Shown here piece by piece: positions 1 through 64,000 of a stretch of DNA of 64,000 nt. The DNA is from Venturia oleaginea (Eukaryota > Ascomycota > Dothideomycetes > Venturiales > Venturiaceae): contig JABMLP010000017.1 in the NCBI GenBank assembly GCA_013176395.1, forward strand, positions 496,001 to 560,000, in the 5' to 3' direction. The notes under the pieces were generated by a model that saw only the letters and a program-made list of their open reading frames with translations, ran no database searches and was not told the DNA's origin. A program made the position numbers and the translations under genes. Every line of letters begins with the position of its first letter. Within the stretch, counting starts at the first letter, position 1.

Positions 1-194
1 CTTTGTAGAAAGTGAGTTGACGATGACTGATTGTGAGTGAGAGGAACTAAGTAGTAATAGTTGGTGGTATCGACCAGGCCTCCCAGCAATCTGCAGCGAC
101 GACGAGGAAAGCAAGGACGAGTAGGCGAGAAGCGGACAATACTTGGGTGGATAGTTGGCTTTATGTTTGCATCCGCCCTACAGCCCTTTAGATA

Positions 195-219
195 ACGTAG
201 TCGATGGGTTAGTGGCCAC
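195..219 (+). repeat. Left terminal inverted repeat of the pogo-like element
   Basis: This 25-nt repeat is complementary to 1629-1653 with two mismatches (terminal base and sixth base). It directly follows the TA target duplication. Confidence 0.9.
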
Positions 220-258
220 CTCACCAAATCGCGTCGCGTCATTCTACTACTATCCTCA

Positions 259-1556
259 ATGCCACCACCACAACAAGAAGAAGCCTTATACAAAGAAGGT
301 AGAATTGCTCTAGCGCTTCAAGCCTACCAGCAAGGCCAGTTTCAAACCCCTACTGCCGCTGCAAATGCCTTTGATATCCCCCGAACTACCCTTCGATGCC
401 GTATCGCCGGAATCCAACCACAGTTCGGCTCTATCTCAAAAAAACGCCTTCTTACACCTACCGAAGAAGAGAGTCTCGTACGATGGATCCTACCAATGGA
501 TCGACGCGGCATGCCACCTCGACAGGCGACTGTACGGCAAATGGCAGGCCTTTTAGTCGCGCAACACGGGAAACCAGGCTATATCGGTCAGGTCTGGGTC
601 CGCGACTTTATCAAGCGCCACGATACACTACAGTCAAAATACAATCGCAAGTACGACTACCAACGAGCAAAGTGCGAAGATCCGGAGCTTATTCGAGCCT
701 GGTTTCAACGGTTGGACGGTACAGGTTATTGATCCTTGATGGCCATGGCAGTCACTTTAGCCCTGAGTTTGATCAGTACTGCTTAGATCGCTCGATAGTT
801 GTTCTCTGTATGCCAGCGCATTCATCACATCTCCTCCAGCCACTTGATGTCGGCTGCTTTGCCGTACTCAAGCGATCGTACGGACGGCTTGTTGAGCAGA
901 AAATGGGCCTTGGCGTTAACCATATCGACAAGCAAGAGTTCCTACCTCTCTACCAGCAAGCACGCGCCGAAGCACTACACGAAAGGAACGTACGAAGCGG
1001 TTTTACAGCTACAGGCCTCGTTCCGTACGAGCCAGATCGTGTGCTCTCGCTCCTACACGCTCAGGTCCATACGCCATCCCCCCAGCTACATCCACAACCT
1101 GAGGCAGTATGGGTAGCCGAAACACCTCATAATATTACTGAGCTACAGCACCAAACAGACCTCCTGAAGCAATACCTCAAGCGTCGTACGCAAAGCCCAC
1201 CGTATCCGACAGACCAGGCCTTAAACCAGCTTGTAAAAGGTTGTCAGATAGCTATGCATAGCGCTGTCCTTCTTGCAAGCGAAAATGAGAAGCTACGTAC
1301 TGAGAACCAGCGCCAAAAGAGGAAGAAGGCAAAGAGGCGTACGTATATAGCGAGAGGCGGTGTTTTATCTGGGGTTCAGGCTCAGTTGTTGGTAAATAAT
1401 GGTGAAAGTAGCCGTACAGAGGCTGTACAAGACGGAATAGACGTGAGACGGCAACGGGCACCACCAAGGTGTAGCTTATGTGGGTCGCTTGAACATAAAG
1501 CCCCCCTGTATGCCCTGGGTATCAGCGCATCAATTGATATATATATATTATTGTAA
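259..1556 (+). pseudogene. Pogo transposase, internally deleted and frameshifted
   Basis: The first frame (259-732) encodes a Psq-type helix-turn-helix followed by a CENP-B/Tc5-type DNA-binding domain and stops just after the motif AWFQRLDG. Another frame overlapping its end (from about 705 to 1556) resumes with the late DDE-1 core: the second catalytic Asp in LDGHGSHF, then the LLQPLDVGCF block and a C-terminal CxxC...H knuckle-like tail. The segment of roughly 100 residues that should carry the first catalytic Asp is missing. The junction near 705-725 therefore combines a deletion with a frame change. No functional transposase can be made from this copy. Confidence 0.88.
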
Positions 1557-1611
1557 TAGATTAGGTGGTTGTTGAAATGCATACATTTTTTCGTTGAGAT
1601 ACCTTGATGGG

Positions 1612-1653
1612 GTGGCCACTAACCCACAGTGGCCACTAACCCATCGATTACGC
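1612..1653 (-). repeat. Right terminal inverted repeat with an inner duplicate
   Basis: The outer repeat is 1629-1653. Positions 1612-1626 repeat its core, separated by two bases, so the right end has a tandem double terminus that the left end lacks. Confidence 0.85.
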
Positions 1654-1655
1654 TA

Positions 1656-2552
1656 ACTTAAGTCGTGAGGGAGACTGCTTATGTAATTATCCTAGTTGGG
1701 AAGTAGAAACGCTAAAATGTAAGGATATCCTCCGCGTGCAACTTTAGTATTTATGCCGAAGCCTTGTAAAATTTCGGTATCCACCCCGTATATGACGGCA
1801 TGGCATGGTGGCCATCTTTGTCACATGACAACGTTTCGCAGCCACACTGTGGCGAGAGGAACATCAACTCGCGCGCCCCGTAGTTACTTACTCTCTATCT
1901 GATATTCTCTCATCACACTGAGTAAATGGAATCTTAGTTCATTCTGTCTGGTTCAATGCTCGCCGTGACACCGTAGCCTTATCTTAGTACTACCTCCGCC
2001 CTCTAGCCTGACAGGATGGTGAGTATATATAAGCCGAGAGATCTCGCCGCAGTAGAATCAAAGGTCTGCAGACTACTTAGCATCCGGCAACCTCAGGCGG
2101 GTAATGTTAGGTGGACTGCTGAGAGGCCTGGGGAGAAGGAATATTGTTATCGGATTTTCGATTTATTTGAACCACAGCTAGGGACGATTTGACTGATTGT
2201 CTTGTTGGGCGCCATGAGATGGTGGGCTCTTTATTCCTTGGACATTCATGTCGGCGCTTTGTTTGGTTGACGTTTTTTCCACTTGAAGACGATGGCGTTT
2301 TCCGGTTGTTAGGGATCATACCCAGTGGCGAATTCTTCTGGTTGATGTTTGTGATCTAGAATTAGAAATTCAAACCTTGCTCAGACCAGTCCTACTGATC
2401 CAACTCATTGCCGTTCTTGTCATGTCCATCTCGAGTATGTTATGAGGAAAATTGTGGTAGATAGATCAGTCACTCAGCAAATCCTTCTTTTGAAGAACCT
2501 TCAATTCCAGCACAATGACAATAACCAAATAATATTAGATATGTCTGTATCT
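1656..2552. other. Intergenic, no gene seen
   Basis: Short frames only, on both strands, with no recognisable domain. A TATA-like stretch (gtatatataag) lies near 2023-2033, with no gene clearly attached. Confidence 0.5.
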
Positions 2553-2706
2553 GGTGAGATGGCCGAGCGGTCTAAGTGAGTCTGTCGCAATGCTCCCTAG
2601 CTTCCACACTCCTAATAATTCAATAGGGCGCTAGGTTAAGGTCGAAAACCTTAGCGTTAATTTCCTAGTGGAGTGATCCTCGTGGGTTCGAATCCCACTC
2701 TCATCA
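2553..2706 (+). tRNA. tRNA-Leu(AAG) with a canonical intron and a GT-AG D-loop insertion
   Basis: The acceptor stem pairs 2553-2559 with 2699-2705 (one G-T pair), with discriminator A at 2706. Box A is at 2560-2570. The T-arm is 2682-2698 with box B ggttcgaatcc. A long class II variable arm precedes the T-arm. The anticodon stem CTAGG/CCTAG encloses anticodon AAG (2638-2640). A canonical 21-nt intron (2642-2662) follows position 37 and contains ACCTTA, complementary to the anticodon loop. A further 51 nt (2576-2626) interrupt the D-loop and start GTGAGT and end AATAG. Removing both leaves 82 nt with every stem paired, the normal size for tRNA-Leu. A TTTT terminator is at 2710-2713. The fold is certain; how the D-loop insert is removed, or whether it is, is unknown. 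Confidence 0.92.
2576..2626 (+). other. Spliceosomal-type intron candidate in the D-loop of tRNA-Leu
   Basis: It is 51 nt long, close to the protein introns of this window. The 5' end is GTGAGT, a possible branch region cctaataa lies at 2611-2618, and the 3' end is AATAG. It sits at the 3' edge of the D-loop, immediately before the GGC strand of the D-stem. Excision joins TCTAA to GGCG, the ordinary leucine D-arm. Confidence 0.75.
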
Positions 2707-3738
2707 ATCTTTTAGTTCTTTTTATCCCTCTGATCTTATCGTTGATCTGAATTGTGGCTGGTTGTGTGTCTTAGCTATTTTTTTTGTGGATCCACACCGG
2801 TTATCGATTGTGACTTTGCCGTGGGTCGTAGCCGTGCGCCTGAGAGACGTCGATTCGGACTTCGTGGTGCGCTTGAATTGCGCGGTTGCCTCATCCATCC
2901 AGTGCGGGTCCGCTGCAAGCTGGTACATAATCGATCTTGAGCAAAGGAAGGGAAACTGAAGGCGGCATAACAGATAAATTAACTGCCGTCTGCAGCGATT
3001 TGCCACCGAACATAGAAATGAAAGCCAGAAAGTCAATGATGACTAACTAACGAGCAGGAACTGACTCTTCTTGTCCGTAGAAACTAAAGGGATTGAAAGG
3101 ATCACGATGTTGAGTGATGTCAAGGCGGAGGGGAAAGAGATGGAAGTGTTCATAAGAGCAAACCAGCGTCTAGAATCATCATCCGCGCGGCTCTCCCATC
3201 TACTACAGTACAACAACAACATTCTATTTTTTCCACGCGTCCAAAGCCACCGATTAAGCGTTGACAAGCTCTTCGAGTGTAGGCTCTACCACTTTCATCT
3301 CAGTATCTCTTCTTCCGTTCGAAAGCATGAAAATACAAGCCGTTCTCGTTCCTCCTTTAAGCTTTGAGAATGTCAACACCAGGCGCCTCGCACTAAGTCC
3401 TATTTAGGTTCTGGGCATCTACGACGAGAAGCGAGAGACACGATTTGCCATGAAACCCAAAATCCTCGGTCAAGTCCGAACAAGATTCAGTGCAAATACC
3501 GCTCACACGAAGTTCCTTGCAGCAGTCAAAACCCCTCCAATACCTTTCTCGAACCACCATCATGCAGTTCTTCGATGATTTCCGCATATCCATTGTCTTT
3601 ACATCCGTCTTTCCGCTACAAACACCATAAATTGTCCGTCACACCCGTTCTCTATACCAATTCTAATCTATACTACCCATCACCATCGTATCAACAGTTT
3701 CAATTCCATCTCTCAATTTGCGTTTCCACATCACCACC
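2707..3738. other. Intergenic, no supported gene
   Basis: The only frames are under about 105 codons, overlap each other and show no domain. The first bases hold the Pol III terminator of the tRNA. Confidence 0.45.
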
Positions 3739-4182
3739 ATGGCCCTCTTCGCCTCCACTGTCGTCGCCATTCCAGCCCAAAGCGGCGAAGGAACCGGGGC
3801 TGTAACGACAGTAGTCACCCAGTATCTCGCCAAGCTCCATAATGAGCTGACTCACTGTCGTACCCAGTGATGGTATGGACATCAAACAGCTACCTGTGTT
3901 TTGGTTGGTGCCGATCCTTGCTGCGCGGGTCTCACTTGCAAAGTGAGGACACAACAAGGCGTTCCAGTAACAGCTCGCTTTTAGATAACAGTCCGAAACG
4001 GTGATAGAATACGCGATGATTATTGCAGAGCTGGTGTGAGGCAATGGCGTTGAAAACAGTTAAGATCTCGACACTGTATGGGATGCTTTTGCAATTGCAA
4101 AATATTGCCTTCGCATTTACCGGTGCCGTGATTTGTGTCGCGGGTTCTCGTTCATCCACCAACTCTACTGGAGCCCCACTCT
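3739..4182 (+). pseudogene. Possible remnant of a small secreted Cys-rich protein gene
   Basis: From the ATG at 3739 a frame opens with a short hydrophobic segment (MALFASTVVAIPAQ) and reaches an in-frame TGA after 43 codons. The same frame then continues with a cysteine cluster (CVLVGADPCCAGLTC, about 3895-3939) before a GTGAGG sequence that could be a donor site. A short segment containing ICVAGS follows near 4131-4148. This is the composition of a fungal small secreted cysteine-rich protein, but no complete gene model works. It could also be chance, so I name no family. Confidence 0.25.
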
Positions 4183-6811
4183 AGTCTCTCAGCCAACATC
4201 TCCCAACTTGACTCGCCGCCAGCTCTCCCGACACCTCTCAATCCTGCTACCGTGAAATTGAGCAGTTGCCCAAATTGATCATGGATTTTCTGCAGACATT
4301 CTTCGTAGGGTTCCTCTTTGGCAGAAGAGTCTTCGCTATCGGCATCATATTCATTCCCATCGTCTTCCTCGTCTGAAGTTTCGTTATCGTATAGAGTGCT
4401 TGGTTCTTTTGCGTGCCGAGACAGGCGCCCTTTACGACTGGCAGCTCGCTCTGTGGGCACAGGGCTTCCAAACTGTCGTGCTTGATTGTGTGCGTATAGT
4501 CCCACGAGGTCGAGAATTGAGATAATGCTATCGTGGATGGGAGCGAGGTTTTTGGCAAGTAGTCCGCCGAGCTGTAACCTTGTAATAAATGTTTGATGGA
4601 CCATGGCTATGACATCAATGTCTCCTGCATCCGCCATACTCTTGTGCATATGGATGGTAGAAGTCTCGATCACAGTGCTGGTAACATACGAGAGCATGAT
4701 ATCTACAAACCACCCAAGTTGCTGACGTACGTGGTGATTGTTCCTATTCCTGGATAATTGTGTTTCAAGGTGGCGGAATTGTACAGCTGATTGACGGAGA
4801 ATGTACTTCGCCCGATAAATCTGAAGGAGGAAGCGGAACATTCGTTGATAAGTGGCGAAAGAAGTACGTTGGATGATATTCATAATCGGCCATGGGAGCT
4901 GTCTCATCGTCAGTAAGTACATGATGGTTTTGCGGCGTGAACACTTACATTGAAATCGATAACGACGTTTGAAAGAGGCTTGACACCCCGATCGATGCTT
5001 TTGGCTTGAGCGGTACGAACACTGATGCGACCTGAGTCAATGCGCTGCTGGCCTCCGAAAACGCTGCGAGCAAGTTCAGACAGTAGGAAACGGTCAGTCC
5101 AAGATTTTTGTCCATTGTCCATACGCTGAAATATCTCATCGGCAAACGCCTGGAATATGGTACCATCTTTGGAAAGGTATACAAATTGAAACTGTTCGAG
5201 ATAACGGGGTAGGCTGCAATTGTGAAAGAGCTGGTCGCGCAGAATGGATGATGCCAGGCTATACTTGCTGCTTATCCACCCGTCAAAGGCAACACTGAAT
5301 AGCTCAGAGAACGGGGCTAAAGAAAACAAAGAATCAGACTGACAGACGGTGTCATAGTTCAAGATTGGCTCAGGCTGATCTGGTGGTGAGTAGCCTTGCT
5401 GCAGAAGTTGCTTGAGAAAGACTATGCTCTTTCCAGAGCTCAGGATCTTGTTGGCAGCAGGGTGCAGAAATTTTGGTGCGTACAGTTGACCGTCCTCTCC
5501 AGAGCGAAGATGGAATCGATCGTGCCAGAGGGACGCGGCTGAGCACTGTTTGTCTGCGATTGCGATAAAGAACGTGTCGTCCTCATCGGCAGCGTCTCCT
5601 GCCTCCATCCACCTTCGGACTGGTCTCAGATAGACCTTGAGACATTCGAAGAAAACTCGAGCTAGAGTTTCATAGACCGGCGCATCTTCTGCAGCCTGCG
5701 AAATACATGTTTTGTCGTACAACATTTCTAAGCATGTAAAACCTTTGCTGGGCACACTTGCCACAAGTTGTCCGAGATGCACTAGAGGTCGACTCATTTC
5801 TCGAATAGAATCGTGCAGTTGTAGTAGGGTTACGACCAATGGGATGGAAGGGTCCACCAAGCGGCACTCTTCTTTCGTCAATTGCTTGTCAAATTGCCGT
5901 AACCTGAGAGAAGCCGATGCATTCAGAGCCTGGAGTATGGTATTTTGTGGTGACTTGCGTACCCATGATCGAAGATGCAATATATCGGAGCCAATGCTTG
6001 CAAGTGATTGGAGCAAGTCGTTGACACTGGTGGCGCTGACGTTGCTCAATATCTTGTTTGCACTGTAGAAAACCAAGGAGTGCTCCAGATGGACGGTGAA
6101 AAGAGATGTTGGCAGACCATGGAGCATTGAATATACTTCGCGTACTGCTTGCAACTCAGAGATTTGCTGGGTTCGGAATGAAGCAGTAGTGTTCCAGTAT
6201 TGAGCCGCCTCCACTGATCTCAAATGCTCATCTTCGACCTGAAGGAGCAGTTCTGTAGGCAACCAGATGCTTGCAGGCGTGTTTGACTTGAGCTTTCGGC
6301 CGACTCTTGAGGTCTTAGCTTTTGGAAGATTCTCGAGCTCATCTTCGGAGGAGGCTGTGGAGTACGTCTCGTCGGCCCACAAGTGTCCAGTCAGAGGATC
6401 ATCGGCTACGATTTCTTCCCATGTGATTGAAGGTGGTGGTGGGCTTTGAGGGTGAATTAAGTTGAGTGCTTCTATGCCAGAGTTCTCCACGGGTCGATCT
6501 GAAAGATTCAAGAACAGAGACAAGATTTCGGGGGTCCATTTATCAGTCGAGACATCACGAAGCTCTTCCAGCCTGGCCGCCAAGGCTTCCGAGAGGTCGT
6601 CGCGATTCAGAATAGAGAACTTTTCGACGAGCCCTTCTAAGCTGGCTTCAACCTCAAAGTGGTTTGTTCGAACAAATTGCTGCTGTTTGGCCGTCCTGGC
6701 GGCCGACTCCCTCAGCTGCCTGTATTCGCGAGGCCTTCTGGCGCCCGAGACACGAGCGATGCTGGTTATGAGGTCCCCGAGAATGGTGTTGACAGCAATG
6801 GTTTGAGCCAT
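4152..6811 (-). CDS. GCP5: Gamma-tubulin complex component 5 (GCP5/Mod21/GcpE type)
   Basis: Two exons, 6811-4949 and 4898-4152, are joined by a 50-nt intron with GTAAGT donor, CTGAC branch and CAG acceptor, giving 869 residues in phase. The N-terminal part contains WEEIVADDPLTGHLW, the tryptophan/EDPL signature typical of GCP5. The C-terminal exon begins LPWPIMNII and carries the GRIP2-like core including FRFLLQIYRAKYILRQ. GCP family proteins bind gamma-tubulin and build the ring complex that nucleates microtubules at spindle pole bodies and septa. GCP5 is an accessory, usually non-essential member. An acidic serine-rich loop lies near residues 770-800. It is divergent from the mannosyltransferase gene (243 nt between ATGs). 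GCP4 or GCP6 is a less likely alternative. Confidence 0.85.
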
Positions 6812-6859
6812 GCTGCGTCGTTGTCGTCGTTGTCGCTGTTCGTCTGCGGTGGCACTCTT

Positions 6860-6927
6860 TTTATTGATACTGTGGCGCTCCTTTCATTGATACTGTGGCG
6901 TTCTTTTCATTGATACCGTGACGCCCT
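6860..6927. repeat. Three imperfect 22-23-bp tandem repeats in a divergent promoter
   Basis: The unit ttcattgatactgtggcg plus spacer occurs three times, the last copy diverged (accgtgacg). It lies between the start codons of GCP5 and the mannosyltransferase. No known factor site is evident. Confidence 0.6.
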
Positions 6928-7054
6928 CATCGCGGTATTGGACCCTGTTTTGATCCTGGGCAGGGGGTGACGAATTTCGGTGGAGACCAAAGGGGAAGGC
7001 AATTGAAGAGACAATCATTTCAAAATGTGATCACGGATCCAACACCACACAATC

Positions 7055-8394
7055 ATGGCCCTTCCAAAACCGATGCGCCTGCTGGCCTTTGTCAGTCTGG
7101 CCATATTCTTCTATCTGTGCTTTCTCATTTTCACTTCTCCTGTTGAGTTACAAGTCCCTGGCACAGGAAAGATCGAGAAGATGACCAAGGACCCAAATCT
7201 AGATCGTATATTTTCCCTATCCCTTTGATTGGAATCCTAAAGACTGACTTTGACAGCTACTGGCGAACCCCCGGAGCCTCTTCGAAGAGTAGTTGGAAAC
7301 AACTACGCCCCCAACAACCCCAATTCGGAGCGCATCAATGCTACCCTCCTCGCCCTCGTCCGGAACAATGAGCTTAAGGATATGCTACAATCGATGAGAG
7401 ATCTAGAAAGGACATGGAATCGCAAATTCAACTACCCCTGGCTGTTTCTCAACGACGAACCCTTCACTGAAGAGTTCAAGACTGCGATAAGGGGAGCCAC
7501 CAAGGCAGAGGTCAAGTTTGGTATGGTGCATCTCGCTGCGGGTGAGCTTCAAGCTGACAATCATCTTAGAACTCATTCCAGAGGACCATTGGGCAACACC
7601 AGGCTGGATCAATGAAGACTTATACCAAGAATCGGTCAAGGTTCTGAAAGAGCAAGGGGTACAATATATGGACAAGAAATCATACCACAATATGTGTCGA
7701 TGGAACAGTGGCATGTTTTACAAGCACCCAGCATTACTGGAGACGCAATACTATTGGCGGGTGGAGCCAAATGTACACTTCTTCTGCGATGTGGATTACG
7801 ACGTCTTCCGCTATATGCAGGATCACAACAAGACCTACGGATTCACGGTGAACCTCTACGACAGCCCTGAGAGTGTTGCTGGACTCTGGCCATCTACGCA
7901 ACAATTTATCGCAGATCATCCAGAATACGTACACCCGAATAGTGCCATCAAATGGCTCCAAGACGACTCGGTTCGCCGGGAAAACTATGTCAAAGCCAAC
8001 GGATATTCAACCTGCCATTTCTGGTCCAACTTTGAGATTGGTGACATGAGTTTCTGGAGAAGTAAGGCTTATGAGGACTATTTCCAGCATCTCGACCGAG
8101 CTGGAGGGTTCTTCTATGAGCGTTGGGGTGATGCGCCCGTACATTCAATCGGACTGGGACTTTTCGAGGATCAAAATAAGATTCATTGGTATGATTCGAG
8201 TCGCAATACATCTCAATAATACAGCTAACAAATCTAGGTTCCGGGACATTGGCTACCAGCACATTCCATTCTTCAATTGCCCCAACTCGCCCAAATGCAG
8301 CGGTTGCGTGACGGGCCGATTTACTGACGGAGAGCAATGGCTCAACAAAGATGATTGTCGACCCTCTTGGTTCAAATACGTCGGGATGGGATGA
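7055..8394 (+). CDS. Alpha-1,2-mannosyltransferase, KRE2/KTR/MNT1 family (GT15)
   Basis: Four exons (7055-7205, 7257-7520, 7570-8188, 8238-8394) encode 396 residues; the introns are 49-51 nt with CTGAC or CTAAC branches. Residues about 8-28 are a single N-terminal membrane anchor, making a type II Golgi protein. The luminal domain shows the family blocks FNYPWLFLNDEPF, IPEDHW, MCRWNSGMFYKHPALL, YWRVEPNVHFFCDVDYDVF and CHFWSNFEIGDMSFWRS, the last carrying the conserved catalytic-site Glu. GT15 enzymes transfer mannose from GDP-mannose in alpha-1,2 linkage onto O- and N-linked glycans of wall proteins, with Mn2+. Length is normal and nothing is broken. I cannot assign it to a particular KTR paralogue. 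Confidence 0.93.
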
Positions 8395-8771
8395 CAAGTG
8401 TGTTCGACTTGATGATTATGTGTCTAAGCAAACTAGCGAAAAGCATCTGGGAGGGCGTTTCGATTTTGATGTGGGATGATATACATGCATTCTTGGTGTA
8501 TAGGTAGAAGGCGCATAAGGCTCGGGAAACGACGAACCCTGGCGCTGCATATGTGTAGTATAGCGTTCAATGATGTTGTAGAATAATGCATCTTACTTGT
8601 ACTCCCACCCATGTTTAATTGTCGTCCTTATATGCCCGCAAGATATGGCATCGGGAGTGAATGCTGGCCCCACTACCAAAAAGTCAGTCACGATGCACAG
8701 GTTTGACTTGCCACAAACAATGATCTTCCAATTAAACTCCCGCTCTAATTCCACAAGACCCAGCCTTGAGT
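8395..8771. other. Intergenic between mannosyltransferase and MTHFR
   Basis: This holds the 3' region of one gene and the promoter of the next. No further feature is seen. Confidence 0.5.
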
Positions 8772-10902
8772 ATGGAAAAGATCACGGATAAACTCGCGGC
8801 CTTGCCAGAAGATGGCACTTACTTCTCGCTGGAGTTTTTCCCGCCGAAGACAACGGCTGTATGTTTGCGAGCACCGTGACCACCTGCGCCAAACCTGCTA
8901 ATACAATGAGGATAGGGTTTCGCCAATCTCCAAGCCCGACTCGAGCGCATGTCCCGCGCCCTTCGACCTTTCTTCGTAAACGTAACCTGGGGTGCTGGAG
9001 GCAGTACTGCCACCAAATCTCTCGAACTCGCCGAACTCGTCCAGCGTCAATTGGGCCTCACAACATGTCTCCACCTTACGTGTACCAACATGAATAAGTC
9101 TCTGATAGACTCGGCATTGGAAAGAGCAAAGGCAATCGGTGTGCGGAATATTCTCGCCCTTAGAGGTGACCCACCACGAAACGAGGAATATTTTAACAAG
9201 GAGGATCTGGACGAAGAGAGCACAGAATTTGTTTGGGCCGTGGACTTGGTCGAATACATTCGAAAACAGTATGGTGACTACTTTTGCATTGGAGTAGCTG
9301 CATACCCGGAAGGACATTCTGATCAATCGCATCCGGACGACCAGGACCCGAAACACGACCTACCATATTTGATTGAGAAAACGAAGGCCGGGGCGGATTT
9401 CTTGATGACACAGCTATTTTTCGATGTGAAAGCGTATGAAGAGTTTGAGGACATGCTCCGGAATGATCCTAGTGGAGTTTTCAAGACGATACCAATTGTC
9501 CCCGGTCTCATGCCTATACAGAGCTATCAAATCCTGAGACGGACGACGAAGCTCAGTCACGCGAGACTGCCACGAGATGTACTAGAGAGATTGGATGCGG
9601 TCAAGGGAGACGACGAGGCAGTCAAGGCAGTGGGTGTGGACATCATCAGCGAAATCATAGAAGAACTTCAAGCCAGACCTCATCTCGGACCCCGAGGTTT
9701 CCATTTCTACACATTGAATCTGGAAAAGGCTGTCTCACAGATCGTAGAGCGCTGTCATCTTATTCGGGATCTAAGCGCTATGGAGGAGGAGGACGACGAC
9801 AGTGCCCTTGCGATATCAGATGATATCCCTGTCGATTTCGATGGTCAACCGCGGCGCCAAAGACTATCGTCCATACACTCGAATGCTCGGAATAAGGTCA
9901 TCGCTGACCGACCCTCTGGACACCTTAATCACAAATATGAGACCACGGAGAAGGAAGTTGGTCTTCCAATGGACGGCGCAACAAGGGCGACGACTTTGCA
10001 AATTTCGGAGGGCGAAGGGACGTTAGGAAGAGAAGCAACGTGGGACGACTTCCCAAACGGTCGCTGGGGAGATGCTCGATCGCCTGGTAAGTTACATCTT
10101 TTCTAACTAGTTTTAGTTCGTCATTTCAGAGACGTATTACTGATACATATTCCACAGCTTTCGGTGAAATAGACGGATATGGCCCTTCCCTTCATGTCTC
10201 CACACCACAGGCATTGAAGCTGTGGGGTCATCCAGTGACGATAGACGACGTGTCCAGCATTTTCCGTCGCCACATTGCTGGTGACCTGGAAGCGGTACCG
10301 TGGAGCGAAGACGGACTCAATCCTGAGACTGCCACTATCCGCGAAGAACTCCTGAGATTGAACGCTAAAGGGTGGTGGTCCGTTGCTAGTCAGCCTGCTG
10401 TCAATGGGATCAAGAGCGCAGATGAAATTTTTGGGTGGGGACCTCGGAATGGATTCGTGTTTCAGAAGGTATGTCTAGGTCCCGACGCGGAATGATAATG
10501 AAAGATAACTGACTTCCAAAGCCCTTCGTCGAAATCTTTCTCCCAGCCGCAGACTGGACAAGACTAAAACGTAAATTCGAAGCCTACCCTGTCGAAATCA
10601 CATTCTTTGCCGCAAATGTCGCAGGCGATTTCGAGTCTACTGATACCAAATCTGTCAATCCAGTAACATGGGGTACATTCCCTGGGAAAGAAATCGTGAC
10701 GCCGACAATCATCGAGGCAGTGTCGTTCCGGGCTTGGGCTGAAGAGGCTTTTAGTATTTGGAGAGAGTGGCAGCATATATACCCTCCTAGGAGCGCAACG
10801 GCAAAGTTGTTGGGAAGGATCCGCGAGGATTATTGGCTGATAAACGTTATTCACCATGCTTTTATTGAGCAGGACGGGCTGTGGAAATTGTTGCTTGAGT
10901 GA
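8772..10902 (+). CDS. MET12: Methylenetetrahydrofolate reductase, Met12-type
   Basis: Four exons (8772-8858, 8916-10086, 10158-10468, 10522-10902) give 649 residues. The N-terminal half is the FAD-binding TIM barrel: FSLEFFPPKT, the WGAGGST loop, HLTCTNM, NILALRGDPPR, GVAAYPEGH, GADFLMTQLFFD and HFYTLNLEKA. An acidic linker and the block GTLGREATWDDFPNGRWGD lead into the C-terminal regulatory domain, which in eukaryotic MTHFR binds S-adenosylmethionine. The enzyme reduces methylene-THF to methyl-THF, feeding methionine synthesis. The linker signature and length resemble yeast Met12 rather than Met13. The model is intact. A second MTHFR gene elsewhere in the genome is expected. Confidence 0.95.
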
Positions 10903-11453
10903 ATGGTAAGATAGGAGATGTGCTTTGGCGGAAGATATTGTATGATACTTGATTTTCGATTGGGCTAGGCAAATGGGCTAACCACGCCTGGTAATTACCG
11001 GGGGCGAAATTGTCGTTGGTAAAAATATGGACGATGCTTGGACGTGTCGCTACTTCGTGAAATTGTCGAGCTCAGTAATTATATCTGAATCCATTGAAAC
11101 TATTTTCATCATACTCCTTCAGTCATGCATAGTTTCCGTTCACACTTTCCACAGTTTGGTGCACAGTCGAAGATCAATTATCAAAAGATCATCTCAATAA
11201 GGCTAGCTTGATACTTTGATACAAAGGACGACTCGGGTCGGCAGCAACAACTATCGATAACTAGGAGGTATCTTCACAACGGCCCAACGTCGTCCTTAGC
11301 AATATCGCCCTCTTGTTAAAAGATTCCAACCATCACAAATCAACTCCAACCCACGTCTACCATTTCAACTTATGAAGCGTCAAAACTTCTTGTTATCTCC
11401 CCGCCGATCCGAAGATATTGGTATCTGTATGCTTCCGCGCTTTCATTCTCAAT
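10903..11453. other. Intergenic, no gene seen
   Basis: AT-rich sequence without a coding signal. Confidence 0.5.
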
Positions 11454-12185
11454 GTTCATACCTCGCTATGGTGCCTCGCAGCATCTTCTGAACTCCCTCA
11501 AAACTCCAGATCGCGCCCCTATCTACCGACGATACCATGGTCTTTCTAGGTCACGAGTACGCTCTTTTGGTCTGTGGCGCCTTGCGCTCCCAACAACTGT
11601 AGGAATACTACTTTCATCTTACTCGCTCATTGTTTCTGCCCCGTGCTGTCGCCTCGACGGACCATCTAACGGCATATCTGGAAAATCGGTACAAGCTCAC
11701 TTTGAATCCGGGCCGGGCTCAGTCCATGTTCGATCAGGTGATCGAAAGGTACTTTGAGGTCGGGAAACCAGAAAGACGGAAGAACAAAAGAAGCTGGTTG
11801 GGTATATGGCAGTACTTTGGCTGATCCACTCTCTAGAGCGAGGGCGTGCATTAGCTCAAAGAGGCAAAGGAACATTTTTACCGCAGGCTGCCGTCCGTCT
11901 GGCACGCGGTACACGAAGAGCGAGGATTTCGACAACAATGAGAGTTTGATGAAAGAACTTGCAAAGGTGGTGGAGATTATCGTCGATAATTACGGAAAAC
12001 TCGACCATCCACTCGGCGCACTCACCGACGACGGTAAAATGATCCGTCTGAGACTCGTCCTCCGCTTAGTCTTTATGCTTTATTCCGAACCAGAGGATGT
12101 CAGAATAGCTTTTCGTCGCCGTGATCAGAAGAACCCTCATCCGCTTGAACCATTTCAGGATCGCAAGCAATATACGTTTCCATAG
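11454..12185 (+). pseudogene. Unrecognised, apparently broken gene
   Basis: Three overlapping frames look partly coding but cannot be joined. One opens at 11542 (MVFLGHEYALLVCGALRS), meets an in-frame TAG near 11605-11607, and continues with a helical stretch ending SWLGIWQYFG. A different frame (to 12185) holds LMKELAKVVEIIVDNYGKLDHPLG and RLRLVLRLVFMLYSEPEDV, good amphipathic helix composition. No domain is recognised. Either the gene has decayed by a stop and a frameshift, or exons I cannot define are involved. Confidence 0.3.
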
Positions 12186-14141
12186 AGCTACACGCATGCT
12201 GAGAGATCATATTATTAGAGGCGTTTCTGGAAGCTAGAGAAGTGAAAACTAGAATGGGCCATAGCGTAGCAGTAAGAACATTCTCCTGGCACTCTTTGAC
12301 AGCGTTTTTAACTATTGTGGCTGACATCGAATAGGATACTTTGGCCTACGTGGCCGACACATTGGTGAGGTATTTTCTGGAAGTAACAGAAACCATGCTA
12401 AAGGAAGATGCACTTACGATCACTGAGACGGAATGATCAGTGGACTGGTCAGTAAAATCCCACAGCTGGGCCACTGAATCACCACTTTCACAAATGGAAA
12501 CTAGATCCCGTTTGTCGCCTGAATCCCGCCAACACTGATCTAGCATCACGGATGATAAGAGGAATTTAACGAGGCGAGAGATTGAGTTTTGGCAGTGCAG
12601 CTATGCAAAAGATGGCAATGATGGAATCAAAGACTCAGAACCAGGGCTCATCATCTGTAATTAACGACCATCGCTGTACCTCTAACACAATATCTCTTTC
12701 ACTGCATATACTCAAACCCACCGAATCCAAGATACCTTGGCAAAAAATAACAAAAACGAAGGCCGCCTTGTGGGAATCAAAACCGCCCCCTCGAGCTTGT
12801 GAATAAAGCGCCTCAGAACCCAAAAGCGGCCAATAAGCTTGGATACGTCCACCAGGCCCACTCCCAGCACTTTGGGCCACTTTATCGACGTCGAAACACG
12901 ATCGTCCACTAAGTTTGCCCCAGGCCACACCATATATCGACGATACGGCTCTCAATGTAAAGTATTTGCTTTCCCCTCGATGGAAATCCATCAATTATGT
13001 TCTTTCATAATCCTGTACTTCTGAACTTTGTCTGTTTTTCTTTTTCTTTTTCTTTATATAAATTACCCCAAGTATTCTGATTTATAAAGACGATAGCGGT
13101 ATCTAGGAATCGTATACCAACTGTTTACTTAGAGGCGTAGCCGAGGAGTTAACTACATCGAAGTCTAAATCATGTACTACTCCCAATCAACATTTACAAC
13201 AATACCAATCTACATACCATTCCATCTCTCCCCTCCACTTCCTCACCAAAACCCGCAAAAACCCCTCCCTCAACCTCTCCGAAACAGCCCGAAACAACAA
13301 AATACAAAGACAAAGACAAGACAAACATTCAGACTTCCCGCTGTAGTACGGAGATAACGCATACCCGATTATCCCACCCCACTAGCTTCTCCATGTCAAA
13401 TGACAAAAAAGTTAGTTCAGATCTTACTTTCGTCCGGAATACTCGCAATGCGTCATTTCGAACAATGGTCCATGCTTTGACCATACTCGTTCCGAAAAGC
13501 TTTCAGCTCAATTTTCCCGGGTTAACTCATTCGGAAGGCCCGGAAAAGAACACAGCACCCGTCAACAAACGCTTGCGCTTTTGATCAAAATATACCTGCT
13601 GCGATTTGTGTCAAGCTTTACGTTAATCATTCCACCGCGAGGTGTTGCACGACCAGCAAAGAAAGCAACAATCATTCCATTACTATATTCAGAACCGCCA
13701 TATTCACGACCTGCCATCATCACCAATTCTCACTGACGCAACAGCCTTCCCAGAGCGTTCAGCAAACCAGAAAAGCACAAGTGTATATATGTAGAAAATC
13801 ACCACTTCCTAGCTCCTCTTCATCTTCCACAAAGAACAGCACAGAGATAGGTAGTCTCGTTGCCGAGTACAAATGTCTTCCCATAAAAACAGGATCAATA
13901 TCAGCACATCTTCGGCACAATCGCAGCCACGGGAAAAAAAGGCCTGGACTGTAATTTGACATCCGTGCTATACATGTTCACAATGCCGATGAGGAAGGGG
14001 ACATTACAAAGACACTAAGATTAGCTAATCACTTATGCAAGAATTAGAAATATGTGTAAGACGCTAAGACCACTGGAGAAGTCAAGTCTCTCGCCTACAG
14101 AGAGATAGTGCGTGGACATAAAAGGCAGCCACGGACAATGG
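12186..14141. other. Long intergenic stretch, no gene supported
   Basis: Several frames under 120 codons overlap on opposite strands and carry no domain. A pyrimidine-rich microsatellite (tctttttctttttctttttc) lies near 13031-13053. The 3' end adjoins the terminus of the squalene synthase gene. Confidence 0.45.
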
Positions 14142-15743
14142 CTAGAGCTCGCCATGACCACCGGTGGGAAGAGGACTGGGAATGGCTTTTGCTGTCGACT
14201 CGCCAAAGTAATCTTTTGCAGCGTCGATAAGTGGTGTCCACCTCGCGCCAGCGAGATATGCAGCTCCAACCTACGACATGTCAGCAATGGCTCAAAAGGA
14301 TAAGAAGGGGAAGGCTTACCATGAGTAACGTGAGAAAGGTGAGGAATCCCATCACGGCCAATGTCAAGTAAATCATATTCCCACTTGGCTTCTTTCTCTT
14401 CTGCTTCTCTCTTCTCAGCTTCTGCCGCTGATAGGCCAGCAGGCAGAGGTGCTGCTTGACCTGGTTTTTGGGATGGAAATATCGACTCGATGAACTGTTC
14501 AATCTGGACAACCAAGTTAGCGATGTGTTTGTCATGAGTGGATAATTTCAGCATTAACCTTGCCACATGCGATGCTAATCTGGAACGAACTTGGATCCGT
14601 GCCGACACTCTTCTTGTTGATCGATCTCGCATGTCTCCTGAAGACTTCACAGAGCATCTGCAAATTCTGCGTACTCTCAATCATTAGACCGCAAGCTTGG
14701 CCTTTTGTGATCTTGACATTCCTCTGGAAAAGGTCGGGATTTCTGTAGCAGGCGTCCAGCGTGGCAATGGCCATGGCTTGTGGGATGGCACAAAAGTTGA
14801 AAACACTCTGGTCTTTGAGACCAGCGAGGTAGAAAAGGCAGTCTGGTGCACGCTCGAGTGCGTTGAGAATCATCTCGGAGCTGCAGTCCATTGCCTTGTC
14901 TTTTTTCGCTGGGTCCAGTAAGTCGGAGAACTTGGCAGCGTGTTGGCTCCAGATCTCCTTGGGATAGAAGAATCGCTTCTCGTCTGCGTCTTCGCGAACG
15001 TCGCGGATAATGTTGACGTTTTGAAGAAACTGGCCCATGGATTCGTGTAATTCAGGACGTGTGAGCAGCGCAGGGTTTGCAAGCTTTGCCTCTACAAACA
15101 GCTTTGTTAAACCCTCGCCGACGAGTCCGGCGACGTGATGACAGTATAATTCGTAGTCTTTGATCGTCTCCACACCGTTGAGATTATGCTCAGCATTTGC
15201 GCAGTAGTCGGCCATGCCGTTTCCCATCCGCTTCGTAATGTCCAAAATAATAGCCTGGTATTCGGGCTTGATCTGCTTGAACTGCTCGATGACGACATTG
15301 AACTCGACGAGAAGATCTCTGTCCTTCTCCTTGGAGTGGTTGCCGCTGTAGTTCCAACCATCTTGTTTAAGTATTTGATTCGAATTTTCTCAAAATCGGG
15401 TCCTTCTCGTCCAGAGCAATTGTCATGTCGTCCTCAATGGTATCCAGGCCACGCAGGATCAGGTAGAAAAGACATATTGGGACGAGCAGCTCTGGGTGGA
15501 GCTCTTTGATGACGGCGGCGAAACTTCGCGAAGTCTTATCGAGGTAGTAGAAGCATTTTCTCAGCGACTCGCTCTCCTTTGATTCATCGCGCTCGTGTAC
15601 GGGGTTGTGCCACACTTTCCTGCGCAGAGTTTTAGACGGGTCACTGGGCGGAAGAATGGTTTGTCGAGCAGGACATACCATTGTATTATTGAACGTAGCT
15701 CTGAAGGGTGGAAAATGTAGTAGACTGCGTCGAGTTTGGCCAT
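14142..15743 (-). CDS. ERG9: Squalene synthase (ERG9) with two apparent 1-nt frameshifts
   Basis: Exons 15743-15679, 15619-14559, 14503-14320 and 14270-14142 have good splice sites. The product begins [17 protein letters not shown] and holds both Asp-rich motifs, DTIEDDM and [11 protein letters not shown], plus the [17 protein letters not shown] block. A C-terminal membrane anchor ([17 protein letters not shown]) continues after the last intron. The enzyme condenses two farnesyl diphosphates to squalene at the ER, the first step committed to ergosterol. Exon length totals 1439 nt, two more than a multiple of three. The frame shifts once between RGLDTIEDD...ILRKF and QDGWNYSGN (about 15361-15395) and again between EAEEKEAK and NMIYL (about 14375-14395). 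Removing one base at each site gives about 478 residues, the normal size. Since the enzyme is essential, sequencing error is the simplest explanation; a pseudogene is the alternative. Confidence 0.9.
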
Positions 15744-15963
15744 GATGTCGGTCGGTCAGGAGGGAGCGGGGAATTGGCAGTGTCGGCGCAGTCAATGGTG
15801 GTGATGTGTAGAAGTGCTTCTTCTGACAAGAGGAGGAGTCGGGTATGGTATTAGTGGTGTAAGTAAGGAGTTTGGAGGACAGGGTTCGCTTTGCGCGAGT
15901 AAAAAGAGATTAACGAAGCCTTGCTTTTCTCCACATTATTTCTATTGACTAGTGGACCCTGAA

Positions 15964-16040
15964 CGGGTGATGGGCATGAAGTCACCCAGGTCACCCAGCT
16001 GGAAGATCGACTCAGACTTATGCGAACACCAATCACCCAG
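15964..16040. promoter_or_regulatory. Cluster of RTCACCC motifs upstream of ERG9
   Basis: RTCACCCAG occurs in tandem at 15981-15989 and 15990-15998 and again at 16032-16040; an inverted ATCACCC lies at about 15965-15971. The cluster is 220-300 nt upstream of the squalene synthase ATG. The motif resembles half of the sterol regulatory element bound by fungal SREBP factors but is one C shorter. A role in sterol control is an inference. Confidence 0.3.
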
Positions 16041-16355
16041 CTTGTAAGCGTTATCATAGGGAAGCTTCAGAGCCATCGAAAACAGCTGCCAATTTGGAGC
16101 TGGGTCTCTACTGTATATTGAAATGCACTGCCTTTGCGTATATCACGCTATCTTCAAGAATACACGACTATGCTGTCGACGTCGAATCATCACCTCGAAA
16201 GCACGCCCATGCTAAACCACAACCGACCCCGGCTTTCAGCCTCGCTCCCAGCCTGGCTTTTCCACATCTATTGGAGGAGTGGCTCTGCCTAAGAGTCGAG
16301 TCGAATTAGCACTTGAAAATCCAACGCTTCATAACCAACTCAAGTCAATGATAGC

Positions 16356-18306
16356 TCACTGCTTCTCTCGTGACCATCCCTCGTCTTTAAAGCTCGTGTC
16401 GAATTTGTAACCTGCCTCGTCAGACTTGTCATCCGCTGCTTTCTTGCCATGGAACAGATGCGATTTTTCCTTCTTGTCGTGCGACTTCGTCTCTTCCTTC
16501 TTGTCCTTCTTGAGTTGGGCCTCAGCCATGAGTTGTTCGAAGGCCATGAAATCGCCTTCCTCGTCGGGGTCGCGTTCAGCCTGACCATCATGTCAGTACA
16601 ATGCTTCTTTGACAACAGAATTGCCAGAGTCTATGGCCTGCCCGTGTTATAACGTACCTTCTGGAACAGCTCGCCGACAATGATCAGAGCCTGGGCGCGC
16701 TCGATCCTCTTTTCCGTCTTCACGCCCTTGTCGTTTAGTAGCTTGTCACAGACTTCCCTCAATACACCTTGGATTTCGTATTTACTTCCTCGCCATGCCG
16801 CAGCTAAGATCTTGCCTGTGACTCTCTTCTCGTATTCTGCGCGCTTCTCATCCGTCCAGTCTTCGCCTCCGCGCTCTTCCGCTTTCGCCATCTCCTCCAT
16901 GGTCATTTGTGCGTCAATCGCTGTGCTAATCGTCCCCCACGTCTCCTTGGCGATGGCTCCCTTGTCCTTTATACGCGACCAGAAACCACCGAGGCCGAGG
17001 AAGGATTTGTGTGATTTCAGAAAAGAGGTTCCCTTGGAAACATATGTATTGCCAATGGCGTGCATAATTTCGAGACCAAACGATTCCATCTTCAGATTCT
17101 CGATCTTCAGAACCGTCTTCTCCTTGAAAGCCTTCGTGACGTCCGCACTCTTGTCTGTTTCCGTCCAAACACTGATATAGTTTATTAGCTTCGAGGCGAG
17201 AGTTGAGACACGTTCTTCTCGTGCCTTCCGGCGTTCTAATTCGAATGCCGCCAGTTCTTCTCGCTGTTCCTTGGATAAGCCCTTCTTTTTCTCCTTTGCG
17301 CGCAAAAGTTTCTCTTCCTCGGTCATGTTGGCAGCATCCATGCGTGCCTCTTCTTCTGTCCTATGAGCCGCATTATCGATTGCGAGACGAGTAGGTAGGC
17401 CTTGCGAAGCTGAGGGAGTACTGGTACCGGAAACGGGAGCGGAGGTAGAAGCGACGGGGGGTGCTACGGGTTGACCGGCGGGAGGAGGTGCGGTAAAGCT
17501 TGCGGCTGCTGGCGTAGAGGATCTGAAAGTATTAGTATATAAGTCTCCATTTCTTTATTCACAGCAGTTCCTGGCCAATTTTCGAAAATAGCCAGAATTC
17601 AAGCGTCGTCCTTCAGACAAGAAAAATTAACGTACCCAGTCGCTGGTATAGGTATGCCCGGAGCGTGCGTGCCGGTTGTGCCAGTCTCTTGCGCTCCGAC
17701 AGGTACATGGGTACCAGACGGTCCACCCGTGCCAGAGGCTTCTGGTTTTGCCCCAGCTGCGGCAGCGGCAGCCTCGTCCTCAGCGGCTTGGGCTTCCTCA
17801 GCGTCCTTCATGCTGATGTCCATGGTCTTTGTGAGGTCCTTCATGAGGGCAATCTCTCCAATCCAGTCTACGAAAGCCTCGCCTCCGAAAATCATGGTGA
17901 AGAACTCGGCAGGATCCTCTGCGAACGTGTCAGCGACCTACTTTGGCAACGATAATGGTAACCTACCGAAGCCGCTCTGCGGCTGGGCCTTCTCTTTCCC
18001 ATACTTGTCATAAGAACTTCTCAGGCCTTTGTCACTGAGAACCTGGTATGCTTCTCCAATCTATGATGATTAGTTGGCGGGGCTCCGAGGTGGGTAGGCA
18101 GACGCACTTCTTGAAATTTGGCATGGGCAGACTCGTCTCCAGGGTTCTTATCTGTACTACTGTCAGCGTATACGGGTTGGACAGAAGTGATGGACCATAC
18201 CTGGGTGCAGTCTGATAGCCTGTTTCCGGTAGGCCTTCTTGATCTCGAGCTCAGTTGCAGTAGGAGAAACCTGCAAGGCGTCGTAATATGATGTGTCGAC
18301 CACCAT
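16356..18306 (-). CDS. DnaJ-domain co-chaperone with DnaJ-X domain (Caj1/Djp1 type)
   Basis: Six exons (18306-18201, 18151-18108, 18060-17967, 17918-17636, 17522-16658, 16580-16356) give 538 residues. The J-domain occupies residues 6 to about 75. Its HPD tripeptide is intact and split by the first intron. A Gly-poor, Ala/Pro/Thr-rich linker follows, then the DnaJ-X region (EEARMDAANM through ALIIVGELFQK) and a Lys/Glu-rich C-terminus. Proteins of this architecture stimulate Hsp70 ATPase; yeast relatives act in peroxisomal import and at the nuclear or plasma membrane. The phases agree throughout and nothing is broken. The exact paralogue (Caj1 or Djp1) is not decided. Confidence 0.93.
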
Positions 18307-19710
18307 GGTCGCGGTAGGATGCTTGCGGTATGTATGCAGTCTGCGACTATTATGTGAATCTGGTTTGCGGGGAGGATTGGTAGGAACAAGATGTCTCGTG
18401 GAAGTCTGAACTTTCAGCTTCCTTGTGCAATGACGAAGCAAGTTGTGGCTGAGTAAGGCTGGGTGTAACAACTTGACAGTTGTCTCTGGTGGCAGCTCTT
18501 CTGGACAAATAGTGCTCAAAGATATGTCGGGCAAATATTTGGTGTCGATTGATGATGGAGATTTGCCAGAGGTGTATCGACATGGACATCGATAGGTCTT
18601 CAGTGGGGGGTTCTACAGTTAGAGGTTATCGGATCTCGTTCACAAGGTTCCAATCTTCAACGCCACGCGCCGTTTCTTGTCTATCTATACATCAAACACG
18701 AATCCCATCGACGACTATAAATAAGCTATCAGCTGGGAGAAGCATCTTGTCGCCATTTCTGTGCCATTATTGGACACTTTCATTCTCCTTGAGGTCACCA
18801 AGACAGAGATCGATATCATCAAGACGGAGAACGATGCCGAGGTGAAGTAAGAGATCAAGCAGGAGAACGATGCCAAGATCCAGACTAGTATCACAGCGGG
18901 AAAGTCCAAGGTGGAAGTGATCGGACTGGAGGAGGAGGAAGATTGATATCCCGAGTGTCCTAGGAATACGGCGACCGAAACTGGCGGGCGTATTGGAAAT
19001 TCGCCTATTGATGAGACTGGATGTGATAAGGCGATTCGGGACTGCCCTGGCATGTGGCGGCTGAAGCTGGCAGGCATTTTGGGAGATTGATTTGCTATTT
19101 AATTTGGGTATGCTATGGCGATTTTGGAAGTGCCGGAAGACCTGAATGCGTGGCATCTAGAATTCAAGGGGATCTCAATGCTTAGTATACAGCCCAAATT
19201 GCTAATGCAAAGGCCCCCCTTTCTGGAAACTGTATTATTGAAATAGATCGGGATTTTTGCTTCCCTCCACAACTAGATTAGCTTCTACCTCCACAATACA
19301 CGCGTTCTTTCTCCTAATGATTAGAAATCCACACTTGATATTACAGCTACGACCTGTGTTGGAGATTGTAGGATGGTCTTGAGAGTTCTAGTATACGGAA
19401 GAACTAGCCAAGACTCTTGCGTGCTAGGAGGAACTCCCACTCTAAATTGCCATCCTACTTGACGACGTTATTCAAGAATATCACTCATAAGATTAATAAT
19501 TCCCTTTCACCGCCTTCTCCAATATCTTACCTCTCCTCTCACTCTTCCATTTCTTATTCTCCTAACGAATCCCGATCGAGTATAGCAGCCTATAACACCA
19601 CCCAAAACCAGCAACAAAACAACATCCTCACCACAAACCTTATACCAGACAGCTCCATCCCATACTATATCCAACCCCCCCCCCCCCCAATCCACCATCA
19701 ACAAACCTCA
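18307..19710. other. Intergenic with a coding-like relic
   Basis: A plus-strand frame around 18735-18945 reads as a Lys/Glu-rich helical peptide (including KTEIDIIKTENDAEVK and EIKQENDAKIQTSITAGK) but has an in-frame TAA at 18848-18850 and no start. A TATA-box-like tataaata is at 18717-18724. A run of 14 C (19675-19688) lies 22 nt before the tRNA-Ala. No gene is supported. Confidence 0.35.
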
Positions 19711-19863
19711 GGGGCTGTAGCTCGTAAGTCCACACCTCCTTCCTCACCACTCAACACCCCAAGTTCACTACTGACAGCATACATTCAGAGTGGTAGAGTG
19801 CTCGCTTCGCATCGTCCCCGATCCGATATGCGAGAAGTCCTGGGTTCAAGCCCAGCTGCTCCA
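19711..19863 (+). tRNA. tRNA-Ala(CGC) with a canonical intron and a GT-AG D-loop insertion
   Basis: The acceptor pairs 19711-19717 with 19856-19862 (one G-T pair, one T-T mismatch), with discriminator A at 19863. The D-stem GCTC/GAGT is split by a 65-nt insert (19724-19788) after position 13. Without it the D-arm reads TAGCTCAGTGGTAGAG, a standard alanine D-arm. The anticodon stem CTCGC/GCGAG encloses CGC (19808-19810) and a 17-nt canonical intron at 19812-19828. The T-stem CTGGG/CCCAG pairs perfectly but the T-loop has six bases instead of seven. A T5 terminator is at 19876-19880. The mature length would be 71 nt. The short T-loop and the acceptor mismatch leave open that this copy is decayed. 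Confidence 0.85.
19724..19788 (+). other. Spliceosomal-type intron candidate in the D-loop of tRNA-Ala
   Basis: It is 65 nt long with donor GTAAGT, branch-site match CTGAC at 19771-19775, a pyrimidine-rich body and acceptor TTCAG. These are the same signals used by the protein introns of this window. It separates the two halves of box A (TAGCTC and AGTGG), so it could also weaken Pol III transcription. Confidence 0.75.
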
Positions 19864-20663
19864 ATACGATCCTTCTTTTTATATTTTTGCTCGTCAGAGC
19901 GGGCCGGGGAATAATTACATGGGAAACGTGGAAGGAAGTTATTTGTACAGGCGATATGTAGGTGAGAGGTGGAAAACTATCACTATTCCTCATTTTCCGT
20001 GCTGGTTGGTATATAGATTAGATTGCTTGCTAGGGACTAAGCTGTAGCATGCTTTTTATCCCATTCAGCTAGCCGATACGTACATCTCGTGATGGAGGCT
20101 TTCAATCAAGTTCAGAAGCGCCTGTTGATTCGTGGCAAAATCGTCCATTTCGAACCGGTTAGAGATCGTCGATACTATAATAAAATATATTTTCAGCCGT
20201 GTCGTCGCAAGATGGAAATCCATACTTAGTCAACTCTAGCTCTCAGTCCCTACTCAAGCGGTCCACATCCAAGCGATCTTCTCCGATCATCCTGCAAAAG
20301 AAAAAAGGCAGAAGCCAAAGAAGCTCCTTCTCGCGCCCTCGGCTTCTACTTGCTCACAATAATAGAGTGGGCCCCCATGATAATTCATCAACTGCGGCTG
20401 GGTTTTGGGTTTTTGAAGGACAGAAAGAATGAGCAAACAAACGAGAATAAATCACAATTCTCAATTTACAAAGCAATACTACCCACCTAATGAGGCTAAT
20501 AGCAAATCCATTATCCCATCCATCACCCAATATGCGCAGAAAGCCTCCCTTACCACATCGGTGGGTTACGTATCAGATCATTCAAGTCTCTTCGTAATGG
20601 TATGAATAATTTAGGTAGAAATGCACGCGCAGCAAACCACGCTGTGTCCCACCTAACACACCC
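19864..20663. other. Intergenic, no gene seen
   Basis: Begins with the Pol III terminator of the tRNA-Ala. The rest has only short, domain-free frames. Confidence 0.5.
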
Positions 20664-22835
20664 CTACGCCAGCGTATCCGACATCGCTATCTGAAGAAAA
20701 CTTTTCCCCCGGCTCTGGCTCGGCTGATTGAATTGACCCTTCTCTCCCTCACGCTCCGCACCACTCACAGCAGGAGGCTGCGGTGTTATTGATTTCGGTC
20801 CAGGTCCCGGATGCTGCATCGGCGGCATCGGTTTCTGTTCCTGTTGACCAGACGACTGCGAAGGATGCGTAAGAGGTTTGGGCGCGATCTGTCTCGCACC
20901 ATCAGATGGAGGTTTGGGCGCCAACTGTTGCATAGAATCTTGTCGACTGGAAGCCGCTTGCTGTTCATTGATGGCCCTGAATCCTGAATGTTGATGAGGG
21001 GCTCTGGGAGGCATAGATGGAAGCTGTTGCTGGTCTTGAGGGTGTCCCGTAGGCCGCAAACTCGGCGCATTCTCCCAAATCCGGTTTAATATGGCGTCGC
21101 GCGGATCTGGAGGAGGCCTGGGCGCTAGTTGTGGTTGTCCAGCATTAGCTCTCGTTGATTGAGCCGGTGGAGGCAATGCATTAGCTCGAAGTCCCGTGTA
21201 ACCTTGAGCTAGCTGATCCAAAGGAGTGCCTGAAAATTTGGTGAATGTTCCTTGGTGAAATTGGTACATTGGCAGGATATTCGAAGGCGGCCTCTGAATT
21301 TGATGTTGCTGTGGCTGTGGCTGATGAGGATGCTGCTGCTGCGGTGGCGGACCTTGCTGCTGTTGATTCTGCTGGATCTGTTGAGGTTGACCATACTGCG
21401 GCTGTCCAGGTGGGGCATTCTGTTGCAAATGCTGATGACCGCCTTGCTGTTGATGACCACCCTGCTGTTGCGGTCCTTGCTGTTGCGGTCCTTGCTGTTG
21501 CGGTCCTTGCTGTTGCGGTCCTTGCTGTTGCGGTCCTTGCTGTTGCGGTCCTTGCTGTTGCGGTCCTTGCTGTTGCGGTCCTTGCTGTTGCGGTCCTTGC
21601 TGTTGAGGACCCTGCTGGTGAGGACCTTGTTGCTGATGGTGCATAATCATTTGACCAGGATGCATTTGCTGCGGCTGTGGATGACTACCCGGCGTCGTGT
21701 TCGGTCTCGGTGGAAGAGAATCTCTGCGATCTTGATTAGCTGAACCAGGCGATCGACGCTGCATTTGGTCCTGCGGTTGCTGGTACGGCGAATGGTGTTG
21801 TAGGCCGGGCGACTGCATCGGTGCTCCCGGGCCGTACAGCTGATGCGCAGGACTTCGCATTGGCCCATTGTGAGATGGTGAAGGAAGTGGCAAGTTTCTG
21901 GGCTGCTCTTGAGACTGCGGAGCATGCTGCGGTTGCGAGAGCGTCTGTGATTGTGGCGTTAGAGGATCAAGTTCCATCATTTCAATTCTCGGACCTGCAT
22001 CAGACGGCTTCTTCCCAGCGCGGCCTCGCCTACGCTTTTCATTGGAGCCTTCTGAATCGTGGTCAGTTGCGGCCCCAGCAATAGCGTCTGTAGTGTTGTT
22101 GGGCCGAGGGGCGAGCTGGGTGGTTGGTTGCTGTCCAGCAAAGCCTTCGATCTCAAGCTGTCTTTTCGGCTTTCCGTCTCCAATTCTGAATGCTCCTCTT
22201 TGATCTATCTCAACAAGTCCTTCAACTAATAAGTAGTCTCGCAACGGCGGATCAGCCCGCCAGTTGTTGACGTCGAGACAAGCAGTACCATTCTTTCTAT
22301 CACGCTCCAAGTGGCCACCAACATGCTCAAGGCGCTCTTCCCAACTGTTTGGCCCTGTGAATGTACGGGTGCAGAAAACACAACTTGAGATCTCTGGTGG
22401 CCCACGTAGATGGTGGTAACAGCGCTTCTGAATCTCCATGATCTGCTCATCGGTAAGACCCGGAGGATTGGTATTGGGTGGCGCGACTGGTGGTCCTCCT
22501 CCGGGTGGTGCGCTCGGCGCGATCGCCTTTGGCTGTTCTTGATTATTTTGTGGCGTAGTGACTGCGTGCATACGACGCAAGTGCTGGGTGAACAGATCCT
22601 TCCGGTTGAAGTCGTTGTAGATGGGATGGTCAATTCCTGGTGATGGTGGACACATATCGCATCGCCAGAAACCCAGCTGGATATGTTTTGTGCTAATATG
22701 ACGCTTCCATTCATTCTTGGAGGTGAACGCCGAGCCGCAATTGTATTGCGCAAAACAGCAAGGAAAGGGTCGGTTGTTCGTGGAAGTTTGTCGTATCTCG
22801 GTCCGTGGGTTAGGCGGAATTGGCTCAGGTGGCAT
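20664..22835 (-). CDS. Gln/Pro-rich C2H2-type zinc finger protein
   Basis: This 723-residue frame has an N-terminal pair of C2H2-like fingers (about residues 25-90: CCFAQYNCGSAF...H...H, then CDMC...H...H) and a third Cys/His cluster (CVFCTRTFTGPNSW...H, about 150-180). A long low-complexity Gln/Pro tail follows, with a perfect pentapeptide repeat around residues 410-456. This looks like a nuclear DNA-binding regulator, but no target is known. The open frame runs about 85 codons further upstream without an ATG, to an intron-like segment at 23095-23135 (GTATGT, CTAAC, CAG). That intron may lie in the 5' UTR, or the true start is in an exon I could not define. Confidence 0.7.
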   Translation of the reverse strand: MPPEPIPPNPRTEIRQTSTNNRPFPCCFAQYNCGSAFTSKNEWKRHISTKHIQLGFWRCDMCPPSPGIDHPIYNDFNRKDLFTQHLRRMHAVTTPQNNQEQPKAIAPSAPPGGGPPVAPPNTNPPGLTDEQIMEIQKRCYHHLRGPPEISSCVFCTRTFTGPNSWEERLEHVGGHLERDRKNGTACLDVNNWRADPPLRDYLLVEGLVEIDQRGAFRIGDGKPKRQLEIEGFAGQQPTTQLAPRPNNTTDAIAGAATDHDSEGSNEKRRRGRAGKKPSDAGPRIEMMELDPLTPQSQTLSQPQHAPQSQEQPRNLPLPSPSHNGPMRSPAHQLYGPGAPMQSPGLQHHSPYQQPQDQMQRRSPGSANQDRRDSLPPRPNTTPGSHPQPQQMHPGQMIMHHQQQGPHQQGPQQQGPQQQGPQQQGPQQQGPQQQGPQQQGPQQQGPQQQGPQQQGPQQQGGHQQQGGHQHLQQNAPPGQPQYGQPQQIQQNQQQQGPPPQQQHPHQPQPQQHQIQRPPSNILPMYQFHQGTFTKFSGTPLDQLAQGYTGLRANALPPPAQSTRANAGQPQLAPRPPPDPRDAILNRIWENAPSLRPTGHPQDQQQLPSMPPRAPHQHSGFRAINEQQAASSRQDSMQQLAPKPPSDGARQIAPKPLTHPSQSSGQQEQKPMPPMQHPGPGPKSITPQPPAVSGAEREGEKGQFNQPSQSRGKSFLQIAMSDTLA
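21466..21600. repeat. Coding minisatellite, nine perfect 15-bp copies
   Basis: The unit tgttgcggtccttgc is repeated nine times without a change, followed by two diverged copies (to 21630). On the minus strand each unit encodes a Gln-Gln-Gly-Pro-Gln pentapeptide. Perfect identity at synonymous positions indicates recent expansion. Confidence 0.95.
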
Positions 22836-23094
22836 TTTCTGCTCTGCCTGTCTATGTTCATGTCGCAGTTCAGGTCGTGAAGATTGCTCTTGTCTCGAAT
22901 CAGGAACTCTCGCCTCGATCGTCTTGATCTCAATCGTCTTTCCTGGCTTCGGCTTGGGTTCCTGAATTATGGGAGTGGCATGGTTGGATTGTGTTGTTGG
23001 TAGTGGTTGCTGAGAGGTCTCACTTGTTGGAGACCTTTGCGGTGTCTGTGGATCCTCCAGTCTTGCAGGTCTCGATGTTGGTCTTCGTCCCTGG

Positions 23095-23135
23095 CTGATG
23101 TCTGTTAGCGACGCGTTCTTCGGAATGTGACATAC
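23095..23135 (-). other. Probable 5' intron of the zinc finger gene
   Basis: Donor GTATGT, branch CTAAC and acceptor CAG are spaced as in the other introns (41 nt). The upstream exon has stops in the relevant frames, so it is probably untranslated leader. Confidence 0.5.
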
Positions 23136-23320
23136 GTTATGGGAGATTTAAGCGTTCAGCAACTCAAGAAGTGGTAGGTGGTCGAAGGCAGTAGTAGTTG
23201 AAAAGTCTTTGATTTTCCGGAAACTGCAATGCCAGATTCTCATCCAAACACAGAGCTTCCTCCGTCAACGAACTCACATACCCGCACATACCACTTCCCA
23301 AGTCCCTATGCTGGGACCAC

Positions 23321-26300
23321 TCACAAAGGCATGTTGTTCTTCAGGGCTCCGATTCTTCTATCCGGTATCGGGCTGTTAGCACGACTGGCTGGCCCCACAC
23401 GAGGGCTTTGCGGCACACTGCCAGCTCTCGTTCCCACGCCAGCCTTCTTGGTTCGCAGCTCTTCCTCTTTTCGCGAGAGAAGGGCGGTCAAATTATTCAC
23501 TTGTGCCTTCAACTTCGCGTTTTCCATTGCCGTTTTTCTCCTCTGTTCGTCTTGGAATTGCTGTCTGGCTTTGGCGATCTCGCCACTTGCTTGTTTCTCA
23601 AGTATCTTGATCCGCGAATCCATTTCGGCGTTCTGACTGGCCAACTCTGCAGCCCTACTAGAAGTTTGGCTGTATTGATCGTGCATAAATCCGTGCGTGT
23701 TTTTCTCGATGGCCAGTTCTTTCTCAGCCTTTCGCTTGACGGCTTGAGCCTGCTCTACTTCCTGTCTCATTCTTTCTGCTGCTGCAACATCTGGAATAGC
23801 AGACCCGATGAGAGCTGCTCGGGCTTCGTCCAACTGTATCTGAAGCTCATGCCTCTCATCCTTGAGCTTGTCAATGGTGACATCCTGGGACTCCTTCTGC
23901 CTTTTGATCTCCTCCAAGTCCTTGCGAATTTGGTTGAGTTCGCCAACGAGTTCTCGCTTCTGCTTGGATTGCTCTTCAAAACGAAATTGTAAGTCTCCCA
24001 GAGCAAATTCCAGCTCTAAAACTCGTGCATCCTTGGCTCTTGTCGCTGCTTGCAGATTGCTCTCTGCGGCCTTCAACAAACTGCGCAATGCCACCATTTC
24101 CTGTGAATCGGAAGGAGTCTTGTCCAACAAAGAGGAGTTGCCAACAACAGAATCGCTGATTCGAGTGATTGAAGCGTCCTGTTCTGCTGGAGGACTCGTT
24201 CTCATCTTCTTATCAGGCTGGATGTCATCGTCTTGCATGCGGCGTTTTTGCGACTTCAAGGCAGCTTTGGCTTTCGCCGACTTTTCCGAGTCGCTCGAGT
24301 TGGAAGATCTCAAGGTCGTAAGACCTTGTGTTAGGTCCCAAGCATCATTGTTGTCAAGGGGCCCAATCGAGGGCAACGGCCATTGATCCTCGGTCCCCCC
24401 CATCAGTACAAAACGGGCAACTTCCATCGCGCTTTCGTCAATAGGAGAGAAAGTGCCTTCCATTTTGCCAGCCTCTCTACGAAGCTTCGCAATGCAGGTG
24501 ACCAGCACGCGTATCCGATTGGCGCCAACCAAGTTTGGAGTGCAACTCCTTTCAACGTGGTCCACAGAATTGACGATGGCTAAAGATACGACAGGAGCGA
24601 GATACTCAGGGCGCGTCGAATTGGTTCTCAAAGCACGGATGAGAGGATTCTTCACATCAACCACGTGATCAAGGCTGAGAACAAGGTTGGCCGGGCGAAC
24701 AGGCGCACTTGAGCCATCCCCAGAGGTGGAAAGAAGCGAGATTGTCAAGGCATCCGTTGAGCTATCGTCCTTTCGGTCCACGTCCGCTCGAGAGTAATTT
24801 AGGCCTTTTCCTTTGAGAAAGTTCTCCAAGATGTCAAGCAAACGTCCTGGTTTCGCCATGATGACGATATGAATTTTGTGATTTCGAAGAGCATCGAACA
24901 GATGCCATAGAAATTTGAACTTTGGACTTACAGATCGATCCCACTCAACAACATCTGCCGGCTCAACGTCGCTCTGAGATGCAGTCGTCTCATTGGTAAG
25001 ATCGATATGAGTGACAATGTCATGCATGGTCAGGATAAAGTCTTCCGCTTGTTTCAGAATCCCATCGTACTCGCGCCACTTGCGACTTGTGAAGCGCTCA
25101 ATCAAATCTTCGTAGAATTTGATGGTCCGCCTGTACTGGTCACGAGGCTGTCCGGCCATCGGAAGAGATACCATGAATTCCATTTGCTCAAGAGATGGAC
25201 CGGAATCCTCTTTATCATCCGACTCGGTGGATTCGCCAGATTGGCTGTCAACCTCCATCTCTTCAGCCTCGCGAGTCTCCAAAGCAATATCACCATCATC
25301 GGCCGGTATTCTTGCAGGAAGATGTGTGCGTCCATCCGAGTCGATATCTATCGCGGCTGTCTCTATCGGTTCTTCTGCAGGCACTGCGGAAGCTTGCGCC
25401 TCGGAATCTGTTTGCGATTCCATGCTTCCACCGCGTGCGGTCGTTTGTCTAAATCGCGCGGGCGGCCTTCCGCGTCGCTTACTCTCTGCTGGTCTGTCGA
25501 AACCCTTTTGCGGCGTCTCTTCCGTTATTCGCTTCGTCTTTCGTGTCGATACGCCGACTCCTCGAGCAGTTTTAGGTGTACTGGAAGTTGGCGCTGCTGG
25601 TGATGAAATGAATTCCTGTGAAGTGTGCAATTCTCCACCTGTACGAAGAGATCTCCGTGTCTTCGGCATGTCAAAAAAAGTTTCTGATCGCTCAGACGCC
25701 TTCGAACCGTGTTTTACTAGATCACGTGAGATCGCTTTGTCTTGCTCGATAGGCGCAAGCAAGGCTGCGGGAGTCCGTTGCGATGCGCTGCTTTCGTTCT
25801 CTGGATTTGTGGACTGTATCTGATCCTTGAGTCGCTGGGAAAAGCTCGGTCCGCTAGGACTTGAATCAGTTGTTTGGTCCAGCGCTGACACCCAGTGTTC
25901 TGTCGCGCGATCGCGAGACTGGGCGTCCTGGAAATCAACAGCTTCTACCTTTGATAAGCGCGAGCGCGTTGATAGTAGGCTTTGTTGCTGTGAGCTGGTG
26001 GCCGTTGGCGTTGCGGTTGCTCGTGCTGATGAGCGGCGCGAGGCTGTACGTTTGGGAGATTCGTCCAGGTTTGTGGGCGCGGAAGATCTAGTCAAAGCGT
26101 CACCAAAATCCGATCCCGCAAGTGCTGCAGCAAGCTTTTTGGTTCTGCGGGTCGAATGTTTGCCAATTGCAGGGCTTGACGGCTCGACGGGGTCAGTATC
26201 CAGCACCAACAAGGCTGGCGACGCAGACTGGGGCGTTTCTTCGATGGCAGCGAGGTCGTCGCGCGCGGCTGGTGTTTGTGTGGAATAGATAAATTCAGGA

Positions 26301-27217
26301 ACACGGGAAGTGGCGGTTATCGCGGACCGTGGTATTTCGCTGTTCTCTTGTTGGGTGATTTTTTCTTGAGTTGCGTAAATTTCGGACTCGGTTTGAGAAT
26401 CAGGAATGGTTGTAGGCAACTGTGTACCAACGTTTTCAATTTGAGTGATTTGGTCGCGAACCGGAGTTTGTTGCGCCAAAGATTCGGCCTGGTCCGCAGT
26501 CTTGGCCTGGGAGGGCTGTGATAGGCCAATCTCGTAATCGGGCCGGTGGAAGTCGCTTTTTTGCGATACAATTATTTCAGGAGATGGATTGATTCTCTCT
26601 GGACTGGCATCCAATAATGTTTGAACGCGGGGTGGTAGAGGGTTGGATGCGGCGGCGATGTCAAATGGAGTGCCTGGAGTTTCCTCGATGATCAGGCTCT
26701 TCTCAAGGCTCCGAATCGGCCTTGCTGGTAGTGTGCTTCTTGGCGTCTCTGGGGGCTGGCTTGAAGATTCGAAGACTCTGGGACGACGAGCTCTACGTTT
26801 GGCAGGCCGCTCGAAGTTTGCTTCGTAGTCGCTTGGTTCTTCTTCAGACTCTGGAGGTGGTGAGAGATCGATATCTGATGAATCGACCTGCTCAGGCTGC
26901 TCAGGCTGGTTCTTCTTCGCTTCCCACTCCCTTTTCAAGCCGGATGGCAGAGCAGACGCCAGTTTCCACTCGTTCTTCCAGGTATCACTTTTTCTCTCGT
27001 GATCTTCCCAGCCGACGAGATATCGCGTACGCCCTTTCTCCGTCTTCTCCTCCAGAATCTTGCGCGACCAGAGTTTGCCTTCCTCGTCCGAATCAGCGGC
27101 GGCAGCGGCGGGGTCGTGCTCCTCGGGCGCTTCGTATCTTGTACCTCTTTTGCGTGCTCTTGAACTCGTTTCCGAGTTTGAAGTACGCCTGCGTTTTGCT
27201 CGCGTCAAATACATCAT
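23321..27217 (-). CDS. Chromodomain protein with HDA1-complex subunit 2/3 domain
   Basis: A single uninterrupted frame of 1298 residues. Residues about 48-100 form a chromodomain (KLWSRKILEEK...RYLVGWEDHERKSDTW) with aromatic cage positions Y/W/W. A long acidic, Ser/Thr/Pro-rich disordered segment follows. The region around 680-950 (QYRRTIKFYEDLIERF..., FLWHLFDALRNHKIHIVIM) matches the helicase-like fold of class II histone deacetylase complex subunits Hda2/Hda3. Residues about 1035-1255 are coiled coil. In filamentous fungi such chromodomain proteins pair with an HDA1-type deacetylase in heterochromatin silencing, so H3K9me reading linked to deacetylation is likely. The HDA1 catalytic partner is not in the window. 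Confidence 0.8.
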   Translation of the reverse strand: MMYLTRAKRRRTSNSETSSRARKRGTRYEAPEEHDPAAAAADSDEEGKLWSRKILEEKTEKGRTRYLVGWEDHERKSDTWKNEWKLASALPSGLKREWEAKKNQPEQPEQVDSSDIDLSPPPESEEEPSDYEANFERPAKRRARRPRVFESSSQPPETPRSTLPARPIRSLEKSLIIEETPGTPFDIAAASNPLPPRVQTLLDASPERINPSPEIIVSQKSDFHRPDYEIGLSQPSQAKTADQAESLAQQTPVRDQITQIENVGTQLPTTIPDSQTESEIYATQEKITQQENSEIPRSAITATSRVPEFIYSTQTPAARDDLAAIEETPQSASPALLVLDTDPVEPSSPAIGKHSTRRTKKLAAALAGSDFGDALTRSSAPTNLDESPKRTASRRSSARATATPTATSSQQQSLLSTRSRLSKVEAVDFQDAQSRDRATEHWVSALDQTTDSSPSGPSFSQRLKDQIQSTNPENESSASQRTPAALLAPIEQDKAISRDLVKHGSKASERSETFFDMPKTRRSLRTGGELHTSQEFISSPAAPTSSTPKTARGVGVSTRKTKRITEETPQKGFDRPAESKRRGRPPARFRQTTARGGSMESQTDSEAQASAVPAEEPIETAAIDIDSDGRTHLPARIPADDGDIALETREAEEMEVDSQSGESTESDDKEDSGPSLEQMEFMVSLPMAGQPRDQYRRTIKFYEDLIERFTSRKWREYDGILKQAEDFILTMHDIVTHIDLTNETTASQSDVEPADVVEWDRSVSPKFKFLWHLFDALRNHKIHIVIMAKPGRLLDILENFLKGKGLNYSRADVDRKDDSSTDALTISLLSTSGDGSSAPVRPANLVLSLDHVVDVKNPLIRALRTNSTRPEYLAPVVSLAIVNSVDHVERSCTPNLVGANRIRVLVTCIAKLRREAGKMEGTFSPIDESAMEVARFVLMGGTEDQWPLPSIGPLDNNDAWDLTQGLTTLRSSNSSDSEKSAKAKAALKSQKRRMQDDDIQPDKKMRTSPPAEQDASITRISDSVVGNSSLLDKTPSDSQEMVALRSLLKAAESNLQAATRAKDARVLELEFALGDLQFRFEEQSKQKRELVGELNQIRKDLEEIKRQKESQDVTIDKLKDERHELQIQLDEARAALIGSAIPDVAAAERMRQEVEQAQAVKRKAEKELAIEKNTHGFMHDQYSQTSSRAAELASQNAEMDSRIKILEKQASGEIAKARQQFQDEQRRKTAMENAKLKAQVNNLTALLSRKEEELRTKKAGVGTRAGSVPQSPRVGPASRANSPIPDRRIGALKNNMPL

Positions 27218-29005
27218 GCATTGGCCCCGTGAGAAGAGACAACACGACTGCAGGATCCAAAGGCAATGGCCATGATTAGAAGAGCGGTCAGAGAGGAGAT
27301 TGTGAAGAGAGCGAGCGCAGTAGGGTAGATGTGTTCACGGCGCTAGCAGGTCGATAGGTGTTGCAGTGGTGGATGGGGAAGGCTGAGTGAGGGAAGGTTT
27401 CGATGTCGAGGAAAAGTTCCAACAACCAGACGTTGGGTCACGTGTATTGATCAGGCTTGCCTAGTAGTAGTAGCCGAAGTAAAAGCAAATGTAGGCCAAA
27501 AGCACATTGCAAGCCTCTTTTCGAGATGCGGACTGTGTCGTGATTGGCGCCGATGACCGTTGGGTGTATGATTGCACGCAGCGAAACGACTCGAGAAAGC
27601 TGTAGCTGCTGTACTCTTGAGTCTTGCGTGTGTAAACGCTTGGAATTGCCACAGTCACCTCCGCCTTCAGCCTTCTAGTAAGCCCGGCTGGCTTCAGGTG
27701 TTTCGCAGCCCCAACCAAGCACGGCCCATCCAAGATTTAATTTATTACTCAATCAGCAAGCAACGCTTGCAGAAGACTGGTGAATGCAGCCTCGCCAGCC
27801 GCCTCCTGGAAGCAACTTATAGCAACCCTCGCAATAATCCGGCCGATTCCACCGCAATAGTACCGACCACGCACAGCAGCCGAGCGGCCATGACTATGAG
27901 ACCAGGATATCACACCATCGTACCGTCTCAAGCCCATCGTCGCTCTCCCGTCGGCTTCATGCACACTTTGTGCGACTGCTTGGATCTGAACAGTGTCCAC
28001 TTGAGAATTCTCCAGCCAATCAGCATCAAACAGACATCAATTGGAAAAGTCTCGTGAGCCTTGTCCCCCTTGTGCTTTCTTGGTGTCTAATTTGAGCGAC
28101 CAACCAGATGCGCACGCTGTCGTCTAGGATCAACCTTAAAGATGGGGTCCTCCGAGTCCGCTTTCGGTCTTTACGAGCCTTCCGGGCCGTAGGCCAGGCT
28201 GGTCAGGCTGCGTTTTGGGACTAAATACACACCTTGCATGCATCCATCACTGTTGTGATAGACATGTTGATGCGTCCAGTCTCTTCAAGCGGACATGAGC
28301 GCATGGAGTTTTGCTTATGCAGCCTCGGCCAGAATGGGCTTTCTCTTCGAGAAGATCTAGGCTGGAGATTTGGAAGGAATCAGGAAGTTATGAATTCTTC
28401 ATTTGAGCTGGACACGTCCCATCGAGATAGATTGTTCCCAATTGTCTCAAATCTTAGGCTGGAATTACTACATTTCTAGAGGTCCAATTTCCAAACCTGC
28501 CAGAACTCTACCAAGATTTATTGGAAGCTGGGTGTCACTAATTCAGCAAATTTGTATCTGCTACGAAGGGAAGAGAGAGTGTTAAAAGTGCAATGTGGGA
28601 CATGGATAGAGTAATCAAGCCATGGGTTTGTCTTCGAGCTTGAGCTGACCATAGCGACAAGGCTGAAATCAGACAAGGCTGTGGACGAGGCTGCATAGCC
28701 TTTTATCCCGCTACCCGATGGAGTTCAAATTGATAATATCTGTTGAGTCGTCATATTTCGTCTTAGTATAAACCCAATTCGCTAATGATCCAAAGAGGCC
28801 TGCTGAAGGATGTGGCGAATATCTTCTCCCCGGTTTCAAGGTCAGTTTCGTGGAACCAAGTGCTACCGTTTCCTGAGACCGTTCTTCCCGTCTTTCTCAC
28901 TAATGGGACCAGCCCTCCTACGAATGTCCCACCTATCTCAATGGTTCCGGTAAAAGTGTATACACAGTAAGGGATCAGTCTCCGCGCGGACTATGTTGTG
29001 GTCGC
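27218..29005. other. Long intergenic stretch, no gene supported
   Basis: Frames up to 161 codons occur but overlap antisense ones and show no domain, signal peptide or splice pattern. Confidence 0.45.
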
Positions 29006-29633
29006 TCATCCCAGCCTGTTTGCAGCGTCCTTGACGTCGAAGATTGTCCTAAGCTCTTCCTGCTTGACGCGCTCGTCCTTGATCATTCTGTAGTTTCCAT
29101 TCAGTTCCTGGGTAGCAGCGGAGAGAGTGATAAATACCTCGCGTCTATCCTCGCGTCCTCGCCTTCAACCTCGAGTCTGGCCTTCGGGGTTATAGCATCG
29201 ATGACGAAGTGGTTGTCGCAATGTGGGCAGTATTCGTCGGCATCCTCGAACTCATTCGCGTCCTTCCTGAAGCACTTCTTGCACTTCTTGCATGCAAAGA
29301 TCATCTCGTCGCGCTTGAGGAGTTCATGGTCTTCGCTCTCTTGGTGGCACTCGGCGCAGTCAAACCATTTGCGGCCTACACACACAATCAGCCAAGCTCA
29401 TGCCATATCTTCCTATAGTCTCGGCGCAGTTCTCTCCCGAATCCTCAGCTTTCTCTTTCTGTTTGCTTGCGCGTTCTGGGCCGTGAATGTGGGGTGTGGT
29501 GGGGGATGGTTGGAATTACGGTTAACGCACAGCAGGCGGAGCGAATGGCGACTTGCGCGTTGAGGACGTGTTTGCTGGGAGCTGTCAGCTGCCTAATCTA
29601 TTTCCTTGTGTTTACTTGATATACATACCACAT
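29006..29633 (-). CDS. CHY-type zinc finger protein (Hot13-like)
   Basis: Four exons, the first only five bases: 29633-29629, 29574-29531, 29375-29138 and 29087-29006, giving 122 residues. The intron between exons 2 and 3 is unusually long (155 nt). The spliced product starts MCKHVLNAQVAIRSACCRKW and carries the CHY-finger metal ligands CC, CAECH, CKKCKKCF and CPHCDNHF, the expected order for this family. The yeast relative Hot13 sits in the mitochondrial intermembrane space and helps the Mia40 pathway assemble small Tim proteins; transfer of that role is an inference. It is divergent from the inositol phosphatase gene. Exon joins are in phase and reproduce the family sequence, so the model is good despite the tiny first exon. 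Confidence 0.88.
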
Positions 29634-30182
29634 ATTGAGTTGGTGGTGTGGTTCCTTGGACTTGCAGGTGAACAATTTGTGTACTGTGTACTCCGTAACA
29701 AAGTGCAGCGTCGATCAATCCAAACCAAACAAACCGACTTAGTTCTACCACCAACCAAAACAACAATACAAACACCATATTACTCCAAAGACCACGCCAT
29801 TGAATAGCCTCAGAACATCCCCAACGTACAGCAATTCCTCCCGTTCAATCGCACCCTCAGCACAGCTCGACTAATCCAACAATTCGCTCATCAATCTGAC
29901 TCCATCCCGCCTCCATACACAGCCTACCAGATCCCGCGCCGAGCTGCATCGCAAATCGCTACAGAAGAACACACCCTGGAGCAGAGTTGTCTTCATCTGC
30001 TGGCAAACGCAGTCGTCTTCCCGTTTGCGTCGATGAAGGAGTATGAGAGACCCCGGCTATCACAGAACTGCGAAATGCCGGTGTAAATCCTATCTGGAAA
30101 CAAAGAGCTGACCTGCTAGGTTGGCAATCGTTATTTAAGAGAAATTGGAATACACAGTTTGGGGAACTAGAGATCAATCAAC

Positions 30183-33100
30183 ATGTCAGATCAGAAGGAC
30201 GAGAGTATGGACGATTCGTCAATTGTAGGACAGGAGAACCTTCTACCACAAGCGGATACTGATCGTGGATGATAGAAGCCAGTTTCCTCTCTTCGCAGTC
30301 TTTTCGAGAAGAAATCAAAACCACCGTCGCCCCCACAACCATCACCTTCGCTCGGCCCTTCAAGGGGCGGCCGCACCGTTGGCCAGGGACAGGGACCAGG
30401 AAATCCATACAGTCGTGGAGCGTCTCTTGATATTCCCAGGGCTGACCTGGATGATAGCTCGAACCCAAGACAGAGGACTTTCAATCCTGTGGCAGGTCTT
30501 CAAGCTGTAAATGGCGGGCACACTTCGGGTTCAAACACACCCAGGACGAGACCTATGAGCATGGGAAACTTCTCTCCACAGCCATCGCCGCCTGGAATTA
30601 CAGTTAACTCGCCGCATTCTCAGAAGCCGTATTCACAGATCTCTACACCCAACATATCTGCACGTCCTTCAAGAGAGAGTTTCCTAGCCTCGCGTGTCTC
30701 TAAACCCCCTTCACCAACAAACGGAAATAGGAAAGGCTTCAAGTCGCCAAGTCGTATTGGGACTCCCGCACTGGACAGCCGGCAGGCTCCGTCTTTCAGT
30801 CCCGCTTCGCCAGCCGGTTTCACATCTGACCCTCAGAAAGTCCTCCATTCTGGCCTGGAGTCTCCCGCGCGAACATCTTCGTCTGCTTCTGTTGTGCCTC
30901 CCCCCATCAATCGAGCTGGAAAGCCTAAGACCTTTGGCAAAAGCACCCCAGGGGGCTCCATCAGACAATTTGGTGGCAGTCTAGCTCCTGCACCTCGAAG
31001 TGAACGAGATGACGAGCGGATATCTCCATTCAGTACCCCACCTAGTGAGCGTGAGGAATTACAAAGTCTAGAATCCAGTCCTACGTATCCCCCGCCAGTC
31101 CCGTTAGGGTCAAAGCCAGATCCTTCTCACCGACCTGCCCGTGACAGCTATTTTGCACAGCCTCCTTTCCATTATCCAGGTCAAGAACCAAGGTCAAGGC
31201 AGTCTCGTTCGGATCTTTCACAAAATTGGACCCAAGGTCTCAAACTCCCTAACCAGAGGGTGTTGCAAGACAATTTCTCAGATGTACGACCGAATTTACC
31301 ACCCAGGCAAGAAGAGTGCATTGATGGTACCATACCGGCTAGAAGCAGATCACCCCGATCAAGACGTCCACCACCTCCTCTTCCTGCTGAGCTACCGATT
31401 AGGAGGTCTATGGAGACTTTCTCATCGTCAACCGTCAGACCATCTTATGAAGGTAGCACAGTTCGCGGATCGATGGATACTCTTACATCTTCAAGGATGT
31501 CAGTAGCAGATGCCAACGCAAGATTCCTACCTCCTCCAAGGCGCACTCAAACATTCGGACAAACATCACTAAGTCAAGGCAATGCCCCTCCACTTCCGGC
31601 TCGGCAGTCCATGGACCAAACAAGGCGACCAGAAGTGACCTCCCAGGGAGAAAGATTGGTTGGTGACTCCGTCGATGACTCAGAGGATGAAGAAGCAGAT
31701 CTACCGGTAGGGCACAGTGCGATTCTTGCAGATTATCCTGATTCTTCACAAGTGAACCGACGGCCTCCGAGGTTTAGTAAGCGACCTCATGACATATCTA
31801 CGAAATATGAAACGAAACTGTTCGCTATCTGTGGAGAGTACGTTTGCACATCGGGCTTCATCACCCGCGCATGGAGCCTTTTGACGGGCGAGCAGCTTAT
31901 GAGCATTACTCATGGAGAAGTGACCAAAGTTACAGCGCTGGCTTTCAAACCTGCGACTGCGGTAGAGGATGAGGGCCAGCGAATATGGCTTGGTACACAG
32001 GCTGGTGAGCTGCTCGAGGTTGACATCCCAACTGGGACGATGGTGCACACGAAAGCCAATGCGCACGGTAAATGTCAAATCACGAAGATACACAGGCAAG
32101 CATCCGAAATGTGGTCGCTAGACGATGAGGGGAAACTCATGATTTGGCCTGCTGGGCCTGATGGTTTGCCGAGCCTAGCTCTATCGCCCATAATTTGTCG
32201 AGTGTCCAGCGGCGGCTCTTTCTCCATAATTGTGGGGAGGCAGCTTTGGATAGCGTATGGAAGAGAGATTGTGGTATACGAGCAGAATACTGCCACTCGA
32301 ACTGCAACACAAGTGCTAGACAAGCCGCTGGTGCAGCCCAACGTTGGAGACGTAACTGCAGGATCCATGGTTGCCAGTCAGCCGGATCGCATTTACTTCG
32401 GCCATATCGATGGAAAGGTGACGATCTACTCTACGCAAGACTACACCTGTTTGGGAATTGTGAACGTGAGTCTCTACAAGATCAGCTCACTTGTCGGAGT
32501 TGGCGATTATCTGTGGGCCGGGTTCAATACTGGCATGATCTACGTCTACGACACTACCACTCATCCGTGGAAAGTAAAAAAGGACTGGAAGGCGCATGAA
32601 AAGACGATTGCTGGAATCCTAGTAGATCGTACAAGCATCTGGAAACTCAACAGACTGCAAGTCGCATCTCTTGGCACCGACAATCTGATACGCCTATGGG
32701 ATGGAATGCTGGAGGATGATTGGCTTGGTAATACATATCCTTTCTTCGAATCTGATGTGTGCTAATATTCACTAGAGGTCGATATGCAGGAACATGATGC
32801 CGAGTTCTGCGACTTCCGTGAAGTTTCGACACTGATCATGACTTGGAATGCAGGGGCTTCAAAGCCCACGCATTTAAACCGCGACCAACAAGACAGCAAT
32901 TTCTTCAGGGATCTGCTTCGGAGTTCACCAGATGCTCCCGATATTGCGGTGTTCGGTTTTCAAGAATTGGTTGACTTGGAAGACAAGAAAGTCACAGCTC
33001 GTATGTATTCTTCACGAAACGACCAAAGCCAATGTTAACGACCTTTCAAGGAACGCTCTTTAAAAGCAAGAAGAAAGACAATAGCGACCATGAGAAGATG

Positions 33101-34102
33101 AGTCACCAGTACCGGGCCTGGAAAGATCACCTTCAGGACTGCCTCAACAAATTCACGCCGTCACGAGAATCATACACGCTTCTACACACGTCTAACCTGG
33201 TTGGACTGTTCACCTGTGTCTTTGTCAAATCATCTTTAAGATATCAGATCCACGATGTGGACGCTGCGGAGGTCAAACTAGGCATGAAGGGTCGATACGG
33301 CAACAAAGGTGCACTTTTGATTCGCTTTATCCTAGACGACACTTCTGTCTGTTTTGTAAACTGTCATCTTGCTGCCGGTCAACGTCAAACTATTCACCGC
33401 AACAATGACATTGCTGCAATCATGGAGTCTTGCGTGCTCAAGCCTCCCAACCTGGACACAGCAGCTCGATCGGAATACTTCGTCAGTGGAGGCGATGGTT
33501 CCATGGTCCTAGATCATGAAATTTGCATCCTCAACGGCGATCTGAATTATCGCATTGACATGCTTAGTCGCGATATTGTCATTCGCGAGGTCAACGCTGG
33601 TAATTTGACGAAACTGCTCGAGCGTGATCAGCTACTGCTCAGCAGAAAGAAGAATCCCGGTTTTCGGTTACGCGCTTTCCAAGAGAAGGAGATCACCTTC
33701 CTGCCGACCTACAAATACGACGTTGGCTCCGACCGATACGACACTAGTGAGAAGAAGAGGTCTCCAGCCTGGTGTGACAGAATTCTGTACCGTGGTATTG
33801 GACGTATCAAGCAGACGGAGTATCGGAGGCATGAAGTACGTGTTTCGGATCATAGGCCTGTGAGCGGGCTGTTCAAGTTGCGTGTCAAGACGATTAATAA
33901 GAGGCGGAGGACGGAGGCTTTTGGTCGTAGTGAGCAGCGCTTTGAGGACCTGAAGCAGCGGATTGCCATGGATATCAAGTGAGTCGCTTTTGCACATCAA
34001 TACTCGGTTGGTCGCTAACAATGTCACAGGTTCGATTATTTGACGAACGTCTTTGGCATGACGCGGAAAGAAGCGGACAGCTTGTTGAGAAAGAAGAAAT
34101 AA
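30183..34102 (+). CDS. Inositol polyphosphate 5-phosphatase with N-terminal beta-propeller
   Basis: Five exons (30183-30224, 30276-32727, 32776-33000, 33051-33978, 34030-34102) give 1239 residues. The first 500 residues are Ser/Pro-rich and disordered, opening with KPVSSLRSLFEKK. About residues 515-830 are a WD40-like propeller (ICGEYVCTSGFITRAWSLLTG, VASLGTDNLIRLWDGML). The catalytic domain follows with TWNAGASKP, FGFQELVDL, NGDLNYRID, PAWCDRILYRG and SDHRPVSGLF. It should remove the 5-phosphate from PtdIns(4,5)P2 or related lipids with Mg2+ at membranes. The first splice choice is less certain: alternative acceptors at 30282 and 30298 exist, but 30275 gives the conserved start. The gene is intact and convergent with the GFA gene. 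Confidence 0.92.
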
Positions 34103-34259
34103 AGAGAGGAGCTATCCACAGAGGAGCTGTGAGAGAGTCTTTCGCTCACGCCATCCATTATTGTATTTGTAGCGACAACATCATTGATAAATTTCGAGTG
34201 CGCGCTTGCAACAGATTACTTTGACACTATGTCGGATTTTGTTGTCGTCATCCCAAGTC

Positions 34260-35277
34260 TCACTCGTCCTTACCATTATCGCCCTGTTCGCCCTGCTCAC
34301 CCTGCCCGTCCTTCTTCTTCTCATACGCCTTCACGTCCTCCTCGGGACTATCCTCGATCAACTCGCTCTTATCCTTCATGCCACTCCATTTCGGCAAACC
34401 ATCGGGAATATCAATCACCCTCTCCCCATAAAACATATGGCACTTCGGTTTAAAGAACCGCTTGTCCTGTTCACTCTTGAAATGGACGAGGGAAGGGAAG
34501 AGCAGGACCATGTTTCGGCCTTCGTCCATGATGGGCGAGTGGCAGTATGAACAGCGGACTTTGCAGGGGAGAGAGTGTTTGATGGATTTGGAGGTTGGAT
34601 CGTACCATTCTAGACCGTGGTGGCCGGAGGTGAAGTTTATGTCTTCCTTGTGGAAGATGGCAGCCCATTGGAAGGGTGCGGCTGTGTTTACGAATGGGTT
34701 AGTCAGTGTGATCCCTTTGAATAGAGTGAGGTGGATAGCAAAGGTGAGGTGGGAGGAGAAGGGGATGAAAGAAAAGAACGAGATAGCGAGAGGAAAGTGT
34801 GGGTGGAAACATACCATGCTGCGTCTGACAAGTAGTACAATGACACAACTTGCTATCCAAAGGCTCCTCCCTGCTCAATTGATACGTAACCTTACCACAG
34901 TGACAACTAGCCTCGTACCTCGCCTCGAAGTCCCCCGCATCTTTGTGTATTTGGTACGGCGGTCTTGTTTTCCATTCGTGGATGCCGGAGGTGGACTCTG
35001 ATTTCTCGTGGTTCTGGGAGGGGTCGTCGTGTTCGGTTGGATCGAGGGTGCTTTGTTTGGAGGAGGTAGAGGAGAATTTGTTTTCGTTGTGGGATTTCTT
35101 TTGCGTGCGGGAGGTTAGGTCCGTTGAGGATGGGCGTTTGGAGGGGGTTTTGTTCTTGTCGGTGGTGGACATGGTGAGGGTGAGGGTTCTTCGGTAAAGG
35201 CGTGGTATTGTGATGGGTTTTTTGGTGTAGAGGAGTGAAGATTTGGATGGGATGTGACGGTTTAGTGTGCGATACAT
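34260..35277 (-). CDS. GFA / CENP-V domain protein (glutathione-dependent formaldehyde-activating family)
   Basis: Two exons, 35277-34815 and 34681-34260, are joined across a 133-nt intron (GTATGT...CACAG) to give 294 residues. The zinc-binding motifs of the family are present: CHCGKVTYQ, CHCTTCQ, and CSYCHSP after the core FQWAAIFHKEDI. Members bind two zinc ions; the founding bacterial protein accelerates glutathione-formaldehyde conjugation, but most fungal ones are uncharacterised. The first 35 residues from the upstream ATG are basic and could be a mitochondrial presequence. The internal Met at 35172 would give a shorter cytosolic form. The C-terminus is a Lys/Glu/Gly-rich tail. Confidence 0.85.
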
Positions 35278-35948
35278 GCCATTGAGAAATGGTCACTAAA
35301 GTCGAAAAGGGAAACGAGATAGAAGAGGCAGTTTTTGTTCTGGAAGTAAACAAGTAGTCGTGATGTCAGTCAACAAAAAACACGGTCACGGTCACGTATC
35401 TGCACGCTAGCGGGCAAGCACAAACAGCATCATGACCAGTGCCTGGCAGGAGTCGATGCGGAATGGGATCCATGAAGATCTGTGCACGACATGATTAGTC
35501 CCTGATGCTGTCATGCAACGATCATCGAGCACCATCAAGTGCTTAGCGCCACCTAAGCATTTTTGGTTCCATTATGACTTCAGCTGACCAGTCGGCGAAG
35601 GAACATACCAAAATTGTTAATATTGCCCTGTACACGAACGAAGACGGCAATTCGCATACCACGCAATGGATTGAATAAAGAAGTACTCACTCTGGGAGTG
35701 CTGTTCTTGACTATCGGTTACCTGTCTTTTTCATTCCAAGATCCATCACTTTTGCTGACCGGATTTAGGCTCACTATGCTGTCGCCAATCTGCATGGACA
35801 CATCGTGGAAGACCTGTTCAATAGCGAGTTCGTCTTTCGTGATCTCTGACAATGCTGTTGAATCCATCGTCGTATGTTTCTTCGTTTCGTTTCGCAATGC
35901 AATTATAGGTACCCACACAAGTCTAGAGTAATGGAACATCTCTTACAT
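35278..35948. other. Intergenic, no gene seen
   Basis: Between the 5' end of the GFA gene and the 3' end of FGAM synthase. Only short frames without a domain. Confidence 0.45.
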
Positions 35949-38900
35949 TCATCCGACCCATCGTCTAGCACTCTTGAACATCCTGACCCATGGTCCAAAC
36001 TCTCCCCATTCCTTCTCCTCGGTCTCGGGTGCCCAACTCCTCACCTCCTTCAAAATGGTGCGTTCAGGATGTGGCATCATAGCCAGCACCCTTCCATCTA
36101 GTGATCTTACACCCGTGATACCATTCGGGCTTCCGTTTGGATTAAAAGGATATCTCTCCGTAGGGTCGAGATGGTTGTCGAGGAATTGAAAGGCGACGAG
36201 TCCTGCATCCTCCACGGCAGCTGGCGTCGATCTTGGGTTTCTGGAAGTATCCTTGGGGAAAGTGGCTCTTCCCTCTCCATGAGCCGTGACGATAGGGAAT
36301 GTAGAGCCATGCATGCCGTGCAAAAACACACTTGGCTCCCACCCAGGTCTTGCCGGTGATGGGAGAGGGTCGATGACTTCAACCATGCAAACACGGGCTT
36401 CATATTGCTCACTTACGTTTGTCTCGAAAGTAGGCCAGTTCTCCGCTCCTGGAATAATCTCCTTGAGGTGGCTGAGGAATTGACATCCATTGCATACACC
36501 GAGAGTGAAGGTGTCTGGGCGGGAGAAGAAGTCTTCGAATTCTTTCTTCACAGCTGGGTCTGTAAGAACATTCATTGCCCAACCTCTTCCGGCACCGAGA
36601 ACGTCACCGAAAGAAAATCCACCACAAGCTACCATTCCGACAAATGATGTGAGCGAGACACGGCGTGCCTGGATATCCGACATAGTCACGTCCACAGCAG
36701 TGAAACCGGCGACATCAAAAGCGAAAGCCATTTCGTACTGCCCATTTGTGCCATCTTCGGAAAGAATTGCGACACGAGGGTTCGAGGAGAGCATGGACGA
36801 GAGGCGGCTGGTGAGGGGTAGGATATTCTCTTTGGGATCGAAAGTGAGATTGTAGGAGAGACCTGGATCATCATTATCTAGGATGTTTTCGTACTCAGCT
36901 TCGGCACAGGCGGGATTGTCTCGGAGTTTCTGAATGTGGAACGAAGTAGCTGACCAACGCTGCTGCAGGGCTCCACGGGTGTTACTGTACACAACGTCCA
37001 TGCCATATCGGAACGTAACGTCCTGTCGTTTTCTGGAGGCAGAGACTGTTCCAATGCGTTTGATCAGGCCGGGTGGAGGACCACATGTGGCGAAACAGCT
37101 TTTGAAGGTAATCTCGTCCTTCTTCCGGACCTGGAAGACGGCACCCAGTTCTTCATTAAAGAGTGTCTCTATGATGTCTACATCATTGGACGACGGACTA
37201 ACGTTATCGAGTGCAACATCAACGCCACACCTACCAGCAAACGCCATTTCTGCAACCGTGGTGAACAAGCCACCATCGGATCGATCATGGTATGCCAACA
37301 CGATTCCGGACTCATGGAGTTGTTCGACTGCATCGAAGTAGTCCTTGATCACAAGAGCATCTTCGACATCCGGCGCTGCGTTGCCGACTTGTCCAAAGAC
37401 TTGTGCCAGGGCAGAGCCACCCATGCGAGATTTGCCAGAGGCTAAGTCAATGAATAAAAGAATAGTGTCGCTTTCGTCATCAGGAAGTTGTAGAGCTGGA
37501 GTCCAGGTCAAGTCGGTGCGCAGTACGGGAGCAAATGCAGTGATCACACAAGATACAGGTGCCGTCACCTCTTTTGCCTCGTTTGCCTCCCTCCACTTCA
37601 TCTTCATAGACATGGAATCTTTGCCCACAGGAATACAAATACCCAATTTGGGGCAGAGATCTATTCCAATAGCTTCTACAGCTTCGTAGAGCGCGGCACT
37701 CTCACCTGGGTGACTGCCGGCTGCCATCCAGTTGGCTGAGAGAACCACCTTGCTGAGCCGGTCGGAGATGCTGGCGGCAGCGATGTTCATCAGCGACTCT
37801 GCCACAGCCATGCGAGCAGAAGCTGCGGGTGAGATAAGTGCCAGAGTAGGCTTTTCTCCCATAGCCATCGCTTCTCCAGTCTTGACACCTTGCATCAGTG
37901 ATGTGGCAGTCACTGAGACATCAGCAAGAGGTGTTTGCCATGGGCCAACCATTTGATCCCGAACTGTAAGGCCACCAACACTTCGATCACCAATTGTGAT
38001 TAAGAAAGACTTCGATCCTACTGCAGGTAGAGCCAAAACCCTGTCCACCGCTTCGGATATCAGCTTTTCTCGAGGTGTCTCTGGAAGATACGTCGCCAGA
38101 CTGCTGTCGAAAGTAGGAAGATTGAGCTTGCGTGAGTCGACTTTGCGTGACAGTTTAGGAGGTTTTCCAAATAGAACAGACATGGGTAGGTCGATTGGCT
38201 TTGGGTGTTCTGGACTGTCTCGATCCGTTAGAATAAGCCTCTTTTCTTCGGTCGCAGTGCCGACGACTGAATAGCTGCAATGGAATCTTTCACAGATGCG
38301 CTTGAAGAGTTCAAGGTTTTCCGGTGCAACAGCAAGTGCGTATCGTTCTTGCGCCTCGCAGCACCAAATCTGGAGAGGGCTCATGCTCTTGTCTGCGTTG
38401 TCAACCTCACGAAGCTCGAAGATGGCTCCCAGATTGGAATCATGGACGAGTTCTGGAAGCGCATTTGACAAACCTCCAGCTCCAACATCGTGGATGAAAA
38501 GTATTGGGTTTGCGTGGTCCATACCCGCACATACGTTGATGACTTGTTGTGCTCGTCGCTCTACTTCTGCGTTGCCACGCTGCACACTGGCAAAATCCAA
38601 GTTGACAGATCCCTCACCCGACTGTACACTAGAAGCAGCTCCTCCTCCAAGGCCGATGAGCATGGCCGGACCACCTATGACAAGAAGCTTTGAGCCTGGT
38701 TGGACGATATTTGCATCCTTGAGCGCATGCTGAGGCCGGACAGTGCCAACTCCGCCAGCGATCATAATGGGCTTATGAAATCCTCTGGTTTCTGTTTGGC
38801 TGTCACCTACTGGAATTTCCGTGGTGAGAGTTCTAAAGTATCCAGTCGTGCAAGGCCTGCCAAACTCATTGTTGAAAGCTGCACTTCCGATGGGTGCTTG

Positions 38901-40178
38901 AATAATGATATCTAGAGCGCTGGCAATATGATCAGGCTTCCCGACATCCAGCTCCCATGGTTGCTCATGTCCAGGAATGAGCAGGTTCGACACAGTGAAG
39001 CCCGAAAGTCCGGCCTTTGGTCTCGAGCCACGTCCAACAGCACCTTCATCTCTGATCTCGCCCCCAGACCCAGTTGCCGCTCCAGGATAGGGAGATACGG
39101 CAGTTGGGTGATTATGCGTCTCCACCTTGATCAAATAAGGTACGATCTCTTTTGTTTGCTTGAATTCTCCGGTCGCATAATCTGGGTTCCAATGGCTTGC
39201 CTTGAAGCCGTGCAAGACGGCGGCATTGTCACTGTACGCACTGATGACATGTTCTGGGTGCAGTTTATGAGTGTTCCTGATCATTTTGAAGAGGGTGTGT
39301 TGTTTCTCTACACCATCGATAGTCCAGTCAGCATTGAATTGCTTGTGTCTACAGTGCTCGGAATTGACCTGGGCGAACATGAAAAGCTCCACATCCGAAG
39401 GATCCCTCTTCAATTGCGTCGTGTATGCCTCGATAAGATAGTCCATCTCTTCCTTGTCCAAGGCTAGACCCAAGTCTCGATTTGCTTGTTCCAAGGCAGC
39501 TCGAGAGGAATCACCCTGTGCAAAGATGGCAATGGTCTCCATAGTAGCTCTTTCATGTTCGCCAAATATTCCACCAAGACTGGGAGGAGATCGAGTTATA
39601 GTCTGGGTCATCCGATCGTATAGGGCGGCGGCAGAGGGTGGGATTGTGGTAGAGCCCAACTCGTTTGCTGAGCATCCAGGTCAGTACTTTCAAGCTCGAC
39701 TTCCAATCCACCGCCAAAAGAGTGAGACACGTATTTCTTGGACACCCTCGATCATCACAGCTACGCCCGACGTACCGAATTTGGCAGCGAAGACTATGCC
39801 ACGCTCCACACGATTGACAGCCCCCTTCAAGCCTCGACGAGCAATATCGCTTGCTTTTGAGCTCCATGGCGAGATGGTGCCGGCGCGAGGGCATATGAAG
39901 AAGAGAGAGACGGTGGGGTCTCGTGGGTTGCCATCGCGGTTGAGTGCGTCTATCAAGGTGAGGGTAAGGGCGTCACTGCCGTTTGCCGGTTCACCATAAT
40001 CTAGGAGCGTTTGAAGGATGTGTAATTCAGAATCGTCCAAGCTACGGGCCGGATCGATATAGTGGACATTGAGAGCGCGGAGCTCTTGGACTCCCAGGTG
40101 GCTGGCCTTCTCGGCAAGCTTGACGGTGGAGAAGGCATTGGAGCCCGGAAGGACGAGATAGGGCGAATCTTCTGCCAT
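35949..40178 (-). CDS. ADE6: Phosphoribosylformylglycinamidine synthase (FGAM synthase)
   Basis: Two exons, 40178-39731 and 39667-35949, separated by a 63-nt intron with TACTGAC branch, give 1388 residues, the usual size of the single-chain eukaryotic enzyme. The start at 40178 gives MAEDSPYLVLPGSNAFS, the typical beginning; an upstream in-frame ATG at 40247 is less likely. Landmarks are QVNSEHCRHKQFN and KVETHNHPTA in the first ATP-grasp-like half, GDRSVGGL and GIVLAYHDRSDGGL in the second. The C-terminal class I glutamine amidotransferase has the nucleophile in GVCNGCQ (about residue 1207) and the His/Glu pair in MMPHPERT. It converts FGAR, ATP and glutamine to FGAM in de novo purine synthesis. 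Confidence 0.97.
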
Positions 40179-41075
40179 TTGGGAGGGCGAGAAGATGGAT
40201 GTGGAGGACGCAATGCGATCAATGGTGGGGGTTTGGCCGTGTCTCATTTTTTTAGAGTGGGGCTCTTTTTATTCCTGTGAACCCTTGAAATCCTGTAGTT
40301 CTACTCCTACACAACATCACTTCTATCAAACCCAGTGCCCGTGTTGTGTTCAACCCAAGGGAGATCTAGGAACCAACCGACTCAATGCACAGCTGCACAA
40401 TAAGAGTCCATACGAGTTCCGAGGATCACGGTCAGACACAGATGGAGCGCTATCAGTACGCTACCATCGACAACAGCCAGGCGCTTCGTCTACAGAAATT
40501 TCCTAAACAGATCAGTGTTTTAGTCGTGGCACAGAAATCCTCCCTTCGAACCTTGATCTCTCTACTAGCGGGTCACGGTGCAGGACAAATACACCAATTA
40601 GGCATGCCCAAACCTGGCTTTCGTCAAGCACCACCGCCTGACCAATAGTGCCTCGTTGCGTACGAGAATCAAGACATGCGAAGTTGTGCGAGGCCTTTTC
40701 CACCACCACCATCCGAATACCTACAACACGTTTGCAGAAATGCTGCCAACCCGTTCCGCCATCTTCTTCACCAATGGCGGTTGAGCTCTGATTGTCAATC
40801 TTTTCATCTTGACAGATAGGACCCGCGTCTTTGATCTGATCAGAAAATTGGTTTGATATGTCGTGTGGCCTGATATGCTGCAACATCTGTTCAATTCTCC
40901 ATGGTCTCGTTTAAACAGTTGCTCGATTGGGAGGTAGCCGGATCTTGCCCCACCATATTCTACCACGGTAGCTAACGACTTTGTGCTACCGTCTTTGCTA
41001 ACCAATTTCAAAATTGCTTTCTTATTATAAGTAATCTTCATCCTCCACAAAGGTTCTTGTAATCACAACTTCATC
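40179..41075. other. Divergent intergenic region between FGAM synthase and beta-glucosidase
   Basis: Promoters of both genes should lie here. Minus-strand frames up to 124 codons exist but have no domain. Confidence 0.45.
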
Positions 41076-43750
41076 ATGTTAATCTTGCAACGACTTGTTC
41101 TGGGCGTCGCTTGTCTTGGATTCGTCGATGCTCAAAATTCTAGCCTCGAGCTCAAATGGTCTTATGGTAGATCCCCACCAGTGTACCCTAGTCGTGAGTT
41201 TGCCAAAGACAATGAGGACGTGTAGAGACTGACAGTCTAGCTTTGGGTGTGGGGACGGGAGACTGGGCCGATGCGTATGCGAAAGCCATGTCCAATGTCG
41301 CGAAAATGAGCAATGAGGAGAAAGCCAACCTAACCACCAGTCTCACTGGATTTACTGGTTGCTCTGGCACAAGTGGCGGCGCAGCAAGCATTGAATTTCC
41401 TGGGCTATGTTTGCAAGATGGACCTTCAGGAGTCCGAGCGACAGACTTGACCAACTCATACCCGGCAGAGCTCTCTATCGGAGCTTCGTGGAATCGAACA
41501 CTTGCAAACGACGTGGCTACTTATATGGGGGCTGAGTTCAAGAGGAAAGGAGGTGCGTGTTGATAAGATGATATCAACATGCTTTGCTTATCTTTGCGTC
41601 TAGCCAATGTAGCTATGGGACCTGTCCTTGGCCCTCTTGGACGTGTCGCCAGTGCTGGACGGAACTGGGAAGGCTATGCTGATGATCGCAAGTTCTTCCA
41701 TGACCAATAGAAACGATTTACTAATGAATGGAAGCCTACCTTGCTGGTATCTTGGGCGCCGAAGCAGTTCTAGGGCTTCAGAAATCAGTCATGGCATGCG
41801 TGAAGCATCTTGTGGGCAATGAGCAAGAGAATAATCGCAACCCTTCACTTCTTGAAATTGGTCAAGAATCTGTTTCATCGAACATCGACGACAGGACCAT
41901 GCATGAGTTGTACCTTTGGCCCTTCCATGATGCTGTCCAAGCTGGCGTAGCCTCCGTCATGTGCTCTTATCAAAAAGTGAGAAACCCATATCAACAACGA
42001 TGTGAACGCACGCTGAGATGACTCCAGATCAATGGCTCGTACGGCTGTCAAAACAGCAAGGTTCTAAATGGCCTACTGAAGACAGAACTTGGGTTCCAAG
42101 GGTTCGTTATAGAGTTGCGAGATTAAGGAGATATTGCTTACCCCATCCTAGGTTTGTTGTAACCGACTGGGATGGCCAACATGCTGGCATAGAAAGCGCC
42201 GCCGCTGGGCTGGATATGGTGATGCCTGCGGCAGCATATTGGGCCGACAATTCTCTCGTCACAGCAGTACAGAATGGATCTCTACCACAGACTAGACTCG
42301 ACGATATGGCTACACGAATTTTGGCATCCTGGTATCAACTGGATATGGACTCGCCTTCGTATCCTGCCCTTGGAGTCGGCATGCCAGTTGTGATCAATGA
42401 TCCCCATCCTCTCGTTGAAGGCCGTGATCCTGCCGCGAAAAGCACCTTACTCCAGGGCGCTATTGAGGGGCACGTTCTTGTCAAAAATGTCAACAACACT
42501 CTACCTCTGAAGTCGCCCAAGTTACTCTCTCTTTTCGGCTTCGATGCCTATGCACCACTCGTTGTTAACCCTTCCAGCACTCATGTCAACAAATGGACCT
42601 ACGGCTTGGAATCCATCGATGCAACTAATGAACAGTTGCTTTCGATCGTGGCTGGTATCTCTAGCGATAGGATAGGGACAGCCAACAGTGGCACTCTTAC
42701 CAAAGGGGGTGGAAGTGGCTCATCTTACGGTCCCTACATTTCCGCACCGTACAACGCATTCGAGCAACAGGCCTACGAAGACGGAACCTTTCTTTTCTGG
42801 GACTTTCAGAGCCAAGATCCAGAAGTCGCTGCAGCCTCAAATGCTTGCATCGTCTTTATCAACGAGTTCGCCACCGAAATACAAGACCGTCCAACTCTTG
42901 CTGACGCCAATTCTGATAAGCTTGTCAACAACGTCGCTAGCAAGTGCTCGAACACCATCGTTGTTATTCACAACGCCGGTATCCGACTCGTTGACGCATG
43001 GATTGACAATGTCAATATCACGGCAGTGACCTTCGCTCATACTCCAGGTCAGGATAGCGGCAGAGCCTTGGTCGAGGTCATGTATGGCAAGCAAGGATTC
43101 TCGGGTCGTCTGCCGTATACTGTCGGACATGGCGAAAGTGACTATAGCAGCTTGCTTTCTCCTTCTCTGCCTGGACCCAATGGAAGTGACACATTCTTAT
43201 ATCCCCAGAGTAGGTTGTCCTCACTTTCCAGTGCTTCTCTGTGTACTAACACTACATAGGTGACTTCACGGAGGGCCTCAATATCGGCTATCGTGACTTC
43301 ATTGCCAGAAATATTACTCCACGATATGCATTCGGCTATGGATTGACTTACACGACGTTCTCATACTCCGCGCTGTCGATCAAACCAATGATAACAAACC
43401 TCACTCATTCTGCTCCCTTAGCACCATCCACACAAGGCAGAAATCCCAATCTTTTCACCACCATTGCCCAAGTCAACTGCTCAGTTACCAATACTGGCTC
43501 CTCCGCTGGAGCAGAAGTCGCTCAGCTCTACATCGGCATCCCCAACTCACCACCAAAACAACTGCGAGGCTTCGAGAAGAAATTGCTGAATCCCGGGGAG
43601 AGCGCATCGTTCGGCTTCCCGCTTACGAGGCGGGATTTGAGTATCTGGAATACGGTGGAGCAGAAATGGGTGCTGCAAAAGGGCAATTATCATATCTATG
43701 TGGGAGCAAGTGTCTTAGACATTAAGCTTCAAGGTGTTTTGAAGATATAG
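41076..43750 (+). CDS. Secreted GH3 beta-glucosidase
   Basis: Seven exons (41076-41193, 41241-41552, 41604-41687, 41735-41976, 42028-42101, 42152-43209, 43260-43750) give 792 residues. A signal peptide is at residues 1-20 (ends VDAQ). Family 3 blocks are clear: [49 protein letters not shown] with the nucleophile Asp near residue 282, and a C-terminal fibronectin III-like domain ending in the [11 protein letters not shown] region. It hydrolyses terminal beta-D-glucosyl residues, likely cellobiose from plant cell walls. The third intron (41688-41734) is a GC-AG intron with a GCAAGT donor and TACTAAT branch. The reading frame is intact. Confidence 0.93.
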
Positions 43751-44492
43751 AATATGTGTTCGGAACATGCTTATACAGCTATAGGAAGTGGATTGTGGAT
43801 GGTATGTCTATTTGAATTGTCACGGACGGATATGCGTTTCAGGGTTTCGAAAAATTGATTGCCTCCATTAATATTTTGACCACCACGCGAGATGGAGATT
43901 GCCCTTCGACTTGGTTGTGGTCGTAACCCTAAATAGGAGCAATCTATTCGATCTCGGTTTATCGAACCATCGATCGCTTAATACGATTACTAATGGTAGG
44001 AACTATCACAGTATGGTCTTGAGGATATCAAACATCAGGCGCAAATCATCTAAATATAAGGGTATCGGAACTTCTAACGCGTACTCCGGTCAGAGTTGGT
44101 CACTGCCCTGTCCTTATACTAGTATAGTCTGAAACCCCTCCTGTCTTGCTACTACGAATTTAGGAACTGGAAGGTCTGCTATAATAATTCGTAGCTGCAA
44201 GCCGAATCGATTACGCACATCGAAACTGCATTCACGAACGAGTCTAAGGTTCACCCTCGCTATCGTTTTCGTTTTCTCATCCGCGACGAGCTGTGGTTGT
44301 ACTTACTGCATACCACCACAGGACAAGGGCAAGGGGTAGGGTACTGGTTCACAGCTTGTGTCGCACGCTGTATAAAGCGGTCATCTCGATTGGCGATCTG
44401 CATGAGATTTGACGACCAGGCGCGTTGAAAAGACGACTCCCATCACTTCGATACCAGTGAGAGGTCAATCGCCACAACGATATTGAATTACC
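43751..44492. other. Intergenic, no gene seen
   Basis: Short domain-free frames only. Confidence 0.5.
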
Positions 44493-45181
44493 ATGCGCAT
44501 CACCACTCTCCTCCTCTTTGCTCTCGGCGCCATTACCAATGAGGATTCTTTCCAGGCGGGCTCGGATAATCCATTTATTCCCTTTGAAGGCGTTGTGGTG
44601 GCTGGACAACCGATCGCGATTAAATGGCTGCCCACGACTCCAGGACCGATTACACTCAGATTGAGGAGTGGGCGGGCGCAAAACTTGGACCAGGGATTTG
44701 TGATTGTTTGTAAGTCCCTACGACAACAATGTCGTGCGAGCGGTGTAGTCTCGTACTGATAATATGTGTGTGTGATATAGCGAAATGGCCGAACATCGGT
44801 TCTTACGCATGGAGACCACGCGCCCATATCCCTTTGAAAACGGATTACGCGATTGAGATCTCAAATACGGACAAGCCGGGGACTCAGCTCAATTATTCAC
44901 CTCCGTTTGCTATTTCTAAATCAGCATTTCCTTCTACATCAGGTTCGAATTAGTCTACGTCCGCGGCCTCTACGACTCGGGCTTCGAGGACGGCTGCGAA
45001 CATTACAGCTGGTGCGAGTAACAGTACTACGAGCGTGACGAGGAGCGGGAGGAACACGACGTCGGTGGCAAATAAGACGGCTGTGAGGTCGAATATTCCG
45101 GCATCAACTGGTGCAGCGGCAAGAGTGGGACAAGGGCTTGCTGTTGTGGTGGGTGTTTTTACTTTTTTTATGGTCCTTTGA
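44493..45181 (+). pseudogene. KNH/Kre9-type GPI-anchored wall protein interrupted by an in-frame TAG
   Basis: Exon 1 (44493-44709) and exon 2 (from 44781) are joined by a 71-nt intron with an ACTGAT branch region. After a signal peptide the product shows a single Kre9/KNH-like domain (GVVVAGQPIAIKWLP, ITLRLRSGRAQNL, DYAIEISNTDKPGTQLNYSPPFAIS). The frame stops at TAG 44951-44953 (129 residues). The same frame then stays open for 75 more codons, Ser/Thr/Asn-rich with a hydrophobic C-terminal tail (GLAVVVGVFTFFMVL) ending TGA at 45181, exactly the layout of a GPI signal. So one stop removes the wall-anchoring part. Either a truncated secreted form is made, or the stop is read through, or the gene has just died. 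Several Arg codons in the Ser/Thr region also suggest erosion. Confidence 0.75.
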
Positions 45182-46933
45182 AGTGGGATTGCGCTACGGG
45201 CTCGTTTTCAGGTATTGATGGAGTGCGGCAGTCCTGCTCTTGGGTTGAAGGTTGGGAGGGATCCTTCGACACGGCGTTGTGGTGGTGCTAAATGGAATAA
45301 CGGACGGAATACGTGAGGAGAAGTTGTTGAGGGGGCAAGTAAGAAGGTAAGGGCTAGATGTACATTTCGACTGGCATTGTACATTTAGTCGGGCTGGCAT
45401 TTTCAGACTGCAGGCTGGACATGTAGGAATGCCTTTTTCGTCCAAATCTGACATCTTTAGCTCTTTCCTCCTGACAGCAGTGATGGAACAAGTGGGTAGG
45501 TGGAAATGTCGAGGAGATGACTTTGAGATTGTGAGCTGTTTCGAGCAGTGGGTAGTAACATGTTGGGTAGTTGGGAGAATATGGTCTCTTCTAGACAATA
45601 GATGACGGCTCCGACAATTAAGCGAATTGATGCCATATTAACTGGCACCTGGCCTTAATTCGCGGACGCACCAGTATCGACACAATTTTGAGAGGTTCTC
45701 TGCTTCCTGAAGTCAACGATTCTCTTTGACCCTAGTTCTATAGCTGTGAATCGTTTGGCAGATCTTCGCATGCGGGAACAGGTCTGAAGCCTTCGCCGGT
45801 GCTGCCGGGACTCGGAAAATGTAGACGGGATATACGGTTGGCATGCTTGAATTATCAGGAGGAAATGAAGAAAGGGAGAAAAGAGGCTGAGGGAATTGTA
45901 GCGCTGAGATAGTATACGCCCCCCCCCCCCCCCCCTCCAATCTTTACTCCTATCCTTCCACCATCGGAACGCATCAAACCCCATCTAAGACCTTGTTACC
46001 AGCCTCCATAACTTCCATCTTTTCTATTCCCTTGAGTTCATCACGGTTGGGACTGTATTTCCAAAACGTCTCACAATTGAACAGCTCAGCGGGGATCCGT
46101 GATCTCCTGCTCCGCTTGTACTTCTTCGCAATCGCCTTGCGTTCCCCGACGCCCTCTTGCAACATTTCAGCCCAGCTATATAAAATCTCCGTCTCAAACA
46201 GCTCTCGGTTGTGCGGCATCCTCGAAAAATGAGAACCTGCACTTCTCAACAGCCTCAATTTCAATTGGTTACTGCTATCACGAATATGCTGACCTGAAGG
46301 CTATTAGATTTCATGGCATCTTGGAAGATGCCGGATGCTACAGTATTGCCCGCTGATCATCACAATTCCTTGGCCGTTACAATTGGATATCATCTTGTGT
46401 TGAAACCCCCTCCACTATTTTACTGTTGTACAATTATACCCATCGGATCGTCTGTGTCACCATGGGGACACGGTCTTTCGGGCCACTCAAACATGACCAG
46501 GTAATTGAGATTTTTCTTCCACTGGCACTTGTCCGTTTTTAATAATAAGCCATGGCATATGAAATCAAGTTCCAGTATTCAAGCTTTTCGATATCAGCCT
46601 ATCGTAAGCTAGCAGCACGACCTCACCGTACTACTAAGCTACGTCTAGAAGATCTTCAACAGTGTCCTAGCCACCATGCACGACCTACAATGTTCTGGTG
46701 CTTGGATCTTGATCTTCTCTGGACCCGTAGAGGCAAAGACACGCTGCAGCACTGATGGTATTGTCGTCGGCGTCCAAAGCTCCGCGATGCCATCATCCTA
46801 CAGTTCACGATCAATATATAGTGGCTGCATTCCCTATGAGATGAAGCATTCGTCTTTTGAATAGCTCTCAGATTTTTACCTCTCATTCTTTGGTTACGTT
46901 TTCAACTTTTTGTATTTCAACTTCTAATTCATA
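45182..46933. other. Intergenic, no gene supported
   Basis: Contains a run of 17 C at 45919-45935. Frames up to 134 codons overlap on both strands and have no domain. Confidence 0.45.
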
Positions 46934-48995
46934 ATGGTGTGGACTACGAGCTTACTACTTTGTGCGGTGTCCTTTGCATCTCTTGGCCTAGCAAAGACTG
47001 TTACGTACGATTGGAATATAGGTTGGGTGAATCGATGTCCTGATGGTTTCTGCCGGCCTGTTATTGGCATCAACAACCAATGGCCATTGCCTATAATAGA
47101 GTGTGATCTTGGGAAGTTTCAGAGTTCATGGTGAAATATCCAGCTCTAATTTTGCTAGATGACACTATCGTGGTCAAAATTCACAACTCGTTGGGCAACG
47201 AAACGACAAGTATTCATTATCATGGTAAGTCTGCTGCTCAGTTAGATGACAAAGCAACGTACTGATCTGTCTACAGGTGAGTACCAGAGAGGCACAAATG
47301 AGATGGATGGCGTGTCAATGGGAACGCAATGTCCGATTCCTTCTGGAGGCAGATTCACCCAGGTATTCAAAGTTCAAGCTGGAGGCACCCACTGGTTCCA
47401 TTCCCGTACGTTGATCTCGGATGGGCTACACAATGGCCGATGCTGACGAGCTGTAGATGACAAAGCACAGTACCCGGATGGGCTTCGGGCTCCTATGATT
47501 GTCCACGATCATGTATACGAGAAAAGCCTGGGCTATGACAGAGAATATATCTTCTCCGTTTCTGATTGGTATGCCAATCATAGTCATTAGCCGTTTTTAT
47601 GCTTACTAACAGTTCTTCAGGTACCATGAGGAGATGCCAGACATGCTGCACCAGTATTTCGGCGAAGGAAGCGACTTTGATGGGAAGACGGTCATGGACA
47701 TGCCTACGGCCCCTTCCAGCTTGATCAACGATACGATGTCGATCACCCTTGACATGGAACCAGGAAAACTTTATCTTGTAAGAATGGTAAGCGTGGCTGC
47801 CTTATTCGCCCACAAGGTCTCATTCGAGGATCATGGTCAGCTTTAGTATTCAACTTCAGACGCTGTAAAGCTAATAACCCGACCAGACATGACTATTGTT
47901 GCCATTGATGGGATCCCAACAAATGCGACCTTGGCTAAAGCGGTGAATATCGCGGCAGGACAGCGGTATGTACGTCGTGATGAACTTCGCGCGTAGCTGA
48001 TTCGAGTCATTAGGTACGACGTTCTCATCAGGGGGAAATCGAGTCCGACTAAAGATTATGTCATCTCATCACTTATGGTTCCTGCCAGCAATAGTGCTTC
48101 CGGCATAATAAGGTACAGCTCAAAGTCTGCGAGTACCGCATTGACCGACAAAGTCAATCTTGCCGCTGCTACACCTATTGATGACTTTGGTATTGCCCCC
48201 TTGGACGGAACAAAACTGTTCTCCCCAGTTGATCAAAGTATCACAATGCAAGTGAGCTACACCGGCCCAAAAGAGCGACGCATCCTCCTTGGCAACAGCA
48301 CCTACGTTACTCCCAAGCTTCCAACCCTCTACACCGCTCTCACGACCGGCTCCGATGCCTGGAATCCTGAGGTATATGGCGCGGGCGCGAACGCCTACAT
48401 TATCAGATCGGGCCAAATCGTCCAAATCGTTGTTCAGAACAATGACGCTATCGAGCATCCCATGCACTTACACGGCTATGACTTTCAGGTCGTAGCTCAA
48501 GGTCTAGGACCATGGGACGGTGACGAGACTAAACTCCCCGCTGTGCCCATGCGACGGGATACTGTCACGACGCCTCCAGCTGGACATCTAGTCATTCGTA
48601 TCAAGACGATGAATCCTGGAACATGGATGTTCCATTGCCAGATGGAATTCCATGGTAAATATACCGAGTACCTTAAAGTTGATCGTGTCTAATTGAAAAT
48701 AGTATCCGCGGGAATGATGGCCACGATCATTGAGTCTCCAGATATCATCCAAAAGAACACCGTTATTCCGCAAGCCCACCTCGACATGTGTAAGGCTCAG
48801 GGTATAGCGACAAGTGGCAATTGTGCTGAGAAGACTGGTGATCAGGTATTGAGTACAGCTGAATGTAATAACACCCCGCCTGCGGATGATTTTGGGTAAG
48901 TCACACTCACTCTCCTTCTCTGTTTGTCCACGGCCATTGCTAACGAAAGCGGCAGTGCGCTCATTCCTAAAGTCAAGATTTCACCATCGACTTGA
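46934..48995 (+). CDS. Secreted multicopper oxidase (Fet3/laccase-like) with altered copper motif
   Basis: Nine exons give about 550 residues: 46934-47111, 47159-47224, 47277-47405, 47457-47568, 47621-47835, 47887-47965, 48014-48654, 48703-48895, 48956-48995. A signal peptide (residues 1-20) is followed by three cupredoxin domains. Copper motifs are SIHYHG, HWFHSHD, HPMHLHG and, where HCHxxxH is expected, HCQMEFH. The Gln replaces a type 3 copper His. There is no C-terminal membrane segment, unlike Fet3. The first intron lacks a GT donor at the position that preserves the protein (ggaagt at 47112 where gtaagt is expected); the nearest GT (47103) would delete three residues in frame. All other junctions are canonical. 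The enzyme may be weakly active or dead. Confidence 0.8.
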
Positions 48996-50106
48996 ACACC
49001 ACGAGCCTCAGATTATGACTTTTAGCTGCAGTAATAGATTTGGGATGTTTAAAGAAATTTCGGGTATCGACGGATGTACACTACTCTTCTTATTCTCCGG
49101 GCATGATTATAGATATAGACTAAGTATGAGATTCTCATCAGTTTTGCGATGATCATCTGTACACTGTCGTGGTCCCACTCGGTCCTGACCATGTTTCTTT
49201 GCATTTGTAACTGATAAGATTGCCGTGTCAATTGCCGTACATTGGCGTTTCAGAGAGAGAAATTAAGGGGCCATGGTAAAGCGTCAATCTTCTGTTTATT
49301 AGGTGGCTTCATCGCCTCTCAATTGAAGCCTCGTGCAGTTCTCTCAATACATTGAAATCTCGTCAGTAACCCTCCACGCACAGCCCCAATTGCCAAGCAT
49401 GGTACCCATCGCCCCTTACAAGGAGCTCAAAAGCCTAGGCCCTAGAGTGAGCCGAAAAAACTGTGAGAAGAAAGTCAGTAGTAGAATTGATCGGGCATCG
49501 TGGGGAGAGTGAGCAGCAGCTCTGCCAAATGCCTTAGCCACCGGCAAGTCTTCTCCCGCTACGGAGTCCGCGGACTAACTTCCAAAGCCCTGAGCAAGCG
49601 ACGACCTCAAAGGTCTTTCTCAGTATCCAGGCGAATATTCCAGCATGGAGAGAATTTTCCTGCGGTTCTGAGCTGTTCGGATCAGCCCCACTTTTCTCGG
49701 CCTCATCGAAGTGTTTTTTTGAATAGAAAAAATGTAATAATATATAGCAGCGGGGATTCGTTGGTGCTCACCCACCCAGCCAGCTACTCATCTGCCGATA
49801 TCAAGCTTATCTGTGAGAAGTTGTGCTTACAAATGTTTGTGAAATGGAAATACATTTGCAATCTTATAGTATCTGAGAATTCAGCCTTGCTCGAGATCAT
49901 ATTAGCGAACGCGATTTCCCAGCTTATGCGAAACACAATATGCTGTACCTAGGAGAATCTTCTAAACGTAGGTCCTATTCGACAATCGATAATCAAGTCC
50001 TCAGATCCACAACATCCACCCATCGCGAACCCGCCCACACTACCGTTCCAAACCACAACTCAACCACTCAACCACTCAACAACCCACCCACCCTCCTTTC
50101 CCCTCC
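48996..50106. other. Intergenic, no gene supported
   Basis: A 150-codon plus-strand frame at 49500-49952 lacks any domain or splice pattern and is not accepted. Confidence 0.45.
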
Positions 50107-50352
50107 CTACCTCAAAAACTCCTTCAAAGCCTCATTCTCCTGCCTCAAATCCTCCATCTTCGTCTCTAGCCCCCGCATCTCGCGAATCAGTACCCAAGCC
50201 AACGCCTTAAAATAATCTGTATCTTTCGTATCATCGATCAATCGCGTAGTAACAGCATCCTCAGTCCACAGCTTGAAAGCAGAGATTTTTATTAGGAGAG
50301 CTGCATATTGGGGACTGGCTGGAGAAATGGGGAGGACGATTGGGGTGTTCAT
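50107..50352 (-). CDS. Small hypothetical protein, related to 51106-51402
   Basis: An 81-residue frame. The N-terminal half (TPIVLPISPASPQYAALLIKI and AFKLWTEDAV) aligns by eye with the neighbouring small protein, and a charged helix (GLETKMEDLRQENEALKEFL) suggests a C-terminal coiled coil. No known domain or signal peptide. Being one of two related frames on the same strand within 1.3 kb supports it as a real gene. Confidence 0.5.
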   Translation of the reverse strand: MNTPIVLPISPASPQYAALLIKISAFKLWTEDAVTTRLIDDTKDTDYFKALAWVLIREMRGLETKMEDLRQENEALKEFLR

Positions 50353-51105
50353 TTTGATTTTGATATGGTTTCTTGGTTGTGATTGGTTTTGAGCTTTGGA
50401 TGCAGAGGTTTTTTTTAGGGGGAGGGGGAATAGGTGGCTTTATATGTAGGATTGGAGAGGGGGTTGGGTTTCCTGCTGTAGTCTTTGTGCACTGGATCAA
50501 GATAAGGGTTTCTTTTGGTATTTCGTGGCTTTGTCGGATCAATGTTTGTGGTTGTAAGTGTGAGACTTTTGCCTGACAATAGCTAGGTAAGACGAAACGA
50601 GACATTTTGAATAAAGGAAGGTGATAATTGCGTGAAATACAAAGTCGAGTTACATCTCAAACTACGTTTTCCCCTTCGAAATTTGATATCAATAGATACC
50701 GCTAGCAACTCTGATATGATACGTTTCGAGGAAACCACCGATGATGATTTCAAGTCACGGTAGAAGTATTGAAACATCTTGATGTATGGGATGTTGATCA
50801 CCACGCCAAGCTCACATGTTTGATATATATGATCTACAAGTGGCTGTACAAACTCACTTCTTGACACTTCTCGAATCTTCTACATCTTATGTATATAGTT
50901 ACGTCTTATTTCTCAGTCTAGGAGAATGAGCCATTCAATCTTTTTGATCCCTCTGCAAGCTGTTTCTCAAGTGTCCAATGAATACTTGGCCTGCACCATC
51001 TTATTTCATCAAGAAGTATCCACCCCATTCCATCTCCAACCCAAAAATCTCAATCCCAATCCCAATCCCCATACCCATCCTACCCTACCCTAAACATCCC
51101 ACCCA
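50353..51105. other. Intergenic between two small paralogue-like genes
   Basis: No coding signal; positions 51050-51130 are a C-rich low-complexity tract. Confidence 0.4.
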
Positions 51106-51402
51106 TCATCCCATCCCCCTTCCCATCCCCCTTCCCTGCAACCGATCAATAGTCTGATTCCTCAACCTCTCCCTCTCCAACTCCAGTCTAACCCTCCCCA
51201 ACTCCTCCGACGCGTTAAAATCCCTCTCCCTCTTCATCAACTCGCCAAATAAAACCAACGTAAACCGCTTGTAGTAAGGGATACTAGAGTCATCCCCATT
51301 GATCTGTACGGCGATGCCATCGATGCCTATGAGCTTGTAAGAATTGATTCTTTTGCGGAGGGGTTCGATTTGCTGGGTGGTTGGTAGGAGGATTGGTGAC
51401 AT
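51106..51402 (-). CDS. Small hypothetical protein, related to 50107-50352
   Basis: A 98-residue frame beginning MSPILLPTTQQIEPLRKRI, with YKLIGIDGIAVQING, YYKRFTLVLFGELM and a Glu/Arg/Leu-rich helix near the C-terminus, matching the layout of the 81-residue neighbour: the same start, the same spacing to the aromatic YYK/YFK block, the same helical tail. The last residues are a Gly/Arg/Met repeat. Function unknown. Confidence 0.5.
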   Translation of the reverse strand: MSPILLPTTQQIEPLRKRINSYKLIGIDGIAVQINGDDSSIPYYKRFTLVLFGELMKRERDFNASEELGRVRLELERERLRNQTIDRLQGRGMGRGMG

Positions 51403-51695
51403 TTTCGAAGAAGTTTGGGTAGCTTTGTGGGGGATTGGTGGGGAGGGAGTGTGGTTTGGTAGGGTGATGGTTGTTTATTATCTGCGTGATATATTTAAGG
51501 GTCATTGTGGCAAATAGCGGACCTGATTGTTGTTTATAGTGCTTGTTCGTCTTTGTTCATTGGAGTGGTTGAAATCAGCAATTCCATGTTCATGTGTAGC
51601 TGACATTCGCATCAATTCTCTCCTACTGGTTGTAACTGTCAAGTACAAGAAAAAATCGTGTATGCTCGTAATGATCCTATTCAAATATTGGATTC

Positions 51696-54600
51696 CTACT
51701 GCATTATCCAATCATGGGGTATCATCGCACTATCCTTATCCAAAAATGAAACCTCCTCTTTCCCATTCTCCCAAACAGTCCTTCCATACAAGTATCTTTT
51801 CCCAACAGCTAAAAACTTCTGTGGACAAAAGCTCTTCATCCCACTTTCAAACTTCTTCCATTCCTCCAAGAACCGCCAGTCGAAGAAGATGACTTCATCT
51901 CGAAGCCCGACATTCCTGATCTCTTCCACTAGGGCCCTAGTAGGCTCTTCACGGCCTGATTCTACGAGGACGATCTTTTGCATGCTGGGCCACGCAGCAC
52001 TCTCAGCGACTACCGAGCCAAGTGATGGCTGCTTAGTATTGTCGCGTAGCCAATGTTCGAGATCGGTCGCTCTTTCGGTGCCGTGTGATGTTAAAAGATC
52101 ATCTGCAACCCAAGATTGTCCTCGGATGCAAGGACTGAGATAGACGACAGCGTTTGCAAAAGGACAATCGGGCCAGCTACACGCAGTAAGCAGACTCTTG
52201 GACATTACCTTTGAGCTAGCTTCTTTCTTTCCGCTGGTAGCACGGGCGGCGCGTGCTGCTGGTGGACTTCGATTGACGACGCGTGTGCTTTTTTCGTTAG
52301 TGATATCTGCTAGTGTCCTCACAGACTGTCCATGAAGTAGAGCTCGTGTGCCCAGAACGATCGTCTTCGTGGGACGTGGGTCCAAATTTTCATTGCTCGC
52401 TCGTTTTCGGTGATTCTTTTGTTCTCTGGAATCGGCTGTTTTGGAAGCAGATTGATTGACAGATGATTTCGGCATCGGAAGGGAATCGGTTGCGACGTTT
52501 GAATCTGAAGCCCATGATCTCAGGGCTGGCCCAGTCGTATGTGGCTCCTCGGGACGCGGTTCCGCTGTGTCAATTCGGACTAGAACAGGAGATTTGTGTT
52601 TGAGGTTTAGTGGCTCCTGCTGCCGACGGATGCAGGATGAGTCACTGTTCGATGATTGGGTGGTTCGAACGGTGGTCGCAGGACTCGTCGTCGCTTTAAA
52701 AAGATGGTATGATCGTTGAAGACCATCTCGTACGCACTTGCTTTTGAACATGCCCAACAGTTCCATCACGTTTTGTGACATCTCGTTGGATTCGACTTCC
52801 TCATCTTGTGGTAAATTTAGCGCTTTGCCTGCCTCTTCTTGCAGTTTATCAAATGAAACTGTCTCTTTCCAGCCCCGGTCGAGGTGGACCTTGAGTATAC
52901 GAGCGTGACGTAGCATATAGTATGGCTTGTTAGACGATTTGGCGTAACCACTCCCAAGCACCTCGACCACGATCGGCTCCGTGAATATGGCATTCATCTT
53001 CGAGCTTGGCGTGCGATCAAGCACGAGGTCGAAACCTATGTCTTCGGCATCTCTCAAACGATCTTCTTCTCGAACAAACGGTATCGATTGGAATTTTGCA
53101 TAATTGTTCAATGTGCGCAATTCTGCTGGTGGTATACATTGATGGAGATCAATAAGATCGACAACTCTGTAGACCGGTCGTTGATCAAATCGAGTCGCGT
53201 CTCCTTTATTGATGATGCATCCCAAGTGGAAAGTCGTGAACTCAAGCTGGCCGACACTGGATTTGTGTGCGAGTTTTGGATCATAAGACGCCCCGATGAC
53301 CGCAAAGTCCAGAACATCTCGCTCTCCTTTAAACTCGGGGAGATAGTCCTTCTTGAGCTTGATCGTGTAGCTCCGTTGTTTACTGTTATCATCTCCCGCG
53401 AGTGAGAAATACGGCATCTGCGATGGCTTTAAGACGAGACCCTCCATTTTAAGGTGCATAACAGCAGCAAATTGCTGACATAATCTGTCTTTAGCGTTTG
53501 GTTGTGAGAAGTCAATCTCTGAGCGTTCCGCGGTGATGGCATGCCCGATGCGCTTGGTCATGACTTTTGTCAACTGTTTTCGTCGTTCAGAATATGGCCG
53601 TCTGAGAATGGGGTCGTCATCAATAAGTAGAAGATCGTATAGAACTATCATAAGATGCTCCCCAGGGCGGATCTGAGAGTCTGCTTCGTTACCGATGGGT
53701 ACGCCGGATCGACGGATATGTTTTCTGATATGATGAAATTCCAGAATACGCTGCTCACGGTCGGAATAGACCACCATTTCTCCGATCACGATGCACTTCC
53801 TTTTGAAGACACAGTGAGGTGTGCCAATATCAAGACATTTTCGGATGGTGTCGTGTAGCTTTTCTCGATCTTGTGTGGAATCCTTACAGCTTTTCGAAAA
53901 TATCTTGATCTCTGAACCGAGACCTTTTTCCAAATCGATATGGATTTCGCAAAATTCACCTGTTATGCTGTCAGCCATTGAGCCGAACGTGTGATCAAAG
54001 ATTTGTTTACCATCATATTTCCTTTCGACGCTCCAAACTTGTCCACCAGCCAGGGTCACGCAGTTCTCCATCGATCGTGCTCTCAGAAAATGTGGCCGTC
54101 CTATTGTGACGCCAATTTGAGGTGCCAATGATGCAGATGCCTGACACTTGAGCGCCCACGCAGCTTTGGGATCAGAAGTAAACGATTGGGTGTTGCAGAG
54201 AGGGCCACGAAGGAGGCCTACAGCAGCCGAGAAGCTGTCTTGAAACTTGAGTAGATCCGGTAATAGGAAATGGTATGCATTCAGAATCAGATGTTCTTCC
54301 AAGACTACAGGTGAAAAGTCCTTTAAAATCAGCCGCGTCAACCATTTCGCCTCGGATGATTTCAAGCGTAGAAAAATATCACCAAGATTGTCTCCCGAGG
54401 AAGAAGATGGGGTTCGCAGTGCGCGTATATTGGATCCAAAAAACCGGACTCGAGAAGCCAAATCATTCAGGGTGCTATCAATTTCCTCGACTGTGACCGG
54501 ATGATCCTGCACGTGTGGTTCGTCATAGTGTTTTTGGATTGCCTCGACCCGATCTCCGAGATCTCCTCGGCTTGGGATCTTCCAATCCTCGAGAATCGTT

Positions 54601-54884
54601 CTGTTCGCAGCGTTCATGTTCAGACATCTTCCAATCAATTTTGCGAGACGGTCTTCTTTCATTCCATAGACGCGATCCGTTCGTCTCTCAGGGAAAAGCG
54701 TCAAGAGGAATGCGACACCGTCCACCCCAGGAGCATGTATCGCTTGTCGGTTACATCTGAACCAGTATTCTACTTTGCAGCGAGTTTCTTTTTTCAAAGC
54801 CGTTGGTAGCAGAGGCGGATGGCGTTTCTTCAGCCTTTCGAGTTCAGAAAGTAGCCTGCAGATTTCGCTGAACAGAAAAGGCAT
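51696..54884 (-). CDS. ATP-dependent DNA ligase, Lig4-like
   Basis: A single 1062-residue frame. The N-terminal DNA-binding region (LFPERRTDRVYGMKEDRLAKLIGRCL) resembles DNA ligase IV. The nucleotidyltransferase core has motif I VERKYDGK (adenylated Lys near residue 290), motif III GEMVVYS (about 370), motif IV EGLVLKP (about 492) and motif V IKLKKDY, followed by an OB-fold. A long Ser/Thr-rich linker leads to a C-terminal domain that may be a degenerate BRCT (VIFFDWRFLEEW). It seals DNA breaks using ATP. The tandem BRCT pair by which true Lig4 binds XRCC4/Lif1 is not evident, so it may be a distinct fungal ligase rather than the main NHEJ enzyme. It is divergent from the MYND gene. Confidence 0.85.
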   Translation of the reverse strand: MPFLFSEICRLLSELERLKKRHPPLLPTALKKETRCKVEYWFRCNRQAIHAPGVDGVAFLLTLFPERRTDRVYGMKEDRLAKLIGRCLNMNAANRTILEDWKIPSRGDLGDRVEAIQKHYDEPHVQDHPVTVEEIDSTLNDLASRVRFFGSNIRALRTPSSSSGDNLGDIFLRLKSSEAKWLTRLILKDFSPVVLEEHLILNAYHFLLPDLLKFQDSFSAAVGLLRGPLCNTQSFTSDPKAAWALKCQASASLAPQIGVTIGRPHFLRARSMENCVTLAGGQVWSVERKYDGKQIFDHTFGSMADSITGEFCEIHIDLEKGLGSEIKIFSKSCKDSTQDREKLHDTIRKCLDIGTPHCVFKRKCIVIGEMVVYSDREQRILEFHHIRKHIRRSGVPIGNEADSQIRPGEHLMIVLYDLLLIDDDPILRRPYSERRKQLTKVMTKRIGHAITAERSEIDFSQPNAKDRLCQQFAAVMHLKMEGLVLKPSQMPYFSLAGDDNSKQRSYTIKLKKDYLPEFKGERDVLDFAVIGASYDPKLAHKSSVGQLEFTTFHLGCIINKGDATRFDQRPVYRVVDLIDLHQCIPPAELRTLNNYAKFQSIPFVREEDRLRDAEDIGFDLVLDRTPSSKMNAIFTEPIVVEVLGSGYAKSSNKPYYMLRHARILKVHLDRGWKETVSFDKLQEEAGKALNLPQDEEVESNEMSQNVMELLGMFKSKCVRDGLQRSYHLFKATTSPATTVRTTQSSNSDSSCIRRQQEPLNLKHKSPVLVRIDTAEPRPEEPHTTGPALRSWASDSNVATDSLPMPKSSVNQSASKTADSREQKNHRKRASNENLDPRPTKTIVLGTRALLHGQSVRTLADITNEKSTRVVNRSPPAARAARATSGKKEASSKVMSKSLLTACSWPDCPFANAVVYLSPCIRGQSWVADDLLTSHGTERATDLEHWLRDNTKQPSLGSVVAESAAWPSMQKIVLVESGREEPTRALVEEIRNVGLRDEVIFFDWRFLEEWKKFESGMKSFCPQKFLAVGKRYLYGRTVWENGKEEVSFLDKDSAMIPHDWIMQ

Positions 54885-55151
54885 GACGCGTCGTTAAGTG
54901 CTCAAGATGAGGATAAGTGATTTCGAGGTGATTCATGATAGTATTATGGATTAGATGAAGAAGAAAGAAACCAAGGGAAAGAACATGAGAAGTAATGAAG
55001 ACTTGGTCGGAGAGGGAAGCGCGACGGTATGTGTTTTGCAACTCTATCACGTGAATTCGTGTCTGGGCTAAGCCAGATTCAGGATAGCTTTATCTTGATC
55101 ACATCTCCCTCGGGCTCGAATATTTTCTTCCTTCATGAAACAACAACAATA

Positions 55152-55948
55152 ATGTCTTTCCTCTGCAAAAGGTATTGCCTATGCGCGTGACCCAGCAATG
55201 ATACAGAGCGCTAATTCATTACTATAATTCAGCCCGAGAAACGGCACCCACGCGCCAATGCACCAAATGCGCGAAGCCCCAAACATCTCTACCAATACCT
55301 CTCAAGTGTTGTGCCAAATGCAAGGGCTCCTTCTATTGCTCGAGGGAATTTCAGCAGCAAGATTGGAAAGTCCATAAGAAAATTTGCTCAAAGCAAGCGG
55401 CACAGGCTGCTCAGCTTTCCAATAAAATATCCGAGGACGGGCAAGGATCACCCGTCTGAAACCTCATGGGAGGGACAGCATTCTCTACCTCGGGCTCCAG
55501 TTTCAGGGATATCATGGGTCGATCTCTAGAAGCAGCACGCGCAGCTGGTATAGACACGGGCGAAGGTGAGGAAGAATGGGAAGATGAGGATGGCGAGGAC
55601 AACATGAATGACTTCAAGAAAGCATACAAAGTCATTATCGACACCTATCGGTTTCGCATGGAAGATGAATACGTTCAGACTGGCGAGGTGTCGAACAATT
55701 CCTTGTACGGGGGTGGCAATCCTCATGCAGATTTCAAGAGATTCTTAAACAAGGCGGAAAAGAAAGGTGTGCTTCCATCATGGTGGGGTCCGGAGAAAAG
55801 AAGGGAGTGTGAGAGGGTTCCGAGGCCATTAGTGGTGTGCGCGGTTGAAAATTCGGATCTGAAAGACAAGTATTCGAAAAACCCATTCATTACTTGGGAG
55901 TTGAGAGCACTGGCGGAAAAGGTTTACGGTCCCATTCATGGCTATTGA
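55152..55948 (+). pseudogene. MYND zinc finger protein with an in-frame TGA
   Basis: The frame from about 55239 encodes a MYND finger (CTKCAKPQ...CCAKCKGSFYC...WKVHKKIC) and reaches TGA at 55457-55459. The same frame then continues to 55948 with the C-terminal region usual in this fungal family (YKVIIDTYRFRMEDEY, NSLYGGGNPHADFKRFLNKAE, WWGPEKRRECE). A likely first exon (ATG 55152, donor GTATTG at 55171, acceptor 55233) does not join in phase with the finger, so start and stop are both problematic. MYND fingers mediate protein interactions. Either the gene carries two lesions or sequence errors, or an exon is misjudged. Its 3' end overlaps a minus-strand frame. Confidence 0.7.
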
Positions 55949-56324
55949 ATTGCCCTGAAATGGCGTGCTTGAGCAGATACTTCCAATTACTGTTTTGGTC
56001 CAATCCGACGGTCCACCATCCCGTCAAAACGACAATCAACTTGCCCCCAACCTTATCAACTCCTTCCGGAAATACCTTTCTCCTTTCTTCGGCAATCTTA
56101 CCACCATCAACGATAATACGCTCAGCCCAGCTCTTTTGGAGAACCACTACTGATGCACTGTGCGAAGATGAGTGCCTCGATCTTCCGGGTATTTTTGAAG
56201 GAGACACTGTCAACAGGAGGATCGCAGTCAGCGAGTACAGAAACAGAACAGAGAGGGACACACCAAAAGCGATGGAAAGTATAACTGCAAATGGCTGCGA
56301 CGGTGCTGTGATCGTGAGATACAT
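55890..56324 (-). CDS. Hypothetical single-pass membrane protein
   Basis: The frame from the Met at 56324 gives 144 residues (an upstream in-frame Met at 56519 gives 209). A strong hydrophobic segment (about residues 10-40) is followed by a Ser/His stretch and a mixed helical region (KSWAERIIVDGGKIAEERRK). No family is recognised. It overlaps the MYND gene tail on the other strand, and a plus-strand frame also spans it, so reality is uncertain. Confidence 0.35.
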   Translation of the reverse strand: MYLTITAPSQPFAVILSIAFGVSLSVLFLYSLTAILLLTVSPSKIPGRSRHSSSHSASVVVLQKSWAERIIVDGGKIAEERRKVFPEGVDKVGGKLIVVLTGWWTVGLDQNSNWKYLLKHAISGQFNSHEWDRKPFPPVLSTPK

Positions 56325-56627
56325 CACGTCGGAGATGCGTTCAATATGGGAAGGTAAGTGGAGTTCTGCCCTGCATGCTTCCAAACTCATCTCGTTAAGA
56401 CACAATCTTGAAGATGAACACTTCAACGAAGAAATGTCGAGTTGTGTGGCAATAAATATATAGCGCAGAGGATTCGAAGGATTTCGACCTTCGAGAACGA
56501 TATTTGTAACACGAACCATTTACGTATCGAGTGCGGGTGATGCACATTTCCGTAGCCGCCCTCGAATAACAATGGAGCACCACCATCAAGACTTATTGAC
56601 CAAAGGCAAACATTTCGAAACGCAGGG

Positions 56628-57153
56628 TTACGGCGATCGCGCAAAAACTGAGGCCCTTGATACGCACAACTCATTACATCCATCATCCCAAAAGTCGACA
56701 AACTTCCTGATAAGCCTCATCTTTTCAAGACCATCCACCGGTTCTAACCTTTTCCACCTCTCTAGCTCGTCCCTCAACTCCTCCAACTCCTCAAGCCGAT
56801 TGATATTCAACAAACCAGGTAACTCGCAATAGGTACACCCTTCTTCGCACAAATACTCGCACTCCCTCCCTCCGAGGCCACGCATCCCTTCACTCCTCAA
56901 ATTCTTTCTTAAAACACTTCTTAAATTTCTCAACTATGCCTTTGGATTCGTCCTTCATTCTTTTGCTCGTCAAGGTGATCTTGTAGGCTGCGCCATTGAT
57001 TTCTGGCGTCGTCAGCGGGTGCGAAAGACAGTGATGGTGACATGCATGGCGTTTATTGTGGAGGATATCTTTCTCGTATGACTGAGGGCAGCAAAGTACG
57101 TATTTCAGGATGGCAAGGGTCAACTCGGGAGGGAGGGACGTAAAGCTGGACAT
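56628..57153 (-). pseudogene. F-box-like protein gene with an apparent frameshift
   Basis: The first frame (57153-56890) starts with an F-box-like segment (FTSLPPELTLAILKYVL), then a His/Cys patch and ITLTSKRMKDESKGIVEKF, and stops. An overlapping frame (to 56628) continues with GRECEYLCEEGCTYCELPGL and a helical LEELEELRDELERWKRLEP tail that reads as the natural C-terminal part. No splice site lies between, so a single-base change near 56890-56930 is likely. Confidence 0.5.
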
Positions 57154-57159
57154 ATGGAG

Positions 57160-57671
57160 ACAAGAAGAACAGAATGCGGAAGAATTGATATTGATAGCGT
57201 GGCGTATACAACTCTCTGAATGTTGTGATTATATGGGAAGAGTTGGGATTCGGAAGTTGGGATTGTTTTGTATGAGTGCCATCATGGTACAAAGGGGTTG
57301 GCAAGGTAGCACCTACTTCATGTTACGAACAGCTTCAGAAGGTAAGACCTCGTAGAAAAATCTTCGGTTTGCTAATAATATGATCATTCAGAGTGCAGTC
57401 ATTCAGAAAGCAGGTTATTCCACGTACCATTTTTCTCGCGTTCAAGCGCTGGGGCTATGGACACAAAGAAATCCCCAAAACTTTATGTATGCACCACGTA
57501 AGTCCACACTCTTCAAGACAGTGCTATAACAGCACAGAGCACTGCTATTTGAGTGATTCTTTCTTAAATGCAGCAGAAGTCTTCTTAAACAAGTCCGTAC
57601 ACCCACCCACATTCCCAAAATAAGGCGTCAATCGAAACCATCACGAAGAGACCAAAAAAGATAGAAGATGT
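57160..57671. other. Intergenic upstream of the F-box-like gene
   Basis: No supported gene. The A6 run at 57654-57659 is the T6 terminator of the minus-strand tRNA-Glu. Confidence 0.5.
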
Positions 57672-57759
57672 TTCCGATGCCGGGGTTCGAACCCGGGTCG
57701 ATCCGGTATTCAATTATAACTTGAAAGCGGATAATGCTAAACCTCTACACTACATCGGA
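57672..57759 (-). tRNA. tRNA-Glu(TTC) with a canonical intron
   Basis: The acceptor TCCGATG pairs with CATCGGA, discriminator A at 57672. The anticodon stem ATCCG/CGGAT encloses anticodon TTC, followed by a 15-nt intron after position 37 that contains TTGAA, complementary to the anticodon loop. The T-arm CCGGG-TTCGAAC-CCCGG is perfect. The mature length is 73 nt. The D-arm is uninterrupted, in contrast to the Leu and Ala genes. The T6 terminator is at 57659-57654. Confidence 0.95.
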
Positions 57760-58465
57760 AATTGTATACCCTGGCTTCTCTCTGATAGAGATAACTAGAT
57801 CATTTCAACAACTGGATTGACATCAAGAAGTATCGGTGTCGTGTGTAGGTACTGGATTTGCCATGGCTTCATGGCTATCATTCCCCCCGAAAGGTCGATT
57901 CAGCTTCTGCTCTGCTCATAACCGATTTCTTGTCCGATCCTTAGTTTCGTACATAATGCTGTCTCTAAATCTAGGACTTTGCTGAGCTGGGCCATGGTAA
58001 AGTCGTGTGTCTCGATTGAAGCTTGATGGAAGCCACAACGAGTGCCGAAAGTGATACTTGGAGAGACCGTCTTGGTGTATCGTAGTCTATCGCATGCTTT
58101 GGACCAATTAAACAATATAAGCAGACCCTTGACATAATTATGGTTGCATAGATGTTGCGAGCATTGTAGGATGTCGTGCGTTCTCCGTTGTCGTGAAGCA
58201 GTACCCTGCAAAATCGATTGAATATCAGAAAATTCTCATTTCTAGCTCTTGCGAGAATCTTTCGGGGAAGATTTTGACCATCCAAAGAGTTTTGCTTAAT
58301 CGATGACAGGGTGCAGAACAGTGCGATGGGACCTCAAGTAGGTAAGTATAATGAATTGGGTAAGCAGCACAGCTAAGATTTGTTGAGTTGGTGCGGTAGA
58401 CAAGATACGATGGATAAATTATTTCCATTTATCAATGATTTCACACACCAGCCTCGATTAGATGA
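57760..58465. other. Intergenic between two tRNA genes
   Basis: No gene supported. Confidence 0.5.
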
Positions 58466-58537
58466 GGCCCTTTGGCGCAATGGTAGCGCGTCTCCCTCCT
58501 AAGGAGAAGGCTGTGCGTTCGAGTCGCATGAGGGTCG
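58466..58537 (+). tRNA. tRNA-Arg(CCT), intronless
   Basis: The acceptor GGCCCTT pairs with GAGGGTC (two wobble pairs), discriminator G. The D-arm is gcgcaatggtagcgc, the anticodon stem TCTCC/GGAGA holds CCT, and the T-arm is gtgcgttcgagtcgcat. It is 72 nt long with no introns. A T6 run lies 30 nt downstream (58567-58572). Confidence 0.95.
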
Positions 58538-59999
58538 ACCGTCTTCTTTAATTTGTTCCGATGAGATTTTTTGGTTCCAAAAGTGTATCGTGCCTCCTCA
58601 GATGGATTACAGATTTTGAGAAAAATTGAGTTTGAAAGTTCGTTGCCGAGACATGAAGCAAAAAAAAACAGCACACTCTCCCGAATGATTAAGGATTTAT
58701 ATAGGGGCACCAACAATATCGCGTGCCATACGCCCGTTACAGATACCAGTAGATTATCAATTGACTAAACTTTCCCCTGATATTATAACATCACCATCAT
58801 GATTAGCGAGCGTCACGAATGAGGTAAAATTCATTCAAAACACTTTGAGTAATTAAGTAAAAGTATACCCAATTAAACAAACTACCAATATCACCAGACA
58901 TGCTCTTTCGAACCGTTCAACAATCAAAATAAATCCAAGTCATTTACACTGCGCAAAATAATCCGGCGACATTTGGATCGTTGCCGTCCTCCCGTTTCTG
59001 TCATCATCTTTCAGGTTGAATGTAGGGAAGAACTTCAACTTGTTTTAATCCTTTAGAGTCCTAGACTCGTCCCGGGTAAGAATTTGGTAGAGCAAAAGGT
59101 GGGCTCAAAGTACCAAATTGAATTTGCTGGTCACGAAGAGAAGAAGCCAGGGAACAAGATTATATGGATGCCGCTATCAGTGTCGCCCGTTTGCTCGCCC
59201 GCCCACCCTGTAATAAAGTCGCTCTCGCTAATGTCAAACTCGAAGATGTAATATCGTCATAGCATGCTATCAAAGCAACGATCCTTTCTCCAGTGAGTAC
59301 GTAATGTTCACCGCAGAAATCATGTTCCCATCTCACCATCTCCGAAGCATATACTCGGTCGGCGCACTCCCCAAGGTCGCAGTCAAGTAAGAGTGGATCC
59401 TGAAAGAAGAAAGCGAGAAGACCAGTAATCGTAGCTTCCAAACTGAAGAGCATGGCTGTAAAAGGGTAAATAGGGAGAATGCTCTGAGAGACCAATAAGG
59501 CGATAAGCAGTGGGTTGATTCAACACTGCTTTATGGATCAAGAAAGGATTATGTAGACATTTGGCATGTACTCGTCCTAGTATAGATATGGCATTTGGGC
59601 TGGTCTTGCCATCTTTGCACTTTCATGTACTAGTGTGATATGATGCGTAAAAGGGGGTCGTGATAAGACCGAGGTGCTAAGCTCTGTCGTGCGGTGATGG
59701 TTAGTGGCAATGGGACCTCGACTAATTATTCGATTCATTAGCCGAGAGAGAATTTGTCACCTCGATTTTTCGCGCGTTGGACTCAAGATAAGATACAACC
59801 AGTATGACCTAGCACAAGGCTCGATAGATGTGCCTATTTAAGTGCAGTGTCAGCCTCATTCATGCTACCTTTAGAAAAACATCTGCTTGGCATAACTTTC
59901 CACAATGACACAAGATCTGGTCAATATCTTATCATTATACATATAACTAAAGTTAGAACTGGTCTCAGATAATCGCGAGATCGACTTCATTATATCCAA
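58538..59999. other. Intergenic; one doubtful 111-codon frame
   Basis: A minus-strand frame at 59160-59495 opens with a hydrophobic stretch (LPIYPFTAMLFSLEATITGLL) and includes DCDLGECADRVYASEMVRWE. It could be a small membrane or secreted protein, but there is no family match, paralogue or splice support. Nothing else is seen. Confidence 0.3.
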
Positions 60000-62023
60000 T
60001 CACCGTCTTGCTTCAAAAAAGCCATGGCCAGCAGCTGGAGGTGCAGGAACGGTGTGTGTCCAAACTTCCTCACCATCGACAAACAATCGATAGTGAAGCA
60101 TACTTTGCTCACTAAGTTCTGGCGTGTAGATCTCCACAGCACCAAACTTGAAATTACCGTCTGGCAAATATCTATTAAGAGTTAGTCGAAGCTAAGGCAA
60201 TTGACCACAGAATGCGCTAAGACTTACTTTATCGTCACGTCCTTCTGATCAGTCTGCTTGTAAGTCCGGACCGGCAAATAGAACATACTCAATGGACTTG
60301 TGGAGAATTCGTACACCGTTGCACTCTGCGGCCACTCTCCTCCTTCAGGTGGTGGAAAGGAAGTCGCGGCAAATTCATGTCGATCCCCAGAAAGGATAAC
60401 CGCGCCAGTTCCCTTGGAGCTGATCTCCCACATCGCCTCGAGAATGAGTTGGCGCTCAACGAGATATCCGCCCCATGTATCTTTGCCACCAAATCGCCAA
60501 TTCTTGGTGAATGGAACCGAAGAAATAACGATCTTCCATTTGACGCCTCGCGGATTTGGCGCATGGAGGAACTTGATGAGCTCTGTCAGTTGCTCTTTAC
60601 CGAGCATTGATGAATTGGCGTCATTGGGGTCATCCCTTTCTGGCGTGCGATATCTTCTCGTATCCATCATAAAAAATGAAGCTGGGCCTTGTTTGAACAC
60701 GAACCACGTATGCCCAATCTTTCCAGGAGGTGGATTAACAGAGACCTGATAATTCTGCCATGGATCAACCGCATTCGAGTAAACGCCTGTCGTATTCATA
60801 TCCCAATCATTCGCTATCTCATGGTCGTCTAGAACATGAATCCACGGAAGGTCATCGGACACAGAAGGCCAGTCTGGAGAGGCGTAGACTCTTCTGTACT
60901 CGCTTCTGAATGCTTCTATGTCCGCACCAAAACGGTGAGGTACGTCAGCATAGATGAAGTCGCCGAGGAAGATCATGAAGTGAGCCTTCAGCTTAGGTAT
61001 CCATTCCGCAAGGTGTTTGAAGCCCGGAAAATGCAGCGCATGGTCCAATGGATTGTAGGGCGTGCGTGGTTTGATACAACTTGAGTGTAGAAAGGTGAAT
61101 TTTCCCCCGTTTCGCCTCGATACTTTTCCGACCGCAGGAGCTGTATAGAAATGGCCCGAATGATTGTTCGATAAGGCGTATTGGTACCGAGTGTCCGGAT
61201 GTAAGTCACGCAAAGATGCGCTGGATGTGTAGTCAGTCTCCTCGCCCAATTCGGCCTCCGTGATTGATCCTGCATATTTCCATGCTGTATCTGGAATGCC
61301 ATGGCCCGAAGGCATTTTCAAAGGAGAATCGGCATATCGGTAGCGGATATAGATTGGCAACTCCCTCGGGTTAGGTTCCCTGATAAGCAGCTTCGCACTG
61401 TCTGGCGAGACATATCCAACACGCGTGAAAGATAGGTCATGGGCTTGATGGAAAATGGGAGCTTGGTAGACCATGTCCAATGTCATTCCAACTAACGCCA
61501 GATTCACCAAGACTGTAATAGCACTCAACAACAGTGATGAAGGGCTCGGGACACCAAGCAGAAGCGTTTTCAGAATCTGTGGCCCTCTTTCTTCCACAAC
61601 GACGCGTTCCGACACGTCGATTTCTTCAGATAGCGCATTGGCGCCGTCATCTGCCCTCTCTTGCTCATCTTCGAGCTCGCTATCATCGCCCTGGGCGACG
61701 GTTTCGCGCGTTATGACATCGATCTCGTCGGATATCACTTCGAAGGGAGAGGTAGCTTGGAAGCTTTGGATGAACGAGGCTAGGTAGATGGCGAATGCTG
61801 TGTATATTATCGGCGGGGCATGCTGTTGGTCTTGTTAGACATGTAACATGTTGATCTGGAGGACGATTCGTCTTACATGGCCAGGAATCTGTAGAATTGA
61901 TCATTAGTCAAAATAACTGTTGGACAAAGAAATTCAAGTCCATACCCAGCGCAAGAATATGTAAGCGACGACGCGAAGCACCGTGGAGCTGGAGCCAGCA
62001 ATGAGGTTCGATATGAACGGCAT
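60000..62023 (-). CDS. PhoD-like metallophosphatase with N-terminal membrane segments
   Basis: Four exons (62023-61946, 61888-61877, 61822-60228, 60171-60000) give 618 residues; the second exon is only 12 nt. The N-terminus has two or three hydrophobic segments (about residues 8-25, 31-47 and 120-140). The PhoD phosphatase domain follows with LHSSCIKPRTP, FLGDFIYADVP, VLDDHEIANDWD, FFMMDTRRYR and ILSGDRHEFAAT, the Asp/His ligands of the metal centre. PhoD enzymes hydrolyse phosphodiesters and monoesters with Ca/Fe. Here the catalytic part should face the lumen or outside of a membrane; the substrate is unknown. It is divergent from the SNARE gene with 306 nt between start codons. Confidence 0.9.
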
Positions 62024-62329
62024 TGTGGGTTGAATGTTGCTTCAAGACATTGAGATTGCGAGAAGCTGTAGTAGGTGAGCAGATTCCAGTTGCCTGTCTG
62101 TCCTACATGGCGGAATGAAGCATGAGCACCGCCTGCGTCATCCTGTCTTCTTGCCGCCGTTCGTGGAGTCTTCAGGGCCTACTCCCTAAATTTAGCCACA
62201 AGCCTGCCATTCTCCAGAGGCCGACAAGTAGCCGCTCCGCCATCTAGTACCTGACTCGTTATTTCCATGGGACACAGATCAATTCATCGAGGCAGCATCC
62301 ATCACATACCCAACACCGCTATAATCAAG

Positions 62330-63162
62330 ATGATGTCTTCTACGAATGATGAGGATCCCTTCCTCCAAGTACAAGCGTATGCATTCTTGAATCCCCGTCC
62401 CAGCATCTACTCTAATTTGGCTTCCACAGCGATGTTGTCACTCTCCTCAACCAAACGCGTCCACTCCTCTCCTCCTACCTCCGAATCCGGTCCTCTGCAT
62501 CTTCTGCCACCTCTCCAGAGCTAGTCGAAGCCCGAAATGACCTCGAAAGCACTCTCACGGACCTTGCCGAGGACTTGGCCGACCTGGTCCAAAGTGTACG
62601 TGTTATCGAGCAGGACCCCTACCGTTATGGCGTTGAGCTCGATGAGGTCGAGCGCAGGAGGAAGCTGGTTGAAGAAGTGGGTGGAGAACTAGAGGCCATG
62701 AGGGAAGAGCTCAACAAGAAGATCCACGACAATAAAGGCAAGGGCATTGCGAATGGCGATACCATGCTGCCAGATCCAGACTCCTTCGCTGAGCCCGACA
62801 ATTATGCTGCCTTCGAACAGGAACGGCAGATGGAAATGATGAACGAGCAAGACGCAGCTCTGGATGGTGTGTTTCAAACCGTGGGCTCTTTGCGACAACA
62901 AGCCGATGCCATGGGGCAGGAGCTGGGAGAACAGCACGTTATGCTCGAGGACGTCGGGACAATCACCGATAGAGTGGGAGGCAAGTTGCAGGTGGGCATG
63001 AAGAAGATCGGATGGGTCATCAAAAAGAACGAAGGTTTGTACTCTGACTTCCTCGGTATCACTTAGCCTGCTAACCACTTTACAGAAACCATGTCCACCT
63101 GCTGTATTGCGGTTCTCATCGTGGTCCTCATCATCCTCTTGATCATCGTACTGGTCATATGA
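62330..63162 (+). CDS. TLG1: Tlg1/syntaxin-6-type t-SNARE
   Basis: Three exons (62330-62376, 62430-63034, 63086-63162) give 242 residues. The N-terminal helical domain (DEDPFLQVQADVVTLLNQTRP) matches syntaxin-6 proteins. The SNARE motif runs from about residue 150 to 215 (FEQERQMEMMNEQDAALDG, MGQELGEQHVMLEDVG) with the ionic-layer Gln in the Qc position. The C-terminus is Cys-Cys followed by a short hydrophobic anchor (IAVLIVVLIILLIIVLVI) ending at the stop, a tail-anchored protein. It drives fusion of endosome-derived vesicles with the trans-Golgi. An upstream in-frame ATG at 62267 exists, but 62330 fits the family. Confidence 0.93.
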
Positions 63163-64000
63163 AGGAAGTCTTCGAATCGTGCCATAAGAGACTTTTACAA
63201 CTTCCAGCAGATCACAGCCAGCTCTGCCAGACCTCTACTGGCCGCACCACCACAGCGGATCCATCAGTCCACGTCGGGGTGCTTGGTGTATCGCCCACAA
63301 CCCTCCACAATATCGGTACGGATAAGCATTCAGGCAATTCAAAAAAAAGTGAGTGCAGTGATTTTGCGCCGCCGAAATGGCGAGAGCGGCCTCGTTCGCG
63401 ACGGCCTGTAGCCTGAGTGACCCGAACTGTAAAATTGCCTGTTCCGTCCAGGTCAGAGGTCGGAGAACACATCACGATATTATCAGGCACAAAGTCGGTG
63501 GGGATTTGGGGGGGGGGGGTCGGTCGGGTTGCGCACCACACTTCATCATACCCCATAACATTAATACTGGAAGACAGCGGCCTGCTACCTGAACGACCCG
63601 AGCTGGACAATTATTTGTCGTCCCATTCCAGGAGTCAGATTATACACCATCGTGCTATCAGGCACACATCGAATCGACCACATCTGTTACACCTTGAAGT
63701 ACAGATTTGCAGTTTCCGGAAGATGGCACTATCGCTCTATACTCCGATCATCGTACATTCATTTATCTGACAGCGGGACCATCCGAGGCAATAAATCACC
63801 AAAGCGTCGAGTTGAGTGGTTAAGTCGAATAACCGTCAGAGACAAGTTCAATCAGCTGCAACAACTCGAACTGATCGCTGTCATCGCTTGTCGCAGCGCG
63901 AGATCCACGCACGCGACCACAAACTAAACAGTTCAAACATCTTCCAGAACTATGATATGATCGACTGAAGAAAGATATCATCCTGGTGAACGGATCGAGA
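63163..64000. other. Intergenic to the window end, no gene seen
   Basis: Contains a run of 12 G at 63508-63519. Frames are short and domain-free. Confidence 0.5.

Follow-up and report, generated by a model that had tools for sequence, protein, structure and literature searches.

Candidate spliceosomal introns in nuclear tRNA genes of the ascomycete Venturia oleaginea

The question raised by a tRNA-Leu(AAG) gene of Venturia oleaginea is whether a nuclear tRNA gene can harbour, besides the canonical tRNA intron, an intron of the kind handled by the spliceosome. By the usual account, a single enzyme deals with the introns of nuclear tRNAs, namely the tRNA splicing endonuclease, and these introns typically sit in the anticodon loop (reviewed in PMC4090602). 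The gene is located in a 64,000-nt stretch of DNA, hereafter the window (assembly GCA_013176395.1, contig JABMLP010000017.1, positions 496,001 to 560,000, forward strand), within which positions are counted from the first base.

The tRNA-Leu(AAG) gene occupies positions 2553–2706 (+) and is interrupted twice; its 154 nt are reduced to 82 nt with both introns out. Exon 1 (2553–2575, +), whose sequence is shared by the paralogs, comprises the 5' acceptor strand and the D-arm through TCTAA. It is followed by an insert of 51 nt with the build of a spliceosomal intron (2576–2626, +), which starts with GTGAGT, ends with CCTAATAATTCAATAG (the last five bases being AATAG), and contains the branch-site motif CTAAT at 2612–2616 (+), whose A (2615) is 11 nt from the 3' end of the intron. 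Exon 2 (2627–2641, +) was read as the remaining D-arm, the 5' anticodon strand, and the anticodon AAG (2638–2640). The canonical anticodon-loop intron of 21 nt (2642–2662, +) lies after position 37 and displays a 4-bp helix of the bulge-helix-bulge (BHB) type, TTAA/TTAA. Exon 3 (2663–2706, +), also assigned by reading, provides the 3' anticodon strand, the variable arm, the T-arm, the 3' acceptor strand, and A73; the sequence of this copy has no T-arm intron. Excision of 2576–2626 joins TCTAA to GGCG and regains a standard tRNA-Leu D-loop.

The first-pass annotation, made from the letters of this stretch, had placed a 51-nt segment with a possible branch region in the D-loop of an apparently functional tRNA-Leu(AAG) gene, and this description stood up to inspection in its coordinates and its branch motif. 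The length of 82 nt without both introns was reproduced by computation. The acceptor, anticodon, and T stems pair as claimed, with one G-U pair in the acceptor stem. Box A (TGGCCGAGCGG, 2560–2570, +) and box B (GGTTCGAATCC, 2685–2695, +), located by reading and by pattern match, are whole, and box A is wholly upstream of the insert. The TTTT terminator that had been noted corresponds to two terminator-like T-runs, TTTT at 2710–2713 and TTTTT at 2719–2723 (+). As it stands, the gene was reported neither by ARAGORN nor by Rfam in scans of the window, and with introns allowed ARAGORN called the unspliced gene a tRNA-Ala. With the D-loop insert excised, it called a tRNA-Leu with the right ends; the anticodon was given as TAA, not AAG, because the anticodon intron was misplaced. 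Random inserts of the same composition allowed a GT..AG reading in 0.9% of trials.

The window contains two other tRNA genes identified by ARAGORN and Rfam: tRNA-Lys(TTT) with an insertion in the anticodon loop (57670–57760, -) and intronless tRNA-Arg(CCT) (58466–58537, +). Two overlapping open frames at 196–1556 (+) were judged by eye to resemble a DNA transposase carrying a cysteine motif at its C terminus. The whole window yielded only two Rfam matches at gathering score, both of them tRNA, and thus no group I or group II self-splicing intron at that score. Inserts of 47–89 nt, the range found in this genome, are too short for a group I or II catalytic core.

A search of the 46-Mb genome for the Leu D-arm motif returned seven places, five of which carry an insert (51–55 nt) at the identical site and two of which do not; this recurrence is more than chance would give. 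A wider Leu search with one mismatch allowed revealed 17 places, namely 12 tRNA-Leu genes and five sequences other than tRNA. Nine of the 12 genes are interrupted, the remaining three having the anticodons TAA, CAA, and TAG. All five Leu(AAG) genes reach 82 nt after intron removal. One of these, L080 (G000:C59, ~99,900–100,200), represents a second family of Leu(AAG) and combines three introns of spliceosomal type with the canonical anticodon intron, giving 82 nt when spliced.

Genes for other amino acids are also affected. Reading of 45 of the 58 Rfam tRNA matches identified five more interrupted genes, all with the insert in the T-arm: Arg(TCT), two Ser(AGA), Ser(GCT), and Gly(CCC). Of the other 13 matches, 12 lie on contig C38, presumed to be mitochondrial, and the last falls within the window. 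Two identical copies of a tRNA-Arg(TCG) of organelle-like composition (L047 and L078) were observed in opposite orientation on another, small contig, G000:C58, of 18,945 bases.

Scans for a splice-acceptor motif at box B added further interrupted genes to the census. The four T-arm scans gave 19 matches with six interrupted tRNAs (17 matches for the reversed-pattern control), 11 matches with three interrupted tRNAs and one ordinary tRNA-Gln (control, 10), 15 matches with six interrupted tRNAs and the same tRNA-Gln (control, 5), and 6 matches with two interrupted tRNAs (control, 9). Raw match numbers in most motif scans were about the same as or below those of the reversed controls, and the genes stand apart only when inspected.

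Two scans for box A with GTRNGT/GTANGT addressed D-loop introns outside Leu, and no such intron was identified among the matches read. The first gave seven matches, of which five were genuine, all Leu, and two were not tRNA. The second gave 19 matches (67 with the reversed pattern), including four Leu genes; ten of the other 15 were read and contained no tRNA. The five outside these ten comprise one that overlaps a match already read, one that is L022, seen earlier, one that is letter-identical to two of those read, and two remaining ones. An identical 22-base match, TGGCGCAGCGGCTACTGTACGT, was observed at three places (L114 and L115; G000:C24, C25, and C60), two of which are alike over the whole 250-base stretch and represent a repeated element other than tRNA.

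In total, the genome contains at least 18 interrupted tRNA genes (Leu, Ser, Arg-TCT, and Gly-CCC) with 27 inserts. The number of genes is a lower bound, as scoring in the Rfam scan covered 63 of 1697 candidates. By site, nine inserts are in the D-loop (all Leu), two in the anticodon stem (Leu L080 and Ser L101), and 16 in the T-arm at the edge of box B. Intronless copies were found for Leu(TAA), Leu(TAG), Leu(CAA), Ser(AGA), and Ser(GCT).

Twenty-six of the 27 inserts measure 47–55 nt and one 89 nt, with a median of 52 nt. The 5' site GTRNG is present in 23/27 inserts (8.2% in interior shuffles), and CTRAY with its A 8–20 nt from the 3' end is also present in 23/27 (6.6% in shuffles), being absent from four. 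The 3' end is YAG in 23/27, and all three signals occur jointly in 16/27. As some scans demanded intron signals, the set was split by discovery route. The 15 genes found without any such requirement (21 inserts) show GTRNG in 19/21, CTRAY in 19/21, and YAG in 17/21; the corresponding values for the three genes found only via signals (6 inserts) are 4/6, 4/6, and 6/6. The GT..AG ends seen in 27/27 inserts are partly so by construction, because the gene patterns demanded GT..AG. When the junctions were set against intronless paralogs and GT-AG was not assumed, GT..AG was among the best registers in 18/18 testable inserts. For comparison, the available text of a study on Fusarium introns gives CTRAY in 91% and YAG followed by a purine in 94% (PMC5677156).

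Coding introns of the window were obtained by spliced comparison with Venturia proteins. Six were recovered from the squalene synthase and inositol-phosphatase genes; they measure 48–59 nt and 4/6 contain CTRAY, with two of the junctions uncertain. The tRNA inserts thus match the coding introns of the window in size and build (median of 52 nt vs 48–59 nt). At ERG9 intron 3, GC..AG outscored GT..AG by one point, and the row listed for ERG9 intron 4 extends 6 nt beyond the TAG taken as its end. The spliced comparison with Venturia proteins gave no intron at the second ERG9 junction or in the spindle-pole gene. A hexamer-based scan of the window for coding introns had produced 736 candidate junctions, mostly noise, and was dropped in favour of the protein comparison. 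The squalene synthase of the window is 95% identical to its Venturia effusa counterpart, the alignment spanning 96% of the query. The spindle-pole protein is 87% identical to that of V. inaequalis and 83% to that of V. nashicola, and the inositol phosphatase is 84% identical to those of both V. inaequalis and V. nashicola.

With the inserts out, ARAGORN reported a tRNA of the expected type in 17/18 genes, missing only L081. With the inserts kept, it called 2/18, both wrongly, and reported nothing for the other 16. Exons of same-isoacceptor pairs share 90–100% identity, or 77–81% when one member is L080, which belongs to the separate family. The inserts of same-isoacceptor pairs are 52–67% identical, with 52–59% for shuffles. 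Exons are therefore held while the inserts drift. Introners and introner-like elements could explain the arrival of introns at many sites. Their mark is many near-identical copies; among pairs of inserts from the same isoacceptor and the same arm, identity is at about shuffle level, with one slight excess (67% vs 58%).

Preservation of the exons also bears on the idea that the interrupted copies are pseudogenes, whose inserts are never removed, and that the cell relies on intronless tRNA genes. Intronless copies do occur for the five isoacceptors listed above, and three of the interrupted genes appear damaged. L081 (G000:C34, ~343,500) is Leu-like, has its D-loop deleted, retains a GT..AG insert in the T-arm, and is probably a pseudogene. 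The Arg(TCT) gene L113 (G000:C20:147,120) has A at position 33, and L079 has one T-stem strand short by one C. Against this idea, conserved exons surround diverged inserts, and splice signals would not persist in decayed genes. Inserts were present in 5/5 Leu(AAG), 2/2 Leu(CAG), and 2/2 Arg(TCT) genes found, and the intronless Leu(CAA) gene L015 itself shows an additional T at the acceptor end. We therefore regard general decay of the interrupted genes as highly improbable.

Another machine could in principle remove the inserts. In archaea and red algae, the tRNA endonuclease acts on BHB motifs, and the inserts might be ectopic introns of this type, which the tRNA splicing endonuclease would excise at such motifs before an RNA ligase joined the exons. 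Introns in the D- and T-arms that are removed outside the spliceosome have been described for Cyanidioschyzon merolae and the nucleomorph of Guillardia theta; in these organisms and in crenarchaea, ectopic introns resemble those of V. oleaginea in occupying the D-arm, the T-arm, and off-centre anticodon sites, with up to three per tRNA gene (available text of PMC4090602 and PMC3978253). The inserts reported for G. theta are 3 to 24 nt long, unlike those of 47–55 nt with spliceosomal signals found here. We tested whether exon 1 can form a central helix of 4 bp, flanked by 3-nt bulges, with the 3' end of the intron. In exact register, this helix was present in 0/27 inserts (1.3% of shuffles), and 3 bp were formed in 4/27; with one base of slack, the 4-bp helix was present in 2/27 (10.3% of shuffles). 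Applied to the canonical intron in each of the five Leu(AAG) genes, the test gave 4, 4, 3, 3, and 3 bp. Some ectopic introns of G. theta have no defined BHB according to these sources, so the missing motif is not final against the endonuclease. The endonuclease, however, has no need of GTRNG, CTRAY, or AG, yet these were kept while the remaining insert diverged. The absence of an exact-register helix together with the kept splice signals points to the spliceosome, and removal by the endonuclease appears very unlikely. The canonical intron at 37/38 is present in the same Leu genes, with 21 nt in the window copy; the new inserts differ from it in their location (D-loop, T-arm, and anticodon stem) and their signals.

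The arrangement of promoter elements fits transcription by Pol III, as judged from the boxes and T-runs. D-loop inserts directly follow box A, T-arm inserts directly precede box B, and where an insert abuts a box, its own edge G mostly completes that box. Box B was matched in 18/18 genes and box A in 15/18; among the three exceptions, L080 has an intron inside box A, L127 has a variant box A, and the third is L081. A run of at least four T was found within 40 nt 3' of the gene in 17/18. The first run of five T in the Arg(TCT) gene L070 (G000:C6:461,000) occurs only ~80 nt downstream. Three inserts contain TTTT, which might slow Pol III, and no longer run is present in any insert.

Since the usual substrates of the spliceosome are Pol II transcripts, we also considered that Pol II reads these genes within longer transcripts and that splicing takes place there, the joined tRNA sequence being a by-product or retrotransposon-like source rather than a tRNA. 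The Pol III promoter boxes and T-runs have been kept, and the inserts adjoin the boxes and leave them whole, the exceptions being L080, L081, and L127 with its variant box A. In addition, U6 is a precedent for spliced Pol III transcripts. This makes the Pol II reading extremely improbable.

Genes for U6 snRNA in V. oleaginea have a similar organization. Of seven matches in the genome, loci L134, L135, and L136 contain core inserts of 52, 58, and 49 nt, the last one without CTRAY. Reading of the upstream DNA of L131–L133 revealed a GT..AG segment of 48, 48, and 57 nt, respectively, between a TTCGG stem-loop, which we take to be the U6 5' end, and the remaining U6; the 3' junction of L133 is unlike the others and uncertain. 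Other Pol III genes of V. oleaginea thus carry introns of the same kind. No intron was present in the 33 matches to 5S rRNA, each of 106–121 nt, among 47 scored of 2145 candidates, where an interrupted gene would score lower.

Two precedents for mRNA-type introns in non-coding RNA are relevant. Fission yeast U6, a Pol III transcript, has such an intron, which is spliced and is thought to have arisen by reverse splicing (PMC10484740, available text). As in the genes examined here, an intron of spliceosomal type interrupts a Pol III transcript that is short and structured. The difference is that U6 belongs to the spliceosome, whereas the V. oleaginea introns reside in tRNA genes beside internal promoter boxes, and that some of these molecules hold a second, enzymatically different intron. 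Fungal U3 snoRNA genes also contain short GT-AG introns in a non-coding RNA, with RCTRAC branch sites (PMC5832005). These concern another RNA class and one main site, with splicing directly evidenced in two species according to work cited in the same paper, while the tRNA inserts were recognised from sequence.

Taken together, the window gene is very probably a functional nuclear tRNA gene whose D-loop insert is an intron of the major (U2-type) spliceosome, in a lineage that has many such introns. The spliceosomal-type reading of the D-loop segment in the first-pass annotation is thus borne out as the best one by 17 more tRNA genes with such inserts and by conserved exons around diverged inserts; the BHB test and the similar introns in protein genes of the window and in U6 add to it. 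Pol III would transcribe the entire interrupted gene from its internal boxes. In the nucleus, the spliceosome would then recognise the precursor by GTRNG, by CTRAY at the branch site, and by AG, and the introns of the D-loop, T-arm, and anticodon stem would leave as lariats, thereby restoring the cloverleaf. Where a canonical anticodon intron is present, it would next be excised by the tRNA splicing endonuclease; this step is placed after the spliceosome because the endonuclease measures the mature fold. The product would be used as a tRNA.

The spliceosome as a machine is known; tRNA as its target is new. Our literature search revealed no report of spliceosomal introns in tRNA within its coverage, outside which lie most subscription journals and bioRxiv, so that a report elsewhere is possible. 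The available text of a review on tRNA introns (PMC4090602) contains no word beginning with 'spliceosom'.

Several isoacceptors may have no uninterrupted gene. With three mismatches allowed at most, the Arg(TCT) anticodon arm was matched at two places in the genome, L113 and L070, both with a T-arm intron. Among Leu isoacceptors, the genes found interrupted are 5/5 for AAG, 2/2 for CAG, 2/3 for CAA, and 1/2 for TAG. These counts leave room for copies with a more divergent anticodon arm or lost from the assembly. Because both tRNA-Arg(UCU) genes found are interrupted, reading of AGA could require spliceosomal splicing. We tentatively suggest, as a possibility somewhat short of even, that decoding in V. 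oleaginea depends on the spliceosome: AGA could not be decoded until the spliceosome had processed a Pol III pre-tRNA, and for some tRNA-Leu two splicing machines would have to act in a set order, with up to four introns per 82-nt tRNA (L080).

All 18 unspliced genes were missed or misread by ARAGORN, and tRNA counts in such genomes may therefore be too low. If the inserts are spliced as proposed, tRNA would join the substrates of the spliceosome, and some tRNAs would need two unrelated splicing machines. Introns would have invaded genes with internal promoters, settling beside boxes A and B, which were mostly left whole, and about two dozen sites would be available for testing reverse splicing as an intron source. 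The capacity of the spliceosome would then be linked to the decoding of certain codons.
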